Source of the DNA: Eubacteriales bacterium
Lineage (GTDB): Bacteria; Bacillota; Clostridia; Saccharofermentanales; DTU023
DNA: 50,089 bases
Direction: 5' to 3'
NCBI GenBank assembly: GCA_030537525.1
Contig: JAUNVU010000007.1
Location: forward strand, 1-50,089
Below, in pieces: positions 1 through 50,089 of this stretch. The notes under the pieces are model-generated. The model made no database searches. It saw only the letters and a list, made by a program, of their open reading frames with translations, and was not told the origin of the DNA. A program made the position numbers and the translations under genes. The stretch's first letter is position 1; each line of letters starts with the position of its first letter.

Positions 1-709
1 AACATAGAATAAAGATTCTCTCTACACCACGAGCCTTAACATTGTTTAATACACTTAGCCAGAATTTAGCACTCTCATTTTGACCTATGTAGATACCCAA
101 AACGTCTTTATAACCGTCCTCGTCTATGCCTAGAACAATGTAAGCTGCTTTCTTGCTTACAGTCCCTTCTTCCTTAACTGAGAAATGGATAGCATCTATA
201 TAAACCACTGGATAGACAGTTGCTAAGGGCCTGTTTTGCCATTCTTCTATCTCCGGCAGTATTTTATCCGTAATATCTGAGATGAGACTGGGGCTGGCCT
301 TAAAGCCGTAAATTTCTTCTATCTGCTCTGAAATTTGTCTGGTGGTCATTCCCAGGGCATACATGGATATTATCTTTTGCTCTATCTGCGAAATGTCTTT
401 TTCACGCTTTTTGACTACTCGTGGTTGAAAACTGGAATCGCGATCTTGAGGAACTGAAAGCTCAAACTCTCCTAGTGAGGATTTCACTTTCTTAGACTTA
501 TAACCATTTCTGTAGTTGGGGTTGTCAGAGTTCTCATACTTCTCATAGCCCAGATGCTCATTCATCTCTGATTCAAGCATGCATTCAAGAGTTGAACCCA
601 GTAGGTCCTTTAGGGCATCTTGCAAGTCCTTAGCATCTTTAACGTTGTAAGCTTGGATTAAATTTTTGATGATTTCCTGCTTACTATTGTCTTGATTTCT
701 CTTTGCCAT
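1..709 (-). CDS. IS256-family (mutator-type) transposase, N-terminal part, runs off the window
   Basis: The minus-strand frame opens MAKRNQDNSKQEIIKN at 709 and stays open to base 1, giving about 236 codons without a stop. Family features visible are ECMLESEMNEHLGYEKYE, then NPNYRNGYKSKKVKSSLGE, then VPQDRDSSFQPRVVKK, followed by ISMYALGMTTRQIS. Further on is VVYIDAIHFSVKEEG, which carries the first catalytic Asp of the DDE triad (YIDAIH). The second Asp is probably in VLGIDEDGYKDVLGIYIG, and the final Glu lies off the edge. An AGGAGGC ribosome-binding site at 717-723 sits 7 nt before the ATG. The copy looks intact as far as it can be read. Confidence 0.93.
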   Translation of the reverse strand, partial: MAKRNQDNSKQEIIKNLIQAYNVKDAKDLQDALKDLLGSTLECMLESEMNEHLGYEKYENSDNPNYRNGYKSKKVKSSLGEFELSVPQDRDSSFQPRVVKKREKDISQIEQKIISMYALGMTTRQISEQIEEIYGFKASPSLISDITDKILPEIEEWQNRPLATVYPVVYIDAIHFSVKEEGTVSKKAAYIVLGIDEDGYKDVLGIYIGQNESAKFWLSVLNNVKARGVERIFILC

Positions 710-792
710 AGTTACGGCCTCCTGTTGGTTTAATTTTACCCGGGCAGAAGACTCTTAGTAACTCTGTTTACAGAGATTTCTGGACACCCTCC
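1..792 (-). mobile_element. IS256-family insertion sequence, right-hand part (cut by window edge)
   Basis: This is the 5' end of an IS256-type element: the transposase start region plus about 80 bp of non-coding end. The outer end is not mapped exactly. Read on the minus strand, the flank begins about GGGTGTCCAGAAATCTC, the usual look of the terminal inverted repeat of clostridial IS256 relatives, with a palindrome CTCTGTTTACAGAG at 762-775. The other end lies beyond the window, so the inverted repeats and target duplication cannot be compared. The boundary (about 789-792) is an estimate. Confidence 0.8.
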
Positions 793-818
793 CCCCATCT
801 ACTTCATGGATGGCTGAG
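793..818. repeat. 26-bp direct repeat, copy A (at the IS end)
   Basis: It matches 1721-1746, inside lysS, in the same orientation at 25 of 26 positions. The single difference is A at 801 versus T at 1729. It starts right where the insertion sequence appears to end and includes the stop codon of the small lipoprotein gene. The reading frame differs from that of lysS, so the match is at DNA level and not a shared peptide. Confidence 0.85.
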
Positions 819-1551
819 GTTCTAACTCCCTATATTCTCCATCTACTTCAACAGCAAAATTACCATTCTTAGTCTTATAAATCTCTCCGTAAAATATTGT
901 TTTTATTTCCTTTGAACCCTTGGAATCTGTGAGCATAGTAGTCTTATCTTTAGAACTCAATCTCTGACCTGTCTCTGTATTAAATGTGATCGCAGTAATA
1001 ATTTCATCACCAAGTTTTACTTGATAGGATAAAGTATCTAAATCAAGATCTTCCTTGTTAATCAATTTACCAAGTTCGTAAATATTTTCATTACTATCTA
1101 CAAACTGTGCAAAATTGTCAGGATTTAATCTGAGATTGCTACCAATATCTATATCTTCAAATAATTCATTTAGATCTAATGCTTCTAAAAACTCGTTCTC
1201 GAACTTCGCTATTTTATAGTATGTTCCATTAATTACGATTGTTTTTTTATCGATATCAAGTCCATTAATCACAAGAAGGATACCCTTTAAATTTTCAAAA
1301 CTGTTTTCAATCGTTAATTCTGAAGTTTTGTCATTTTTACAGATGATTCCTAGATCTTTTTTGCCTGATATTTCATTCGAAGTTTCAATATTTTGTACAT
1401 AATACTCATCTTTGATCATTAGATATTTATTATCCCTAATTGAAAAATCTTTTACATATGAATCATCTATTTGGGAATATAAATCCGTTTTACAAGCTTG
1501 TAAAATACATGCCATAAATAATACAACTAAGACTAATGATATTTTTCTCAT
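799..1551 (-). CDS. Small secreted lipoprotein of unknown function
   Basis: 250 residues. The N-terminus is a lipoprotein signal: Met-Arg-Lys, a hydrophobic run, then a lipobox ILQAC with the lipidated Cys at residue 20, so the protein should sit on the outer face of the membrane. The rest is acidic and soluble, with no recognised motif. The C-terminal part (GEIYKTKNGNFAVEVDGEY) looks like a beta-rich repeat of the kind found in extracytoplasmic lipoproteins. Its stop lies inside the 26-bp repeat shared with lysS and within about 10 bp of the IS end, so the natural C-terminus may have been replaced or shortened. Base composition is more A+T rich than the neighbours. It lies downstream of lysS with a 107-bp gap. 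Confidence 0.75.
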   Translation of the reverse strand: MRKISLVLVVLFMACILQACKTDLYSQIDDSYVKDFSIRDNKYLMIKDEYYVQNIETSNEISGKKDLGIICKNDKTSELTIENSFENLKGILLVINGLDIDKKTIVINGTYYKIAKFENEFLEALDLNELFEDIDIGSNLRLNPDNFAQFVDSNENIYELGKLINKEDLDLDTLSYQVKLGDEIITAITFNTETGQRLSSKDKTTMLTDSKGSKEIKTIFYGEIYKTKNGNFAVEVDGEYRELEPQPSMK

Positions 1552-1606
1552 TAAAAATCTTCTTTCATTAATTAGGTCTAATTTCTCTCATTGACTTAGA
1601 TATGCT

Positions 1607-1639
1607 ACTGGGGTTAGTCAAAGTTAGCCCAACCCCAGT
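1607..1639 (-). other. Hairpin in the gap after lysS
   Basis: ACTGGGGTT at 1607-1615 pairs perfectly with AACCCCAGT at 1631-1639 around a 15-nt loop. Neither strand has a T-run after the stem, so it is not a textbook intrinsic terminator. It may be a weak terminator or an mRNA 3'-end stabiliser of the guaB-greA-lysS transcript. Confidence 0.5.
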
Positions 1640-1658
1640 AATGTTGTCGTGTGATCTT

Positions 1659-3593
1659 TTAATATATCTTAGCGCCCGCTGGTATCCTCGGGTCTAACTT
1701 GATGAGGTTTAGTCTCTCTTCCCCATCTTCTTCATGGATGGCTGAGAGAATCATGCCTTCTGAATCAATTCCCATCATCTTTCTCGGTGGCAGATTGCAG
1801 ATGGCTAGCAGGGTCTGCCCAATTAATTCTTCAGCACTATAGTAGTCCTTAATTCCACTTAGAATTACTCGCTCTTCACCTGAGCCATCATCTAAGGTGA
1901 ATTTCAAGAGCTTCTTACTCTTGGGTACCTCTTCACAGTTGAGCACTTTTACGGCTCTGTAGTCAGCCTTCGAGAAGGTTTCAAAGTCGATGGCATCAGC
2001 AAATAAAGGTTCCACCTTAACCTTCGAGAAGTCAATTTCGCCTAGCGAGGTAGCAGCCTGAGCTGTGACTAGTTCTCGACGTTGATTATCCAGTGGTTTC
2101 ATGGTCGGGAACAAGAGCACATCTCTGATACTGGCGTTATTCGTCATGATCATGATCATGCGATCGATGCCGATACCGAGTCCACCACAAGGTGGCATAG
2201 CATATTGCAGAGCTTCTACGAAGTCCTTGTCTGGCAGATTGGCTTCATCATCACCAGCTTCACGGCGGCGCATTTGCTCCATGAAACGCTCCTGCTGATC
2301 TCTGGGATCGTTTAATTCGGAGTAAGCATTGGCCATTTCCATACCCGCAATGAAGAGTTCAAAACGCTCTGTAAAACGCGGGTCTTCTGGTTTCTTCTTC
2401 GTCAGCGGAGAAACCTCAACGGGATAATCGTAGACAAAGGTCGGCTGGATTAAATCGGCTTCACAGAGTTCTTCAAACATCATATTTAAGATATCACCCT
2501 GCTTCATGCTATCAGTTAGGTGCTCTTTCAAACCTGCCTTCTCAGCCGCAGCTCTGGCCTCTTCTAAACTTAGATCAGATTCAAAGTCAACACCAGAACA
2601 AGACTTGACTAGCTCCGACATCTTCACCTTGCGGAAGGGTTTATTGAAGTCAATTTCGAAATCGTTGAACTTGATTATACCGTCACGATTCTGGGAGATC
2701 ATCGCTACTCGGCCAATCAGGCGCTCAGTGATATCCATCATATCGTGATAATCTGCGTAAGCCTGGTAGAGTTCCACCATGGTGAACTCAGGATTGTGCC
2801 TGACACTCATTCCCTCGTTGCGGAAGTTTCTGCCAATTTCATAAACTCTTTCGAGACCACCAACAATGAGTCTCTTCAAATAGAGCTCTGGTGAAATTCT
2901 CAGGAAGAGATCCAGATCGAGAGTATTGTGGTGCGTGATAAAGGGTCTCGCACTAGCACCACCTGAGATCAGGTTTAAGAGTGGTGTTTCGACCTCTAGG
3001 AAACCTTCGCTATCCAGGCAATGACGGAGTTCTGAAATAATCCGACTGCGTTGAACGAAGGTCTCACGAACCTCCGGATTGACGATAAGATCCAGATAAC
3101 GCTTTCGATAGCGTGTATCGAGATCCGTCAGCCCGTGAAATTTCTCAGGCAGTGGACGCAGGCATTTTGCCAAGAGTCTATAGCCCTTATTTCTCAGTGA
3201 GATCTCACCACGCTTGGTACGGAAGAGCTCGCCTTTAACCTCTACTAAATCGCCGAGGTCTAGATTTAACCAAGCCTGATAATCTTCCTCCTCTAAACAA
3301 TCGATTTTCGTGAAGATCTGAATTGTGCCTGAAATATCGAGGAGATCTGAGAAACTGACCTTGCCCATACCGCGCTTACTCAACAGGCGTCCACAGAGTG
3401 TAAACTCCTGACCTTCTAATTTATCGAAGTTCTCGATTAAATAGGCGGCCTTGGCAGTCTGCTCGGCCTTCCTAATATGGAAGGGATTCTGACCCTTGGC
3501 TTCTAACTCTTCAAGTTTAGCCAGGCGAATCTGCATCTGCTCATTGAATTCAACATTCTGCTCTTTATTGGGGGTCTGGTTCTCTTGCGACAT
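1659..3593 (-). CDS. lysS: Lysyl-tRNA synthetase, class II, with C-terminal EMAPII/MetRS-type tRNA-binding domain
   Basis: Charges tRNA-Lys with lysine in the cytoplasm. 644 residues, against about 490-510 for a usual bacterial class II LysRS. In order: an OB-fold anticodon-binding domain (about 60-165), then the class II core with motif 2 [14 protein letters not shown] and motif 3 [12 protein letters not shown]. The extra ~110 residues (about 535-644) read [40 protein letters not shown] and [18 protein letters not shown]. That is the EMAPII/Arc1p-like domain normally found at the end of MetRS or as free Trbp111. An AGAGGAG site precedes the ATG. greA lies 22 bp upstream, in the same operon. 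The catalytic assignment is secure. That the extra domain helps tRNA binding is inference. Confidence 0.97.
1721..1746. repeat. 26-bp direct repeat, copy B (inside lysS)
   Basis: Partner of 793-818. Here the bases encode part of the EMAPII-like tail of LysRS, around Ala-Ile-His-Glu-Glu-Asp-Gly. This is presumably the original copy, since the reading frame around it is intact. Confidence 0.85.
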
Positions 3594-3615
3594 GTATTAC
3601 TCCTCTATTGGTATT

Positions 3616-4098
3616 TTATTCTGGTCTGCTAATCTTCAAAATCTTGTAGTTAATTAAACCCATCGGTGTACGGACTGATACGACATCGCCCTCTTTATGA
3701 CCGAGGATGGCAGAGCCGACTGGGCTGGTATTGGAAATCTTATTCTTAAAGATATCCTCTTCCTTCGCCGAGACAATCATGTACTCTTGCTTATAATTGT
3801 GTTCCTGATCTTCAATCTCAACCAGGGAACCCAGTGAAACCTCATCCTTGGAAATTTCTGCGTCCTCGATTAGACGCGCCTTCTTCAGGATGTCTTCGAT
3901 CTCGGCAATGCGCATCTCATTTTGAGCCTGCGCTTCCTTCGCATCGTCATATTCCGAGTTCTCGGATAGATCACCTAGGGATCTGGCCTCTTTCAAACGC
4001 TCGGCGATTTCAATTGAAATCACCGTCTTGCGCTCTTCAAGCTCGTTTTGTAGTTCTTTTAAACCTTCATAAGTTAATTCAAAAATTTCTTCTGGCAT
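3616..4098 (-). CDS. greA: Transcription elongation factor GreA
   Basis: Rescues backtracked RNA polymerase by stimulating transcript cleavage through its secondary channel. 160 residues, the usual length. The N-terminal coiled coil (about 10-75) contains RLKEARSLGDLSENSEYDDA, with the acidic tip residues (Asp, Glu) needed to stimulate cleavage. The C-terminal FKBP-like domain has SPVGSAILGHKEGDVVSVRT. It sits between guaB (12 bp upstream) and lysS (22 bp downstream). The greA-lysS pairing is common in Firmicutes and supports a single transcript. Confidence 0.97.
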   Translation of the reverse strand: MPEEIFELTYEGLKELQNELEERKTVISIEIAERLKEARSLGDLSENSEYDDAKEAQAQNEMRIAEIEDILKKARLIEDAEISKDEVSLGSLVEIEDQEHNYKQEYMIVSAKEEDIFKNKISNTSPVGSAILGHKEGDVVSVRTPMGLINYKILKISRPE

Positions 4099-4110
4099 AT
4101 TTACTCCTAA

Positions 4111-5619
4111 TTACTGGTGCATCTGACCCTTTTCTTTGCGAATTACGTCGTGTGCGCCACCCTCGACAATACTGGTTGGCGAGACTGCGACTAGACGCGC
4201 CTTCTTCTGGAACTCATTTATATCGATAGAACCACAAGACACCATTGTCGCCTTGATTTTCGCCACGGAAACATCTAGGTTATCCTGCATCTTACCGGCA
4301 TATGGTACGTAGGAATCGACGCCCTCTTCAAAGTGCATCTTACCGCCTGCACTGCCATCATCATAGCGCTGCCAATTCCTGGCTCGATCACTACCTTCGC
4401 CCCAATACTCCTTAACGTAGCTGCCGTTGACCACCAATCTGCGGCCTGGGCTCTCGTCAAAACGGGCAAAATAGCGCCCGAGCATCATGAAGTCGGCACC
4501 CATGGCCAAAGCCAAGGCCATGTGATAGTCATAGACTATACCGCCGTCAGAGCAGATTGGCAAATAATAGCCAGTCTCTTCAAAATATCTATCTCTGGCC
4601 TCTGCGACAATCATCACAGCTGATGCCTGTCCAGATCCGATACCCTTCTGCTCCCTGGTCACACAAATTGAACCGCCGCCAATACCGACCTTGATAAAAT
4701 CGGCGCCTGCATCTGCCAAGAAGCGGAAACCCTCTTCATCGACCACATTACCTGCGCCGACCACCACGTCTTCACCGTACTCCTTGCGAATCCACCTCAG
4801 ACAATCTTCTTGCCAACGCGAGAAGCCATCTGATGAGTCTATGCAGAGAGCGTCGGCCCCAGCTTCTAAGAGCGCTGGAACGCGCTCCTTATAATCTCTA
4901 GTGTTAATACCTGCACCAACTAATAGCCGCTTCTTACTGTCGAGTAACTCCTCAGGGTTCTCCTTATGTTCTGCATAGTCCTTACGGAATACGAGAGAGA
5001 CCAGATTGCCATCCTTATCTACTAATGGTAATTGGTTCAGCTTGTTTTCCCAGATTATGTCGTTCGCCTCAGAAAGAGTGATACCATCCTCGGCATAAAT
5101 TAATTCAGACAGTGGAGTCATAAATTCGGAGACCTTGGTATCCAATGGCGTTCTACTAAGTCTGTAATCTCTAGAAGTCACGATACCTAGAAGCTTACCT
5201 GTTGAGCTACCATCAGCAGTAACTGGCATGGTTGAATGGCCAGACTCCTTCTTTAGGCGCAGCACATCCTCCAGCGTTGATTCGGCATCTAGATTGACGT
5301 CTGAAACTACGAATCCCGCCTTGTATCGCTTAACCCTTCTGACCATCTCGGCCTGCGACTCAATGGTCTGAGAGCCAAAGATGAAGGATAGTCCCCCAAG
5401 CCTCGCCAAAGCTATCGCCATCTGGTCATCAGAAACGGCTTGCATGATTGCTGAGACAAAGGGCAGATTGAGCTTAATTCTCGACTCTTCGCCCTCTTTA
5501 TACTTCGCCAAGGGTGTCTGTAAATTAACCTTATCAGGTGTACATTCACGCTCAGTCAAATTGGGTATTAATAGATACTCACTAAAAGTCCGCGATAATT
5601 CGGGATAGATTTTTGCCAT
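4111..5619 (-). CDS. guaB: Inosine-5'-monophosphate dehydrogenase
   Basis: Converts IMP to XMP with NAD+, the committed step of GTP synthesis. A (beta/alpha)8 barrel is interrupted by a CBS pair (about residues 95-225, with [20 protein letters not shown]). The catalytic loop is [17 protein letters not shown], with the Cys present. It has Gly-Gly-Gly where the best-studied enzymes have Gly-Pro-Gly, as in the GuaB subfamily of several anaerobes. The phosphate site is CSDGGI and the flap region is [14 protein letters not shown]. An in-frame upstream ATG at 5661 would give 516 residues but has no ribosome-binding site. The ATG at 5619 has GAGGAGGC 4 nt upstream and gives 502 residues, so I start there. 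greA follows after 12 bp. Confidence 0.95.
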
Positions 5620-5671
5620 CTTTGCCTCCTCGCTATAATTCAGAATATTATCATAATTCATCTAGATGTTC

Positions 5672-6388
5672 TCACTCGGTATCGCCCGCTTTTAAAAATT
5701 CTCCAATCAGCGCAGGTCTCGCCTCTTCTGCGAGGTCAAAATTGGCTATTAGGCCAAGGGCAAATTGCTTATGAATGCTCGCAATCGAATCAGTCAGCAA
5801 ATAGTCTTCAGAGACAAATGGATAGGTCCAACCAGCTCTATATAGTCTACCCTGTATGGCAGGGTGTAGCTCTAGCTCTCCTTTGTGCATCAATACTGGC
5901 GCAAGCTCAGCACTAGGCCAGGGTCGATCAGGGTCTGCTTCGAAGGTCGAGCGCATACTTCCCTCGCGCCCCGCAGCAATGCCCAGCCGCGGACTAAAAA
6001 TTGCGCGCTCATTGATCTCTGCAGGCTCTCCCAAAGCAAAATCCAATTTCGGATCACTTTCCCTTAATACTGTGTAGACCAGCAGCTCAAAACCCGGACC
6101 AATGGCCAGTATTGGCTTATCGGCCGCCAAATAAGCTGCGAGCTTTTCACTGGCCGCAGTGAGTTCAGGTGCATAAGCAGCTGCCGTCAGCGCCTGATCA
6201 TTTAAGGAAATCAGCAAGAGAGCATCTTGTAAACCCTCTAACTCATCGCTTGCTGAGGTCAACATGTACTGTACAGTCTGACCTGCAGCCGCCGCCATCT
6301 CCCAAATTGTCGCTAGGAGCTTAGATTGTTCACCTGACTGTTGCCCATGTTTCGTCCAGCTCTCTGGTGCCAATACTTCAATAATCAT
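5672..6388 (-). CDS. Class I amidotransferase-like protein lacking the catalytic Cys (function unknown)
   Basis: 238 residues, soluble. The stretch KPILAIGPGFELLVYTVL (about 91-108) has the shape of the nucleophile elbow of CobQ/GatD-type glutamine amidotransferases (LAICGGYQLLG). A Gly (residue 97) occupies the position of the catalytic Cys. No clear C-terminal His-x-Glu dyad is visible either. If the fold assignment is right, the protein cannot hydrolyse glutamine and may act as a binding or scaffold subunit. No MurT-like partner is nearby. Its start overlaps the antiporter stop by one base (TAATG), so the two are translationally coupled; guaB follows after 52 bp. The family call is tentative and rests on one motif and overall shape. 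Confidence 0.45.
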   Translation of the reverse strand: MIIEVLAPESWTKHGQQSGEQSKLLATIWEMAAAAGQTVQYMLTSASDELEGLQDALLLISLNDQALTAAAYAPELTAASEKLAAYLAADKPILAIGPGFELLVYTVLRESDPKLDFALGEPAEINERAIFSPRLGIAAGREGSMRSTFEADPDRPWPSAELAPVLMHKGELELHPAIQGRLYRAGWTYPFVSEDYLLTDSIASIHKQFALGLIANFDLAEEARPALIGEFLKAGDTE

Positions 6389-7644
6389 TAGTACTTCTCC
6401 TTTACAGGCTTTTCAGGTTTATTATATGGCATCTTAGCGGCTAAAGCCTCGGCTTCCTTTCTCTTCACCGGTGGTCCTTGGATACATCCGGCTTTTGCCA
6501 ATGCAAATTTCGCCACCAGCGGTCCCAAAAGCTCGTAAACTAGCGTAGCACCCAGGATAACCGTTCTAATCATGCCTGCCTGCGGCTCAGGAATAATCTT
6601 GACTGCCAGCATGGAAAGGCCAATGGCTACACCAGCTTGTGGCATCAGGGTCAGACCCAGGTATTTTTGAACTGTCTTGGGATAGCCGACAATTCGCGTA
6701 CTGATAAATGAACCAAGCGCTTTACCGCAGACTCTGGCCACAATATAGAAGGCACCAATAGCCCCAACTGCAGCTAACTGATCGAGTTTGAGATCTGCTC
6801 CCGACAAGACGAAGAAGGCGATGAAGATCGGAGGTGTAACATTGTCTAGTAATTGATGATAACGTCTTGTCGTTCGCTGGAAATTACCCATTACGAAGCC
6901 AAATATCATCATACAGAGTAGCGATGAGATCTCAATGTAAATACAGAGAGCAGAAAGTGCGAATATGGCAGCCAGGACGAAGGCCAACATGTTCTGCGCA
7001 CTAGTAAGGAATCGCAGGATATAAGCGCCGATAAAGCCACAAACAGCACCGATTAAGAAAGCTAAGAAGATGTCTTTCAACGGATTTATCAGCATGGCGA
7101 GAAAATGAAGTTCTGAACCAGAGACCAGGCTCTTGGCAATCGACGAAGCCAGTCCGAAGACAATAATGCCAATACCATCATCTAAAGCAACAACAGGTAG
7201 TAAAACATCAACCAAGTCGCCTTTTGCCCTATACTGTTTAATGACTAATAGCGTCGCCGCTGGCGCAGTTGCACAGGCAATACTACCGAGCACCAGGGCA
7301 AAAGCCAGGCTTGTTTTGAAGATCAAAAAGAGCCCCGTACTAACGAGAATAAAGGCGCCAACCGCCTCGCAAACAGTTACCAATATGATCCCACCGCCAA
7401 GCTTCTTTAGATTAGAAACCTTCATCTCGCTACCAATCGAGAAAGCAATTAGGCTCAGGGCCACCTGACTGATCAAGCTCAGCGCTGGTAAGGCTTCCTC
7501 TGGTAATATACCAAGCACCGAAGGCCCGATTATCAAACCTGCAATCAGGTAGCCCGTGACGTCAGGTAATTTCAAATGGGCCAGCAACTTCGAGAAAATC
7601 AGACCCGCAAATAATAGAACTGCAAGGTAATATAAGATCTGCAT
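6388..7644 (-). CDS. CPA2-family cation:proton antiporter (Kef/NapA-like)
   Basis: Integral membrane exchanger of H+ for Na+ or K+. 418 residues with about 12 hydrophobic segments from residue 4 to about 385. The N-terminal signature LKLPDVTGYLIAGLIIGPSV is typical of KefB-type proteins. The core shows ACATAPAATLLVIKQY, where CPA2 exchangers place the unwound TM4 Thr-x-Pro region, and LPVVALDDGIGIIVFG, with the acidic DD pair on the ion-binding helix. There is no C-terminal RCK/TrkA-N domain; the tail is a short basic stretch. The preceding gene encodes a PII-like small protein and overlaps by one base (TAATG). That protein is a good candidate for the missing regulatory input. The ion specificity cannot be read from sequence. 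Confidence 0.9.
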   Translation of the reverse strand: MQILYYLAVLLFAGLIFSKLLAHLKLPDVTGYLIAGLIIGPSVLGILPEEALPALSLISQVALSLIAFSIGSEMKVSNLKKLGGGIILVTVCEAVGAFILVSTGLFLIFKTSLAFALVLGSIACATAPAATLLVIKQYRAKGDLVDVLLPVVALDDGIGIIVFGLASSIAKSLVSGSELHFLAMLINPLKDIFLAFLIGAVCGFIGAYILRFLTSAQNMLAFVLAAIFALSALCIYIEISSLLCMMIFGFVMGNFQRTTRRYHQLLDNVTPPIFIAFFVLSGADLKLDQLAAVGAIGAFYIVARVCGKALGSFISTRIVGYPKTVQKYLGLTLMPQAGVAIGLSMLAVKIIPEPQAGMIRTVILGATLVYELLGPLVAKFALAKAGCIQGPPVKRKEAEALAAKMPYNKPEKPVKEKY

Positions 7645-7997
7645 TATCTGGCCTCCTCGTCCACATTACCAAGTCCCTCTACAGAGGTGACTGGTAAAGT
7701 AAACATTAGGCCAGTATTCTCATGGTCTAGTCCACCCGTTACTTCGCGAGCTATTTCCTTAACTCGCTCTATATCAGAATCTTTCAAGATGAAAAAAATC
7801 GTCTTGTTATATGGTCGTCCCTCATTCATAACTTGGCGAAGATACCCAATACCAAATTCATGGGAAAATTGGGCGAGAGTTGCCGCAAGTCCCTGACTCT
7901 CGAGAATTGTTCCACGGGTAAAGCCCTGTTCACTGAGCTCGTGGAGGAGTTTGTCCAGATGGGATTCATGGTTCAATACTATAAATAATGCTTCCAT
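7644..7997 (-). CDS. PII-like (GlnB/CutA-fold) small regulatory protein
   Basis: 117 residues from the ATG at 7997, which has GGAGG 5 nt upstream. A longer in-frame ATG at 8009 would overlap that ribosome-binding site and is rejected. The sequence starts MEALFIVLNHESHLDKLLHE and continues with an alternating beta-alpha pattern: GFTRGTILESQGLA, then NKTIFFILKDSDIERVKEIA. This matches ferredoxin-like PII-type proteins of about 100-120 residues. PII-like proteins encoded with transporters usually bind a nucleotide or ion and gate the partner; here the partner would be the antiporter, whose gene follows with a one-base overlap. The fold call is by pattern, and no ligand can be inferred. Confidence 0.7.
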   Translation of the reverse strand: MEALFIVLNHESHLDKLLHELSEQGFTRGTILESQGLAATLAQFSHEFGIGYLRQVMNEGRPYNKTIFFILKDSDIERVKEIAREVTGGLDHENTGLMFTLPVTSVEGLGNVDEEAR

Positions 7998-8011
7998 AAT
8001 AGCCTCCATAG

Positions 8012-8035
8012 AAAAACCCTCGCGCTAGGCGAGGG
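8012..8035 (-). terminator. Intrinsic terminator after tRNA-Ser
   Basis: Minus-strand stem CCCTCGC/GCGAGGG (8017-8023 with 8029-8035), loop CTAGC, followed by a T-run. It lies 5 bp past the tRNA CCA and only about 14 nt before the start codon of the PII-like gene, leaving no room for a separate promoter for that operon. Confidence 0.88.
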
Positions 8036-8040
8036 CTAAT

Positions 8041-8131
8041 TGGCGGAAGCGGTGGGATTCGAACCCACGGATCGGTCACCCGATCAATGCTTTTCGAGAG
8101 CACCCCGTTACGGCCACTTCGGTACGCTTCC
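8041..8131 (-). tRNA. tRNA-Ser (anticodon CGA, decodes UCG)
   Basis: 91 nt including an encoded CCA (8043-8041). The acceptor stem GGAAGCG pairs with CGCTTCC, and the discriminator is G. The anticodon stem GTGCT/AGCAT encloses the loop CTCGAAA, giving anticodon CGA. A long variable arm (GATCGGGTGACCGATC region) marks it as a class II, serine-type tRNA. The T arm is GTGGGTTCGAATCCCAC. It is flanked upstream by a plausible promoter and downstream by an intrinsic terminator. Confidence 0.96.
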
Positions 8132-8161
8132 AAGACTAAGAGCTCTTGCTCTGCGTCGTTT

Positions 8162-8190
8162 ATCTTAATTCTCTGAGCAGATTTATGCAA
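8162..8190 (-). promoter_or_regulatory. Probable promoter of tRNA-Ser
   Basis: Minus-strand -35 TTGCAT (8185-8190), 17-bp spacer, -10 TAAGAT (8162-8167), about 30 bp ahead of the tRNA 5' end. The match to consensus is moderate (3/6 and 4/6), but spacing and position are right. Confidence 0.5.
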
Positions 8191-8203
8191 GCGATGTCGA
8201 TAT

Positions 8204-9907
8204 CTATTCCAGCAGTTGCCGAGGTGAGAATGAACTATCACTTGGTCTTTTGTAGAGTGCCATATCCCAGCTGCTCTGCAGGGCTTTTGCCAAAGGTAAA
8301 TCAGGATACACGGCGAATTCGTCGTAGAAATCTGCTAACTCCAAGCCATTTTCTTGAATGTACGAAATGATCTTCGAGAGGAAGTGGCGCTGATTTGGCA
8401 GGGCGATTTCTGAGATCTTTCGCACCTTCGTCCAGATGAACTGCTCTTTGCCGAAATTTAGATGTTGGATATATTGGCGTTCCAACAGGCCGAGTTCTGG
8501 GCCACCAAATTCCGACTTGTCGAGGACGGAGCAGAGCTCACTCAGACCCTTCTCTACTGTAGAGCGCGGGTACGCATATTGTAGTGTGATCCAACCATGT
8601 AGGTAGAGGTAGTGACTGGCGCGCATCAAGATAATTGAGAGTAGACGATCAATTTGCTTGCCGCGCTTCAGAGTCGCAAGTGTCGGAAACAGCAAGGCCA
8701 AATCTTCGTGATTCAATGAGAACGCAAAGCGAGATAGTCTCTCCTGGCTGTTACAGTGGTTGAGCTGGGCTAAAAGCCAACTGCGTTGCGGTGGCTGCTG
8801 GGCCATCTGCATCTCCTGTGGCAGAGGATGCAGACGTCTGGCAAAATCCACAGCCTCTGAAAATGAAGACGACTGTCTAGGTAAACGAGGCACGTAGAAA
8901 GGCGGACTGAGCATGCCTGATTGAAGTTTCTCAACTGTGCGTTCAATGCGCTCTGGGCGAGCTTCTAAAGCTGCCCGTATGTCTGATTCTACAGCTTCCC
9001 GCTTCTTGGCAATCTCTCTTGCCAGGATATTTTCGCTATCTGGGCTCGGTTCGACCTTTAAGCTTCTTATGTAGTGTTGATCTTTCAAAAGCGGGTGAGA
9101 ATCGACGTCAGTTTCGAGGTCTGTATCAACAGTTGGACTGGCTGCCCCTCCCCTATCTGCTATATCTTCAAACTCAGTGGGGTTCTGTCGTCTTTGTACG
9201 TGTCTGATGCCAGAGGCAGTAGTCTCCGGTTCAGCCTCAAGTTCAACACTCTGTAAATCGGGCGGCAGGTTCTTCTCAAGCTCTGTGTATTCAGCCTGAT
9301 TGATTAGTTCACTACCGAGACGCCGATCTTCACTATCCTCAGCAGTCCCATCCTTTTTAAAATCAGGAAGCCGTTTGGCAAAGGCATCGACTTGTTCGCG
9401 GTCTCTGCTTTCTTTTACTGATTCACTGAATTTGGCATGTTCTCTCTCTTCTGCAACTTCTTGCGCATATCTACCAAGCTGCAATTTAACTGGTCTGATT
9501 CCGCTTGACGGCGTGACCTCCTGCCTAATTTCCCTTTTACTGACCACCCGTTCTGCAGTATTAATTTCAGCTTGCCTACGCTCCCCTTCTAGATTAATTC
9601 TGGGCTCTCGCAAATCTCCCTTATCGCGGGCCGCTGCAAGCTCTGCTCCACGATATAGCGAATTAACAAACTCACGAATATTGTCCTTCGCCTCTGTCGT
9701 GTTACTCTCTTCTGTCGTCCTGTCACCGTTGTCGATATCATCTTGAGCCGCTTTGAAGATCTTTTCTGCAGGATCATCGCTACTCTTGATAATTCTCTGA
9801 CGAGAAACAGCCTGCTCGGCACTAGCCATATTGGCTTTCTTCCAGAGCTCATCAACAGTTAGCTCGACTGGTCGTATTTTCTTTTCAGGATTGTCCGAAG
9901 CTGGCAC
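8204..9907 (-). CDS. Unrecognised soluble protein, partner of the upstream coiled-coil membrane protein
   Basis: 567 residues, no signal peptide or membrane segment. Residues 1 to about 330 are highly charged (Glu, Arg, Asp, Lys), low in hydrophobics and probably disordered. They carry three spaced copies of a short motif: KKIRPVEL (about 10), SGIRPVKL (about 136) and SGIRHVQR (about 233). Residues about 345-567 look like a compact helical domain, with RSWLLAQLNHCNSQERLSRF, LFPTLATLKRGKQIDRLL, ASHYLYLHGWITLQYAYPR and KVRKISEIALPNQRHFLSKI. I do not recognise the family. The stop is 72 bp from tRNA-Ser, and the start lies 9 bp after the stop of the membrane protein, so the two are one transcription unit. 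A link to the helical ZorC/EH_Signature type is only a guess from context. Confidence 0.8.
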   Translation of the reverse strand: MPASDNPEKKIRPVELTVDELWKKANMASAEQAVSRQRIIKSSDDPAEKIFKAAQDDIDNGDRTTEESNTTEAKDNIREFVNSLYRGAELAAARDKGDLREPRINLEGERRQAEINTAERVVSKREIRQEVTPSSGIRPVKLQLGRYAQEVAEEREHAKFSESVKESRDREQVDAFAKRLPDFKKDGTAEDSEDRRLGSELINQAEYTELEKNLPPDLQSVELEAEPETTASGIRHVQRRQNPTEFEDIADRGGAASPTVDTDLETDVDSHPLLKDQHYIRSLKVEPSPDSENILAREIAKKREAVESDIRAALEARPERIERTVEKLQSGMLSPPFYVPRLPRQSSSFSEAVDFARRLHPLPQEMQMAQQPPQRSWLLAQLNHCNSQERLSRFAFSLNHEDLALLFPTLATLKRGKQIDRLLSIILMRASHYLYLHGWITLQYAYPRSTVEKGLSELCSVLDKSEFGGPELGLLERQYIQHLNFGKEQFIWTKVRKISEIALPNQRHFLSKIISYIQENGLELADFYDEFAVYPDLPLAKALQSSWDMALYKRPSDSSFSPRQLLE

Positions 9908-9916
9908 AGCTCTCTC

Positions 9917-11416
9917 CTATATATCTTTATTCGGTCTTAATGCGACAGGCAAAGCTTCTACCGCATCCCGTATAGCTGAAGCCGTAAAAATCAGGCGCTC
10001 AACTACTTCCGCTAATCCATTATCAAATTTTTCAAGTGTCTGATTGACATAGCTTGCAGACTCGTGAGTGAAATTTTGACTCGAATGGGCAAGACTATTG
10101 CTTAGCCCTGTAATCTCTTCATTGAGTTCTTGTAGTCTAGCAACCAATCTTCGGTTCTGATCTTCTTGTTCAGTTCTAATTTGGCCTGCAAGTTCAAGTG
10201 ATTCACCACTGGCACTTAGAGCATCAGTTAACTTGTCAAAAGCCGCTTGCAACGAATCCGATAGTTCCATTATCCGTTGCGAAAGCCTTGCCTCTTCACC
10301 TGCATAAATAGCTGCCATCTTTTGAGTAGTTTCCGAAATCACCTCTAGGTTAGAGCTAATTTCCGAAATTTCATTGGCAAGATCACTCTTTGCAACAGTA
10401 AAGAGATGAAGCGAGTGGTTAAGCTCCTGATTCAATTCGATATTCTGCTGACGAGATGTTTCAAGAACAGCTACTGAGTCATGAATGAAGCCACGAGTGT
10501 CACCGATCATCTCAGATATTGCACTTAGTTCTGTACTAACTGGACTTAATTCGGCAGTTAATTTGGCAGCCACTGCTTGTGAAAATTGTTCGGCAAGTCT
10601 CGCCATCCCCGTCTCCTGCTCGGTGATCAATCGATCAGATAAATCTTGCATTAATTTAGCTGAATCACGAATTGGCGGCGAGATCTCCTGACTCATTATC
10701 TCTTTGACGCCCGCCTTGATACCATCTGAAAATTCTGAATCCGCGAGATAGCGAGCGGTCTTATTAAAATCTTTAAATGATTCATTTAAACGCTCCTCAT
10801 GCTCTTGTAAATCATCAACAAGAAGCGCAACGCCAGCACGATCATTAAAAACTGGAAACCGCATGGCAAGTGCCTTGTTGAGCTTGCCAAGTTCAGCTGA
10901 CAAACGTTCCTTATAGTATTTGTCTTGATGATATAAAATACCAACTCCCACTGCTGATACGATCAATGGTAGGAGCGCTGCAATTGGTTGAGTGGCTAAA
11001 TTCTTATTAAAGAGACAATAAATTGTCGCTACCAATCCTAAAACCGCAACTATAATTACAGCTACAAAGCTCTGCTTTCGAAGCTCTGCTGGACTCGGCT
11101 GCATAATATAGCTGAACTCATGTTCAGTGGGTGGCAGCCAGCGTTCGTCGTATTTGAGCGCGGACTCGTCCAACAGCTCTTGTAAACCACTTTCAATTGT
11201 TCCAGAAGGATTCTCAGCTATTAACTCTTCCAAGGCCAGACGATTATTCATGCTGCGGCCTGAAAATTGGCGGATTAGGTCACTGATCTGCCAGATATTA
11301 TCTAACTCGGCTCGTTCTCTTCTCCCTCTTATAAAATAGATAATCAGTGATATTCCCAAGCTCATTATTGGGATAAACAGTAGAAAAACTGTATCTAGAC
11401 TTAAAAATTTGGGCAT
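9917..11416 (-). CDS. Membrane protein with ExbB/ZorA-like topology and long cytoplasmic coiled-coil tail
   Basis: 499 residues. Hydrophobic segments lie at about 8-29, 117-136 and 143-163. Arg-Gly-Arg-Arg after the first puts the 87-residue loop inside the cell, and residues 164-499 are again cytoplasmic. A TM, a loop of about 87, then a tight TM hairpin with a cytoplasmic tail is the layout of ExbB/TolQ and of ZorA. However, the conserved MotA/TolQ channel motifs are not obvious. The tail is almost all amphipathic heptads rich in Ser, Glu and Leu (for example EISSNLEVISETTQKMAAIY) and should form a very long coiled coil. No ExbD/TolR/MotB-type partner is encoded nearby. Promoter and AGGAGG site are clear. 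Function unknown. Confidence 0.75.
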   Translation of the reverse strand: MPKFLSLDTVFLLFIPIMSLGISLIIYFIRGRRERAELDNIWQISDLIRQFSGRSMNNRLALEELIAENPSGTIESGLQELLDESALKYDERWLPPTEHEFSYIMQPSPAELRKQSFVAVIIVAVLGLVATIYCLFNKNLATQPIAALLPLIVSAVGVGILYHQDKYYKERLSAELGKLNKALAMRFPVFNDRAGVALLVDDLQEHEERLNESFKDFNKTARYLADSEFSDGIKAGVKEIMSQEISPPIRDSAKLMQDLSDRLITEQETGMARLAEQFSQAVAAKLTAELSPVSTELSAISEMIGDTRGFIHDSVAVLETSRQQNIELNQELNHSLHLFTVAKSDLANEISEISSNLEVISETTQKMAAIYAGEEARLSQRIMELSDSLQAAFDKLTDALSASGESLELAGQIRTEQEDQNRRLVARLQELNEEITGLSNSLAHSSQNFTHESASYVNQTLEKFDNGLAEVVERLIFTASAIRDAVEALPVALRPNKDI

Positions 11417-11445
11417 ATTCCCCTCCTCAATGGCTTATCTTGTTA

Positions 11446-11454
11446 ATTATAGCA
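11446..11454 (-). promoter_or_regulatory. Extended -10 promoter of the two-gene coiled-coil unit
   Basis: The minus strand reads TGCTATAAT, a perfect -10 (11446-11451) with the TGn extension. It lies about 30 bp before the ATG at 11416, and GAGGAGGGG provides the ribosome-binding site. No good -35 is present, as expected for an extended -10 promoter. Just upstream GGTC-N7-GACC forms a small inverted repeat that could be an operator. Confidence 0.6.
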
Positions 11455-11555
11455 AATATAGGTCATTTGCAGACCAAAAATATAGAAGTCGAATATTTTC
11501 AATCCTTTCCGACCACAGATAACTATATTCATTTTTAGGACTATTATATTATAGT

Positions 11556-11584
11556 TTGACAGTAAATTTCTCTTGTACTACTCT
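11556..11584 (+). promoter_or_regulatory. Probable promoter of tpl
   Basis: -35 TTGACA (11556-11561, perfect), 17-bp spacer, -10 TACTCT (11579-11584, weak). The leader is about 45 nt, with AGGAGG at 11621-11626, 8 nt before the ATG. No leader peptide of the tnaC type is visible. The rest of the 218-bp divergent gap holds only A+T-rich sequence and the opposite promoter. Confidence 0.5.
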
Positions 11585-11622
11585 AGCTTTATGCAGGCAG
11601 ACGAAACTGTCTATATTTTTAG

Positions 11623-13014
<1,392 letters not shown>

Positions 13015-13044
13015 TAAACACAGCTAATTAGAGGCAATTAAATA

Positions 13045-13076
13045 ATAGAGCTGTCACTCTAAAGTGGCAGCTCTAT
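13045..13076. terminator. Bidirectional terminator between tpl and citC
   Basis: ATAGAGCTGTCAC (13045) pairs with GTGGCAGCTCTAT (ending 13076) across a 6-nt loop: 13 pairs with one G-T. A/T-rich flanks lie on both sides, so it can serve the convergent tpl and citC transcripts. The citC stop codon (13073-13075) lies inside the stem. Confidence 0.85.
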
Positions 13077-14071
13077 TTGCTTGGAAACAATACTTCCAGG
13101 CTCTCAGACGGTAAAAACTCTTGTAAAATGGTACGCTTCTCCCAATTCGAAAGTTCTTTTGAGTTTAAGACATCTCTTACTCGACTAGCTGATATTGCTA
13201 GACCCTGACGATCACTGAGACGTTCAATAATTCGGACCTCGTAGAATTTTGCCGCTGCCGAGATTACCTCGTTGTATATAGCAGTAACTCTAGAATAGGG
13301 CTCCGTTCCAAGATACCTATAGCGGATGCCAACAGCTCTCGCAATCTGTTCAAAGACCGCCGCATCTAGACTCGCTTGGGCACGAGCTCTGCTTTCCGAA
13401 TCGGGATAGAAATAAGCTGGAAAAGTTGCTCTTGAAACCAAGTAGGGGCCCGTTTCTTGAACAATGAGGCCAGGTCGCTTATCTGCAATCTTCAAAAGAA
13501 TCTCGCGTCTTTTACAATACGGTATCGCGGACTCTTCCGAAAGCAGGAAAACAACTACATTTGAGCATTCTTTGAGAGCTTCATCTATCAAGTAAAGATG
13601 ACCAAGTGTCAATGGGTTTAGATTCATCACTATGGCACCAAGATCTAGAACCGCGCCAATTCTAGACTTCAACTCTGCTAGAAAACCAGCAAAACTGTCT
13701 CCTGGATAAATCAAGAAACTAGTTGGCGTTCCTTTTTCTGTTTTTGCTACTTCAGTGAAGCCAAGTGGCGCCAATTTAGCAGCCAGCTCAGCCTTTCCTG
13801 TTATGCTAATCTCACCTGGCTCTCTCAATAATAGCTGTTGTAGTTTTCCAACTAATTCAGCAGCTAGCCCCTTCTCTTGATAGGCGCTAGCAACCGCAAG
13901 AGAACGGATACTCCGACCACTGAGACCTGCAACCGCCTTAATCTCACTTCCGTCACGCAAAACGTATAATTCTTCGATCAAGGGATCGCAATCTATTCTA
14001 GCCTCGTTATAAATTTTGGCTACGCAGGCCTGACCTTGCCGATCATATTTAGATAATAGTTCTAGATTCAT
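13073..14071 (-). CDS. citC: [Citrate (pro-3S)-lyase] ligase-like protein, orphan
   Basis: CitC acetylates the thiol prosthetic group of citrate lyase acyl carrier protein using ATP and acetate (EC 6.2.1.22). 332 residues, near the usual ~340. The N-terminal GNAT domain (about 1-125) has the acetyl-CoA loop YQEKGLAAELVG. The C-terminal nucleotidyltransferase domain has GAIVMNLNPLTLGHLYLIDE, with the T-x-G-H motif, and ISASRVRDVL near the end. No citDEFXG genes occur here, so either citrate lyase is encoded elsewhere or the protein has another acceptor. The ATG at 14071 overlaps the TGA of the lipoprotein gene (ATGA); an in-frame TTG just before it is less likely. Confidence 0.85.
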   Translation of the reverse strand: MNLELLSKYDRQGQACVAKIYNEARIDCDPLIEELYVLRDGSEIKAVAGLSGRSIRSLAVASAYQEKGLAAELVGKLQQLLLREPGEISITGKAELAAKLAPLGFTEVAKTEKGTPTSFLIYPGDSFAGFLAELKSRIGAVLDLGAIVMNLNPLTLGHLYLIDEALKECSNVVVFLLSEESAIPYCKRREILLKIADKRPGLIVQETGPYLVSRATFPAYFYPDSESRARAQASLDAAVFEQIARAVGIRYRYLGTEPYSRVTAIYNEVISAAAKFYEVRIIERLSDRQGLAISASRVRDVLNSKELSNWEKRTILQEFLPSESLEVLFPSK

Positions 14072-15066
14072 CAATCGTTTATAATTTCATAGATAGCTGG
14101 GATCTTGAAGAAGCGCTCTTCTACCTCGTTCTTCAATTCCAAAATCTCAATGTCGCCAACCCATTTACCATTTTCAATAAGTCGATGTCCCAACGGCTTA
14201 CCTGTTGTATCAAAGTAGTAACGTACATATGAGTTTAAACCATTTCGGTACTCTTCAAAGGTCGCTTCATGACCATGAAACTTTGCCTCTCCACTTCCTG
14301 TGTAAACCAACTTAGAGGCTCCTTTACCAATTTGAGAAAAGGCATAGGCTGAAATCTGCTTTGTCGCCTTCGAGTCAACTGAGAGCTTCTGTGCCACATA
14401 GTTCTCCTGATCAAGAAGGTAGAAGGCCGAATTTTCTGGCTTGACTATAACTGTCTCAACGTCATCGACAATCAGCTTCATATAGACACTATCTTTAGAC
14501 AATAGAATCAATAATTCTCTACTGATCTCAGACTCCGGATTTTCTTTATCTACTTTCCACTCTCTGAATTGATAAAACAAGGGATCCTGACTCAAGAGAT
14601 AAAAGAACTGAGCAGACAAGCGTCCATCTACTCCCGTGAAGGCTTCAGGCTCAACCATTGCCAGCGGCACCTTATCCTCTGAAGGGATCAGGCGCTTAGG
14701 CTCAGTTAGAATCTCTTCTTGAGGCTCGACAAAGTCGGATTCCTCATCCGTTCCATCTTCTTCCAGAGACTCATTTACCTCATTTGACTTATTTGACCCT
14801 CTTGAATCGCTCGTATTTTCTTCAGCTTCTGAAGACTCATTTTCTGATTTCTCACTCGGCATTTCCTCTGAACTATCTTTAGAAGGTTCTTGGGAAGGCT
14901 CTGTAGACTCAGTAATTTCTGTATTTGGTCTAGCGACCTCTTCCAAGGCTGCCTTGGTTTCTAACTTATCGAGTTTCAGTTCAGTTTCAGTATCTTTGTC
15001 ACTGCAACCCCAGAATACCAGAGGCAGCAAGACAATTATTAATATCAGTATTTTTGATTTACGCAT
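14071..15066 (-). CDS. Lipoprotein with acidic Ser/Glu-rich linker
   Basis: 331 residues. A lipoprotein signal ends in the lipobox VFWGC (Cys about 21). Residues about 25-125 are a disordered Ser/Glu/Thr linker, suitable for crossing part of the wall. The remaining ~200 residues form a soluble domain (GVDGRLSAQFFYLLSQDPL, VKPENSAFYLLDQENYVAQK, YVRYYFDTTGKPLGHRLIEN). This resembles the beta-rich outer-membrane-lipoprotein-carrier-like fold seen in Gram-positive lipoproteins, but no family is certain. Its start overlaps the PBP stop by one base and it overlaps citC by a few bases, so all three are co-translated. A role in wall metabolism is plausible only from the neighbours ddl and PBP. Confidence 0.75.
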   Translation of the reverse strand: MRKSKILILIIVLLPLVFWGCSDKDTETELKLDKLETKAALEEVARPNTEITESTEPSQEPSKDSSEEMPSEKSENESSEAEENTSDSRGSNKSNEVNESLEEDGTDEESDFVEPQEEILTEPKRLIPSEDKVPLAMVEPEAFTGVDGRLSAQFFYLLSQDPLFYQFREWKVDKENPESEISRELLILLSKDSVYMKLIVDDVETVIVKPENSAFYLLDQENYVAQKLSVDSKATKQISAYAFSQIGKGASKLVYTGSGEAKFHGHEATFEEYRNGLNSYVRYYFDTTGKPLGHRLIENGKWVGDIEILELKNEVEERFFKIPAIYEIIND

Positions 15067-17171
15067 TATTCACCTCGACTATCTGCTTCTTTCGGCTTCT
15101 TTCCTGCAAGAATTTCCATGCAATCCGCGAAAACTTGGTGACAGTAGGTTCCCTTATGATCCTGTGCATTGAATAGACCAAGGACGAAGACTCCTGTGTC
15201 ACGCGCTTGATCGTATCCTACGAACCAACTATTATACTGCATTTTACCTTGCTTATCTAAACCGAGCTCGGCCGTACCTGACTTGCCAGCGATTTTTAAG
15301 CCCTTTCGCTCCATAGCTTTTGCATATCGTTCTTTGACCACTGCACGCAAACTTCGTGCCAATGCTGACCTTTCGGCAACTGTTAAATCTGGCTTGGCAC
15401 GTGGTGGAAATTGCTCTTCAATCAATAATTTCGGTTCTGGGATCTCCGCTCCAAGCACAGCAGCATAAATAGCAGCTAGTTCTACAGGTGCCACTTGCAG
15501 CTCACCTTGGCCGTAAGCCGTATCTGCTAGAAGAATTTTGTTTTCTAGAGTACCAGAACTCGTCAGATGAGATCTCTTGAATGGATAGGCCGTCTTGAAT
15601 TCCTGGCCAAAGCCAAGTTTCTCGAGCCCAGCTAAATATTTTTCTAGGCCAATCTTTAGAACTGTCCTGGCAAAGAAAATATTGTCAGAGTAGACGAGGG
15701 CGTCTTCTAAATTCATGGGATATTCAATTTGTTCTACGCGTACTACCTCGTAGTCGCCCCAACTTGCATCAAGTTGCCAAGACTTGCCCTCAATTTTAAT
15801 TTTGTCGGAGAAATCAAACTCACCAGTGCTCAGAAAACTCAGTGCTGATGGCACCTTATGAGTTGATCCTGGGGTATATACGACATTAAATTTATTGAAT
15901 AAAGGCAGAGCAGGATTGTCCAATAATTCTTGATATTCTGTCGTGCTAATACCTCTCATAAAAAGTTCTGGATCATAACTTGGAGTCGAGAGCAGAGCCA
16001 AAATAGAGCCGTCCTCTGGTCGCATTAATACACCTACAAATGAGTCATTTGCTTCTCTAGTCAAATGCTCATAGAGCTTCTTCTGAATTTCGGCATCTAT
16101 GGTTAGATGTATGTCTTCTGGGGGAATCATCGGCTCTTCTATCAAGATCTCTTCTTCTGATCCTGTGATATATACCTGGAAACCTGAGCGACCACTGAGG
16201 CGCTCTTCAAACAGCTGTTCTAAACCAGTTTTACCAATGATCTGATCCTGGCTCAGGCCCTGATCAGCGTATTCTGCAAGTTCTTCTGCACTTGGTTTGC
16301 CAACATAACCAATTAAATTTGCTAATGCTGGACCGTAAGGATAGGTTCTACTATCTTCCAATTCTATTTGCAGCTGATAATTACGAAGTTCTTGATATAA
16401 ACCTGGAGGCAGTTCACGGAGGCGCTTTAAGGGCACAAAAATATCTTCTCTAACCCATTCAGCTGTCATGCTTCGTTCTATATAGTCTGCATCAAGTTCT
16501 AGAAAGTCCGCTAGTGCCTGCAGTTTATCTGTAGAATAGTTCGCTGCTACCATGCCGATTTGATAGTCAGTACTGTTTTCAGCAAGAAGTCTACCCTTAC
16601 AATCAAAAATCTGACCACGCTTCGAGTCCAAGCGCCGCATTCTCACGGTCCCTCTCTCATGCAGAGCGGGAATAATCAAATTAGGCCGCCAATTTAGTTC
16701 CCAGCGTCCACTTTCGGCATTGTAAATCAGCTCTATATCTACGGGCTTGGAAATAGTTCCTAATTGAGAACGTAAATCCGCTACCACACGATAAATAAGC
16801 TTATTCTCACTTTCAATCTCACTAATTAATTCTGGCTCGGATAAACGCACCTCTGTAATTCCCAGGTCAGCGTGAATTTTCTTGTGCCTGTCCACTATCT
16901 GCTCTCGACCAAAGCGCCTAAGAGCATCTGGATGGACCTTGTGATAGAGCTCCTCAGGTTGATCGAGCTCGAGGTCCTCTATGATCAATTTAAGATTGAG
17001 CATGGGATCTGGTAACTCTAACACCTCAGTAGCCGTTGCCGTTTGCTCGCGCTTGAGCTCTTCTCGCAAATAGTTATTCGCCTCACAGGCCACGAGACAG
17101 CAACCCATCACTAAGACTATAAAAAGTAAAAGCAGTTTATCACACTGCTTTTTCAAATTTATCGTTTTCAT
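15066..17171 (-). CDS. Class B penicillin-binding protein, MecA/PBP3-like, lipid-anchored
   Basis: Peptidoglycan D,D-transpeptidase acting outside the membrane. 701 residues. The N-terminus has a hydrophobic run followed by CLVAC, so the anchor may be a lipidated Cys (about 29) instead of a plain TM helix. Next is a MecA_N/NTF2-like domain (about 50-165), a dimerisation domain starting KRGQIFDCKGRLLAEN, and the transpeptidase. Catalytic boxes are all present: STHK (nucleophile Ser), SDN and KSGTAE. The order of domains matches Staphylococcus PBP2a and Bacillus PBP3, proteins with naturally low beta-lactam affinity. Its start overlaps ddl's stop by one base, so precursor synthesis and cross-linking are co-expressed. 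Resistance cannot be read directly. Confidence 0.92.
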   Translation of the reverse strand: MKTINLKKQCDKLLLLFIVLVMGCCLVACEANNYLREELKREQTATATEVLELPDPMLNLKLIIEDLELDQPEELYHKVHPDALRRFGREQIVDRHKKIHADLGITEVRLSEPELISEIESENKLIYRVVADLRSQLGTISKPVDIELIYNAESGRWELNWRPNLIIPALHERGTVRMRRLDSKRGQIFDCKGRLLAENSTDYQIGMVAANYSTDKLQALADFLELDADYIERSMTAEWVREDIFVPLKRLRELPPGLYQELRNYQLQIELEDSRTYPYGPALANLIGYVGKPSAEELAEYADQGLSQDQIIGKTGLEQLFEERLSGRSGFQVYITGSEEEILIEEPMIPPEDIHLTIDAEIQKKLYEHLTREANDSFVGVLMRPEDGSILALLSTPSYDPELFMRGISTTEYQELLDNPALPLFNKFNVVYTPGSTHKVPSALSFLSTGEFDFSDKIKIEGKSWQLDASWGDYEVVRVEQIEYPMNLEDALVYSDNIFFARTVLKIGLEKYLAGLEKLGFGQEFKTAYPFKRSHLTSSGTLENKILLADTAYGQGELQVAPVELAAIYAAVLGAEIPEPKLLIEEQFPPRAKPDLTVAERSALARSLRAVVKERYAKAMERKGLKIAGKSGTAELGLDKQGKMQYNSWFVGYDQARDTGVFVLGLFNAQDHKGTYCHQVFADCMEILAGKKPKEADSRGE

Positions 17172-18241
17172 TAGGACTTTCCTGCTATGGCATTTTCGAT
17201 CAGGGCCTTCATCAACTCTGCACCAGGGAAACCCGCTAGTGCCATCAGCTTAGGATACATTGATATTTCAGTGAAGCCTGGCATGGTATTGACTTCGTTT
17301 AAGTAGATCTTACCTTCAGCTGTGTAGAAGAAATCAACTCTGGCAAGACCATGACAGTGAGCACTTCTAAACGCCAATTTGGCATATTCTAGCATCTGAT
17401 TATAAGCTGCTGGTGGTATATTTGCTGGAACGATCAATCTGGAACCTAGATCTGCATATTTCGCCTCGTAATCGTAAAAATCATTAGCTGGAATAATCTC
17501 TCCTGCTGGTGAAACAATGAGCTTGCGCTCAGCATCACCGAGTTCCAAGACGGCTAGTTCTAATTCACGCCCAACAATGGTCTCTTCAATTACAACCTTT
17601 GGATCATGGTAGAAGGCCGCTTCTAAGGCCTCTACTAACATTTCTCTGTTGCTGACCTTGGCTATACCTACAGATGAGCCCGCATTAGCAGGCTTAACAA
17701 ATAATGGGTAGCTGAGCTTACTCTCAATCTCTGATAAAAAGCGCTCAGGGTCTAGCTTATAACGCCGCTCTCGTATCCATAACCACGAAGCTTGCGGTAT
17801 GCCTAACTGGTCAAATAACTGACGCGCCACTGCCTTGTCTAAGCAAATGGCCGAGCCCAAAATGCCTGAACCCAGATACGGCAAGTCCATCATCTCAAAA
17901 AGACTCTGTAATTTACCGTCCTCACCATAAGCACCGTGAACAATTGGTATTGCTAGATCAAGCTGGTGGAAGCGATAAGTACTGAACCCTTCAGTATAGA
18001 AACCTGGTTCATTTGGGTTGAGATTCCAATATATGGGCCGAACAGCTGATTCAGCCCACTTATCTTCAAGAATTAACTCGGGATCTCCTTGATAGTGATA
18101 AAAGCGGCCAGTCTTACTGATGCCAATTAAATATATCTCATGCTCCGCTAGTTTCTGCAAGCATTCGTAGACATATAATACGGACTTGAGCGAGACTTCA
18201 TATTCACTAGAAACTCCACCAAAGAACAGGCCTATTTTCAC
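17171..18241 (-). CDS. ddl: D-alanine--D-alanine ligase
   Basis: ATP-grasp enzyme making the D-Ala-D-Ala end of the peptidoglycan precursor. 356 residues. The N-terminal domain starts MKIGLFFGGVSSEYEVSL, with YLGSGILGSAICLDK before the ATP-grasp core. ATP-site features include FVKPANAGSSVGI, and metal-binding residues are in YLNEVNTMPGF. The loop FYDYEAKY matches D-Ala-D-Ala ligases and not VanA-type D-Ala-D-Lac ligases, so vancomycin-type precursors are not expected. GTG start with AAGGAG upstream. It overlaps both neighbours by one base. Confidence 0.96.
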   Translation of the reverse strand: MKIGLFFGGVSSEYEVSLKSVLYVYECLQKLAEHEIYLIGISKTGRFYHYQGDPELILEDKWAESAVRPIYWNLNPNEPGFYTEGFSTYRFHQLDLAIPIVHGAYGEDGKLQSLFEMMDLPYLGSGILGSAICLDKAVARQLFDQLGIPQASWLWIRERRYKLDPERFLSEIESKLSYPLFVKPANAGSSVGIAKVSNREMLVEALEAAFYHDPKVVIEETIVGRELELAVLELGDAERKLIVSPAGEIIPANDFYDYEAKYADLGSRLIVPANIPPAAYNQMLEYAKLAFRSAHCHGLARVDFFYTAEGKIYLNEVNTMPGFTEISMYPKLMALAGFPGAELMKALIENAIAGKS

Positions 18242-18828
18242 TAACGTATCTCCTTCTTGTTTTTCTGTATAAAGACTAGCATCTCAGTCAACTGATCCTC
18301 TAGATCACTTAAGACATTCTTCGCGTAACCCATAACATTGTCATGCACCTTATTGGCCTCTTGCTCTGCACGACTCATGATCTCATTAGCATGCTGCTTC
18401 GCTTGCTGACTGACCTCGTGCTCATCAATCATTCTGGTCATCTGCTGTTCAGCCTCTCGCATGATCTGCTCAGCCTCTTTCCTGGCTTCGGCGATCAATT
18501 GTCGGTTTTGCTGCAACAACCAGCGCGCCTGTCTGAGCTCTTCTGGCAACTCCTCACGCATGCTCCTTATCAAGAGATGAAGCTCTTCGCGTTCAACCAA
18601 GACTTGATCCGAAAAGGGCATTTTCTTGGCCTGAGCAAGGATGTTTTCCATCTGGTCAAGAAGTCCAAAGACTCCCTTCTCAACAACTTTCTCCTCAGTT
18701 GCTCTATTATCTATCCTGCGTCCAACTTCGTGGCTATGGCGACGTATAGGTGTAGTGTTTTGACTAGGCTGTCGGCGCTTCTCAAGCTGTGGGTAATCTG
18801 GCCTATCTTGGGTGAATTCCTGGTCCAT
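18241..18828 (-). CDS. Coiled-coil protein, DivIVA/ATPase-subunit-H-like
   Basis: 195 residues. About 45 basic, disordered residues are followed by a continuous heptad coiled coil (about 85-180), for example ARKEAEQIMREAEQQMTRMI and SQQAKQHANEIMSRAEQEAN. Proteins of this kind follow coaD in many Clostridia and are often annotated as ATPase or DivIVA-like on the basis of the coil alone. There is no P-loop, so ATPase activity is not supported. It starts 14 bp after coaD and overlaps ddl by one base. A structural role near the membrane or division site is possible from context only. Confidence 0.7.
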   Translation of the reverse strand: MDQEFTQDRPDYPQLEKRRQPSQNTTPIRRHSHEVGRRIDNRATEEKVVEKGVFGLLDQMENILAQAKKMPFSDQVLVEREELHLLIRSMREELPEELRQARWLLQQNRQLIAEARKEAEQIMREAEQQMTRMIDEHEVSQQAKQHANEIMSRAEQEANKVHDNVMGYAKNVLSDLEDQLTEMLVFIQKNKKEIR

Positions 18829-18842
18829 GCGAACTCCTCGTG

Positions 18843-19328
18843 CTAATTATTTAACTTATATAATTCCTGGCGATGGGCGGCCAGAACTCTTTCTGGAATA
18901 ATAGAGCTCAAATCGGCCTGACGTTCTGCCAGTTCACGGGCCAATGAGGAACTCATCCATGAAGACTCTGGTCGAGACAGAAGTAAGACTGTCTCTAATG
19001 ATGGGCAGAGCAGGCGATTTACCTCAGCCATACTCTGCTCGTAGAGTAAGTCATTAGTGTTTCTCAGGCCACGCAATACTGCATCGGCTTGGCTATCCCG
19101 AAAATAATCGGCTAGTAAGCCAGGGCATGTATCAACCTTTATTTTATCATAATTACTCAGAGCTGTGCGGGCAAAGGCTAGGCGCTCAGCCAGCGGATAA
19201 TAAGGCTCTTTATTGGCATTTTCTGCAAATAAAACCACTACCTCATCCGCCAGCTGAGCTGCTCTTAGCGTTAGCTCCAGATGCGCCTTGGTAAAGGGAT
19301 CAAAACTCCCAGGATAGATAATTTTCAT
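18843..19328 (-). CDS. coaD: Phosphopantetheine adenylyltransferase
   Basis: Fourth step of coenzyme A synthesis: ATP plus 4'-phosphopantetheine gives dephospho-CoA. 161 residues, the normal size. N-terminal MKIIYPGSFDPFTKAHLELT carries the nucleotidyltransferase signature, with His present but Ala in place of the usual Gly in the T-x-G-H motif. Other conserved segments are AVLRGLRNTNDLLYEQSMA and SSWMSSSLARELAERQADLS. An AGGAGG site inside the end of rsmD precedes the ATG; the genes overlap by 4 bp. rsmD-coaD pairing is standard in bacteria. Confidence 0.96.
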   Translation of the reverse strand: MKIIYPGSFDPFTKAHLELTLRAAQLADEVVVLFAENANKEPYYPLAERLAFARTALSNYDKIKVDTCPGLLADYFRDSQADAVLRGLRNTNDLLYEQSMAEVNRLLCPSLETVLLLSRPESSWMSSSLARELAERQADLSSIIPERVLAAHRQELYKLNN

Positions 19329-19864
19329 ATAATCCTCCTATGATAATTAAGCTTGGTTCTGCCGTATTTTTTAATCTTTTCTAGGCAAAAACCAGGTAAC
19401 TCCAGTATAGCTTCTTCGCTCTCCACAATAAGAAGACCACCCGTTTTTGTTAGCACTGGGGCTATTTTCTCTATAGTTCGCCAAGCTTCTGCGAAATGAG
19501 TCCAGGGTGGGTCCGCATAGACTATATCGAATAGACCAAGCTCGGGAGTCAGCTGCTCAACCCTTTTTTGTAGGTGCACGATGGCGCCGACCTCAGTCTT
19601 AATTAGGGCTAAATTTTGCTTGATAATTCGATTCGCCTGCCGATTATCTTCTACCAGAACTACTTTTTCTGCACCTCGACTGTAGGCTTCAAGACCTACC
19701 TGACCTGAACCAGCATATAGATCAAGGAAGCTCGCTCCATAAATTCTAAAATTTAGACTCGAAAATAGAGCCTCTTTGACGCGGTCGGATGTAGGGCGCG
19801 TTTGGTCTCCTCCAAGGCTATTTAGCTTCAAGCCTCGCCATTTTCCGCTGATAACTCTAGGCAC
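19325..19864 (-). CDS. rsmD: 16S rRNA (guanine(966)-N2)-methyltransferase RsmD
   Basis: Methylates G966 of 16S rRNA using S-adenosylmethionine. 179 residues. Start MPRVISGKWRGLKLNS and TRPTSDRVKEALFSSL are family signatures. SAM-binding motif I is FLDLYAGSGQVGLEAYSRGA and the catalytic motif is YADPPW. One base overlaps recG upstream (TAATG-like junction); 4 bp overlap coaD downstream. Confidence 0.95.
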   Translation of the reverse strand: MPRVISGKWRGLKLNSLGGDQTRPTSDRVKEALFSSLNFRIYGASFLDLYAGSGQVGLEAYSRGAEKVVLVEDNRQANRIIKQNLALIKTEVGAIVHLQKRVEQLTPELGLFDIVYADPPWTHFAEAWRTIEKIAPVLTKTGGLLIVESEEAILELPGFCLEKIKKYGRTKLNYHRRII

Positions 19865-21930
19865 TAGAGAGTCTCCCCCTGACGTAAATCTGGATAACGC
19901 ATTTCTATTAATGACTTTATTTTCGGATTATTAAGATTAAACTCTTTTAGAGCCAAGTCAACCGCTTTAATAATTTCCTCCTCAGCCAGGGCGTAAACCA
20001 ACTGTTGTTCATTTAAGCCATGTTGGCGCTCTCCAAAAAACTGACCTGGACCACGATTCTTAAGATCTCGCTCGGCTATCTCGAAACCGTCATCCGCCCG
20101 GCAGAGGAAGCGCAGACGCTCCCTGGCATCACCTTCAGCAATATCTGAGTGGAGTATGCAGAGACTGTCATAGTCACCTCGACCGACTCTACCTCTTAAT
20201 TGATGCAGTTGAGCAAGGCCGAAGCGCTCAGCATTTAGAATGAGTATTAGTGAAGCCTCTGGATTATCAATCCCAACTTCAATAACCGTTGTCGAGATCA
20301 ATAAGTCAATCGCTCCTGCGAGAAAATTGAGAATAATCTCACTCTTCTCTTCTCCTTTAAGCCTACCGTGCAGCAAACCAAGTCGATAATCTTTGAAACG
20401 TTTCTGCTTAAGTTCCTTGTATAGTACATCGGCAGCCTCGAGCTCACCTTCTTCGCTCTCGGCTAAGAGAGGACATACTATATACGCTTGCTCCTTATTT
20501 TGCAGACGACGTTCTATTAAATCGTAAACTCTGTCAAGGTCATTTGAGTTTACTGTATAGGTGTCGATTTTTGCACGACCGCCTGCCTTCTCATGTAGTC
20601 TTGAAATGTCCAAATCTGCATAGAGAATGAGCGCCAAGGTTCGTGGTATTGGTGTTGCCGACATAACTAGATTATGCGGTCGCTTTATCTGTTCAAGCGC
20701 TTGACTGCGTTGCTTGACTCCGAAACGATGCTGCTCGTCAGTTACAACTAGGCCAAGGTTTGCAAATTTTACATCATCTGCAAGCACTGCATGTGTTCCA
20801 ATTACCAATTTCTGCTCACCAGATGCTAATTTGTGAAGTATTTCTCTTCTTTCTTCTCCTTTAGTGGCAGCCGTCAACAAGACTGGTTCATATGGTGTAC
20901 CAGCAAGGAGAGTCGAGAGTTTCTCTTGGTGCTGGGTGGCAAGTACTGAAGTCGGCGCTAAAAGAGCAGTTTGAGCACCTGCTAAAACAGTGTAAAGCAT
21001 AGCTAGAAGAGCAACTAAAGTCTTGCCTGTCCCAACATCACCTTGCAAAAGCCTACTCATTGGCTGAGTCTTGCGAAGATCTGCAAAAATTTCGTTACAA
21101 GCTTGAACTTGTTCGGCTCTAGGTTTGAAAGGCAGACTGTCAACTATGTCTTTAAAATAAATCTTAGCCTCATCATCAAGGTCCAGTGCAGGTGCACTCT
21201 CATTTTGAATCCGCCTCTCCTTCAAAAGTTTCATGGCGGCTCCAAGATAGAATAATTCTGCAAAAGCAATGCGTCTTCTGGCAATATTTAATTCTTCACG
21301 ATCTCTTGGCTGATGAATCTTTTTGATCGCAAAGGACAGTTCAGCTAGCTGATAGCGCTCGCGCATGGACCTAGGCAAGGGGTCTTCTAATTGCAGCCAA
21401 AGTTCATCACAGACTAAGACTTGGTCAACTGTCTTTCTTATGAGATTTTGACTGAGACCCTCAGTGGCTGGATACACGGGGACCAGCGCCTGTGTAGACC
21501 AGTCTTCTGGCTTCATAAATTGCGGGTTTACAAGACTCTTAAAGAAGCCGCGAGCCTCAATCTTGCCATTAAAAAAATATTTTCTACCTACGATGAAGTC
21601 GCGTCTCAGCCAAAGCTGATTAAAATAGGTCAAAACCAAGGTACCGCTGCTATCTGCAATCTCCATCTGCCACCACTGTAGCCTACCTTTACGTCTGATA
21701 TTTGAAACGCTGATAATTTCAGCCTCAATCGTAGCTTGTTGGCCAGCTTGCAGGAGAGCTATCTCTGTGACTTCAGTCCAATCTATATAGGCTCTCGGAA
21801 TATGCGATAGTAAGTCTCCTACCTGCTCAATACCAAGTCGTCTAAAAGCTTGGCTGCGTTTGGCGGATATTCCATAAAGGCTGTCTATGGATTGTCTGCA
21901 GATTCCACTCTCAGTAAACTCAATAAACAC
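19864..21930 (-). CDS. recG: ATP-dependent DNA helicase RecG
   Basis: Branch-migrates stalled forks and Holliday junctions. 688 residues, normal. An N-terminal wedge/OB domain (about 60-165) precedes the SF2 motor. Walker A is LLQGDVGTGKTLVALLA, DEQH is in VVTDEQHRFGVKQRSQ, and later motifs are MSATPIPRTLALILYADLDI, GLLHGRLKGEEKSEII and QLRGRVGRGDYDSLC. The start is GTG, 2 bp after the stop of the HtrA-like gene; no strong ribosome-binding site is present, so translation is probably coupled. Confidence 0.96.
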   Translation of the reverse strand: MFIEFTESGICRQSIDSLYGISAKRSQAFRRLGIEQVGDLLSHIPRAYIDWTEVTEIALLQAGQQATIEAEIISVSNIRRKGRLQWWQMEIADSSGTLVLTYFNQLWLRRDFIVGRKYFFNGKIEARGFFKSLVNPQFMKPEDWSTQALVPVYPATEGLSQNLIRKTVDQVLVCDELWLQLEDPLPRSMRERYQLAELSFAIKKIHQPRDREELNIARRRIAFAELFYLGAAMKLLKERRIQNESAPALDLDDEAKIYFKDIVDSLPFKPRAEQVQACNEIFADLRKTQPMSRLLQGDVGTGKTLVALLAMLYTVLAGAQTALLAPTSVLATQHQEKLSTLLAGTPYEPVLLTAATKGEERREILHKLASGEQKLVIGTHAVLADDVKFANLGLVVTDEQHRFGVKQRSQALEQIKRPHNLVMSATPIPRTLALILYADLDISRLHEKAGGRAKIDTYTVNSNDLDRVYDLIERRLQNKEQAYIVCPLLAESEEGELEAADVLYKELKQKRFKDYRLGLLHGRLKGEEKSEIILNFLAGAIDLLISTTVIEVGIDNPEASLILILNAERFGLAQLHQLRGRVGRGDYDSLCILHSDIAEGDARERLRFLCRADDGFEIAERDLKNRGPGQFFGERQHGLNEQQLVYALAEEEIIKAVDLALKEFNLNNPKIKSLIEMRYPDLRQGETL

Positions 21931-21932
21931 GC

Positions 21933-23021
21933 TTAGCGACCCTTGATATAAATCTGATAATTTTTGAAATTACCATTTTCATCCATAACTTCAAGCTCTA
22001 GTAGATCACCTGGGTTAAGCTTTTCAAGAAGCTCAACAAACTGTATAGCACTTTTAATCTTTTGACCATTGGCTTCAACAATAATTTCTTGTTCATTTAG
22101 TCCAGCCACATAAGCGGGTGACTGACTATGAAGTTCGGCTATCATCAGGCCCTGCGGTAATTCATAGCGGCTGACCAACTGCTGATAGTATTCATCCTGG
22201 TAAAATGCTATACCAACGTAATTTTGCTCAAAAGCATGCTTTTCAACCTGCTCTTTCAGACGTTCTAAGGCAGCCTGTAAATCGGTGACTTCTGTAAAAT
22301 AAGCCCGACGATCTGTAGCATTCCGATTTTGTCTGTATATAGAAAAGCCGAGCAGCTGACCATCTGACTTTGCGATTACTGGACCAAATAATTGAGTCTT
22401 ATTAATCAAAATGTCGCTGGAAAAATAACTATTTCGCAAACCCGTTTCACTGATCAATGGCGGCAGCAGTAGGTCGATAACACCATAGTGACGCTGTGCT
22501 CTCGCAGTGAAGGGATTGGCTGTAGTTAGATGGATGAATTCTTCACCAAGTTCTGCAGGCCGATTTTCTGCCAAGTCTATAGCAGTACATTCCATAGGCT
22601 CCTTGCTCTTCAGGAGGGCGAGGTCTGATTCTAGATCGTAGGTCACTAAGTCGACTATTTGGTTTTTCTTAGCTAAAGGATCATAAATTTGAAGTTGAAC
22701 TCTATGACGTAAGGTATCTCCAGAAATGAAGCCCATCTTAATTGCAGAATAAAGACAGATAAATAAACCCTTAGAGTCTATTGCCAGGGCTGTAGCGCTC
22801 GTCCGTATGCGGTTAAAACCACGCGCGCTAGTCTGCACAAGTTCAAGAGTATAAAGTGATTGCTCAACTCTATCCACACTCTTCTTGTATTCCTCGTTTA
22901 AGCTTAAACCAAAATATTGTTCGAGCTGCTCGAAACTCTGCTGCAATGGTAAGCCTGCATTGGCGAAGAAAAAGAAAGTCAGTATCCAGCTGATGACACG
23001 CTGCCTAACATACATGGGCAT
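21933..23021 (-). CDS. HtrA/DegP-like protein with lost catalytic residues (pseudoprotease) plus PDZ domain
   Basis: 362 residues. An N-terminal signal anchor (about 9-24), a trypsin-like domain (about 65-230) and a C-terminal PDZ domain (about 265-360: VGIAFYQDEYYQQLVSRYEL, SPAYVAGLNEQEIIVEANGQ). The layout is that of HtrA. Aligned to HtrA, ICLYSAIK replaces the His-bearing ILTNNHVV (Ala 93 at the His position). ESDLALL keeps the Asp (133). TQLFGPV replaces GNSGGPL (Leu 211 at the Ser position). With His and Ser gone, it should not cleave peptide bonds but could still bind C-termini outside the membrane. It sits 20 bp after the sensor kinase gene, suggesting a role in envelope sensing. The fold call is good; the role is inference. 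Confidence 0.82.
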   Translation of the reverse strand: MPMYVRQRVISWILTFFFFANAGLPLQQSFEQLEQYFGLSLNEEYKKSVDRVEQSLYTLELVQTSARGFNRIRTSATALAIDSKGLFICLYSAIKMGFISGDTLRHRVQLQIYDPLAKKNQIVDLVTYDLESDLALLKSKEPMECTAIDLAENRPAELGEEFIHLTTANPFTARAQRHYGVIDLLLPPLISETGLRNSYFSSDILINKTQLFGPVIAKSDGQLLGFSIYRQNRNATDRRAYFTEVTDLQAALERLKEQVEKHAFEQNYVGIAFYQDEYYQQLVSRYELPQGLMIAELHSQSPAYVAGLNEQEIIVEANGQKIKSAIQFVELLEKLNPGDLLELEVMDENGNFKNYQIYIKGR

Positions 23022-23041
23022 ACCTCCATAATAAATAGATT

Positions 23042-24523
23042 TTACTCTGCTCCGAGAGCAAGTTCAAAAGAGAATGCAGCCCCGCCAAGCGTAGTTTCAA
23101 TGTATTGCAAATGCTCTCCATGGGCAGAAATGATCTGTCTTGCTATATATAAACCGAGACCTGAACCGTCACCTCCTCTGGATTTGTCGACCTTGTAAAA
23201 TCGCTTGAAAATAGCTTCTTGCTCGGCTTTTGCCACGCCCTCTCCACTATCCGCTACCGTGATTTCCAATTTGCCTGGGCTGTCGCCCAATTTAGTGGAT
23301 ATGAGGATCTGGCCACCCTTTGGTGTAAAACGAATAGCATTCGTCAAGAGATTGGTCAATACTCGATGAATTAACTGCGGATCCGCAACTACCTGACACT
23401 CACCATTTTCATCAGCATAGAAAAGCTCGTATGAAACATTCAAATCACAGTTTCTAAATTCCTGTTCAAGGAGACGCAAGACACGCATGATCTGCTCATT
23501 TATGTCATATGTTCTAGGTTCTATATTAGCCATTGCTTCTGCGAAACTGGAGTCCATCAGAGCTTGGACGAGACTCTGCATGCGCCGTGTTTCCTCAGCG
23601 ACTAAGTTTAGATAGTGGGCAGCTCTATCTTCGGGGATAGTACCGTCCAATAGCCCATTAACAAAGCCCTTAATACTAGTCAAGGGTGTCCTTAGGTCAT
23701 GAGAAATAGACGCCAAGAAGGATCTGCGCTCAGCCTCTTCTTCTGCGAGACTTGCGATCATGGAATTCATAGTCTGGGCCAAAACCGCCAAGTCGTCACC
23801 AGGCTTACCTTCGAAACCATAAACTCTAGCAGATAAATCACCACGGTAAACCGCATCTGCCGTCTGGGCCAGTGCCGCAATTGGTTGGCTCAGTTTCTTC
23901 GCTAAAAGTAAAGTTGCTAATGTTGCGAAAATTATCGCTATCCCAAGTGAAATAATTAATGTTTGGATGAGATGAGCTCCAGGTAATTCTTCAGGACTTA
24001 AATGCTTGTGGATAATGACCTCGCCAAGATAGGAACCTAGTTCATTCTCAATTGGTTCGGAATAGGAATACCAATTATTTTCCTCACTAAGACAGTGTGC
24101 AAATTGTTGTTCATAGGAAATTCCAAGACCCGAATGATTACGAAATTCAAGTGGTAGTATCAGGCCCTGCCTGCCACTCTCGAAAATTTCCATAGTCTTC
24201 TTCGGTAGAGCCGTGGCGTAGATGATCTCATGATGGGGATTGATAAGCCAGATAATAGAGTTAGTTGAGCGAGCAGAAAAACTCGCTAAACGTAGTAACT
24301 CGGCATTGCGAGCCTCGTCTTCAATCAGATACGGATCTCGATTGTATTCATCAGCGACAGCCTGTGCCGTCTTGCTTAGCTGCAATTCTAGTTGCTGCTT
24401 CGACAATCTATTAAAAATTAAAAGATAAGACAGACCAAAGACTGAGAAGATCAAGGCTAGGGTGACTGTCAATTGAATGAAGCTGCGGCGAAACAGCGAG
24501 CGACCTATTCTGGATTTCTTCAT
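23042..24523 (-). CDS. Sensor histidine kinase (HAMP-HisKA-HATPase)
   Basis: 493 residues. TM1 about 17-37, an extracellular sensor region about 38-187, TM2 about 188-208, HAMP about 209-265 (LSQPIAALAQTADAVYRGDL). The phosphoacceptor is in SISHDLRTPLTSIKGFVNGL. ATP-binding boxes are NLLTNAIRFTPKGG, VADSGEGVAKAEQE and GDGSGLGLYIARQI. The overlap with the response regulator gene (4 bp) makes them a cognate pair. The extracellular domain has no recognised ligand motif. Placement upstream of a dead HtrA and between division and wall genes suggests envelope stress as input. Confidence 0.95.
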   Translation of the reverse strand: MKKSRIGRSLFRRSFIQLTVTLALIFSVFGLSYLLIFNRLSKQQLELQLSKTAQAVADEYNRDPYLIEDEARNAELLRLASFSARSTNSIIWLINPHHEIIYATALPKKTMEIFESGRQGLILPLEFRNHSGLGISYEQQFAHCLSEENNWYSYSEPIENELGSYLGEVIIHKHLSPEELPGAHLIQTLIISLGIAIIFATLATLLLAKKLSQPIAALAQTADAVYRGDLSARVYGFEGKPGDDLAVLAQTMNSMIASLAEEEAERRSFLASISHDLRTPLTSIKGFVNGLLDGTIPEDRAAHYLNLVAEETRRMQSLVQALMDSSFAEAMANIEPRTYDINEQIMRVLRLLEQEFRNCDLNVSYELFYADENGECQVVADPQLIHRVLTNLLTNAIRFTPKGGQILISTKLGDSPGKLEITVADSGEGVAKAEQEAIFKRFYKVDKSRGGDGSGLGLYIARQIISAHGEHLQYIETTLGGAAFSFELALGAE

Positions 24524-25224
24524 AGCTTCACTCTATCAAGTCTATAACCCACTCCCCAGACTGTCTTGAGCTCCCAGTCGGGGTGCCCCATGACATCTAA
24601 CTTCTCACGTAGACGACGAATGTGCACGTCAACAGTTCTGGTATCACCGAAATAATTCACGCCCCAAACTGCATCTAACAGTTGCTCTCTGGTAAAAACA
24701 CGACCAGGGTATTTGATCATAAAAGCAATTAATTCAAATTCCTTTGGTGAAAGCTCTACTTCAAAACCCGCGACTGAACAGCGTTGCGCTAATTTGTCAA
24801 CTTGGAGACTGCCGAGCTCTAATACCTCTTCTACAACCTCTTGCTTGGGACTGAGCTCACCTCTCGCCCGTCGCAAGACGGCCTTAAGCCTGGCGATCAG
24901 TTCTTTGGCATCAAACGGCTTCTCGATATAGTCATCAGCTCCAAGCTCGAAACCAACAACCTTGTCCGTGGTATCTCCCTTTGCAGTCAGAATCAGAATT
25001 GGTATAGAGCTCTCCCGCCTGAGTTCACGCAAAACGTCAAAGCCAGATTTACCAGGCAGCATCAAGTCTAGCAATACAGCTGCTGGTTTATCACTACGAC
25101 AGGTCTCAAGAGCACTTTCTCCAGTCATCTCCGTGATCACGACAAAACCTTCCTTGACCAGATAAAGGCGCAGTAACTCGAGTATGTTGGGATCGTCATC
25201 AACTACTAATATCTTCAGCTGCAT
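24520..25224 (-). CDS. OmpR/PhoB-type response regulator
   Basis: 234 residues. Receiver domain (1-120) with acidic pocket VDDD, phosphoacceptor Asp in AVLLDLMLPGKSGFDVLREL, the Thr switch in ILILTAKGDTTDKV and the Lys in DYIEKPFDAKELIARLK. Winged-helix DNA-binding domain (about 135-232) with RVFTREQLLDAVWG and TRTVDVHIRRLREKL. Partner of the overlapping histidine kinase gene. Target promoters cannot be named. Confidence 0.96.
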   Translation of the reverse strand: MQLKILVVDDDPNILELLRLYLVKEGFVVITEMTGESALETCRSDKPAAVLLDLMLPGKSGFDVLRELRRESSIPILILTAKGDTTDKVVGFELGADDYIEKPFDAKELIARLKAVLRRARGELSPKQEVVEEVLELGSLQVDKLAQRCSVAGFEVELSPKEFELIAFMIKYPGRVFTREQLLDAVWGVNYFGDTRTVDVHIRRLREKLDVMGHPDWELKTVWGVGYRLDRVKL

Positions 25225-25233
25225 ATCTGGCTC

Positions 25234-25683
25234 CTAATGTTTAAGTGCCTCAAGCTCCGAAATGAAGGTATCGATATCTTGAAAATCTCTATAGACAGAG
25301 GCAAAGCGAATATAGGCCACTTCGTCGAGATCTCTTAAGCGCTTCAAAACTGCTTCACCAAGCTCTGTACTAGGCACCTCACGATTACCTTGATTAATGA
25401 AACCTTGCTCTATATCATCAACTACTGCTTCAATATCCTCACGACGAATCGGCCTTTTTTCAGAAGATTTTAGGATGCCTCGAATCAATTTCTCGCGATC
25501 GAAACTCTGTCTACTACCATCTTTCTTAATAACCATGAAACTTAATTTCTCTAGTTTCTCATAGGTCGTAAAGCGACGTTTGCAAGCCAGACATTCGCGG
25601 CGTCTTCTGATACATTCATTATCTTCTGTCGGGCGCGAGTCTATGACCTTGTCTTCAATCTCATAACAATAAGGACAACGCAT
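25234..25683 (-). CDS. nrdR: Transcriptional repressor NrdR
   Basis: Nucleotide-sensing repressor of ribonucleotide reductase genes. 149 residues. The N-terminal zinc ribbon has MRCPYCYE ... CIRRRRECLACKRRF, with four Cys, followed by TTYEKLE. An ATP-cone follows (about 48-138), starting FMVIKKDGSRQSFDREKLIR. No nrd genes or NrdR boxes are in the window. The AGGAGG of this gene starts only a few bases after the ftsZ terminator T-run. Confidence 0.96.
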   Translation of the reverse strand: MRCPYCYEIEDKVIDSRPTEDNECIRRRRECLACKRRFTTYEKLEKLSFMVIKKDGSRQSFDREKLIRGILKSSEKRPIRREDIEAVVDDIEQGFINQGNREVPSTELGEAVLKRLRDLDEVAYIRFASVYRDFQDIDTFISELEALKH

Positions 25684-25696
25684 GCTGACCTCCTAT

Positions 25697-25727
25697 AATA
25701 AAAAAAGCCGCATTAAATGGCGGCTTT
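25697..25727 (-). terminator. Intrinsic terminator after ftsZ
   Basis: Minus-strand stem AAAGCCGC/GCGGCTTT (25727-25720 with 25711-25704), 8-nt loop, followed by TTTTTTTATTATA. The T-run merges into the AGGAGG of nrdR. No promoter fits between the terminator and nrdR. Confidence 0.9.
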
Positions 25728-25749
25728 AAAAAATCCAATTAAGCTATAA

Positions 25750-27099
25750 CTAGTCCTCGAACTCTTCGTCATTGTCCTGTAGGAACCAGGGCAGAATACG
25801 ATTAGCTGATTTCTTGTCTGGCTTACTTTGTCTTCTCTGTCCTATCTGATCGGCATCCATAGTGGCATGCTCTTGACTCTGGCGAGTAGATTGACTGACC
25901 TTCTGAATCAGCTCGGCCATCTCACTATTTTCTCGCTTATTTGTTGCCCAAACTGATCGGTTCTCCTGAGGTCTGGCAGCGCCTAGACCGAAGCCAGCAT
26001 CTGTGCGATTATCCTGACGGACAGCCTGATTCCTCAAGAAGCCAGGTAGGTCTCCTCCCTGAGTACTGCTTGTAGGTTTGGCTGAAAAGCCCGGGGCGAA
26101 ACCAGTTTGATTGGTCTTCGGACGTGGCCTAGCCTCACCATCGAAGCCTGAGGCAATTACGGTAATCATGATTTCATCCTGCATATTTTCATCAATGACA
26201 GCACCGACAATGATATCAGCTTCAGGTGAAACAGCATCACGGACTACAGATGCTGCCTCATCAACCTCACGCATCTTCATGTCATGGCCACCAGTGAAAT
26301 TAATCAATACACCTCTGGCGCCATCAATGGTAGTGTCTAATAGCGGTGAATTGATAGCCTGGCGAATTGCCGTCGCTGCTCTGCTCTCACCAGCAGCCTG
26401 ACCAATACCCATGTGGCAGATGCCTGCATTAGTCATGACTCGTCTGACGTCTGCCAAGTCAAGGTTTATGAGTCCTGGCACTGCTACTAAATCTGAGATA
26501 GAAGAAACACCAAAGCGGAGTACACGATCAGCCAGGCTGAAAGCCTCATCAATTGAAGTATCATCTGAGGCGATCTCTAGAAGCTTGTCATTGGGTACGA
26601 TAACCAAGGAGTCAACATATTGTTCCATCTCCCTGATGCCACGTTCTGCATTCTGCGCTCTCCTGGCTCCTTCGAAGCGGAAGGGCCTAGTGACGACACC
26701 GACGGTTAGGATGTTCATGCGTCTGGCAATCTGGGCGACTACTGGTGCAGCACCAGTACCAGTTCCACCACCCATGCCAGCCGTAATAAAGAGCATATCT
26801 GTGCCCTCTATTGCCTGTTGGATCTCTTCTGCCGACTCCTCGGCAGCCTTCTGACCAACCTCGGGATTGGCGCCTGCACCAAGACCCCTAGTCACCTTCT
26901 CGCCGATTTGAATACGAATCTGCGCCTTACTTCTCTGCAGGCACTGATGATCCGTGTTGATTGCGATGAATTCAATGCCTTGAACGGCTGATTCAATCAT
27001 GCGGTCAACGGCATTACAACCGCCGCCGCCTACTCCAATTACTTTAATAGTGGCATAATGTTCGTCTTCCATTCCGAAGCCCATTTGATAATCTACCAA
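25750..27099 (-). CDS. ftsZ: Cell division protein FtsZ
   Basis: Tubulin-like GTPase forming the division ring. GTP-site features are [37 protein letters not shown] (tubulin signature) and [15 protein letters not shown]. The C-terminal part is unusually long: DLPGFLRN (about residue 350), which looks like the conserved C-terminal peptide, is followed by about 90 more residues. The protein then ends in a second similar motif, ILPWFLQ, plus an acidic tail. Start: a GTG at 27108 would overlap the Shine-Dalgarno. The TTG at 27099 has AGGAG 7 nt upstream, giving 449 residues, so I use that. No ftsA is adjacent. It has its own promoter (27154-27182) and a terminator. Confidence 0.97.
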
Positions 27100-27153
27100 A
27101 ACTACCACTCCTTTCCGTCCCTGCAGAGCTACTACAGAACTTGTCTAGGCTTG

Positions 27154-27182
27154 ATTTTAGGCTATTTACAGAGCTCTTACAA
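27154..27182 (-). promoter_or_regulatory. Promoter of ftsZ
   Basis: Minus-strand -35 TTGTAA (27177-27182), 17-bp spacer, -10 TAAAAT (27154-27159). It lies about 55 bp upstream of the ftsZ start, in the 187-bp gap after ftsQ. Spacing and boxes are good, allowing ftsZ to be expressed independently of the mraZ transcript. Confidence 0.65.
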
Positions 27183-27286
27183 GGACTTGTATTACAAGCA
27201 GATTGCAAAGAGCCTAAAAATTTATTTTATAAGATGTCGTCATGACATCAGCTTGTCAGTTCTTCGCCTTACAACTAGCTAAGAGA

Positions 27287-28207
27287 TTACTCGTAATATT
27301 CCTCGCTCCACTCCGACTCTTCTGGAACATATTCCACGGGCTGAGGAGCGGGAGGCAAGATCTCGACACCATCCCAATTGTATTTTTCAATTTCTTGCTG
27401 CTCATCCAACGGCTTAAAAATTTGATATTTTCCAGAGAGGTCCAAGGTGCCTGGGACGCGATCATCAAAGACACCTGCAGCTATAACTCTTCTCAGCCAG
27501 ACGAAGTGCTTCGTGAGATAATCATTTTGAGCACAAGATAAATTAAGTATCTTGCCATTAGCCGGAAGCCGCAACTTAATGACCACACGCTGCTTCGCGC
27601 TAGGTCTAACTTCTACCAAAAGGGGTAAGAGCTGCAGCTCTCCTGCAGCTGCTGTATCTGCCTCAACTAATGCGGAGAGCATTGCCAGAGAACGTTTTAG
27701 TTCGCGCTCGAGAGCAACTTCTATAGGTTTGCCAACTGTAATATTGCGAATGTTCAAACCAGTTATTACTGGAACTCCTGCAGGCAGTTCACTCCGCATT
27801 TCCAGAGCCATGCCATCTCTATCCATTAAAACAACTGAGTTGTCAACTTCGACAGCAGCAACTGGTAATCTTTCCAAAACCTGGAAGAAGATGCAATTTG
27901 TACCTTGCAATTTAATTTCCAGGTCACGGATCTGTGGTATGGTGGCTTTGACCGCTTGCTCGGCTTTATAGTAGCGACCCCGCAGAGTCTTAGCAAAATT
28001 CCTATTGATTAGACCTGTAAGAAAGTGCTGGCCTCGCCGGAGACCGCTGCTATCCAATAGCTCTTTTTCCGAAACATAGCGAAGCGGTGTCGAGGTAAAT
28101 TTCTGAATGCGAAATTGGGGCAAAAAAGTAAACAACAAAAGAAGCATAGCAAACAAAGCCACTACCCCATAGCATATTTGTTTCTTTTCAGGCCGCTTAA
28201 ATATCAC
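27287..28207 (-). CDS. ftsQ: Cell division protein FtsQ/DivIB
   Basis: Bitopic divisome protein. 306 residues. A short cytoplasmic end (KRPEKKQ), TM about 12-31, then a POTRA domain (about 35-105: LRYVSEKELLDSSGLRRGQH) and a beta-domain with LPVAAVEVDNSVVLMDRDG and PVITGLNIRNITVGKPI. The tail is acidic and proline-rich. It starts with GTG inside the end of murG (11-bp overlap), with AGGTG upstream. Position between murG and ftsZ fits the dcw order; ftsA, usually between ftsQ and ftsZ, is missing. Confidence 0.9.
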   Translation of the reverse strand: MIFKRPEKKQICYGVVALFAMLLLLFTFLPQFRIQKFTSTPLRYVSEKELLDSSGLRRGQHFLTGLINRNFAKTLRGRYYKAEQAVKATIPQIRDLEIKLQGTNCIFFQVLERLPVAAVEVDNSVVLMDRDGMALEMRSELPAGVPVITGLNIRNITVGKPIEVALERELKRSLAMLSALVEADTAAAGELQLLPLLVEVRPSAKQRVVIKLRLPANGKILNLSCAQNDYLTKHFVWLRRVIAAGVFDDRVPGTLDLSGKYQIFKPLDEQQEIEKYNWDGVEILPPAPQPVEYVPEESEWSEEYYE

Positions 28208-29291
28208 TTAAAATCACCTCGCAGATATCTTTTGCAGCTTGCGGTTTCGCCAATTTATTGATTCGACAAGACAGCTCTGCTGATCTCGATTCCTCTAAGC
28301 TAAGTTCTTCGATTAAGGCAACAAGCATCCTAGCATCGAGCTCTGACTCTTCACGTAGGACTATCGCCTCCTGCTCGGCAAAAGATGCCGCGTTAGCTCT
28401 CTGATGATCTTCTGCAGCCTGAGGAAATGGAACGATGATTGCTGGTTTAGCACAGGCAGCAAGTTCCATTAGAAGCGAAGATCCAGCTCTGGCAAGCACC
28501 AGGTCAGCAGCAGGCATCCAAACCTTCGTGTCGACAAATTCTTCTACTGATATCGCTTTATCTTTTAGTGAATCGGCAGCAAAAGTACGTGAATTGACGA
28601 GACCTGAAACTAATTTGACCTGAATGTCAACCTCTTCTTTTAATTTCTGCCACTCTCTAGTTTTACTGAGCGCAGAAATTAATTCATTGAAGTATCTGGC
28701 ACCTAGGCTACCACCTAATATCAGAAATAATTTAGATTCGGGCAAGAGGCCAAGCCGGGCTTTTGCCTCTGCTTGCTTTAAGAAACCTGGACGTATCGGA
28801 TTGCCAAGATAGGCGGTTTTAGTCCCTAGCTGCTCGAGACCCCTGGTCTCTGGAAACGAAGTGAAAACTCGCTTTGCACCTCTACTAAATAATCTGGTGA
28901 CCTTGCCAGCGACCGCATTTTGCTCATGCAGATAATAGGGAATACCTTGCAAGCTCGCTGCTGCTAGAATAGGAGCCGACATGAAGCCTCCAGCTGCAAA
29001 AATGATATCTGGTGCAATATCTTTCAAAACTCGCTGCGCTCTCTTTACACCTTTTAAATTGTGCCAGATGAAGGCGGGGTAAGCACTTTTTTTAAGAGGC
29101 GTGCGCGCAGCTGTCACAGCTACCTTCTGGAATTGCTTAGGATCGACGAGATCAACTTCTGGCCCATCCTCTCCTACCGCATAATAGAATTCTGCTTCAG
29201 GCAGGAGTTTTCTCAGCTCGCAAGCTACCGCCAACGCAGGAAAAATGTGTCCTGCGCTACCACCGCCAACTAGAAGAATTTTTCTTATCAT
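28197..29291 (-). CDS. murG: UDP-GlcNAc:lipid I N-acetylglucosaminyltransferase MurG
   Basis: Makes lipid II on the inner face of the membrane. 364 residues. GT-B fold with the N-terminal glycine loop GGGSAGHIFPALAVA, YLHEQNAVAGKVTRL in the acceptor domain, and ILGGSLGARYFNELISAL. The donor-site motif is LARAGSSLLMELAACAKPAI, ending VPFPQAAEDHQRANA. It overlaps ftsW by one base and ftsQ by 11 bp. Confidence 0.96.
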   Translation of the reverse strand: MIRKILLVGGGSAGHIFPALAVACELRKLLPEAEFYYAVGEDGPEVDLVDPKQFQKVAVTAARTPLKKSAYPAFIWHNLKGVKRAQRVLKDIAPDIIFAAGGFMSAPILAAASLQGIPYYLHEQNAVAGKVTRLFSRGAKRVFTSFPETRGLEQLGTKTAYLGNPIRPGFLKQAEAKARLGLLPESKLFLILGGSLGARYFNELISALSKTREWQKLKEEVDIQVKLVSGLVNSRTFAADSLKDKAISVEEFVDTKVWMPAADLVLARAGSSLLMELAACAKPAIIVPFPQAAEDHQRANAASFAEQEAIVLREESELDARMLVALIEELSLEESRSAELSCRINKLAKPQAAKDICEVILSDI

Positions 29292-30856
29292 TAGGAGCTA
29301 TGACGCTTTCTGTCTAGGTAGGATCGCGTTCTGGCAAATCCCTTGGCATTCAGACTCGGACGATTAGACCTGCTGATTTGTGGGTACTCCACTTTAGCCT
29401 GCCGTGGTCTAGCAACTTGTTTGCGAACCTTCTTGCGCTTTGGGCCGCTGAAACGCCTACTTATAGCTCTGAGGCCACTAAATCTCCTACTCACCGGTCG
29501 AACTGATGACTTTTCTCTGGCAAAAGCCAAGCGGAGCTCCTTCGGTGAACGCTGAGCCGTCCTAGATACAGAGAGGATCAGTCCAACGGCGACGAGAAAA
29601 AATAAATTGGAGGAACCACCGTAGGAGAAAAACGGTAGTGATATTCCCGTCGCCGGGACCAGACCCAATGTGACGACCATGTGGAGAAGTGCCTGTATGG
29701 TGATAAGCATTGTGTAGCCCCAGGCAATAATCAGAGCGAAAAGTGAATTCGCCCTGACTGTGATACTCAGGCCAAAATACATGAAGATTAAAAAAGCCAA
29801 GAGTACCGTAGTTGTGCCAACGAAGCCTAGTTCTTCTCCCAGGGCGGGGAAAATGTAATCGTTATAACCCATGGGCAGGTAATTAAACTTCTGTCTGCCC
29901 TGGCCGAAACCAACTCCATCTAAACCACCTGCTCCCATTGCCAGGCGAGCCTGACGAACATGGTAGAGTTCGTCTGCGGTCGCATCTTCAGGAGACTCAT
30001 GTGTTGCAACACGTCGTAGAACATGCGCAAAGCGCTGACCTACGAAGTCAGATAGACTCTGTTTGGTGAATACAGGCATAAAAATCGAGAGTAAGAGCAC
30101 GCAGACCAACAGCAACGCCAGACACTGCATACTGCCTACAAGCCAGGATCGGGCTGGAATTTTCGCCACCAAAAAGCAAGAAAGTACTATTAAACTAAAG
30201 ATAATGGCACCCGAGAGATGCGGCTGAATTAAAATCAATAATAACCAAAGCCCCATGGCTATCACAGGTAGGGTAAAGTCGATAAATGCGTGAACGAAGA
30301 GTGCATAGCGGGCAAATTTCGGTGATAGTTTGAGCTGATCTCTACTGCGCATTGCTCGTAGATGTGAAAAATAGAAGGCCAGAACGAATACCGCCGCTAT
30401 TTTTGCCACCTCAGATACCTGTATGGTAAGCGGTCCCAGGCGGATCCATCGCTGGGCACCAAAAATAGTAGTAGCCTTGAATTTATTGTAAATCAGCATC
30501 AAGGTAACAGTCCCATAAACCATGGCCGCCCAAGCCCATTTGTTAAATTTTCTGACATGGATAAAGCGACCAATGAAAATCATGGCTCCAACACCTAGAA
30601 TGCTGATCATGAGCTGTTTCTTAAAGAAGAAAAGCGCCGTGCCATTCCCACTACCCGAGGAAAGCACCAGTGATGAAGAGAGTGAAACAGAGAACATCAT
30701 TACGAGACCTAGGGCGACTAAGAGCACAGTGAGTATCAAAAGACCAGCATGCATTCTCCTAAATTGAATTAAATCAGCAATCAATTCGCGCGAGCTCTTT
30801 TGGTCTTCTGCCAATAGGAGCTTCGACTGCCCCTGTAAACTCATTTTTTGTTTCAT
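29291..30856 (-). CDS. ftsW: FtsW, septal peptidoglycan glycosyltransferase (SEDS family)
   Basis: Polymerises lipid II at the septum with its partner class B PBP. The ATG at 30856 has AGAGGAGG 5 nt upstream, giving 521 residues; a longer frame from 30901 is rejected because it runs into mraY and lacks a site. About ten TM helices. SEDS motifs: IQVSEVAKIAAVFVLAFYF and LPMGYNDYIFPALGEELGFV, then ATGISLPFFSYGGSSNLFFL. After the last TM there is a basic tail of about 80 residues with the repeat SRRFSG twice, much longer than in most FtsW proteins. It lies directly after mraY and before murG. Confidence 0.95.
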   Translation of the reverse strand: MKQKMSLQGQSKLLLAEDQKSSRELIADLIQFRRMHAGLLILTVLLVALGLVMMFSVSLSSSLVLSSGSGNGTALFFFKKQLMISILGVGAMIFIGRFIHVRKFNKWAWAAMVYGTVTLMLIYNKFKATTIFGAQRWIRLGPLTIQVSEVAKIAAVFVLAFYFSHLRAMRSRDQLKLSPKFARYALFVHAFIDFTLPVIAMGLWLLLILIQPHLSGAIIFSLIVLSCFLVAKIPARSWLVGSMQCLALLLVCVLLLSIFMPVFTKQSLSDFVGQRFAHVLRRVATHESPEDATADELYHVRQARLAMGAGGLDGVGFGQGRQKFNYLPMGYNDYIFPALGEELGFVGTTTVLLAFLIFMYFGLSITVRANSLFALIIAWGYTMLITIQALLHMVVTLGLVPATGISLPFFSYGGSSNLFFLVAVGLILSVSRTAQRSPKELRLAFAREKSSVRPVSRRFSGLRAISRRFSGPKRKKVRKQVARPRQAKVEYPQISRSNRPSLNAKGFARTRSYLDRKRHSS

Positions 30857-30869
30857 ATGCACCTCCTCT

Positions 30870-31892
30870 TTAATAACTGATGAGATAGCCGATAACTCCA
30901 CCTACAACAGTGATGACGGAAAATACTACAACTATCTTATTTTCGCTCCACTTCGATAGCTCGAAGTGGTGGTGAATGGGAGTCATTTTGAAGATTCGCC
31001 TGCCTCCCGAGAGTTTGAAATAAGCGACTTGAATTACAACCGAAAGAGCCTCTAATACGTAGACGAAACCAATTAGCAGTAACAGCCAAGGTTTGCCAAT
31101 GTAAAGATATATCAGTGCTATCGCAGCTCCGATATACAGCGAACCTGTATCCCCCATGAAAACTTTTGCTGGATGGCGGTTGAAGAAAAGAAAAGCAATT
31201 AAAGTACTAGCCAAGATGAGAGCGAAGTAAGTAAGCGCACTGGCAAGCTCAGAAGGCAAATACCTAAAATTGGCAAAAAGAGCTGCCCCCAAGAGAACCA
31301 GTACGGAAATAGAAGATGCTAAGCCGTCAATACCATCCGTTAAATTGACCGCATTAACTATGAAGTAGATATAGACGGCTGAAAATATCAGATATAGAAT
31401 TCGCCATAAACCTGTAATCTTTATAACTTCGTTACTTAAAGGCATGACAAAAATCGCCTGTTGTTCACCCAAATAAAGATAATAAAATGCGATAGCAATA
31501 GCCAAAACTGTCATGACTGCAGTCTTTTGTTTGACTGTGAGACCACCCTTGTCCTTATAGAGCTTAAAAAGATCATCAACTAGACCTAGTATGCCAAATA
31601 GCAAGCAAGCTATTGCAAGTAATTTTATCTCAGTGCCAACTTTCATCTGAAATTTGTAGAAGGCAAAAAGCGTCGTCGGTATAATGAAGAAAAGCCCACC
31701 AAGTGTCGGTGTACCACTTTTTTTATAATGACTTTGCGGACCCTCTTCTCTGACTGTCTGCCCTAACACGAAGCGTCTAAGTAATTTTATACCTAGGTAA
31801 GCTAAGCAGAGCGAGAGAATTAGCGCTAAGGCCAGAGGCATTAGATCTAATTTCCATAATCCTTCAATTAATTCAGCAAATCTAGGTCTCAT
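30870..31892 (-). CDS. mraY: Phospho-N-acetylmuramoyl-pentapeptide transferase MraY
   Basis: Transfers phospho-MurNAc-pentapeptide to undecaprenyl phosphate, giving lipid I. 340 residues, about ten TM helices. Signatures: GPQSHYKKSGTPTLGGLFFI, LGLVDDLFKLYKDKGGLT (Asp pair), NAVNLTDGIDGLASSIS, VFMGDTGSLYIGAAIA and MTPIHHHFEL. It overlaps murF by one base. In many genomes murD would follow; here ftsW follows directly. Confidence 0.97.
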   Translation of the reverse strand: MRPRFAELIEGLWKLDLMPLALALILSLCLAYLGIKLLRRFVLGQTVREEGPQSHYKKSGTPTLGGLFFIIPTTLFAFYKFQMKVGTEIKLLAIACLLFGILGLVDDLFKLYKDKGGLTVKQKTAVMTVLAIAIAFYYLYLGEQQAIFVMPLSNEVIKITGLWRILYLIFSAVYIYFIVNAVNLTDGIDGLASSISVLVLLGAALFANFRYLPSELASALTYFALILASTLIAFLFFNRHPAKVFMGDTGSLYIGAAIALIYLYIGKPWLLLLIGFVYVLEALSVVIQVAYFKLSGGRRIFKMTPIHHHFELSKWSENKIVVVFSVITVVGGVIGYLISY

Positions 31893-33355
31893 TACACACC
31901 TCTATTTGGCAAGATTGCTTGCCCAATTTTTTCCATTTCATAAAAGCGCGAACCCTTGAGTAAGATGACATCACCAGGAAGCAAGTTCGGTAAAAGAGCC
32001 GTAGCAGCCTCTTCGCTGTTATTAAATTTAAAACAGGGTAAATCTGAGCCCTTAGCTAATAATCCCGCCTCAACTTCTTTAGCTTCCTCTCCTATTAAGT
32101 AAAGGGCTGCAAGATTCATTCCAGCTATTTTCTCCCCAACGAGCCTATGCATCTCTGCTTGATATTGACCTAGTTCTCGCATACCACCGATACAGGCAAT
32201 GGCCCTGCGCTGCCCAGCAATCAAGGCAAGAGTATCCAGGGCGGCAGAAACGGATTCTGGCGAAGAGTTATAACTGTCATCAATGATCAAATAATCACTC
32301 GTCTCAATTAGTTTTAACCTACTACCAGTATTTTTGAACTTACCACAAGCGGCAACAGCCTGTTCAATATCTAGACCCAGGAAATAAGCAGAGGCCAAGG
32401 CGAAGAGTGCAGCACGTACTAAGTGCTGACCAGGCGCTGGAACGATAACTTCATAATTGAATAGAGGATCGATATTGGCTTTTGCCGTGAATTTAGTCTG
32501 TCCACAGGAGACTTCGACATCTTCTGCCCAGAAGAGTGGCCCAGAGCAATCACTCGGAGCGAGTGGTAAATTGGCGACCCGCCAAATGGCCAGTTCATCA
32601 GATTGGGCATTGGCCCACTCACTTAATTCAGCATCTTGACCATTGATTAAAATCAGACCATTAGATTTCATGCCCTGGATAATGTCGGTCTTCTCCTTGA
32701 GAATAGCCTCTCGTGTGCCGAGCTGAGCGGCATGGGAATAGCCAATAGCAGTGATAATTGCGATATCGGGATGAGCGATATCTGATAAAACAGCGATCTC
32801 ACCAGGGCTGTCCATGCCAAGCTCAGCCACGATTACTTGGTCTTGATCCTGAGCTTCGAGCAGAGTCAGAGGCAGACCAATCTGATTATTCTTATTATCT
32901 TCGGTTTCATGGCAGCGCAGCTGCTCTGAAATCACCGTGGCAACCATTCGACGCGTTGTAGTCTTGCCGACGGAGCCCGTGATACCAATAACTGTAGCTA
33001 GTAAAGTCTGACGATAACCCTCAGCAATCGCTTGATAGGCTTCTAACGTATCCTCCACTAGAAGCAAGTCTGGGACATCCTTTCCTCTTAATAAAGCATG
33101 ATATAGGCTCATCGCGACTTCACTCTGTTCTTGCAAAATTAGCATTGTGGCACCCTTGGCGATAGCCGCGTCTGTGAAATCATGTCCATCGAAGCGTTCT
33201 CCAGAAAGAGCAAGAAAAATCTCGTCTCTTTGCAGATTGCGTGTATCTGTCGATATACCTCGGTAGAAACGTTCTGTTTCTGCCTGATGTTCAGGAGTCT
33301 GTAGGAGTATGCCTCCTGTCCATGCGGCAATTTGAGCTGGAATAAATCTACTCAT
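31892..33355 (-). CDS. murF: UDP-N-acetylmuramoyl-tripeptide--D-alanyl-D-alanine ligase MurF
   Basis: Adds D-Ala-D-Ala to the UDP-MurNAc-tripeptide, using the product of Ddl. 487 residues. The N-terminal substrate domain has FYRGISTDTRNLQRDEIFLA. The ATP loop is VIGITGSVGKTTTRRMVA; the central domain has ETEDNKNNQIGLPLTLLE and VAELGMDSPGEIAVLSDIA. The C-terminal domain has LIIDDSYNSSPESVSAALD. It overlaps the PBP upstream by 8 bp. murE, usually its upstream neighbour, is absent. Confidence 0.96.
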   Translation of the reverse strand: MSRFIPAQIAAWTGGILLQTPEHQAETERFYRGISTDTRNLQRDEIFLALSGERFDGHDFTDAAIAKGATMLILQEQSEVAMSLYHALLRGKDVPDLLLVEDTLEAYQAIAEGYRQTLLATVIGITGSVGKTTTRRMVATVISEQLRCHETEDNKNNQIGLPLTLLEAQDQDQVIVAELGMDSPGEIAVLSDIAHPDIAIITAIGYSHAAQLGTREAILKEKTDIIQGMKSNGLILINGQDAELSEWANAQSDELAIWRVANLPLAPSDCSGPLFWAEDVEVSCGQTKFTAKANIDPLFNYEVIVPAPGQHLVRAALFALASAYFLGLDIEQAVAACGKFKNTGSRLKLIETSDYLIIDDSYNSSPESVSAALDTLALIAGQRRAIACIGGMRELGQYQAEMHRLVGEKIAGMNLAALYLIGEEAKEVEAGLLAKGSDLPCFKFNNSEEAATALLPNLLPGDVILLKGSRFYEMEKIGQAILPNRGV

Positions 33356-36059
33356 TAGCTAAGCCACCCTCTCCTCCCAGGGCAATCTGCACTGTACTAC
33401 CTCTTGGCAATTCTTGACCTGGGATTTCTACTATATTTTCGCTAGCCATGGGATCTGTTGGCAGAATATAGACGGCTTTTTGTGCGAAGCACAAGCCATT
33501 AATATCGCCTTCGAAGTTGACAATTAGGCCAGCTCTATTTGCTTCATTTATACATTCAAAGGCATTCTTGCCAGTGAAATCTGGAAGCTTCGTCATCACC
33601 ACTTGAGGTATGGATTCAACGAAGGCATAAGCAACATTACCCGGAAAGATGACGTCGCCTTCATTGGGTATCTGTGAGGATATTATTGAATTCTTATCCA
33701 TTTTGTCAGAACCCATTCGAATTGGGATACGCAACCATTTGAGTTTGTCGGCAGCCTGCTCATAGGTCATGCCAATGATGCCTGGCATAGTCGTTGGTAC
33801 TATCGCCTGTTGGAGCTCTGGCAGTGTCAATTCACGATCAATATTCAAATATTCAAGAATCTCTGAAGTGGCCTCCATAGTTGTTACCTGTGCTTCTACA
33901 CCACCAACCACTGGGTTTTCAGGTTTCTGAATGACAAACATGACCAATAATCTCGGATGATCAATCGGTGCCGCCTCCATAAAGGAAATTGTGGTATAGC
34001 CTGTCGCTTCATCAACCGAGGTAGAGGTCTTACCACCAACTATGTAGCCACCTGCATTAGTGTAATGAGCGCTAGACTCAACCATTTTCTTCAAGAGTTC
34101 TCTAATCCGTGCCGAAGTCTGCTCGGAAATCACCTCACGCTCCACTTCAACTGCACCCTCTGAAAGTAAACGGCCATCTCTAGATCTCACCTCTTTGACG
34201 ATTGTCGGCTTGACCAATTTACCGCCATTAACCAGAGCCGCATAAGCTCTCATCATGTGGATTGCTGTAACTGGCGACTGCTCACCAAAGGATAGTGTTG
34301 CTAGGTCAATAAGAGATGGTTGTTGATGGAAGATGCAGTTGGCCTCTGCTGGCAATTCGATGCCCGTTGGCTCCCGGAAGCCGAAGGATTCTACGTAGTC
34401 ATAATATTTCTCTATGCCTGTTGCTAGAGCGACTTGCACAAAGACAGGATTGCAACTTAGGGCAAAACCTGTCTCCAGGCTTACATAGCCATGTCCTTCT
34501 TCCCCTGAATAGCAGGAGATAAAGTAGTCAAGAACCTGGATCTTGGCATCGTTATAACTTTGCTGCTCATTGGTCACCCCTTCTTCTAAGCCGATGGCGG
34601 CGGTAATCGCCTTGAAAGTCGAGCCTGCCTCATAGACATCGGATACCGCCTTATTACGCCAAACTTGAGATGAGAGATAGTGAATTTTACGCTGAGCTAG
34701 GTCCCAAGCGGCCAAGTCTGCCTGGCTAACTTCTTGGCCATCTTCTGTCGGATAGGCTGGCGTCTGGTAATCCTTTAAATTGTCAAAGCGAAATTTCTCC
34801 CAAGCCTCCTTAGAAAATTTAGAGGGGGGTCCAGTGGGATCTGAAGATCTGAAATAAGGATAGCTCGCCATGCCATAAATTTCTCCTGTATAAGGATCCA
34901 TTGCAATAGCCATACCGTCCTCAGTAGCAGCATATTTTTTGCAAGCTTCAGCTAATCTATCCTGGAGAATTTTTTGAACATTCATATCCAGGGTCAAATA
35001 CAAATTTGCACCTTCCCTCTTCTCAATCTGTGAACTCCTAGTGAACGGGATGGCACCTGAATTGGCATAGTTCATCCTAGCTCCATATGAATAACCACTA
35101 TCTCCAGACAAGAGTTCATCAAACGATAACTCGATACCGAGCCTGCCACTCAAGTGTTGTCCTTCACTTGAGGTAAAACCGATTACTTGGGAGGCCAAAT
35201 CCTCATTAAAATAACTACGACGAGGCTCTGGATCCAGTCGAATACCACCAATTTGTTTTTCTGCTACATAAGTCTCCAGTGCCTGTCCACGCTCATAATC
35301 AAGGTCTTTCTTTAGCTGAACGTAGGTGGCATCTCTTTTTTTCGTGGCAGCCTGCACTTCAGCTACAGTTAAGTCTAAGAAGCTGGCCAAAGCCTCAATT
35401 ATCTCTTCTTCTTCAACTTCTTTTGTCCTGGAATATAGATGTTTAGGAGTAATACCCACACGGTATAAGTAGGTGGTAGAAGCTAATTTGAATCCATTTC
35501 GATCATAGATTTCACCACGTCTGGGTAGATCTACGGAGCGACTGTAATACTGCCTTGCAGCTTCAGCCTTGATAGACTCATGCTCTTTAATCTGCAATTT
35601 GTATAAAGCAAGCAATATCATCACGGATACGACAATTACAATAGCGACAGTCACAAAAATAGTCGGCAAAGAGAAACCGTGTCCTGACTGGCGAATATCT
35701 CGTACCGCTTGCATTGGATTAGATCTTAATAAGCGGTGGTCACCTATGAGCAGATCTATTTGTTCAGCCTCGGGGTCTTTAGCCTTTTTCTCTTTTTTTC
35801 CAGGCTTTTGCCTTTTGAGGTTCGAGAATGACGTATAGACATCTTGATGTAATTTCTTAAAGTGGCTAAGAAAATTCTGCTTGGGACCCTTTTTTCGCTC
35901 TACCTTCATGTCTTTTTTGGGCACAACTGAAGTCTTCGGGCGCACAGAACGTGACTTAGCCCCAGTCTTTTTTGGGGACTGCAGCTTCTGTTTCTCTGGT
36001 CCATGCTCAACAGTCGTCTTACGCTTTTTTCTTGGCTCTTTATCTCTTGGACTACTCAT
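33348..36059 (-). CDS. Class B penicillin-binding protein (FtsI/SpoVD-like) with two PASTA domains
   Basis: Septal transpeptidase, 903 residues. About 130 residues of very basic cytoplasmic N-terminus, a TM (about 132-153: FVTVAIVIVVSVMILLALY), dimerisation domain (SVDLPRRGEIYDRNGFKLAS) and the transpeptidase. The nucleophile is Ser480 in AGSTFKAIT, and SCN (in ALSCNPVF) is the second motif. The third box, usually KTG, reads KTS (Lys677-Thr-Ser) in VGGKTSTSVDEATG. Two PASTA domains follow (about 745-900: MPGIIGMTYEQAADKLKWL and LPDFTGKNAFECINEANRAG). It overlaps the FtsL-like gene by 8 bp. Expected partner of FtsW. Whether KTS alters beta-lactam binding or activity is unknown. Confidence 0.93.
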   Translation of the reverse strand: MSSPRDKEPRKKRKTTVEHGPEKQKLQSPKKTGAKSRSVRPKTSVVPKKDMKVERKKGPKQNFLSHFKKLHQDVYTSFSNLKRQKPGKKEKKAKDPEAEQIDLLIGDHRLLRSNPMQAVRDIRQSGHGFSLPTIFVTVAIVIVVSVMILLALYKLQIKEHESIKAEAARQYYSRSVDLPRRGEIYDRNGFKLASTTYLYRVGITPKHLYSRTKEVEEEEIIEALASFLDLTVAEVQAATKKRDATYVQLKKDLDYERGQALETYVAEKQIGGIRLDPEPRRSYFNEDLASQVIGFTSSEGQHLSGRLGIELSFDELLSGDSGYSYGARMNYANSGAIPFTRSSQIEKREGANLYLTLDMNVQKILQDRLAEACKKYAATEDGMAIAMDPYTGEIYGMASYPYFRSSDPTGPPSKFSKEAWEKFRFDNLKDYQTPAYPTEDGQEVSQADLAAWDLAQRKIHYLSSQVWRNKAVSDVYEAGSTFKAITAAIGLEEGVTNEQQSYNDAKIQVLDYFISCYSGEEGHGYVSLETGFALSCNPVFVQVALATGIEKYYDYVESFGFREPTGIELPAEANCIFHQQPSLIDLATLSFGEQSPVTAIHMMRAYAALVNGGKLVKPTIVKEVRSRDGRLLSEGAVEVEREVISEQTSARIRELLKKMVESSAHYTNAGGYIVGGKTSTSVDEATGYTTISFMEAAPIDHPRLLVMFVIQKPENPVVGGVEAQVTTMEATSEILEYLNIDRELTLPELQQAIVPTTMPGIIGMTYEQAADKLKWLRIPIRMGSDKMDKNSIISSQIPNEGDVIFPGNVAYAFVESIPQVVMTKLPDFTGKNAFECINEANRAGLIVNFEGDINGLCFAQKAVYILPTDPMASENIVEIPGQELPRGSTVQIALGGEGGLANE

Positions 36060-37362
36060 ACAGCCCCTTTACTCCATCAAAGTATTTCTCTAGCTCATGA
36101 TAATTCAGATAGTCATAGGCAATGATGTCTTCGCGAATCTCTGCATCTTGCATCTGATCATCACTGTAGAGAATACAGCGATCAGCCTCGGGTAGGTAGA
36201 TGTGAATGCGCTGTGCCTGTGATGCCGCTCTGAGTCCAAGCTCACTTGCAGCCTTCTCCTTTACTTCCTGCAGGTCATAGCTGCTCATAATTCGCTCATA
36301 TGTCTGCTGATTTGCTGCAGCAAGCTCAGCAATTCTTTCTTTCTGACTGGCCAGTTCAAAATTCATCTCTACTATATTGGCCTGGCGAATTAAAAGTGAA
36401 ATAAAAACCGCAGCAAGTGAGAGAACAACGGCAAGGCTAGTCAGCATTACAGTCATACGTTTTAGGCCTATAGCTCTATAGATTTTTTTCAAATTGAGCC
36501 GTTCATTCAATTCCTCTAGTTGTCTACTGCGCTCTTCCTTTGCCTCGCGTTCAGTTTCAGCCATTTTTTCCAAACGCTTCAAGAGAGCCTCGTCAGCAAC
36601 TGGCTCTAGCGCTAGAGTCCCACGTACTAGCGCATTGCTATTGGCAGTAAAATCACTCTCCTTAAAGAATTGAAAGTCCTCAGTAAGTTCTTCGCTGTAG
36701 TCACTGCTGTAATCAGCCTGCTCGTATTGAGTAAAGTAATCATAGTCTTCATCAGCAGCTAATTCTTCGACTAGGATGTACCTTTCTTGCTCGCGCCGCT
36801 CTTGAATCTCTGCCCTTAATTCTGCTTCCCTAGCCTCAGAAAATTTTGCCTGATCCTCTAACCAAACAGAGAATTTGCCAGGCTCTCCTGTATTTGCATT
36901 TTCCGACCGAGCTCTAGGACTCGACTCTAAGCCTCTTTGTGCCGCTTCTTTAAACTCAGTGATTAGGCCACTCTCTAAGTTAATTTCAGTGTTTTGCTTT
37001 GCTCTGCGATAGACTTCTAAGGCATCCTTGATCTGACTTTCACTAATTACATTCGAGTTCTCTTCAGGACTATTCTCACTAATATAGGACTTGTTATCGT
37101 GATACGATTCGACTATGTGTTTAGCAAAAGAATAATCAGGAGCAACAGTCTCTTCACTATCATGCTCGTAGGTTTTGGCTTGCTTATCTTGCTCAATAGT
37201 AGACTTTTTTCTCGGAGTATCACCACTGAGATTGTGCTTGGCAAAGAAACTATCAGCATAAGCTGCATTCGCTTTTCTAAACGCAATAATTTCAGCGATT
37301 TCTCTATCTCTTGAGACGTTGCTCTTTCTCGGCTTATCAGTTTGTATTTTTCTAATTGCCAT
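36052..37362 (-). CDS. FtsL-like divisome protein with a very long cytoplasmic N-terminal region
   Basis: 436 residues against about 100-130 for ordinary FtsL. The C-terminal part is FtsL/DivIC-like: TM about 290-311 (VMLTSLAVVLSLAAVFISLL) followed by a leucine-zipper-like coil (VEMNFELASQKERIAELAAA) and EKAASELGLRAASQAQRIHI. The first ~285 residues are hydrophilic, acidic overall and partly coiled coil (EAELRAEIQERREQERYILV), with Tyr/Asp/Glu-rich stretches. The position between rsmH and the PBP gene is exactly that of ftsL. GGAGGATCACC precedes the ATG. The identity as the FtsL of this cluster rests on position, topology and coil, because FtsL sequence is poorly conserved. Confidence 0.8.
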   Translation of the reverse strand: MAIRKIQTDKPRKSNVSRDREIAEIIAFRKANAAYADSFFAKHNLSGDTPRKKSTIEQDKQAKTYEHDSEETVAPDYSFAKHIVESYHDNKSYISENSPEENSNVISESQIKDALEVYRRAKQNTEINLESGLITEFKEAAQRGLESSPRARSENANTGEPGKFSVWLEDQAKFSEAREAELRAEIQERREQERYILVEELAADEDYDYFTQYEQADYSSDYSEELTEDFQFFKESDFTANSNALVRGTLALEPVADEALLKRLEKMAETEREAKEERSRQLEELNERLNLKKIYRAIGLKRMTVMLTSLAVVLSLAAVFISLLIRQANIVEMNFELASQKERIAELAAANQQTYERIMSSYDLQEVKEKAASELGLRAASQAQRIHIYLPEADRCILYSDDQMQDAEIREDIIAYDYLNYHELEKYFDGVKGLYE

Positions 37363-37376
37363 GGTGATCCTCCTTC

Positions 37377-38324
37377 CTACTTTTTTCTGCTCTGTTCAAA
37401 GCGGAAACAGCGCAGTTGCGCTGATCTCGCTCGTGGATTCTCAGTGATTTCCCTAGCACTCGCCTGAACATCCTTTAACGCTCTACCCAAACTCTCCATT
37501 CCGCAGTTACAAGGTAAATTCTTCGGGCACTGACAGGGGTTCTCAAAGCGTCTAAATGCTTGCCGCACGGCACGGGCCTCCAGAGAATGGAAGCTGATTA
37601 TGGCGGCTGTTGAACCCTCTGCCATAACTTCAGGCAGAAGCTCTAGTAATTTTTCAAGTTCAGTCAATTCGCCATTTACCGCTATGCGTAAGGCTTGGAA
37701 CACCTTGCGTGCTGGATGCTTAGCTCTACGCTCTCTAGCTGGCAGTTGGTTAGCCACCAGGTTCGCTAGATCTTCTGTAGTCTCGATTGGAGACTCATCT
37801 CGTCTTTGTACTATGGCTCTTGCTATTGACCTCGCCCTGCGTTCCTCGCCAAACTCTTTAAAAATTTTGGCGAGTTCAGCTTCGCTTGCAATCGCCAATA
37901 GTTTCGAAGCTGTCATTTCCTGATTCTGATCCATTCGCATATCGAGTGGTCCATCATGCAAGTAGGAAAAACCACGTTCTGCACTGTCAATTTGCGGTGA
38001 AGAAAAGCCCAGATCGGCAATCAAGCCATCAACTCGAGGCCACTTCAGTTCATTCAGAATTTGCTTCAATTCCGAAAACCTCGCCTGTCTTGCAGTGAAG
38101 CTACCTTCGTAGCCCGCTTTGGCTATTCTTGCTGTAGCTGCCTCTATAGCCCATTGATCTCGATCAACGCCTAGCACGTGAGCTAGTCCATCACTTGCTT
38201 CTAGGATGGCCAAGCTATGACCGCCGCCACCCAGGGTACAATCGACATAATAAGCACCAGCTTCTGGCGCTAAGGCTCTAATACTTTCAGCCAGCAGAAC
38301 TGAGTCATGTCGATAACTAGACAC
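37377..38324 (-). CDS. rsmH: 16S rRNA (cytosine(1402)-N4)-methyltransferase RsmH
   Basis: Methylates C1402 of 16S rRNA. 315 residues. Opens YRHDSVLLAESIRAL, then the SAM motif YVDCTLGGGGHSLAILEA. Further family blocks are IADLGFSSPQIDSAERGFSY, PLDMRMDQNQEMTA, HPARKVFQALRIAVNGEL and AIISFHSLEARAVRQAFR. It overlaps mraZ by 8 bp and is the second gene of the dcw transcript. Confidence 0.97.
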   Translation of the reverse strand: MSSYRHDSVLLAESIRALAPEAGAYYVDCTLGGGGHSLAILEASDGLAHVLGVDRDQWAIEAATARIAKAGYEGSFTARQARFSELKQILNELKWPRVDGLIADLGFSSPQIDSAERGFSYLHDGPLDMRMDQNQEMTASKLLAIASEAELAKIFKEFGEERRARSIARAIVQRRDESPIETTEDLANLVANQLPARERRAKHPARKVFQALRIAVNGELTELEKLLELLPEVMAEGSTAAIISFHSLEARAVRQAFRRFENPCQCPKNLPCNCGMESLGRALKDVQASAREITENPRARSAQLRCFRFEQSRKK

Positions 38325-38751
38325 CTGGCAAGTTATAGGCCGATAAGTCGATCTCAGCTAAGCTCGGGCCCGACTGCTGAGCCGCCTCTCTTGTCTCACG
38401 AGAGCAGATCTCTAATTTACCGAACATATCGATAAAGCAAATTTCAGAACCTGGGCCTACGCCAATCTGCTTCCACAAACCGTCATCAACTGAGATTCGA
38501 CCTTGTGAATCTGGAGAACAAGCTATGGCTTCACCCAATAGTTCTCTTCTGAGAATACGCACATTGGGATCAGTTCCAGATAAAGCCGCCAACTGTCTTC
38601 TCAGCTCGGCAAAATCTGCTTCGTTATATACGGCTAGGTAATCAGGATCAAGACTCTTAGTCAGATAGAGGGTGCCACTGAAGGAGCCACGCAAACGCGC
38701 GGGCACGATAACTCGCCCCTTGGCATCTATAGTATGCGTATAGGTCGCCAT
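38317..38751 (-). CDS. mraZ: Transcriptional regulator MraZ
   Basis: DNA-binding repressor of its own dcw operon. 144 residues with two AbrB-like halves, each with the D-x-x-x-R motif: IDAKGRVIVPARLRGSF (about 9-25) and PDSQGRISVDDGLWKQIG (about 80-97). AGGAGG lies just upstream of the ATG. A 10-bp periodic series of GTGG sites in its leader (38788-38837) fits the known MraZ operator type. Confidence 0.96.
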   Translation of the reverse strand: MATYTHTIDAKGRVIVPARLRGSFSGTLYLTKSLDPDYLAVYNEADFAELRRQLAALSGTDPNVRILRRELLGEAIACSPDSQGRISVDDGLWKQIGVGPGSEICFIDMFGKLEICSRETREAAQQSGPSLAEIDLSAYNLPGV

Positions 38752-38787
38752 AGCTCCTCCTTTCTAGGTTAGACGATTTCAGCAGAA

Positions 38788-38837
38788 AATTCACCACTAT
38801 TCTCCACAAATCACTATTTCTAACCACTTTCCTCCAC
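38788..38837 (-). promoter_or_regulatory. MraZ operator: GTGG boxes at 10-bp spacing
   Basis: The minus strand carries GTGGAGGAAA, GTGGTTAGAA, a degenerate ATAGTGATTT, GTGGAGAATA and GTGGTGAATT in perfect 10-bp register. MraZ rings are known to bind direct repeats of this kind ahead of mraZ. The boxes lie just downstream of the -10, where a bound ring would block initiation. Confidence 0.8.
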
Positions 38838-38846
38838 TTGTCTGGA

Positions 38847-38875
38847 ATATTAGCTGTTTTTGAGCAAAATTGCAA
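38847..38875 (-). promoter_or_regulatory. Promoter of the mraZ/dcw operon
   Basis: Minus-strand -35 TTGCAA (38870-38875), 17-bp spacer, -10 TAATAT (38847-38852). The expected transcription start is about 10 bp upstream of, or within, the MraZ boxes. Confidence 0.75.
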
Positions 38876-38915
38876 GACATTAGGCCAATAATTTGGAATT
38901 CTAAAGCAAAAGAAT

Positions 38916-38940
38916 AAACCGCAGCTAAATACTGCGGTTT
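38916..38940 (-). terminator. Intrinsic terminator after rodA
   Basis: AAACCGCAG and CTGCGGTTT form a perfect 9-bp stem with a 7-nt loop, followed on the minus strand by ATTCTTTTGCTTT. It separates the rimP-rodA transcript from the mraZ operon. Confidence 0.85.
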
Positions 38941-38982
38941 GCATAATCTTTCAATATCAATTTTTATAAAATAGGCAAAAGC

Positions 38983-40140
38983 CTAGAGACTTGCACCTTG
39001 GCTCAATCCCATATAGGACTCATTTAAAGAAATATTCAAGATTACACCAAGAGCAATAAAGTTTACGACCATAGATGTACCACCATCGCTAATGAAAGGG
39101 AGCGGTATCCCAGTAATTGGCAGCAAACCAATATTCATGCCGATATTCTCAATAAAGTGGAAGGCCATCTGGCCAGCCAACGCCGTCACCATATAACATG
39201 CTGCTAAGTTATCCTCACTCAGACGCATGGCCAGTCTAAAACAACGCCAGAAGAAAATCGTCGATAAGATGATGACTGCAGCCGTTCCAAAGAAGCCAAG
39301 ATATTCCGAAATCGCAACGAAAATAGAGTCAGATTCCTTGACAGGTACATAGACATCAAAACCTGAGCGGTCGCCTGTCAAACCGCCTTGACTAATTGCC
39401 TTCAAGGCTTGCTCGGTGTGAAATGACAAGGCGGGGTCGTGACCTCTGAACGGAATAGTGAGAATTCTATTGCGCTGATAATCCTCGAAGTAGAAAAACC
39501 ACAAGAACGGCAAGACAACGGCAAAGGTCACGAGCACAATCGCAAAGATCTTCTTCCAAGATATTCCCCAGACGAAGATAGTTAGTGCCAGCATGACCAG
39601 AATGACAAAGGAGGTACCAAAATCTGGCTCCCGGATAATTAAAAAAGTCGGTACCCCATACACTAAGCCGAGTATTCCGAACCCCTTCAAGACACCTATC
39701 TCTGAGTGCCGGATCCGCTCCAGCATCTCAGCACCCACCATAGCTATGCCTATCTTACTGAGTTCCGAAGGCTGGAATGAACCAATAATTGGCAGTCGTA
39801 TCCAAGAATCTGCACCAGTCCAGGCCTCTAATGAAAAATTGTCTAATTTGACCCAGATCAGCATGAGCAATGAGATAGTATAGACGACATAGGCCATCAA
39901 CTTGAGGGACGGGAAGTCCAGGTAGGCAATGATCAGGGCTATGATGCAGCCCACTATAACTGCACCCATCTGCTTGATGAAGTTACCAGGATAAGTACCT
40001 GCTCCATAGCCGTTCGCCAAGACTTGGCGTAGTACTATCAAGCCTATCAAGGCCATCAGAAGCACTGGCACCAATAGCCAATAATCAAGCCGATCAATGA
40101 AGAGCGAAGGTCTGGACTTTAACTTCTTATCTTGAAACAC
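38983..40140 (-). CDS. rodA: RodA, elongation peptidoglycan glycosyltransferase (SEDS family)
   Basis: Polymerises glycan strands for cylindrical growth. 385 residues, about ten TM helices. SEDS motifs: GSFQPSELSKIGIAMVGAEM, SEYLGFFGTAAVIILST and LPITGIPLPFISDGGTSMVV. It lacks the basic tail of the FtsW in this window. It follows lgt by 2 bp and ends the operon. No mreBCD or PBP2 gene is adjacent. Confidence 0.93.
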   Translation of the reverse strand: MFQDKKLKSRPSLFIDRLDYWLLVPVLLMALIGLIVLRQVLANGYGAGTYPGNFIKQMGAVIVGCIIALIIAYLDFPSLKLMAYVVYTISLLMLIWVKLDNFSLEAWTGADSWIRLPIIGSFQPSELSKIGIAMVGAEMLERIRHSEIGVLKGFGILGLVYGVPTFLIIREPDFGTSFVILVMLALTIFVWGISWKKIFAIVLVTFAVVLPFLWFFYFEDYQRNRILTIPFRGHDPALSFHTEQALKAISQGGLTGDRSGFDVYVPVKESDSIFVAISEYLGFFGTAAVIILSTIFFWRCFRLAMRLSEDNLAACYMVTALAGQMAFHFIENIGMNIGLLPITGIPLPFISDGGTSMVVNFIALGVILNISLNESYMGLSQGASL

Positions 40141-40142
40141 AA

Positions 40143-41027
40143 CTAGACCTCAGTTTCCGTAGGCTGGCGCTCCTGCCTCCTGAATATCCAGTATAAGACA
40201 GCTGCACTGGCTATTACCATGACTAATGATAGCGCCTGCGACACTCGAATATTGCTGTGCCAGATATAAAGACTATCAGTACGTAGTCCCTCAACCACAA
40301 AACGCAATAAACCATATCCCAAGAGGTAACTGCAGAGCAAGCTATAAGGGCGCTTGCCGAAGAGTTTCGGGCGCAGTTTCAAGAGGACGATAAAAATTAA
40401 CATATTGCCAAGAAATTCATAGAGGAAGGTTGGGTGAACTGGTTGTGCTGGGTTGTAGGGCGGACCTAGTTTTGCCAAGTAACTTCTTGTTCCCTCAGAA
40501 ATCATGCCCCATGGCAGCTCGGTATTACCGCCGAAGGCCTCCTGATTAAAGAAATTGCCCCAGCGACCAATGGCCTGACCGAGTGGCAGATATACAGCAA
40601 AATAATCGAGATAGACACTGACAGCTTTATTTTGTTTCTTTGCAGCTAGAATTAGGGCAATAATACCGCCAATTACTCCTCCATAGAAACCCATACCACC
40701 ATCTCGGAAATTAAATATTGAAAGCCAATTATCTCGGTAGTTATCAAGACTAAATAAGACGTAATAGAGTCTGCCACCAAGCAAGCCGAGCAGCATCAAA
40801 GCCAGGTATGCATCGGTCAACTGCTCTTTTTTTAAACCGTAGCGCTCAGCATGACGTAGCGCCAAATAAAGACAGAGGCCGAAGCCTAGTGCATAGCCAA
40901 TACCATACCAGTAGACAGGAAAACTCTTACCAAAGATACTGAGTTCAAATGCCGTTCTGCTAATCTCCAGATTTTCGATTCCCAAAGCAGGAAATGATAC
41001 ATGGAATACTTCTCTTAAAAAAAACAT
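40143..41027 (-). CDS. lgt: Prolipoprotein diacylglyceryl transferase
   Basis: First step of lipoprotein maturation: moves diacylglycerol from phosphatidylglycerol to the lipobox Cys. 294 residues, seven TM helices. Signatures: VYWYGIGYALGFGLCLYLA, DGGMGFYGGVIGGIIALIL, LGQAIGRWGNFFNQEAFGG and HPTFLYEFLGNMLIFIVLL. It serves lipoproteins such as the two in this window. It starts inside the end of ribF (13-bp overlap), with GAGG upstream of the ATG. Confidence 0.96.
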   Translation of the reverse strand: MFFLREVFHVSFPALGIENLEISRTAFELSIFGKSFPVYWYGIGYALGFGLCLYLALRHAERYGLKKEQLTDAYLALMLLGLLGGRLYYVLFSLDNYRDNWLSIFNFRDGGMGFYGGVIGGIIALILAAKKQNKAVSVYLDYFAVYLPLGQAIGRWGNFFNQEAFGGNTELPWGMISEGTRSYLAKLGPPYNPAQPVHPTFLYEFLGNMLIFIVLLKLRPKLFGKRPYSLLCSYLLGYGLLRFVVEGLRTDSLYIWHSNIRVSQALSLVMVIASAAVLYWIFRRQERQPTETEV

Positions 41028-41956
41028 GGTTTATTCCTCATTACTCTATGCCAAGCAGCGGCCTCTTTAATGTCCTTGGCAATTGCCGCCTTCAACTCAT
41101 CTAGGCTGTCAAATACTGCCTCTGGGCGAAGATACTCATAAAGTAAAACAGTAATTTCTCGTCCATATAGCTCTTTAGAAAAATCATATATGAAAGTTTC
41201 TACTAAAGCATCCTCTAAGCAATCAACAGTTGGATTCTTACCAATATTACTAACACCCTCATAGATAAGATCGCCAATTTGTACTCGCGAGACATAGACA
41301 CCAGCAGCCACTACCATCTGCTCCCTTTGAATTTGGATATTGACCGTTGGACAGCCAAGTCTGCGACCAAGCTTCTTGCCTTCTCTAACTTCGCCTTGGT
41401 AGGCAAAAGCTCGGCCCATCAAAGCATTAGCCTGGGAAATTTCTCTCCCTTTCAGCAGATCTCGAATACGCGTGGAGGAAAGTAGTTCACCATCGACAAT
41501 GACGTCATCCTGGACGATCAGTTTGTAGTCATATGCACTGGCAAGCTCAGCTAGTAAATTGACATCTCCGCTCGCATGACGTCCAAAGTGAAAATCGCGA
41601 CCACAAACAATCAAGCGAGCATTTAGCTTGTCTTTTAAGATACTTTGAATAAATTCCTTGGGCTCAAGATTCATGATCTCCGAAACAGCAGGCGCAAGAT
41701 ATACATCATCCACATACTTTGAAAGACAGGCAATGCGCTGTTCTAATGTCTGTATCTGACCAGGAAAGGTATTATTGGCATTTTCAGGTCTATGTGGATG
41801 TGTTTTAAAGGTAAATACTGCTCGCTTCAAGCCAGCCTGGCAAAGCTGCTTTAGCAACTGCTGATGACCCAAGTGTACACCGTCAAAGAAGCCGAGAGCG
41901 ATTGCTTGCTCCTCTGTAGACTTCTGGTAATGTAAGATATCGTAAACTTCGCTCAT
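41015..41956 (-). CDS. ribF: Bifunctional riboflavin kinase / FAD synthetase
   Basis: Makes FMN and then FAD. 313 residues. The N-terminal adenylyltransferase domain has ALGFFDGVHLGHQQLLKQLC and VCGRDFHFGRHASGDVNLL, then LLSSTRIRDLLKGREIS. The C-terminal kinase domain (about 185-305) has GKKLGRRLGCPTVNIQIQ and YEGVSNIGKNPTVD. It overlaps truB by one base; the truB-ribF order is conserved in Firmicutes. Confidence 0.96.
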   Translation of the reverse strand: MSEVYDILHYQKSTEEQAIALGFFDGVHLGHQQLLKQLCQAGLKRAVFTFKTHPHRPENANNTFPGQIQTLEQRIACLSKYVDDVYLAPAVSEIMNLEPKEFIQSILKDKLNARLIVCGRDFHFGRHASGDVNLLAELASAYDYKLIVQDDVIVDGELLSSTRIRDLLKGREISQANALMGRAFAYQGEVREGKKLGRRLGCPTVNIQIQREQMVVAAGVYVSRVQIGDLIYEGVSNIGKNPTVDCLEDALVETFIYDFSKELYGREITVLLYEYLRPEAVFDSLDELKAAIAKDIKEAAAWHRVMRNKPCFF

Positions 41957-42930
41957 TATCTAAGCTCCGCGATTATTTCTGAGGCAGGATAGAATACCCG
42001 CTTACTGACAGGAGGCTTCCCCTGCCTAGCTTCAACAAAACCCAATAGCTGTCCTAGGCCATAAACAGCATGTAAGCCTTCTGCATCAATAGCAGGCAAA
42101 CTCTTGCCATGCGCAAAGTCGAGCGCTTGCTCGGGAGTCAATTCTAGTCTCGGATACTTTTCGAAAAAGGCACTTATGGGCTTCAGATAAGCAGCTTTAG
42201 CAAGCATCTCTAAACGCTCTTCGAAGGTCAGTTGATCTGAAGTAAAATGCTCTTTCGCGAATTCCCAGAGGCTTTCCATAGTATGTGCCTCGGTCACCTG
42301 CAAAGCACCCACCTCCAACCTTCTAAGTTCTTGGCAGTGAGCTAGGGTTCCCGTAGCCTCTCCCAAATCATTGACAAATGAGCGAATATAGGTACCCTTG
42401 CTCACTCTGAGGTCTAAGTCCAGCTGCCAGCACCCAGCTTCTTCATAGGGACCAATAAGGTTTAGAAGTTCTATGTCGACTTCTCTTTTGGGCAATTCTA
42501 CGGAGGTATTTTCTCTGGCATAGGCGTAGAGCGGCTTGCCCTTGATCTTAATCGCAGAATAAATAGGTACTTCCTGCTCCACTTGTCCCGTCAAGTTCTC
42601 AAGAATTCTTGAAAAGTTAATTGACTCCAGTCGTCTCTTAACTATTATTGCAGGCAAGGTGGCAATTGTTTCACCATCTCTATCATAACTATCAGTCGAG
42701 CTACCAAAACGCGCTGTCACTAGATAACGTTTATCCAGGCTCTCGAGAAATTGCAAGCCTGCACAAGCTGGCCCAAGAGCATAGAGCATCAGACCCGTGG
42801 CAAAGGGATCTAAAGTGCCCGCATGGCCGATTCGCCTACACTTAAATAGCTTTCTGAGCTGCGAAACATAGGAAAATGACGTCGGTCCACTTTCCTTATC
42901 TAAGAGACATAGGTACCGCGGAACTAGCAT
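41956..42930 (-). CDS. truB: tRNA pseudouridine(55) synthase TruB
   Basis: Converts U55 of the tRNA T loop. 324 residues. The catalytic Asp is in RRIGHAGTLDPFATGLM, with IKIKGKPLYAYAR and KGTYIRSFVNDLGEATG as further signatures. The C-terminal region (about 235-324) is longer than in minimal TruB and includes a PUA-like part. It overlaps the end of nrnA by 7 bp. Confidence 0.95.
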   Translation of the reverse strand: MLVPRYLCLLDKESGPTSFSYVSQLRKLFKCRRIGHAGTLDPFATGLMLYALGPACAGLQFLESLDKRYLVTARFGSSTDSYDRDGETIATLPAIIVKRRLESINFSRILENLTGQVEQEVPIYSAIKIKGKPLYAYARENTSVELPKREVDIELLNLIGPYEEAGCWQLDLDLRVSKGTYIRSFVNDLGEATGTLAHCQELRRLEVGALQVTEAHTMESLWEFAKEHFTSDQLTFEERLEMLAKAAYLKPISAFFEKYPRLELTPEQALDFAHGKSLPAIDAEGLHAVYGLGQLLGFVEARQGKPPVSKRVFYPASEIIAELR

Positions 42931-43994
42931 CCAAGGTCACCTTCTCCCTCGCCTGCCAGTATGGCCTGGGCCAAATCTTTGCCGAATTCACGAAAGGCTG
43001 CTTTTTCCCCATATAGTTCAACTTGGCGCTCTACACTGATACTTGCACCAGCTGCCTGCTTATGACCACCTCCACCATACTTCTTAGCTATGCCTGCGAC
43101 TTCATAGGGGACCTCAGCTCGAAAACTTATTCGCCAAGCAAAGTTTGGCTGCTCGCGCAATAAAACGGCATAATGAACTCCGACAGTTGCTAAGAGCTCA
43201 TTGACTAGACCTTCAAAATCATCTTCTGTAGCGCCAAATTTCTCCCGCTGCTCATTACTCACAGCCATATACGCCAGCTCACCTTCGGCTAGCACTTCAA
43301 AATTACTCAGAACATGTGCCTTCAGTCTCTGGCCAGCTAAACTTTGACGATTAAATAATTCCAAATTGACCTGCTCAAGCTTAGCACCTAGTCGTCTTAA
43401 CTTGGCCAGCAATTCATAGAGTTCAGGGGTGACATTCGCATAGCGCAAGCCTCCTGTATCACTATAGACACCCATCATTAATGCAGTTGCCAAGCGCTCA
43501 TCAATCAATTCGTGATGCGCTAGAGCCGATTCATCTGCAAACTCTAACAATAAGCTTGCCATTAACTGAGCAGCACTTGCCGCAGTAGAATCGATCAGCT
43601 GATTAGCCAGTATCGGTTCAGGACAGAGATGATGGTCGACTATATATAGAGCTTCGGCATTCCAGAGCTCAGCTCTATCACCAAGTCGCTTTGGCTCATG
43701 GCAGTCTACGACAAAAGAAGCTGCTTCTCCTGCCTCCCACGGTAATTTATCTTCACCATAGACTAGATAATTATTAGTCCTGGCAAAAGCCAAAAGATTC
43801 GAAGGTAGCGGTTCGTTCAGGACAATTACAGCCTCTTTGCCCTGGGCTAAAAGCAGAGCCTCAGCCGCCACTGCTGAGGCGAGCGCATCACCATCTATCC
43901 GCATATGCGGAAAGATATAAAATTGCTGCCGCAGCTCAGCTGCCAGGCTCTTTAAAAAATCACTTCTGACTAATTTATCTCGACTATTCCTCAT
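42924..43994 (-). CDS. nrnA: DHH-family phosphoesterase, NrnA-like oligoribonuclease/pAp phosphatase
   Basis: Degrades short RNA and pAp in family members. About 356 residues. The DHH domain has FPHMRIDGDALASAVAAEAL (usual form H-x-x-P-D-G-D), VVDCHEPKR and YIVDHHLCP. The C-terminal DHHA1 domain ends with KYGGGGHKQAAGASI. Start is uncertain: ATG at 43994 or an in-frame GTG at 44000, neither with a strong Shine-Dalgarno; translation is likely coupled to rbfA, which it overlaps. The rbfA-nrnA-truB order is typical of Clostridia. Confidence 0.92.
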   Translation of the reverse strand: MRNSRDKLVRSDFLKSLAAELRQQFYIFPHMRIDGDALASAVAAEALLLAQGKEAVIVLNEPLPSNLLAFARTNNYLVYGEDKLPWEAGEAASFVVDCHEPKRLGDRAELWNAEALYIVDHHLCPEPILANQLIDSTAASAAQLMASLLLEFADESALAHHELIDERLATALMMGVYSDTGGLRYANVTPELYELLAKLRRLGAKLEQVNLELFNRQSLAGQRLKAHVLSNFEVLAEGELAYMAVSNEQREKFGATEDDFEGLVNELLATVGVHYAVLLREQPNFAWRISFRAEVPYEVAGIAKKYGGGGHKQAAGASISVERQVELYGEKAAFREFGKDLAQAILAGEGEGDLGC

Positions 43995-44370
43995 CTTCAC
44001 TCTGGTCTCTTTTGGCCTGAAAAGCTCTATCTCTAGCTCTCACTTCATCGATCAAGGCGTTCATCTTTACACCTCTTTCAATTGACTCGTCAAGCTTAAA
44101 TCGCAGTTCTGGCACCTTCCTTAAATCCAGTTCCCGCGCTAGATTCCGACGCATAAAGCCCTTGGCAGATTCCATGACATCTATGAGGTTCTTCTTCTCC
44201 TCAGCACCGCCCAGAGTCGAGACGAAAATCGTGGCATAGGCCAGGTCTCGGCTGACTACAACATCGGTAACTGTTGTCGTCAGCGGTAGCCTCGGATCTG
44301 AGATCTCCCGATGAATCAATTGACTGATCACCTTCTTGATCTCTTCTGCTACTCTTTCATGTCTTTCCAT
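43984..44370 (-). CDS. rbfA: Ribosome-binding factor A
   Basis: KH-like factor for late 30S maturation near the 5' end of 16S rRNA. 128 residues. Start MERHERVAEEIKKVISQLIH, then REISDPRLPLTTTVTDVVVS and the core segments YATIFVSTLGG, DVMESAKGFMRRNLARELDL and LRKVPELRFKLDESIERG. It follows infB by 22 bp. Confidence 0.95.
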   Translation of the reverse strand: MERHERVAEEIKKVISQLIHREISDPRLPLTTTVTDVVVSRDLAYATIFVSTLGGAEEKKNLIDVMESAKGFMRRNLARELDLRKVPELRFKLDESIERGVKMNALIDEVRARDRAFQAKRDQSEDEE

Positions 44371-44392
44371 ATCTATACCTTTTCTAGACTAG

Positions 44393-47300
44393 CTAGTCGC
44401 TTAATTCGCTTCGCTCGACCTCTCGGATCTCATAGAATTCAAAGACGTCACCGACTCTAATGTCGTTGAAGCGATCTATAGAGATACCACATTCATAGCC
44501 CTCGCGCACTTCTCTGACGTCGTCTTTAAAGCGTTTCAACGAGGCCAGTTCACCATCGTGCAACACTATATTATCTCGCAAGCAACGGACCTTGTTCCTT
44601 CTCTGAACAACACCGTCTGTCACGAAGCAACCCGCTATCATGCCGATGCTTGAAACTTTATAGATTTCACGCACCTCAGCATGACCCAGGACGAATTCCT
44701 GAAACTCTGGAGCGAGCAATCCTGTCATAGCCTTCTCCATATCTTCGATGGCCTCGTAGATAACCTGATAGAGTCGAATATCGACACCCTGTTCGCTTGC
44801 CATTTTAGCAACTGAGGCCGGTGGTCTAACATTGAAGCCGATGATAATGGCCTCAGAGACTTCTGCCAAGCGCACATCAGATTCGGTAATGGCACCAACT
44901 GTACCATGAATAACCTGCAGCTTGACCTCCTTATTGGAGAGTTTTTCAAGAGATTGCTTGACCGCCTCAACAGAACCCTGGACATCAGCCTTGACAATGA
45001 TGTTGAGCTCCTGGACCTCTCCCTCAGCCAATTTGCTGAAGAGATTATCAAGAGATACGTGGGACTTCTTCGAAAGAGCAAGTTCTCTCTCTTCATCTTG
45101 TCGACGTTCCGCGAGACTCCTGGCAACTTTTTCATTCTCAACCTGGTAGAAGATCTCGCCACCCTCCGGCACATCCGGCAGGCCAAGAATCTCAACAGGC
45201 ATAGAAGGACCTGCTTCTGTAATGCTCTGACCACGATCATTGGTCATTGCTCGGATATTACCAAAGTACGGTCCTACGACAATCATGTCACCCTGATGCA
45301 AAGTACCTCTCTGAACAAGGACGGTGGCAACTGGACCACGTCCTCTGTCAAGATAGGACTCAATTACTGTACCCTTGGCCTGGCGATCGGGGTTGGCCTT
45401 AAGCTCAAGCACATCAGCAGTTAGGAGCACCATTTCAAGTAAGTCATCCATACCCTGACCAGTCTTGGCAGACACTGGTATCATCTCTATATCTCCACCC
45501 CAGTCTGGCGCCAAAATATTTTGATTGGCAAGTTCTTGCTTGACACGATCAACATTAGCTGTTGGCTTATCCATCTTGTTGATGGCAACAATAATCTTCG
45601 TGCCAGCTTGTCTGGCGTGGTTAATAGCTTCAATAGTCTGTGGCATGACACCGTCATCTGCAGCAACAACTAAAATTGCAATATCGGTAACTTGGGCGCC
45701 ACGAGCACGCATAGCGGTGAAAGCCTCGTGACCTGGAGTATCTAAGAAGGTAATTTGTCGGCCATTCAAATCGACGGTGTATGCACCAATATGCTGGGTA
45801 ATACCGCCCGCTTCACCTCTGGTTACATGAGCATTACGGATGTAGTCGAGGATTGAGGTTTTACCGTGGTCAACGTGACCCATGACGACAACAACAGGCG
45901 GTCTCTCGACGAGGTCTTCTTCCTTATCCTCACTATCGTCAAATAGGATGTCTTCTTCGGTAACCTTCTTTTCAAGTTCGGCCTTGATACCAAATTCTCC
46001 GGCAATGATCTCTGCCGTATCATAGTCGATATCATGGTTCACAGTTGCCATTACACCGTAGCCCATAAGCTTTGTGATAACCTCAGCTGAAGTCTTCTTT
46101 AGAAGCTCGGCCAGCTCCTTAACAGTCAGAGACTCTGGTAACTTAACATGGGTAAGAGTAGCTCTAGAACCACGCTGTTCCGCCTTCTTTCGCTGACGTC
46201 TGTGACGTGATTGGCGAAGCAGTTCTTGCTCGAAACTTCTTTCCTTCGCCTGATGGTGTAGTCTCCAATCTGACTCGGAGCGTCGCCTGTTATCCTGACG
46301 CTTTTGCTCGAAACTTCTACGAACCTGATCTTTACCAGCTTCTGGTAAAGCAGCCGTTGTAGCCTGTGACTTTCTTGCTGGTCGGCGCCTCTGTCCTGCA
46401 CGCGGTTTTTCTTCATCTTTGTCCTTATCTTGGACAAAGGGCTGGCGCTGACGGCCACGACCACCTGCCGCACGCCTTGCATTAGGGTTATAACGGCGCT
46501 TTTCAAATACTGGCTTATCTGCATCACTGCCAAGATAAGAGCCTTCTTGCGGCCTGATAATTGGGCCCTGATAGCTGGAGCGTCTCACACCTGTATCTAC
46601 CACAACCTTCGGTTTCTCAGCTTCTGCTTTGACGAGGCCGGGACGAACTTGTACTGGTTTTACAGGTAGATCGTGGCAACCTTCAATTTCTTTCCCTGGC
46701 GGAATAATCGGTTGAATTGCGTTAGCAGGCGCGACTACTTTCTGCTCGGGCTTAGGCTTCGACTCACTGACCTTCTTTGCTGCCTTTTTCTCTACTTCAG
46801 TTTTCGCTTTGACCTTGGTCTCTTGCTTGACTTCGCTAGCAGTTGCCGGCTGCTCCGCCTTAACAACCTTGCTCTTCTCAGGCTCGGTTTTAGCCATAGG
46901 TTCAGGCCCTTTTTCTGTAGCTACTTTGGCAGAAGCCTGCTCAGTCGGCGCAGATTTTTTAGCACTTTGTTTAGCTTTTGCCTCTACTGTCTTCGCAGTA
47001 TTTTTAGCAACTGATTTAGACGCTGTCTTCTCGGCCTTTTCTACAACTTCTGCTTTGACTTCTTCTGGCTTAATTTCTTCAGCACTTTTTGCAACAGCGG
47101 ATGGTTTTTTTGTCTTGCTGTCTTTCACTAAACCAATCTTAGTAACTGGTGGTGCTGCTACAGGTAGAACGCGGTCAGCTGCATCTTCTTTAGCTTCGAC
47201 TTTCGGCTGCTCTGCTACCTGTTCTTGCACCGTGTCGGTCTGACTAGATGGTTTAGCCTCTGTCTGAGCATTATCTAGCTCAGTCTTTGGCGCAAGCTCT

Positions 47301-47560
47301 TCTGTTGCCGTTTCCTCTATCTCTTTATCAGGCTTGTTATCGGGCTTGCGCTTGACGAGTTTAACTACGCCAGTGATGATTTTACCCGACACACCTTGCA
47401 TTTCAATTCTCGGGCCCTTGCCATCAGAGGAGTTATCTTTGTCAGAATTCTGACTCAGACCAAATGCTGCCTTAGCCTGTTCAGCTAAATCCTTAGCTTG
47501 CTGCTTCGCAGATTTCTGATTCTTTGGGGTCTTTTCTGGTTTTTTCTCTTCTTGTTTCAA
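44393..47560 (-). CDS. infB: Translation initiation factor IF-2
   Basis: GTPase that places fMet-tRNA on the ribosome. 1055 residues, at the long end of the family. The first ~470 residues are low-complexity Ala/Lys/Glu/Pro sequence turning into an Arg/Gly/Gln-rich stretch. Then an IF2_N domain ([20 protein letters not shown]) and the G domain: [47 protein letters not shown] and SAK. The C-terminal domains II-IV follow, including [17 protein letters not shown]. The start codon is TTG with GAGGAGG 8 nt upstream. It starts 14 bp after nusA with no ylxR or ylxQ between, unlike most Firmicutes. Confidence 0.97.
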
Positions 47561-47574
47561 TCTAAAAACCTCCT

Positions 47575-48876
47575 CTACTCTTGAGCCTCTTCAGTTACTG
47601 GGATTTCAGCTGTTGCAGCTGCTACCTCTTCTGAGGCCTCTTCTGCGTTTGCTTCAACGGCAACTTCTTCAGCTGTTGCTTCAGCATCTATTGCATCTTC
47701 GCCAGTTTCTTCAAGGACTTGTTCGAAACTCTCTTCAAGGTCTTCCATCAGTACATCAGCTTCGACTTCGTGGACCTCATCTTCGGCTTCAAACCTAGAA
47801 AATAACTCAGCCTCGAGAATCTCGCGATATTGCGACTCACTCTTTATATCTATTTTCCAGTTGGTTAGGCGAGCTGCCAATCTGGCATTTTGACCCTCTC
47901 TACCGATAGCAAGCGAGAGCTGGCTGTCGGGAACGATGACCTGGGCTATTTGCTGACCGTCATTCATCTCAGGATCAAATAGTTTCACTTTTAGGACTTT
48001 CGCTGGCCGCAACGCATTGGTGATATAGGTAACCGGATCTGCCTCCCAGTCTATAACATCTATTTTCTCGCCATTCAATTCTTCAATGACATTTTGGATG
48101 CGCATACCTCTTTGACCGACACAAGATCCCACTGCATCAATATTTGGATCATAGGAGTAGACTGCAATTTTAGTACGTGAGCCAGCTTCCCTGGCAATGG
48201 ACATTATCTCCACAACACCTGAGCTAATTTCTGGCACTTCCTGCTCTAGCAGGCGACGTACTAAATTGGGATGACTTCTAGACACACAGACTATTGGGCG
48301 CCCACGTCGCTCATCTACCTTCAAAATATAAAAACGCATGCGTTGGTTAAATTCATAGCGGTCAAGCCGACTCTGCTCGTTCTTCTTGAGCACAGCTTCC
48401 GCTCGACCAATATCAACAATCACCTCACGGCGATCCCGACGCTGCACGACACCATATGCCAATTCACCAATCCGCGTCTCAAACTCACTGAGGATTCTCT
48501 CCTTCTCGGCCTGCGATAGACGCTGGTTAATCACGCTCTTGGCTGTCTGGGCCGCGAGTCTTCCGAAATCTTGCGGACTCAGCTGATACTCTAAAACATC
48601 GCCGATTTCAAAATCTGCTGAGAGGGCTTGGGCATCTGCCAAGGCCATGTCGGTATTGGGATCTTCGACCTCTGCCTTGACCTCCTTGGTGAGATAAACT
48701 CTCATCTCTCCCGACTCTCGATCTACTTCTGCACGGATATTATCCGTGGTCTTAGCATCAAATTCACGCTTGTATGCAGAAACTAATGCTTCTTCGATTG
48801 CCGTAAAGAGCATTTCCGCATCCACGCCACGCTCTTTTTCTAAAATTCTCAATGCTTCCAGTAATTCCTTATTCAT
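47575..48876 (-). CDS. nusA: Transcription termination/antitermination factor NusA
   Basis: Binds RNA polymerase and controls pausing and termination. 433 residues. N-terminal domain ([32 protein letters not shown]), S1 domain about 130-200 ([20 protein letters not shown]), two KH domains about 205-345 ([39 protein letters not shown], and [19 protein letters not shown]). The final ~75 residues are a very acidic Ala/Glu-rich tail with no Escherichia-type AR repeats. It follows rimP by 12 bp. Confidence 0.97.
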
Positions 48877-48888
48877 CCCTATCCCTCA

Positions 48889-49350
48889 TTAAAATTCGAT
48901 AATTTGCTTGACCTGAGCAACAGCCTGCCGCGGCATATTGTGCTCAGCATTTTGATATTTCAACTTGAATGTATCTTGATCAAAATCCATGAGAATCGCT
49001 TCCCAGCTCTTCTCTCCCTCTTGCTTTTGATAAAATTTGAAGAGCAGCTTCTCTCCCTGGTGACGGCTAAAGTCCTTGTCTGTAATTAAGGGCCTGTCTA
49101 AGCCTGGTGAAGAGAGTGTGAAATAGTCGTGGCCTGTGTAACCCAATTCCTCAACCAACGGGTCTAGGATCTGGCTAGCTTCGCCAAGCTCGTCAATATT
49201 GACGCCACCGCGCTTATCCAGATAGATGGTCAATCTAGTCTTCTTGCCTGCTGGTGCAAACTGTAAATCGACTAAGTCAAGGCCTAGTTTGTCTACAGAT
49301 TCTTCCAACGCTAAAAATAGTTTTTCTTCACTCTTTGAGCGCTTTCTCAC
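48889..49350 (-). CDS. rimP: Ribosome maturation factor RimP
   Basis: Needed for 30S subunit assembly. 153 residues from a GTG start at 49350, which has GGAGG 5 nt upstream. An in-frame TTG at 49392 would put the hairpin 49369-49389 inside the gene and is rejected. Signatures: LGLDLVDLQFAPAGKKTRLT, IYLDKRGGVNIDELGEASQI and YFTLSSPGLDRPLITDKDF, a typical RimP segment. First gene of the translation operon. Confidence 0.94.
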   Translation of the reverse strand: MRKRSKSEEKLFLALEESVDKLGLDLVDLQFAPAGKKTRLTIYLDKRGGVNIDELGEASQILDPLVEELGYTGHDYFTLSSPGLDRPLITDKDFSRHQGEKLLFKFYQKQEGEKSWEAILMDFDQDTFKLKYQNAEHNMPRQAVAQVKQIIEF

Positions 49351-49368
49351 TGCTTCCTCCAATAAATA

Positions 49369-49389
49369 AGAGCGGGACCTGCCCGCTCT
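49369..49389 (-). other. Leader hairpin abutting the rimP Shine-Dalgarno
   Basis: AGAGCGGG pairs with CCCGCTCT (8 bp, 5-nt loop) in the minus-strand leader, followed by TATTTATT and then GGAGG. It lies between the operon promoter and the rimP start. It could be a weak terminator/attenuator or a translation-control hairpin, since the T-run is imperfect. Confidence 0.6.
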
Positions 49390-49416
49390 CAAAACGTGGT
49401 TTCGATTGCAAAATTG

Positions 49417-49446
49417 AGTATATCAGTAAAAACGGGCTTTTGTCAA
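49417..49446 (-). promoter_or_regulatory. Promoter of the rimP-nusA-infB operon
   Basis: Minus-strand -35 TTGACA (49441-49446, perfect), 18-bp spacer, -10 TATACT (49417-49422). It gives a leader of about 60 nt before the GTG of rimP. It is the strongest promoter match in the window. Confidence 0.85.
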
Positions 49447-49558
49447 AGCAAAATGCTTCATAAACGCCTTATTTTAGGCTAATTGGAGGGAGCTTTTAGA
49501 GTCTTCAATCTAGAAACTGCAAGCTGTGTTATTAGAGCAAACTATTTTCATTAGAGAC

Positions 49559-50089
49559 TTACTCTTCTTCAAGCTTTTTCAGCTGGTTTACCGCTATCGC
49601 TATGCCCGATGCTCCTAGCACTATCGCTAGACCAATGATGATTTTCAAGCCCTTATTGCTCAGGCTATCTGCTTTGTTTTCATCAACCACCATGACCTTT
49701 TGTTCTTTGGTCGTAGTCTGTAAGTAGGTCTCGAATTGAACATTACCAGCTATTTCTTCCGTTACTGCTTCTGAGGCCTTCTCAATTTTAGGTAGGACAA
49801 TGTCTGGCTTGAGCTGATATACATCGTCATTCAGGTAACTAGGTGGATTAATTACTATCGGTCTGGGTTGCCAGGTATTATTCTGATTGGGTCTATTCGG
49901 TCTCGTATAGACTGGGAAGCTTGGGCGCCAGTCAGAAGTAGGAGGTCTATACGGAGGATTTGGACGCCAGCTTGGCCGCGGCCTGTTTTCCTTAGTCTCG
50001 TCGGGCTTGTCGGGCTTTTCTGCTTTATTTGTCTCCTCTAGTGTCTCCTCTTCTGTCTCCTTCTCCGTTTTCTTGCTCGTCTCCTTGGT
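49559..50089 (-). CDS. C-terminally membrane-anchored surface protein, 3' part only
   Basis: The minus-strand frame is open from the window edge to a TAA at 49559-49561; 176 codons are visible and the N-terminus is outside. In order: a Lys/Glu/Thr-rich stretch (KKTEKETEEETLEET), a Pro/Arg/Trp/Asn-rich segment with repeated R-P units (RPRPSWRPNPPYRPP, DWRPSFPVYTRPNRP), and a mixed segment (YQLKPDIVLPKIEKASEAV). Then comes one TM helix (IIIGLAIVLGASGIAIAV) and a short tail NQLKKLEEE. There is no LPxTG motif, so the anchor would be a TM helix. The proline-rich part is of the type that spans the cell wall. No function can be assigned. Confidence 0.75.
   Translation of the reverse strand, partial: TKETSKKTEKETEEETLEETNKAEKPDKPDETKENRPRPSWRPNPPYRPPTSDWRPSFPVYTRPNRPNQNNTWQPRPIVINPPSYLNDDVYQLKPDIVLPKIEKASEAVTEEIAGNVQFETYLQTTTKEQKVMVVDENKADSLSNKGLKIIIGLAIVLGASGIAIAVNQLKKLEEE

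What the first reader, a model, noticed from the sequence alone, without database searches (positions are those of the whole stretch)
8204..11416. Unrecognised two-gene unit: ExbB/ZorA-topology membrane protein with 330-residue coiled-coil tail plus a soluble partner
The sequence shows a clean two-gene operon (9-bp gap, extended -10 promoter, ends before a tRNA gene). The first protein has one TM, an 87-residue cytoplasmic loop, a tight TM hairpin and a huge cytoplasmic coiled coil. ExbB/TolQ and the ZorA subunit of Zorya anti-phage systems share that layout (established knowledge). No ExbD/TolR/MotB-like B subunit is present, and the second protein is soluble, with a disordered N-terminus and a helical C-terminal domain. 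A B-less membrane sensor plus effector, possibly defence-related, is inference. It is the best candidate for an undescribed system in this window.
Basis: partly seen in the sequence, partly recalled or inferred. Interest (0 to 1): 0.72.

Follow-up and report, generated by a model that had tools for sequence, protein, structure and literature searches.

The report
Zorya-derived pair without motor or nuclease
Two neighbouring genes in an uncultured Clostridia bacterium encode stripped-down relatives of two proteins of the Zorya anti-phage machine; they have lost the ion-motor partner, the signature residues and the DNA-cutting enzyme, are inherited throughout a bacterial order, and have cousins inside type IV pilus gene clusters, so the core of a defence machine seems to do another job here.

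Summary
The two-gene unit is real: a 499-aa membrane protein (A) and a 567-aa soluble protein (B), 9 bp apart. A's predicted fold matches solved ZorA chains first, then ExbB/TolQ; profile comparison agrees, with negative controls. B is a distant ZorC (EH_Signature) relative, shown through bridging ZorC proteins in true Zorya ABCD operons of the same phylum. Defining features of working Zorya are missing: no ZorB, no GxxGTF motif in A (0/28 versus 4/4), no adjacent ZorD, and E400/H443 replaced in all 11 ZorD-less ZorC relatives compared (8/8 canonical keep both). In the window's family B has lost the half that would carry them. The pair is core to three families of its order, vertically inherited (11/11 genera monophyletic) and under purifying selection. 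Outside the order, all 12 intact ZorD-less loci (7 families) lie in type IV pilus clusters; 0/4 canonical Zorya and 0/40 order loci do. One family keeps a ZorB between A and C, but without the ion-binding aspartate. Most likely a non-defence membrane scaffold related to Zorya. Homology is solid, function inferred.

The parts
9917..11416 (-). gene A: ZorA-like membrane protein, 499 aa
   Evidence: ORF; Foldseek/VIA top matches are ZorA chains; hhalign to ZorA Prob 89.7-97
8204..9907 (-). gene B: ZorC-like soluble protein, 567 aa, GTG start
   Evidence: ORF; homologous to C proteins that bridge to ZorC
11330..11386 (-). TM1 of A (residues 11-29)
   Evidence: hydropathy, helix 7-49 in model
11012..11068 (-). 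TM2 of A (residues 117-135); GxxGTF motif of ZorA absent
10931..10987 (-). TM3 of A (residues 144-162)
9920..10930 (-). cytoplasmic helical/coiled-coil tail of A (residues 163-499)
   Evidence: PADLOC ZorA1 model match 200-490, E 1e-6
9935..10072 (-). conserved tail tip of A (residues 449-494)
   Evidence: alignments A1, A6, A10
8207..8896 (-). conserved all-helical domain of B (residues 338-567), N-terminal half of the ZorC-like protein
   Evidence: alignments, AlphaFold pLDDT 84; profile match ends at position 191 of 400
8897..9907 (-). variable, probably disordered N-terminal part of B (residues 1-337)
   Evidence: not conserved between genera; disorder is inferred
11446..11454 (-). extended -10 element TGCTATAAT
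   Evidence: sequence; consensus match only
11420..11428 (-). ribosome-binding site of A
   Evidence: sequence
9912..9918 (-). ribosome-binding site of B, overlapping the stop of A
   Evidence: sequence
8041..8131 (-). tRNA-Ser (cga), downstream boundary
   Evidence: ARAGORN

Best explanation
The unit is a ZorA-ZorC-type pair that lacks the energising and catalytic parts of Zorya and serves a constitutive, non-defence role at the cell membrane. Shown by tools: A is a ZorA-family protein; B is a ZorC-family protein (by a chain of relatives); both are core, vertically inherited and under purifying selection; ZorB, the ZorA channel motif, the ZorC E/H pair and an adjacent ZorD are missing. Inferred: A forms a membrane ring (a pentamer, as solved ZorA and ExbB do) with a bundled cytoplasmic rod; B docks on the rod; with no ZorB there is neither a peptidoglycan tether nor ion-driven rotation, so the complex is a passive scaffold or tension sensor that holds B and its partners at the envelope. 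Because all intact ZorD-less relatives found outside the order lie in type IV pilus clusters, the related and perhaps ancestral role is likely linked to surface filaments; in the window's order the pair is no longer next to pilus genes.
For: Fold: PDB search of A 1-290 ranks ZorA 8qyh/8qyd/8qyk/8qyy first (Foldseek prob 1.00, E 1.3e-3 to 4.6e-3), ExbB/TolQ next; VIA Z 12.8-13.2 for five ZorA entries, about 10-11 for ExbB/TolQ, at most 9.2 for others. Profiles: A core without tail vs ZorA Prob 89.7, E 1.8e-6; C family vs ZorC Prob 91.7, E 7.6e-7; 18 unrelated families Prob at most 0.8, E at least 0.069; A vs ZorC and C vs ZorA at most 0.7. Bridging: in full ABCD operons L163-L165 the C gene matches the C-family profile (7.8e-26, 7.2e-17, 2.2e-20) and the ZorC profile (6.9e-12, 2.2e-19, 5.9e-5); A of L163 matches the A core (7.5e-11) and ZorA (9.8e-33). 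Loss: E400/H443 8/8 vs 0/11; GxxGTF 4/4 vs 0/28 and 0/9; ZorB profile only one borderline hit (9e-4) in 37 family genomes. Vertical: 11/11 genera monophyletic, 0/200 shuffles; dN/dS 0.05-0.24. Pilus linkage of relatives.
Against: No function was measured. The window's own B matches ZorC only through a chain (family-1 B alone vs ZorC gives nothing), and its predicted fold did not retrieve ZorC 8r68 (inconclusive). In the order itself no pilus gene lies near the pair, and several genomes with the pair have no PilB. A core gene can still be a defence gene. Models of A are moderate (pLDDT 78).
Confidence: 0.6

Rival explanations
1. A reduced but working anti-phage system: A senses envelope damage without ZorB and B is the effector.
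For: Both proteins are homologous to subunits of a defence system; some defence genes are vertically inherited.
Against: ZorB, the channel motif, E400/H443 and ZorD, all kept in the Zorya operons compared, are missing; ion flux through ZorAB is required for defence (PMC11890865); core, vertical distribution among housekeeping genes; no copy on plasmids or in IMG/VR at the sensitivity used.
Confidence: 0.12
2. An accessory of type IV filaments: the A-C (or A-B-C) complex anchors or regulates pilus machinery; in the window's lineage it now serves the Tad/Flp filament or a residual function.
For: 12 of 12 intact ZorD-less loci outside the order, in 7 families, lie beside PilB/PilT/PilC/PilD or prepilin genes; 0 of 4 canonical Zorya loci do. 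A second A-C copy in one genome of the order sits next to a prepilin gene (L097). The window genome has a Tad/Flp-type locus (L168).
Against: 0 of 40 primary loci of the order have pilus genes nearby; genomes with the pair but no PilB exist, and the family f2, which has PilB, lacks the pair.
Confidence: 0.22
3. A is an independent ExbB/TolQ-like protein and B an unrelated helical protein; the Zorya resemblance is convergent.
For: Generic helical folds give middling matches; plain hmmscan finds no MotA_ExbB or EH_Signature match above cut-off.
Against: Specific profile matches with clean controls, bridging sequences and the same gene order A-(B)-C.
Confidence: 0.03
4. A decaying relic of a former Zorya system.
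For: Loss of ZorB, of the EH residues and of the C-terminal half of B; remnants of C in two outgroup genomes (L166, L186).
Against: Open frames kept across dozens of species with dN/dS 0.05-0.24 and a conserved tail tip.
Confidence: 0.03

Closest known systems
Zorya type I (ZorA-ZorB-ZorC-ZorD), e.g. Klebsiella plasmid copy L103; PDB 8qyd (ZorAB), 8r68 (ZorC)
   Same: A is ZorA-like in fold, topology and tail; B is ZorC-like over its N-terminal half; gene order A then C
   Different: No ZorB, no ZorD, no GxxGTF motif, no E400/H443 pair, B truncated; chromosomal core gene pair
A-ZorB-C trio of family f44 (L098-L100), between aroE and pilB-pilT-pilC
   Same: Homologous A and C, no ZorD beside them
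   Different: Keeps a ZorB (ZorB1 model E 1e-62 to 2e-66), but a 2-residue deletion removes the ion-binding Asp; pilus-linked; C keeps its C-terminal half
ZorD-less A-C pairs in type IV pilus clusters (L101, L102, L159-L162, L183-L185)
   Same: Two adjacent genes, no ZorB, no ZorD, EH residues replaced where checked
   Different: Embedded in pilus clusters; full-length C; longer A (up to 1059 aa)
ExbB/TolQ
   Same: TM layout and overall fold of A residues 1-216
   Different: Lower structural scores than ZorA; ExbD not found in the own genome; 337-residue tail

Membership tests
ZorA protein family (as homologue) | MotA/ExbB-type fold with ZorA as best match | tested here: met
ZorA protein family (as homologue) | profile similarity beyond controls, core without coil | tested here: met
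ZorA protein family (as homologue) | TM2 GxxGTF motif | tested here: not met
   0/28 in the order, 4/4 canonical Firmicutes ZorA
ZorA protein family (as homologue) | pentameric assembly | not testable with these tools
   no multimer prediction or experiment available
ZorC / EH_Signature family (as homologue) | profile similarity to ZorC | tested here: met
   for the C family as a whole; for the window's B only through the chain (family-1 B vs A7 Prob 99.6)
ZorC / EH_Signature family (as homologue) | E400 and H443 | tested here: not met
   replaced in 11/11 ZorD-less relatives; region absent in the window
ZorC / EH_Signature family (as homologue) | Pfam PF15611 above gathering score | tested here: not met
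   no match for the window; best relative 16.6 bits vs 27.5
ZorC / EH_Signature family (as homologue) | same fold as solved ZorC 8r68 | tested here: inconclusive
   8r68 not listed for the B domain model
Zorya type I defence system | ZorB with TM aspartate | tested here: not met
   not found in own genome (69% complete); one borderline hit in the family; f44 ZorB lacks the Asp
Zorya type I defence system | adjacent ZorD SNF2 helicase-nuclease | tested here: not met
   gene neighbourhoods
Zorya type I defence system | anti-phage activity | not testable with these tools
   needs a plaque assay
ExbB/TolQ system | ExbD/TolR partner | tested here: not met
   PF02472 in 1/59 genomes, not the own one
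Type IV pilus accessory | linkage to pil genes | tested here: not met
   not for the window and 40 order loci; met in 12/12 loci outside the order

The most novel reading that the evidence does not exclude
A Firmicutes family of ZorA-ZorC modules without motor and nuclease works with type IV filaments or another envelope machine, and Zorya phage defence either arose from this housekeeping module or was domesticated into it.
Probability: 0.35. Interest if true: 0.8.

Novelty: new variant of a known kind. Interest (0 to 1): 0.6.

Why it matters
Zorya is described as a flagellar-motor-like complex turned to phage defence, with ion flux and ZorB required. A conserved branch that keeps ZorA and ZorC but lacks motor, signature residues and nuclease, and whose relatives track type IV pilus clusters, would show what ZorA and ZorC can do alone, give the family a non-defence context, and make the origin of Zorya testable. 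It also warns that ZorA/ZorB profile hits in Firmicutes (the f44 ZorB scores 2e-66 to a PADLOC ZorB1 model) need not mean defence.

Tried and rejected
Mobile defence island: no plasmid or viral-contig match, vertical tree. Coiled-coil artefact: tested by cutting the tail (A5) and by 18 control families. Plain hmmscan with Pfam MotA_ExbB and EH_Signature: not significant for the window; absence of PDLC00615 hits in the class is not evidence, as no control genome rang. PDB sequence search with the B profiles: only chance hits. Fold search of the B domain: HEAT/TPR-like chance matches, Z at most 6.0, ZorC not listed, which proves nothing. Pilus role in the window itself: no pil genes near; the single T2SSE ATPase match of the genome belongs to a Tad/Flp-type locus. 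No paper found in the held library describes a ZorB-less ZorA-ZorC pair or a pilus-linked one. The 2024 Nature paper on Zorya is not held, so that E400 and H443 of ZorC matter for defence is from my own memory; their conservation was tested here.

Full report
What is there. The window holds an operon of two genes on the minus strand, A (9917-11416, 499 aa) and B (8204-9907, 567 aa), 9 bp apart, each with a good ribosome-binding site, followed by tRNA-Ser. A has TM helices at 11-29, 117-135 and 144-162 and a 337-residue cytoplasmic tail; B has none.

Distribution. The genome is a 1.0-Mb, 69%-complete MAG. A occurs in 34 of 37 genomes of the family (own included), in 7/8 and 7/8 of two sister families and in 0/6 of a third; B in 35/37 of the family and, with lower similarity, in the sister families. 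Where A is found with enough flanking DNA, a gene of the B type nearly always follows. Named records of relatives are Clostridia MAGs labelled Fastidiosipila sp., Mageeibacillus sp., DTU023, DTU032. The pair lies in at least three contexts: next to ddl/PBP/recG genes (also in the window), next to CTP synthase-IMPDH-greA-lysS, or near fabD. A tree of A puts every genus with two or more rows in one clade (11 of 11; the minimum number of changes; 0 of 200 shuffles as low). Close pairs show dN/dS of 0.05-0.18 for A and 0.12-0.24 for B. This is a vertically inherited core pair.

What A is. PADLOC's ZorA1 model hits the tail (E 1e-6), which alone could be coil bias. The core (residues 1-290) was therefore folded with 33 relatives (pLDDT 78). 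The PDB search puts four ZorA entries first and ExbB/TolQ next; the second aligner gives Z 12.8-13.2 for ZorA, about 10-11 for ExbB/TolQ and at most 9.2 for the rest. Profile-profile comparison of the core with five ZorA proteins gives Prob 89.7, E 1.8e-6, against Prob at most 0.8 and E at least 0.069 for 18 unrelated families.

What B is. Relatives of B in the sister families have an extra C-terminal half, and two of them weakly match the PADLOC ZorC1 'EH signature' model (best 2.8e-4). A profile of C proteins from five families matches ZorC proteins with Prob 91.7, E 7.6e-7 over 280 collinear columns; controls are at most 0.6. A phylum-wide search found full A-B-C-D Zorya operons (L163-L165, L167), three of whose C genes match both the C-family profile (down to 7.8e-26) and the ZorC profile. 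So B belongs to the ZorC superfamily; the window's own B connects through the chain (its family vs the C family, Prob 99.6).

What is missing. In canonical ZorC, E400 and H443 are kept in 8/8; in ZorD-less relatives they are D/N and Y/F/L/I in 11/11, and the window's family lacks the whole region, the profile match ending near position 191-208 of 400 in all but one of its members examined. The ZorA motif GxxGTF is kept in 4/4 canonical Firmicutes ZorA and in 0/28 A proteins of the order and 0/9 pilus-linked ones. ZorB is absent from the order apart from three weak hits and ExbD apart from one. In family f44 a ZorB remains between A and C (PADLOC ZorB1 E 1e-62 to 2e-66; nearest solved chain ZorB 8qyd_F), but a two-residue deletion removes the TM aspartate that the canonical ones have. 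Ion flux through ZorAB is required for Zorya defence (PMC11890865). The set looks like a series: A-B-C-D; A-B(no Asp)-C; A-C; A-truncated C. Its direction is inferred, not rooted.

The pilus link. All 12 intact ZorD-less loci found outside the order (L098-L102, L159-L162, L183-L185; 7 families, some genomes of one genus) have type IV pilus genes (PilB/PilT, often PilC, PilM-like, PilD) beside the pair, and prepilin genes often adjoin A. None of 4 canonical Zorya loci and none of 40 order loci do. A second A-C copy in one f3 genome adjoins a prepilin gene. In the order the pair is independent of pil genes, and members without PilB keep it.

Mechanism. Shown: homology, losses, conservation. Inferred: A forms a ring in the membrane with a rod-like tail, B binds the rod, and with no peptidoglycan-bound ZorB and no ion path the complex is a scaffold or passive sensor rather than a motor. 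I put 0.6 on a non-defence membrane scaffold, 0.22 on a filament-linked role in particular, 0.12 on a reduced defence system.

Novelty. The homologous parts are known; the pair without ZorB, ZorD and EH residues, its core status in an order, and the pilus linkage of its relatives are not described in the papers I could search. I class it as a new variant of a known kind.

Noticed in passing
L098:8065-8889, L099:4294-5091, L100:3056-3865: ZorB-like proteins that match PADLOC ZorB1 at 1e-62 to 2e-66 but whose TM lacks the ion-binding Asp because of a 2-residue deletion, in A-B-C trios between aroE and pilB-pilT-pilC.
   Followed up: yes
L097:8183-10774 and 6900-8159: A second, divergent A-C pair (863-aa A) in an f3 genome (G041), next to a type IV prepilin gene at 11038-11583.
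   Followed up: partly
L163, L164, L165, L167: Canonical Zorya A-B-C-D operons in other families of the same phylum.
   Followed up: partly
L166:9344-9694, L186:9314-9598: Short C remnants in two genomes of the genus that otherwise has the pilus-linked pair: the module can be lost.
   Followed up: no
window 6388-8009: A Na+/H+ antiporter (PF00999) next to a 121-aa protein weakly like P-II (E 0.074): possibly a PII-regulated cation transporter operon.
   Followed up: no
window 11635-13014: A beta-eliminating lyase 94% identical to its copy in the sister species, while neighbouring proteins are about 43-73% identical; silent sites are saturated, so this is slow evolution, not recent transfer.
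   Followed up: partly
L168:6159-10050 (G000:C22): A Tad/Flp-type locus in the window's genome: CpaF-like ATPase, a 495-aa protein and a 64-aa Flp-like pilin; similar loci in relatives.
   Followed up: partly
L140:1-1436: End of an A gene plus a C gene on a contig labelled Anaerolineaceae (Chloroflexota); perhaps a misbinned contig.
   Followed up: no
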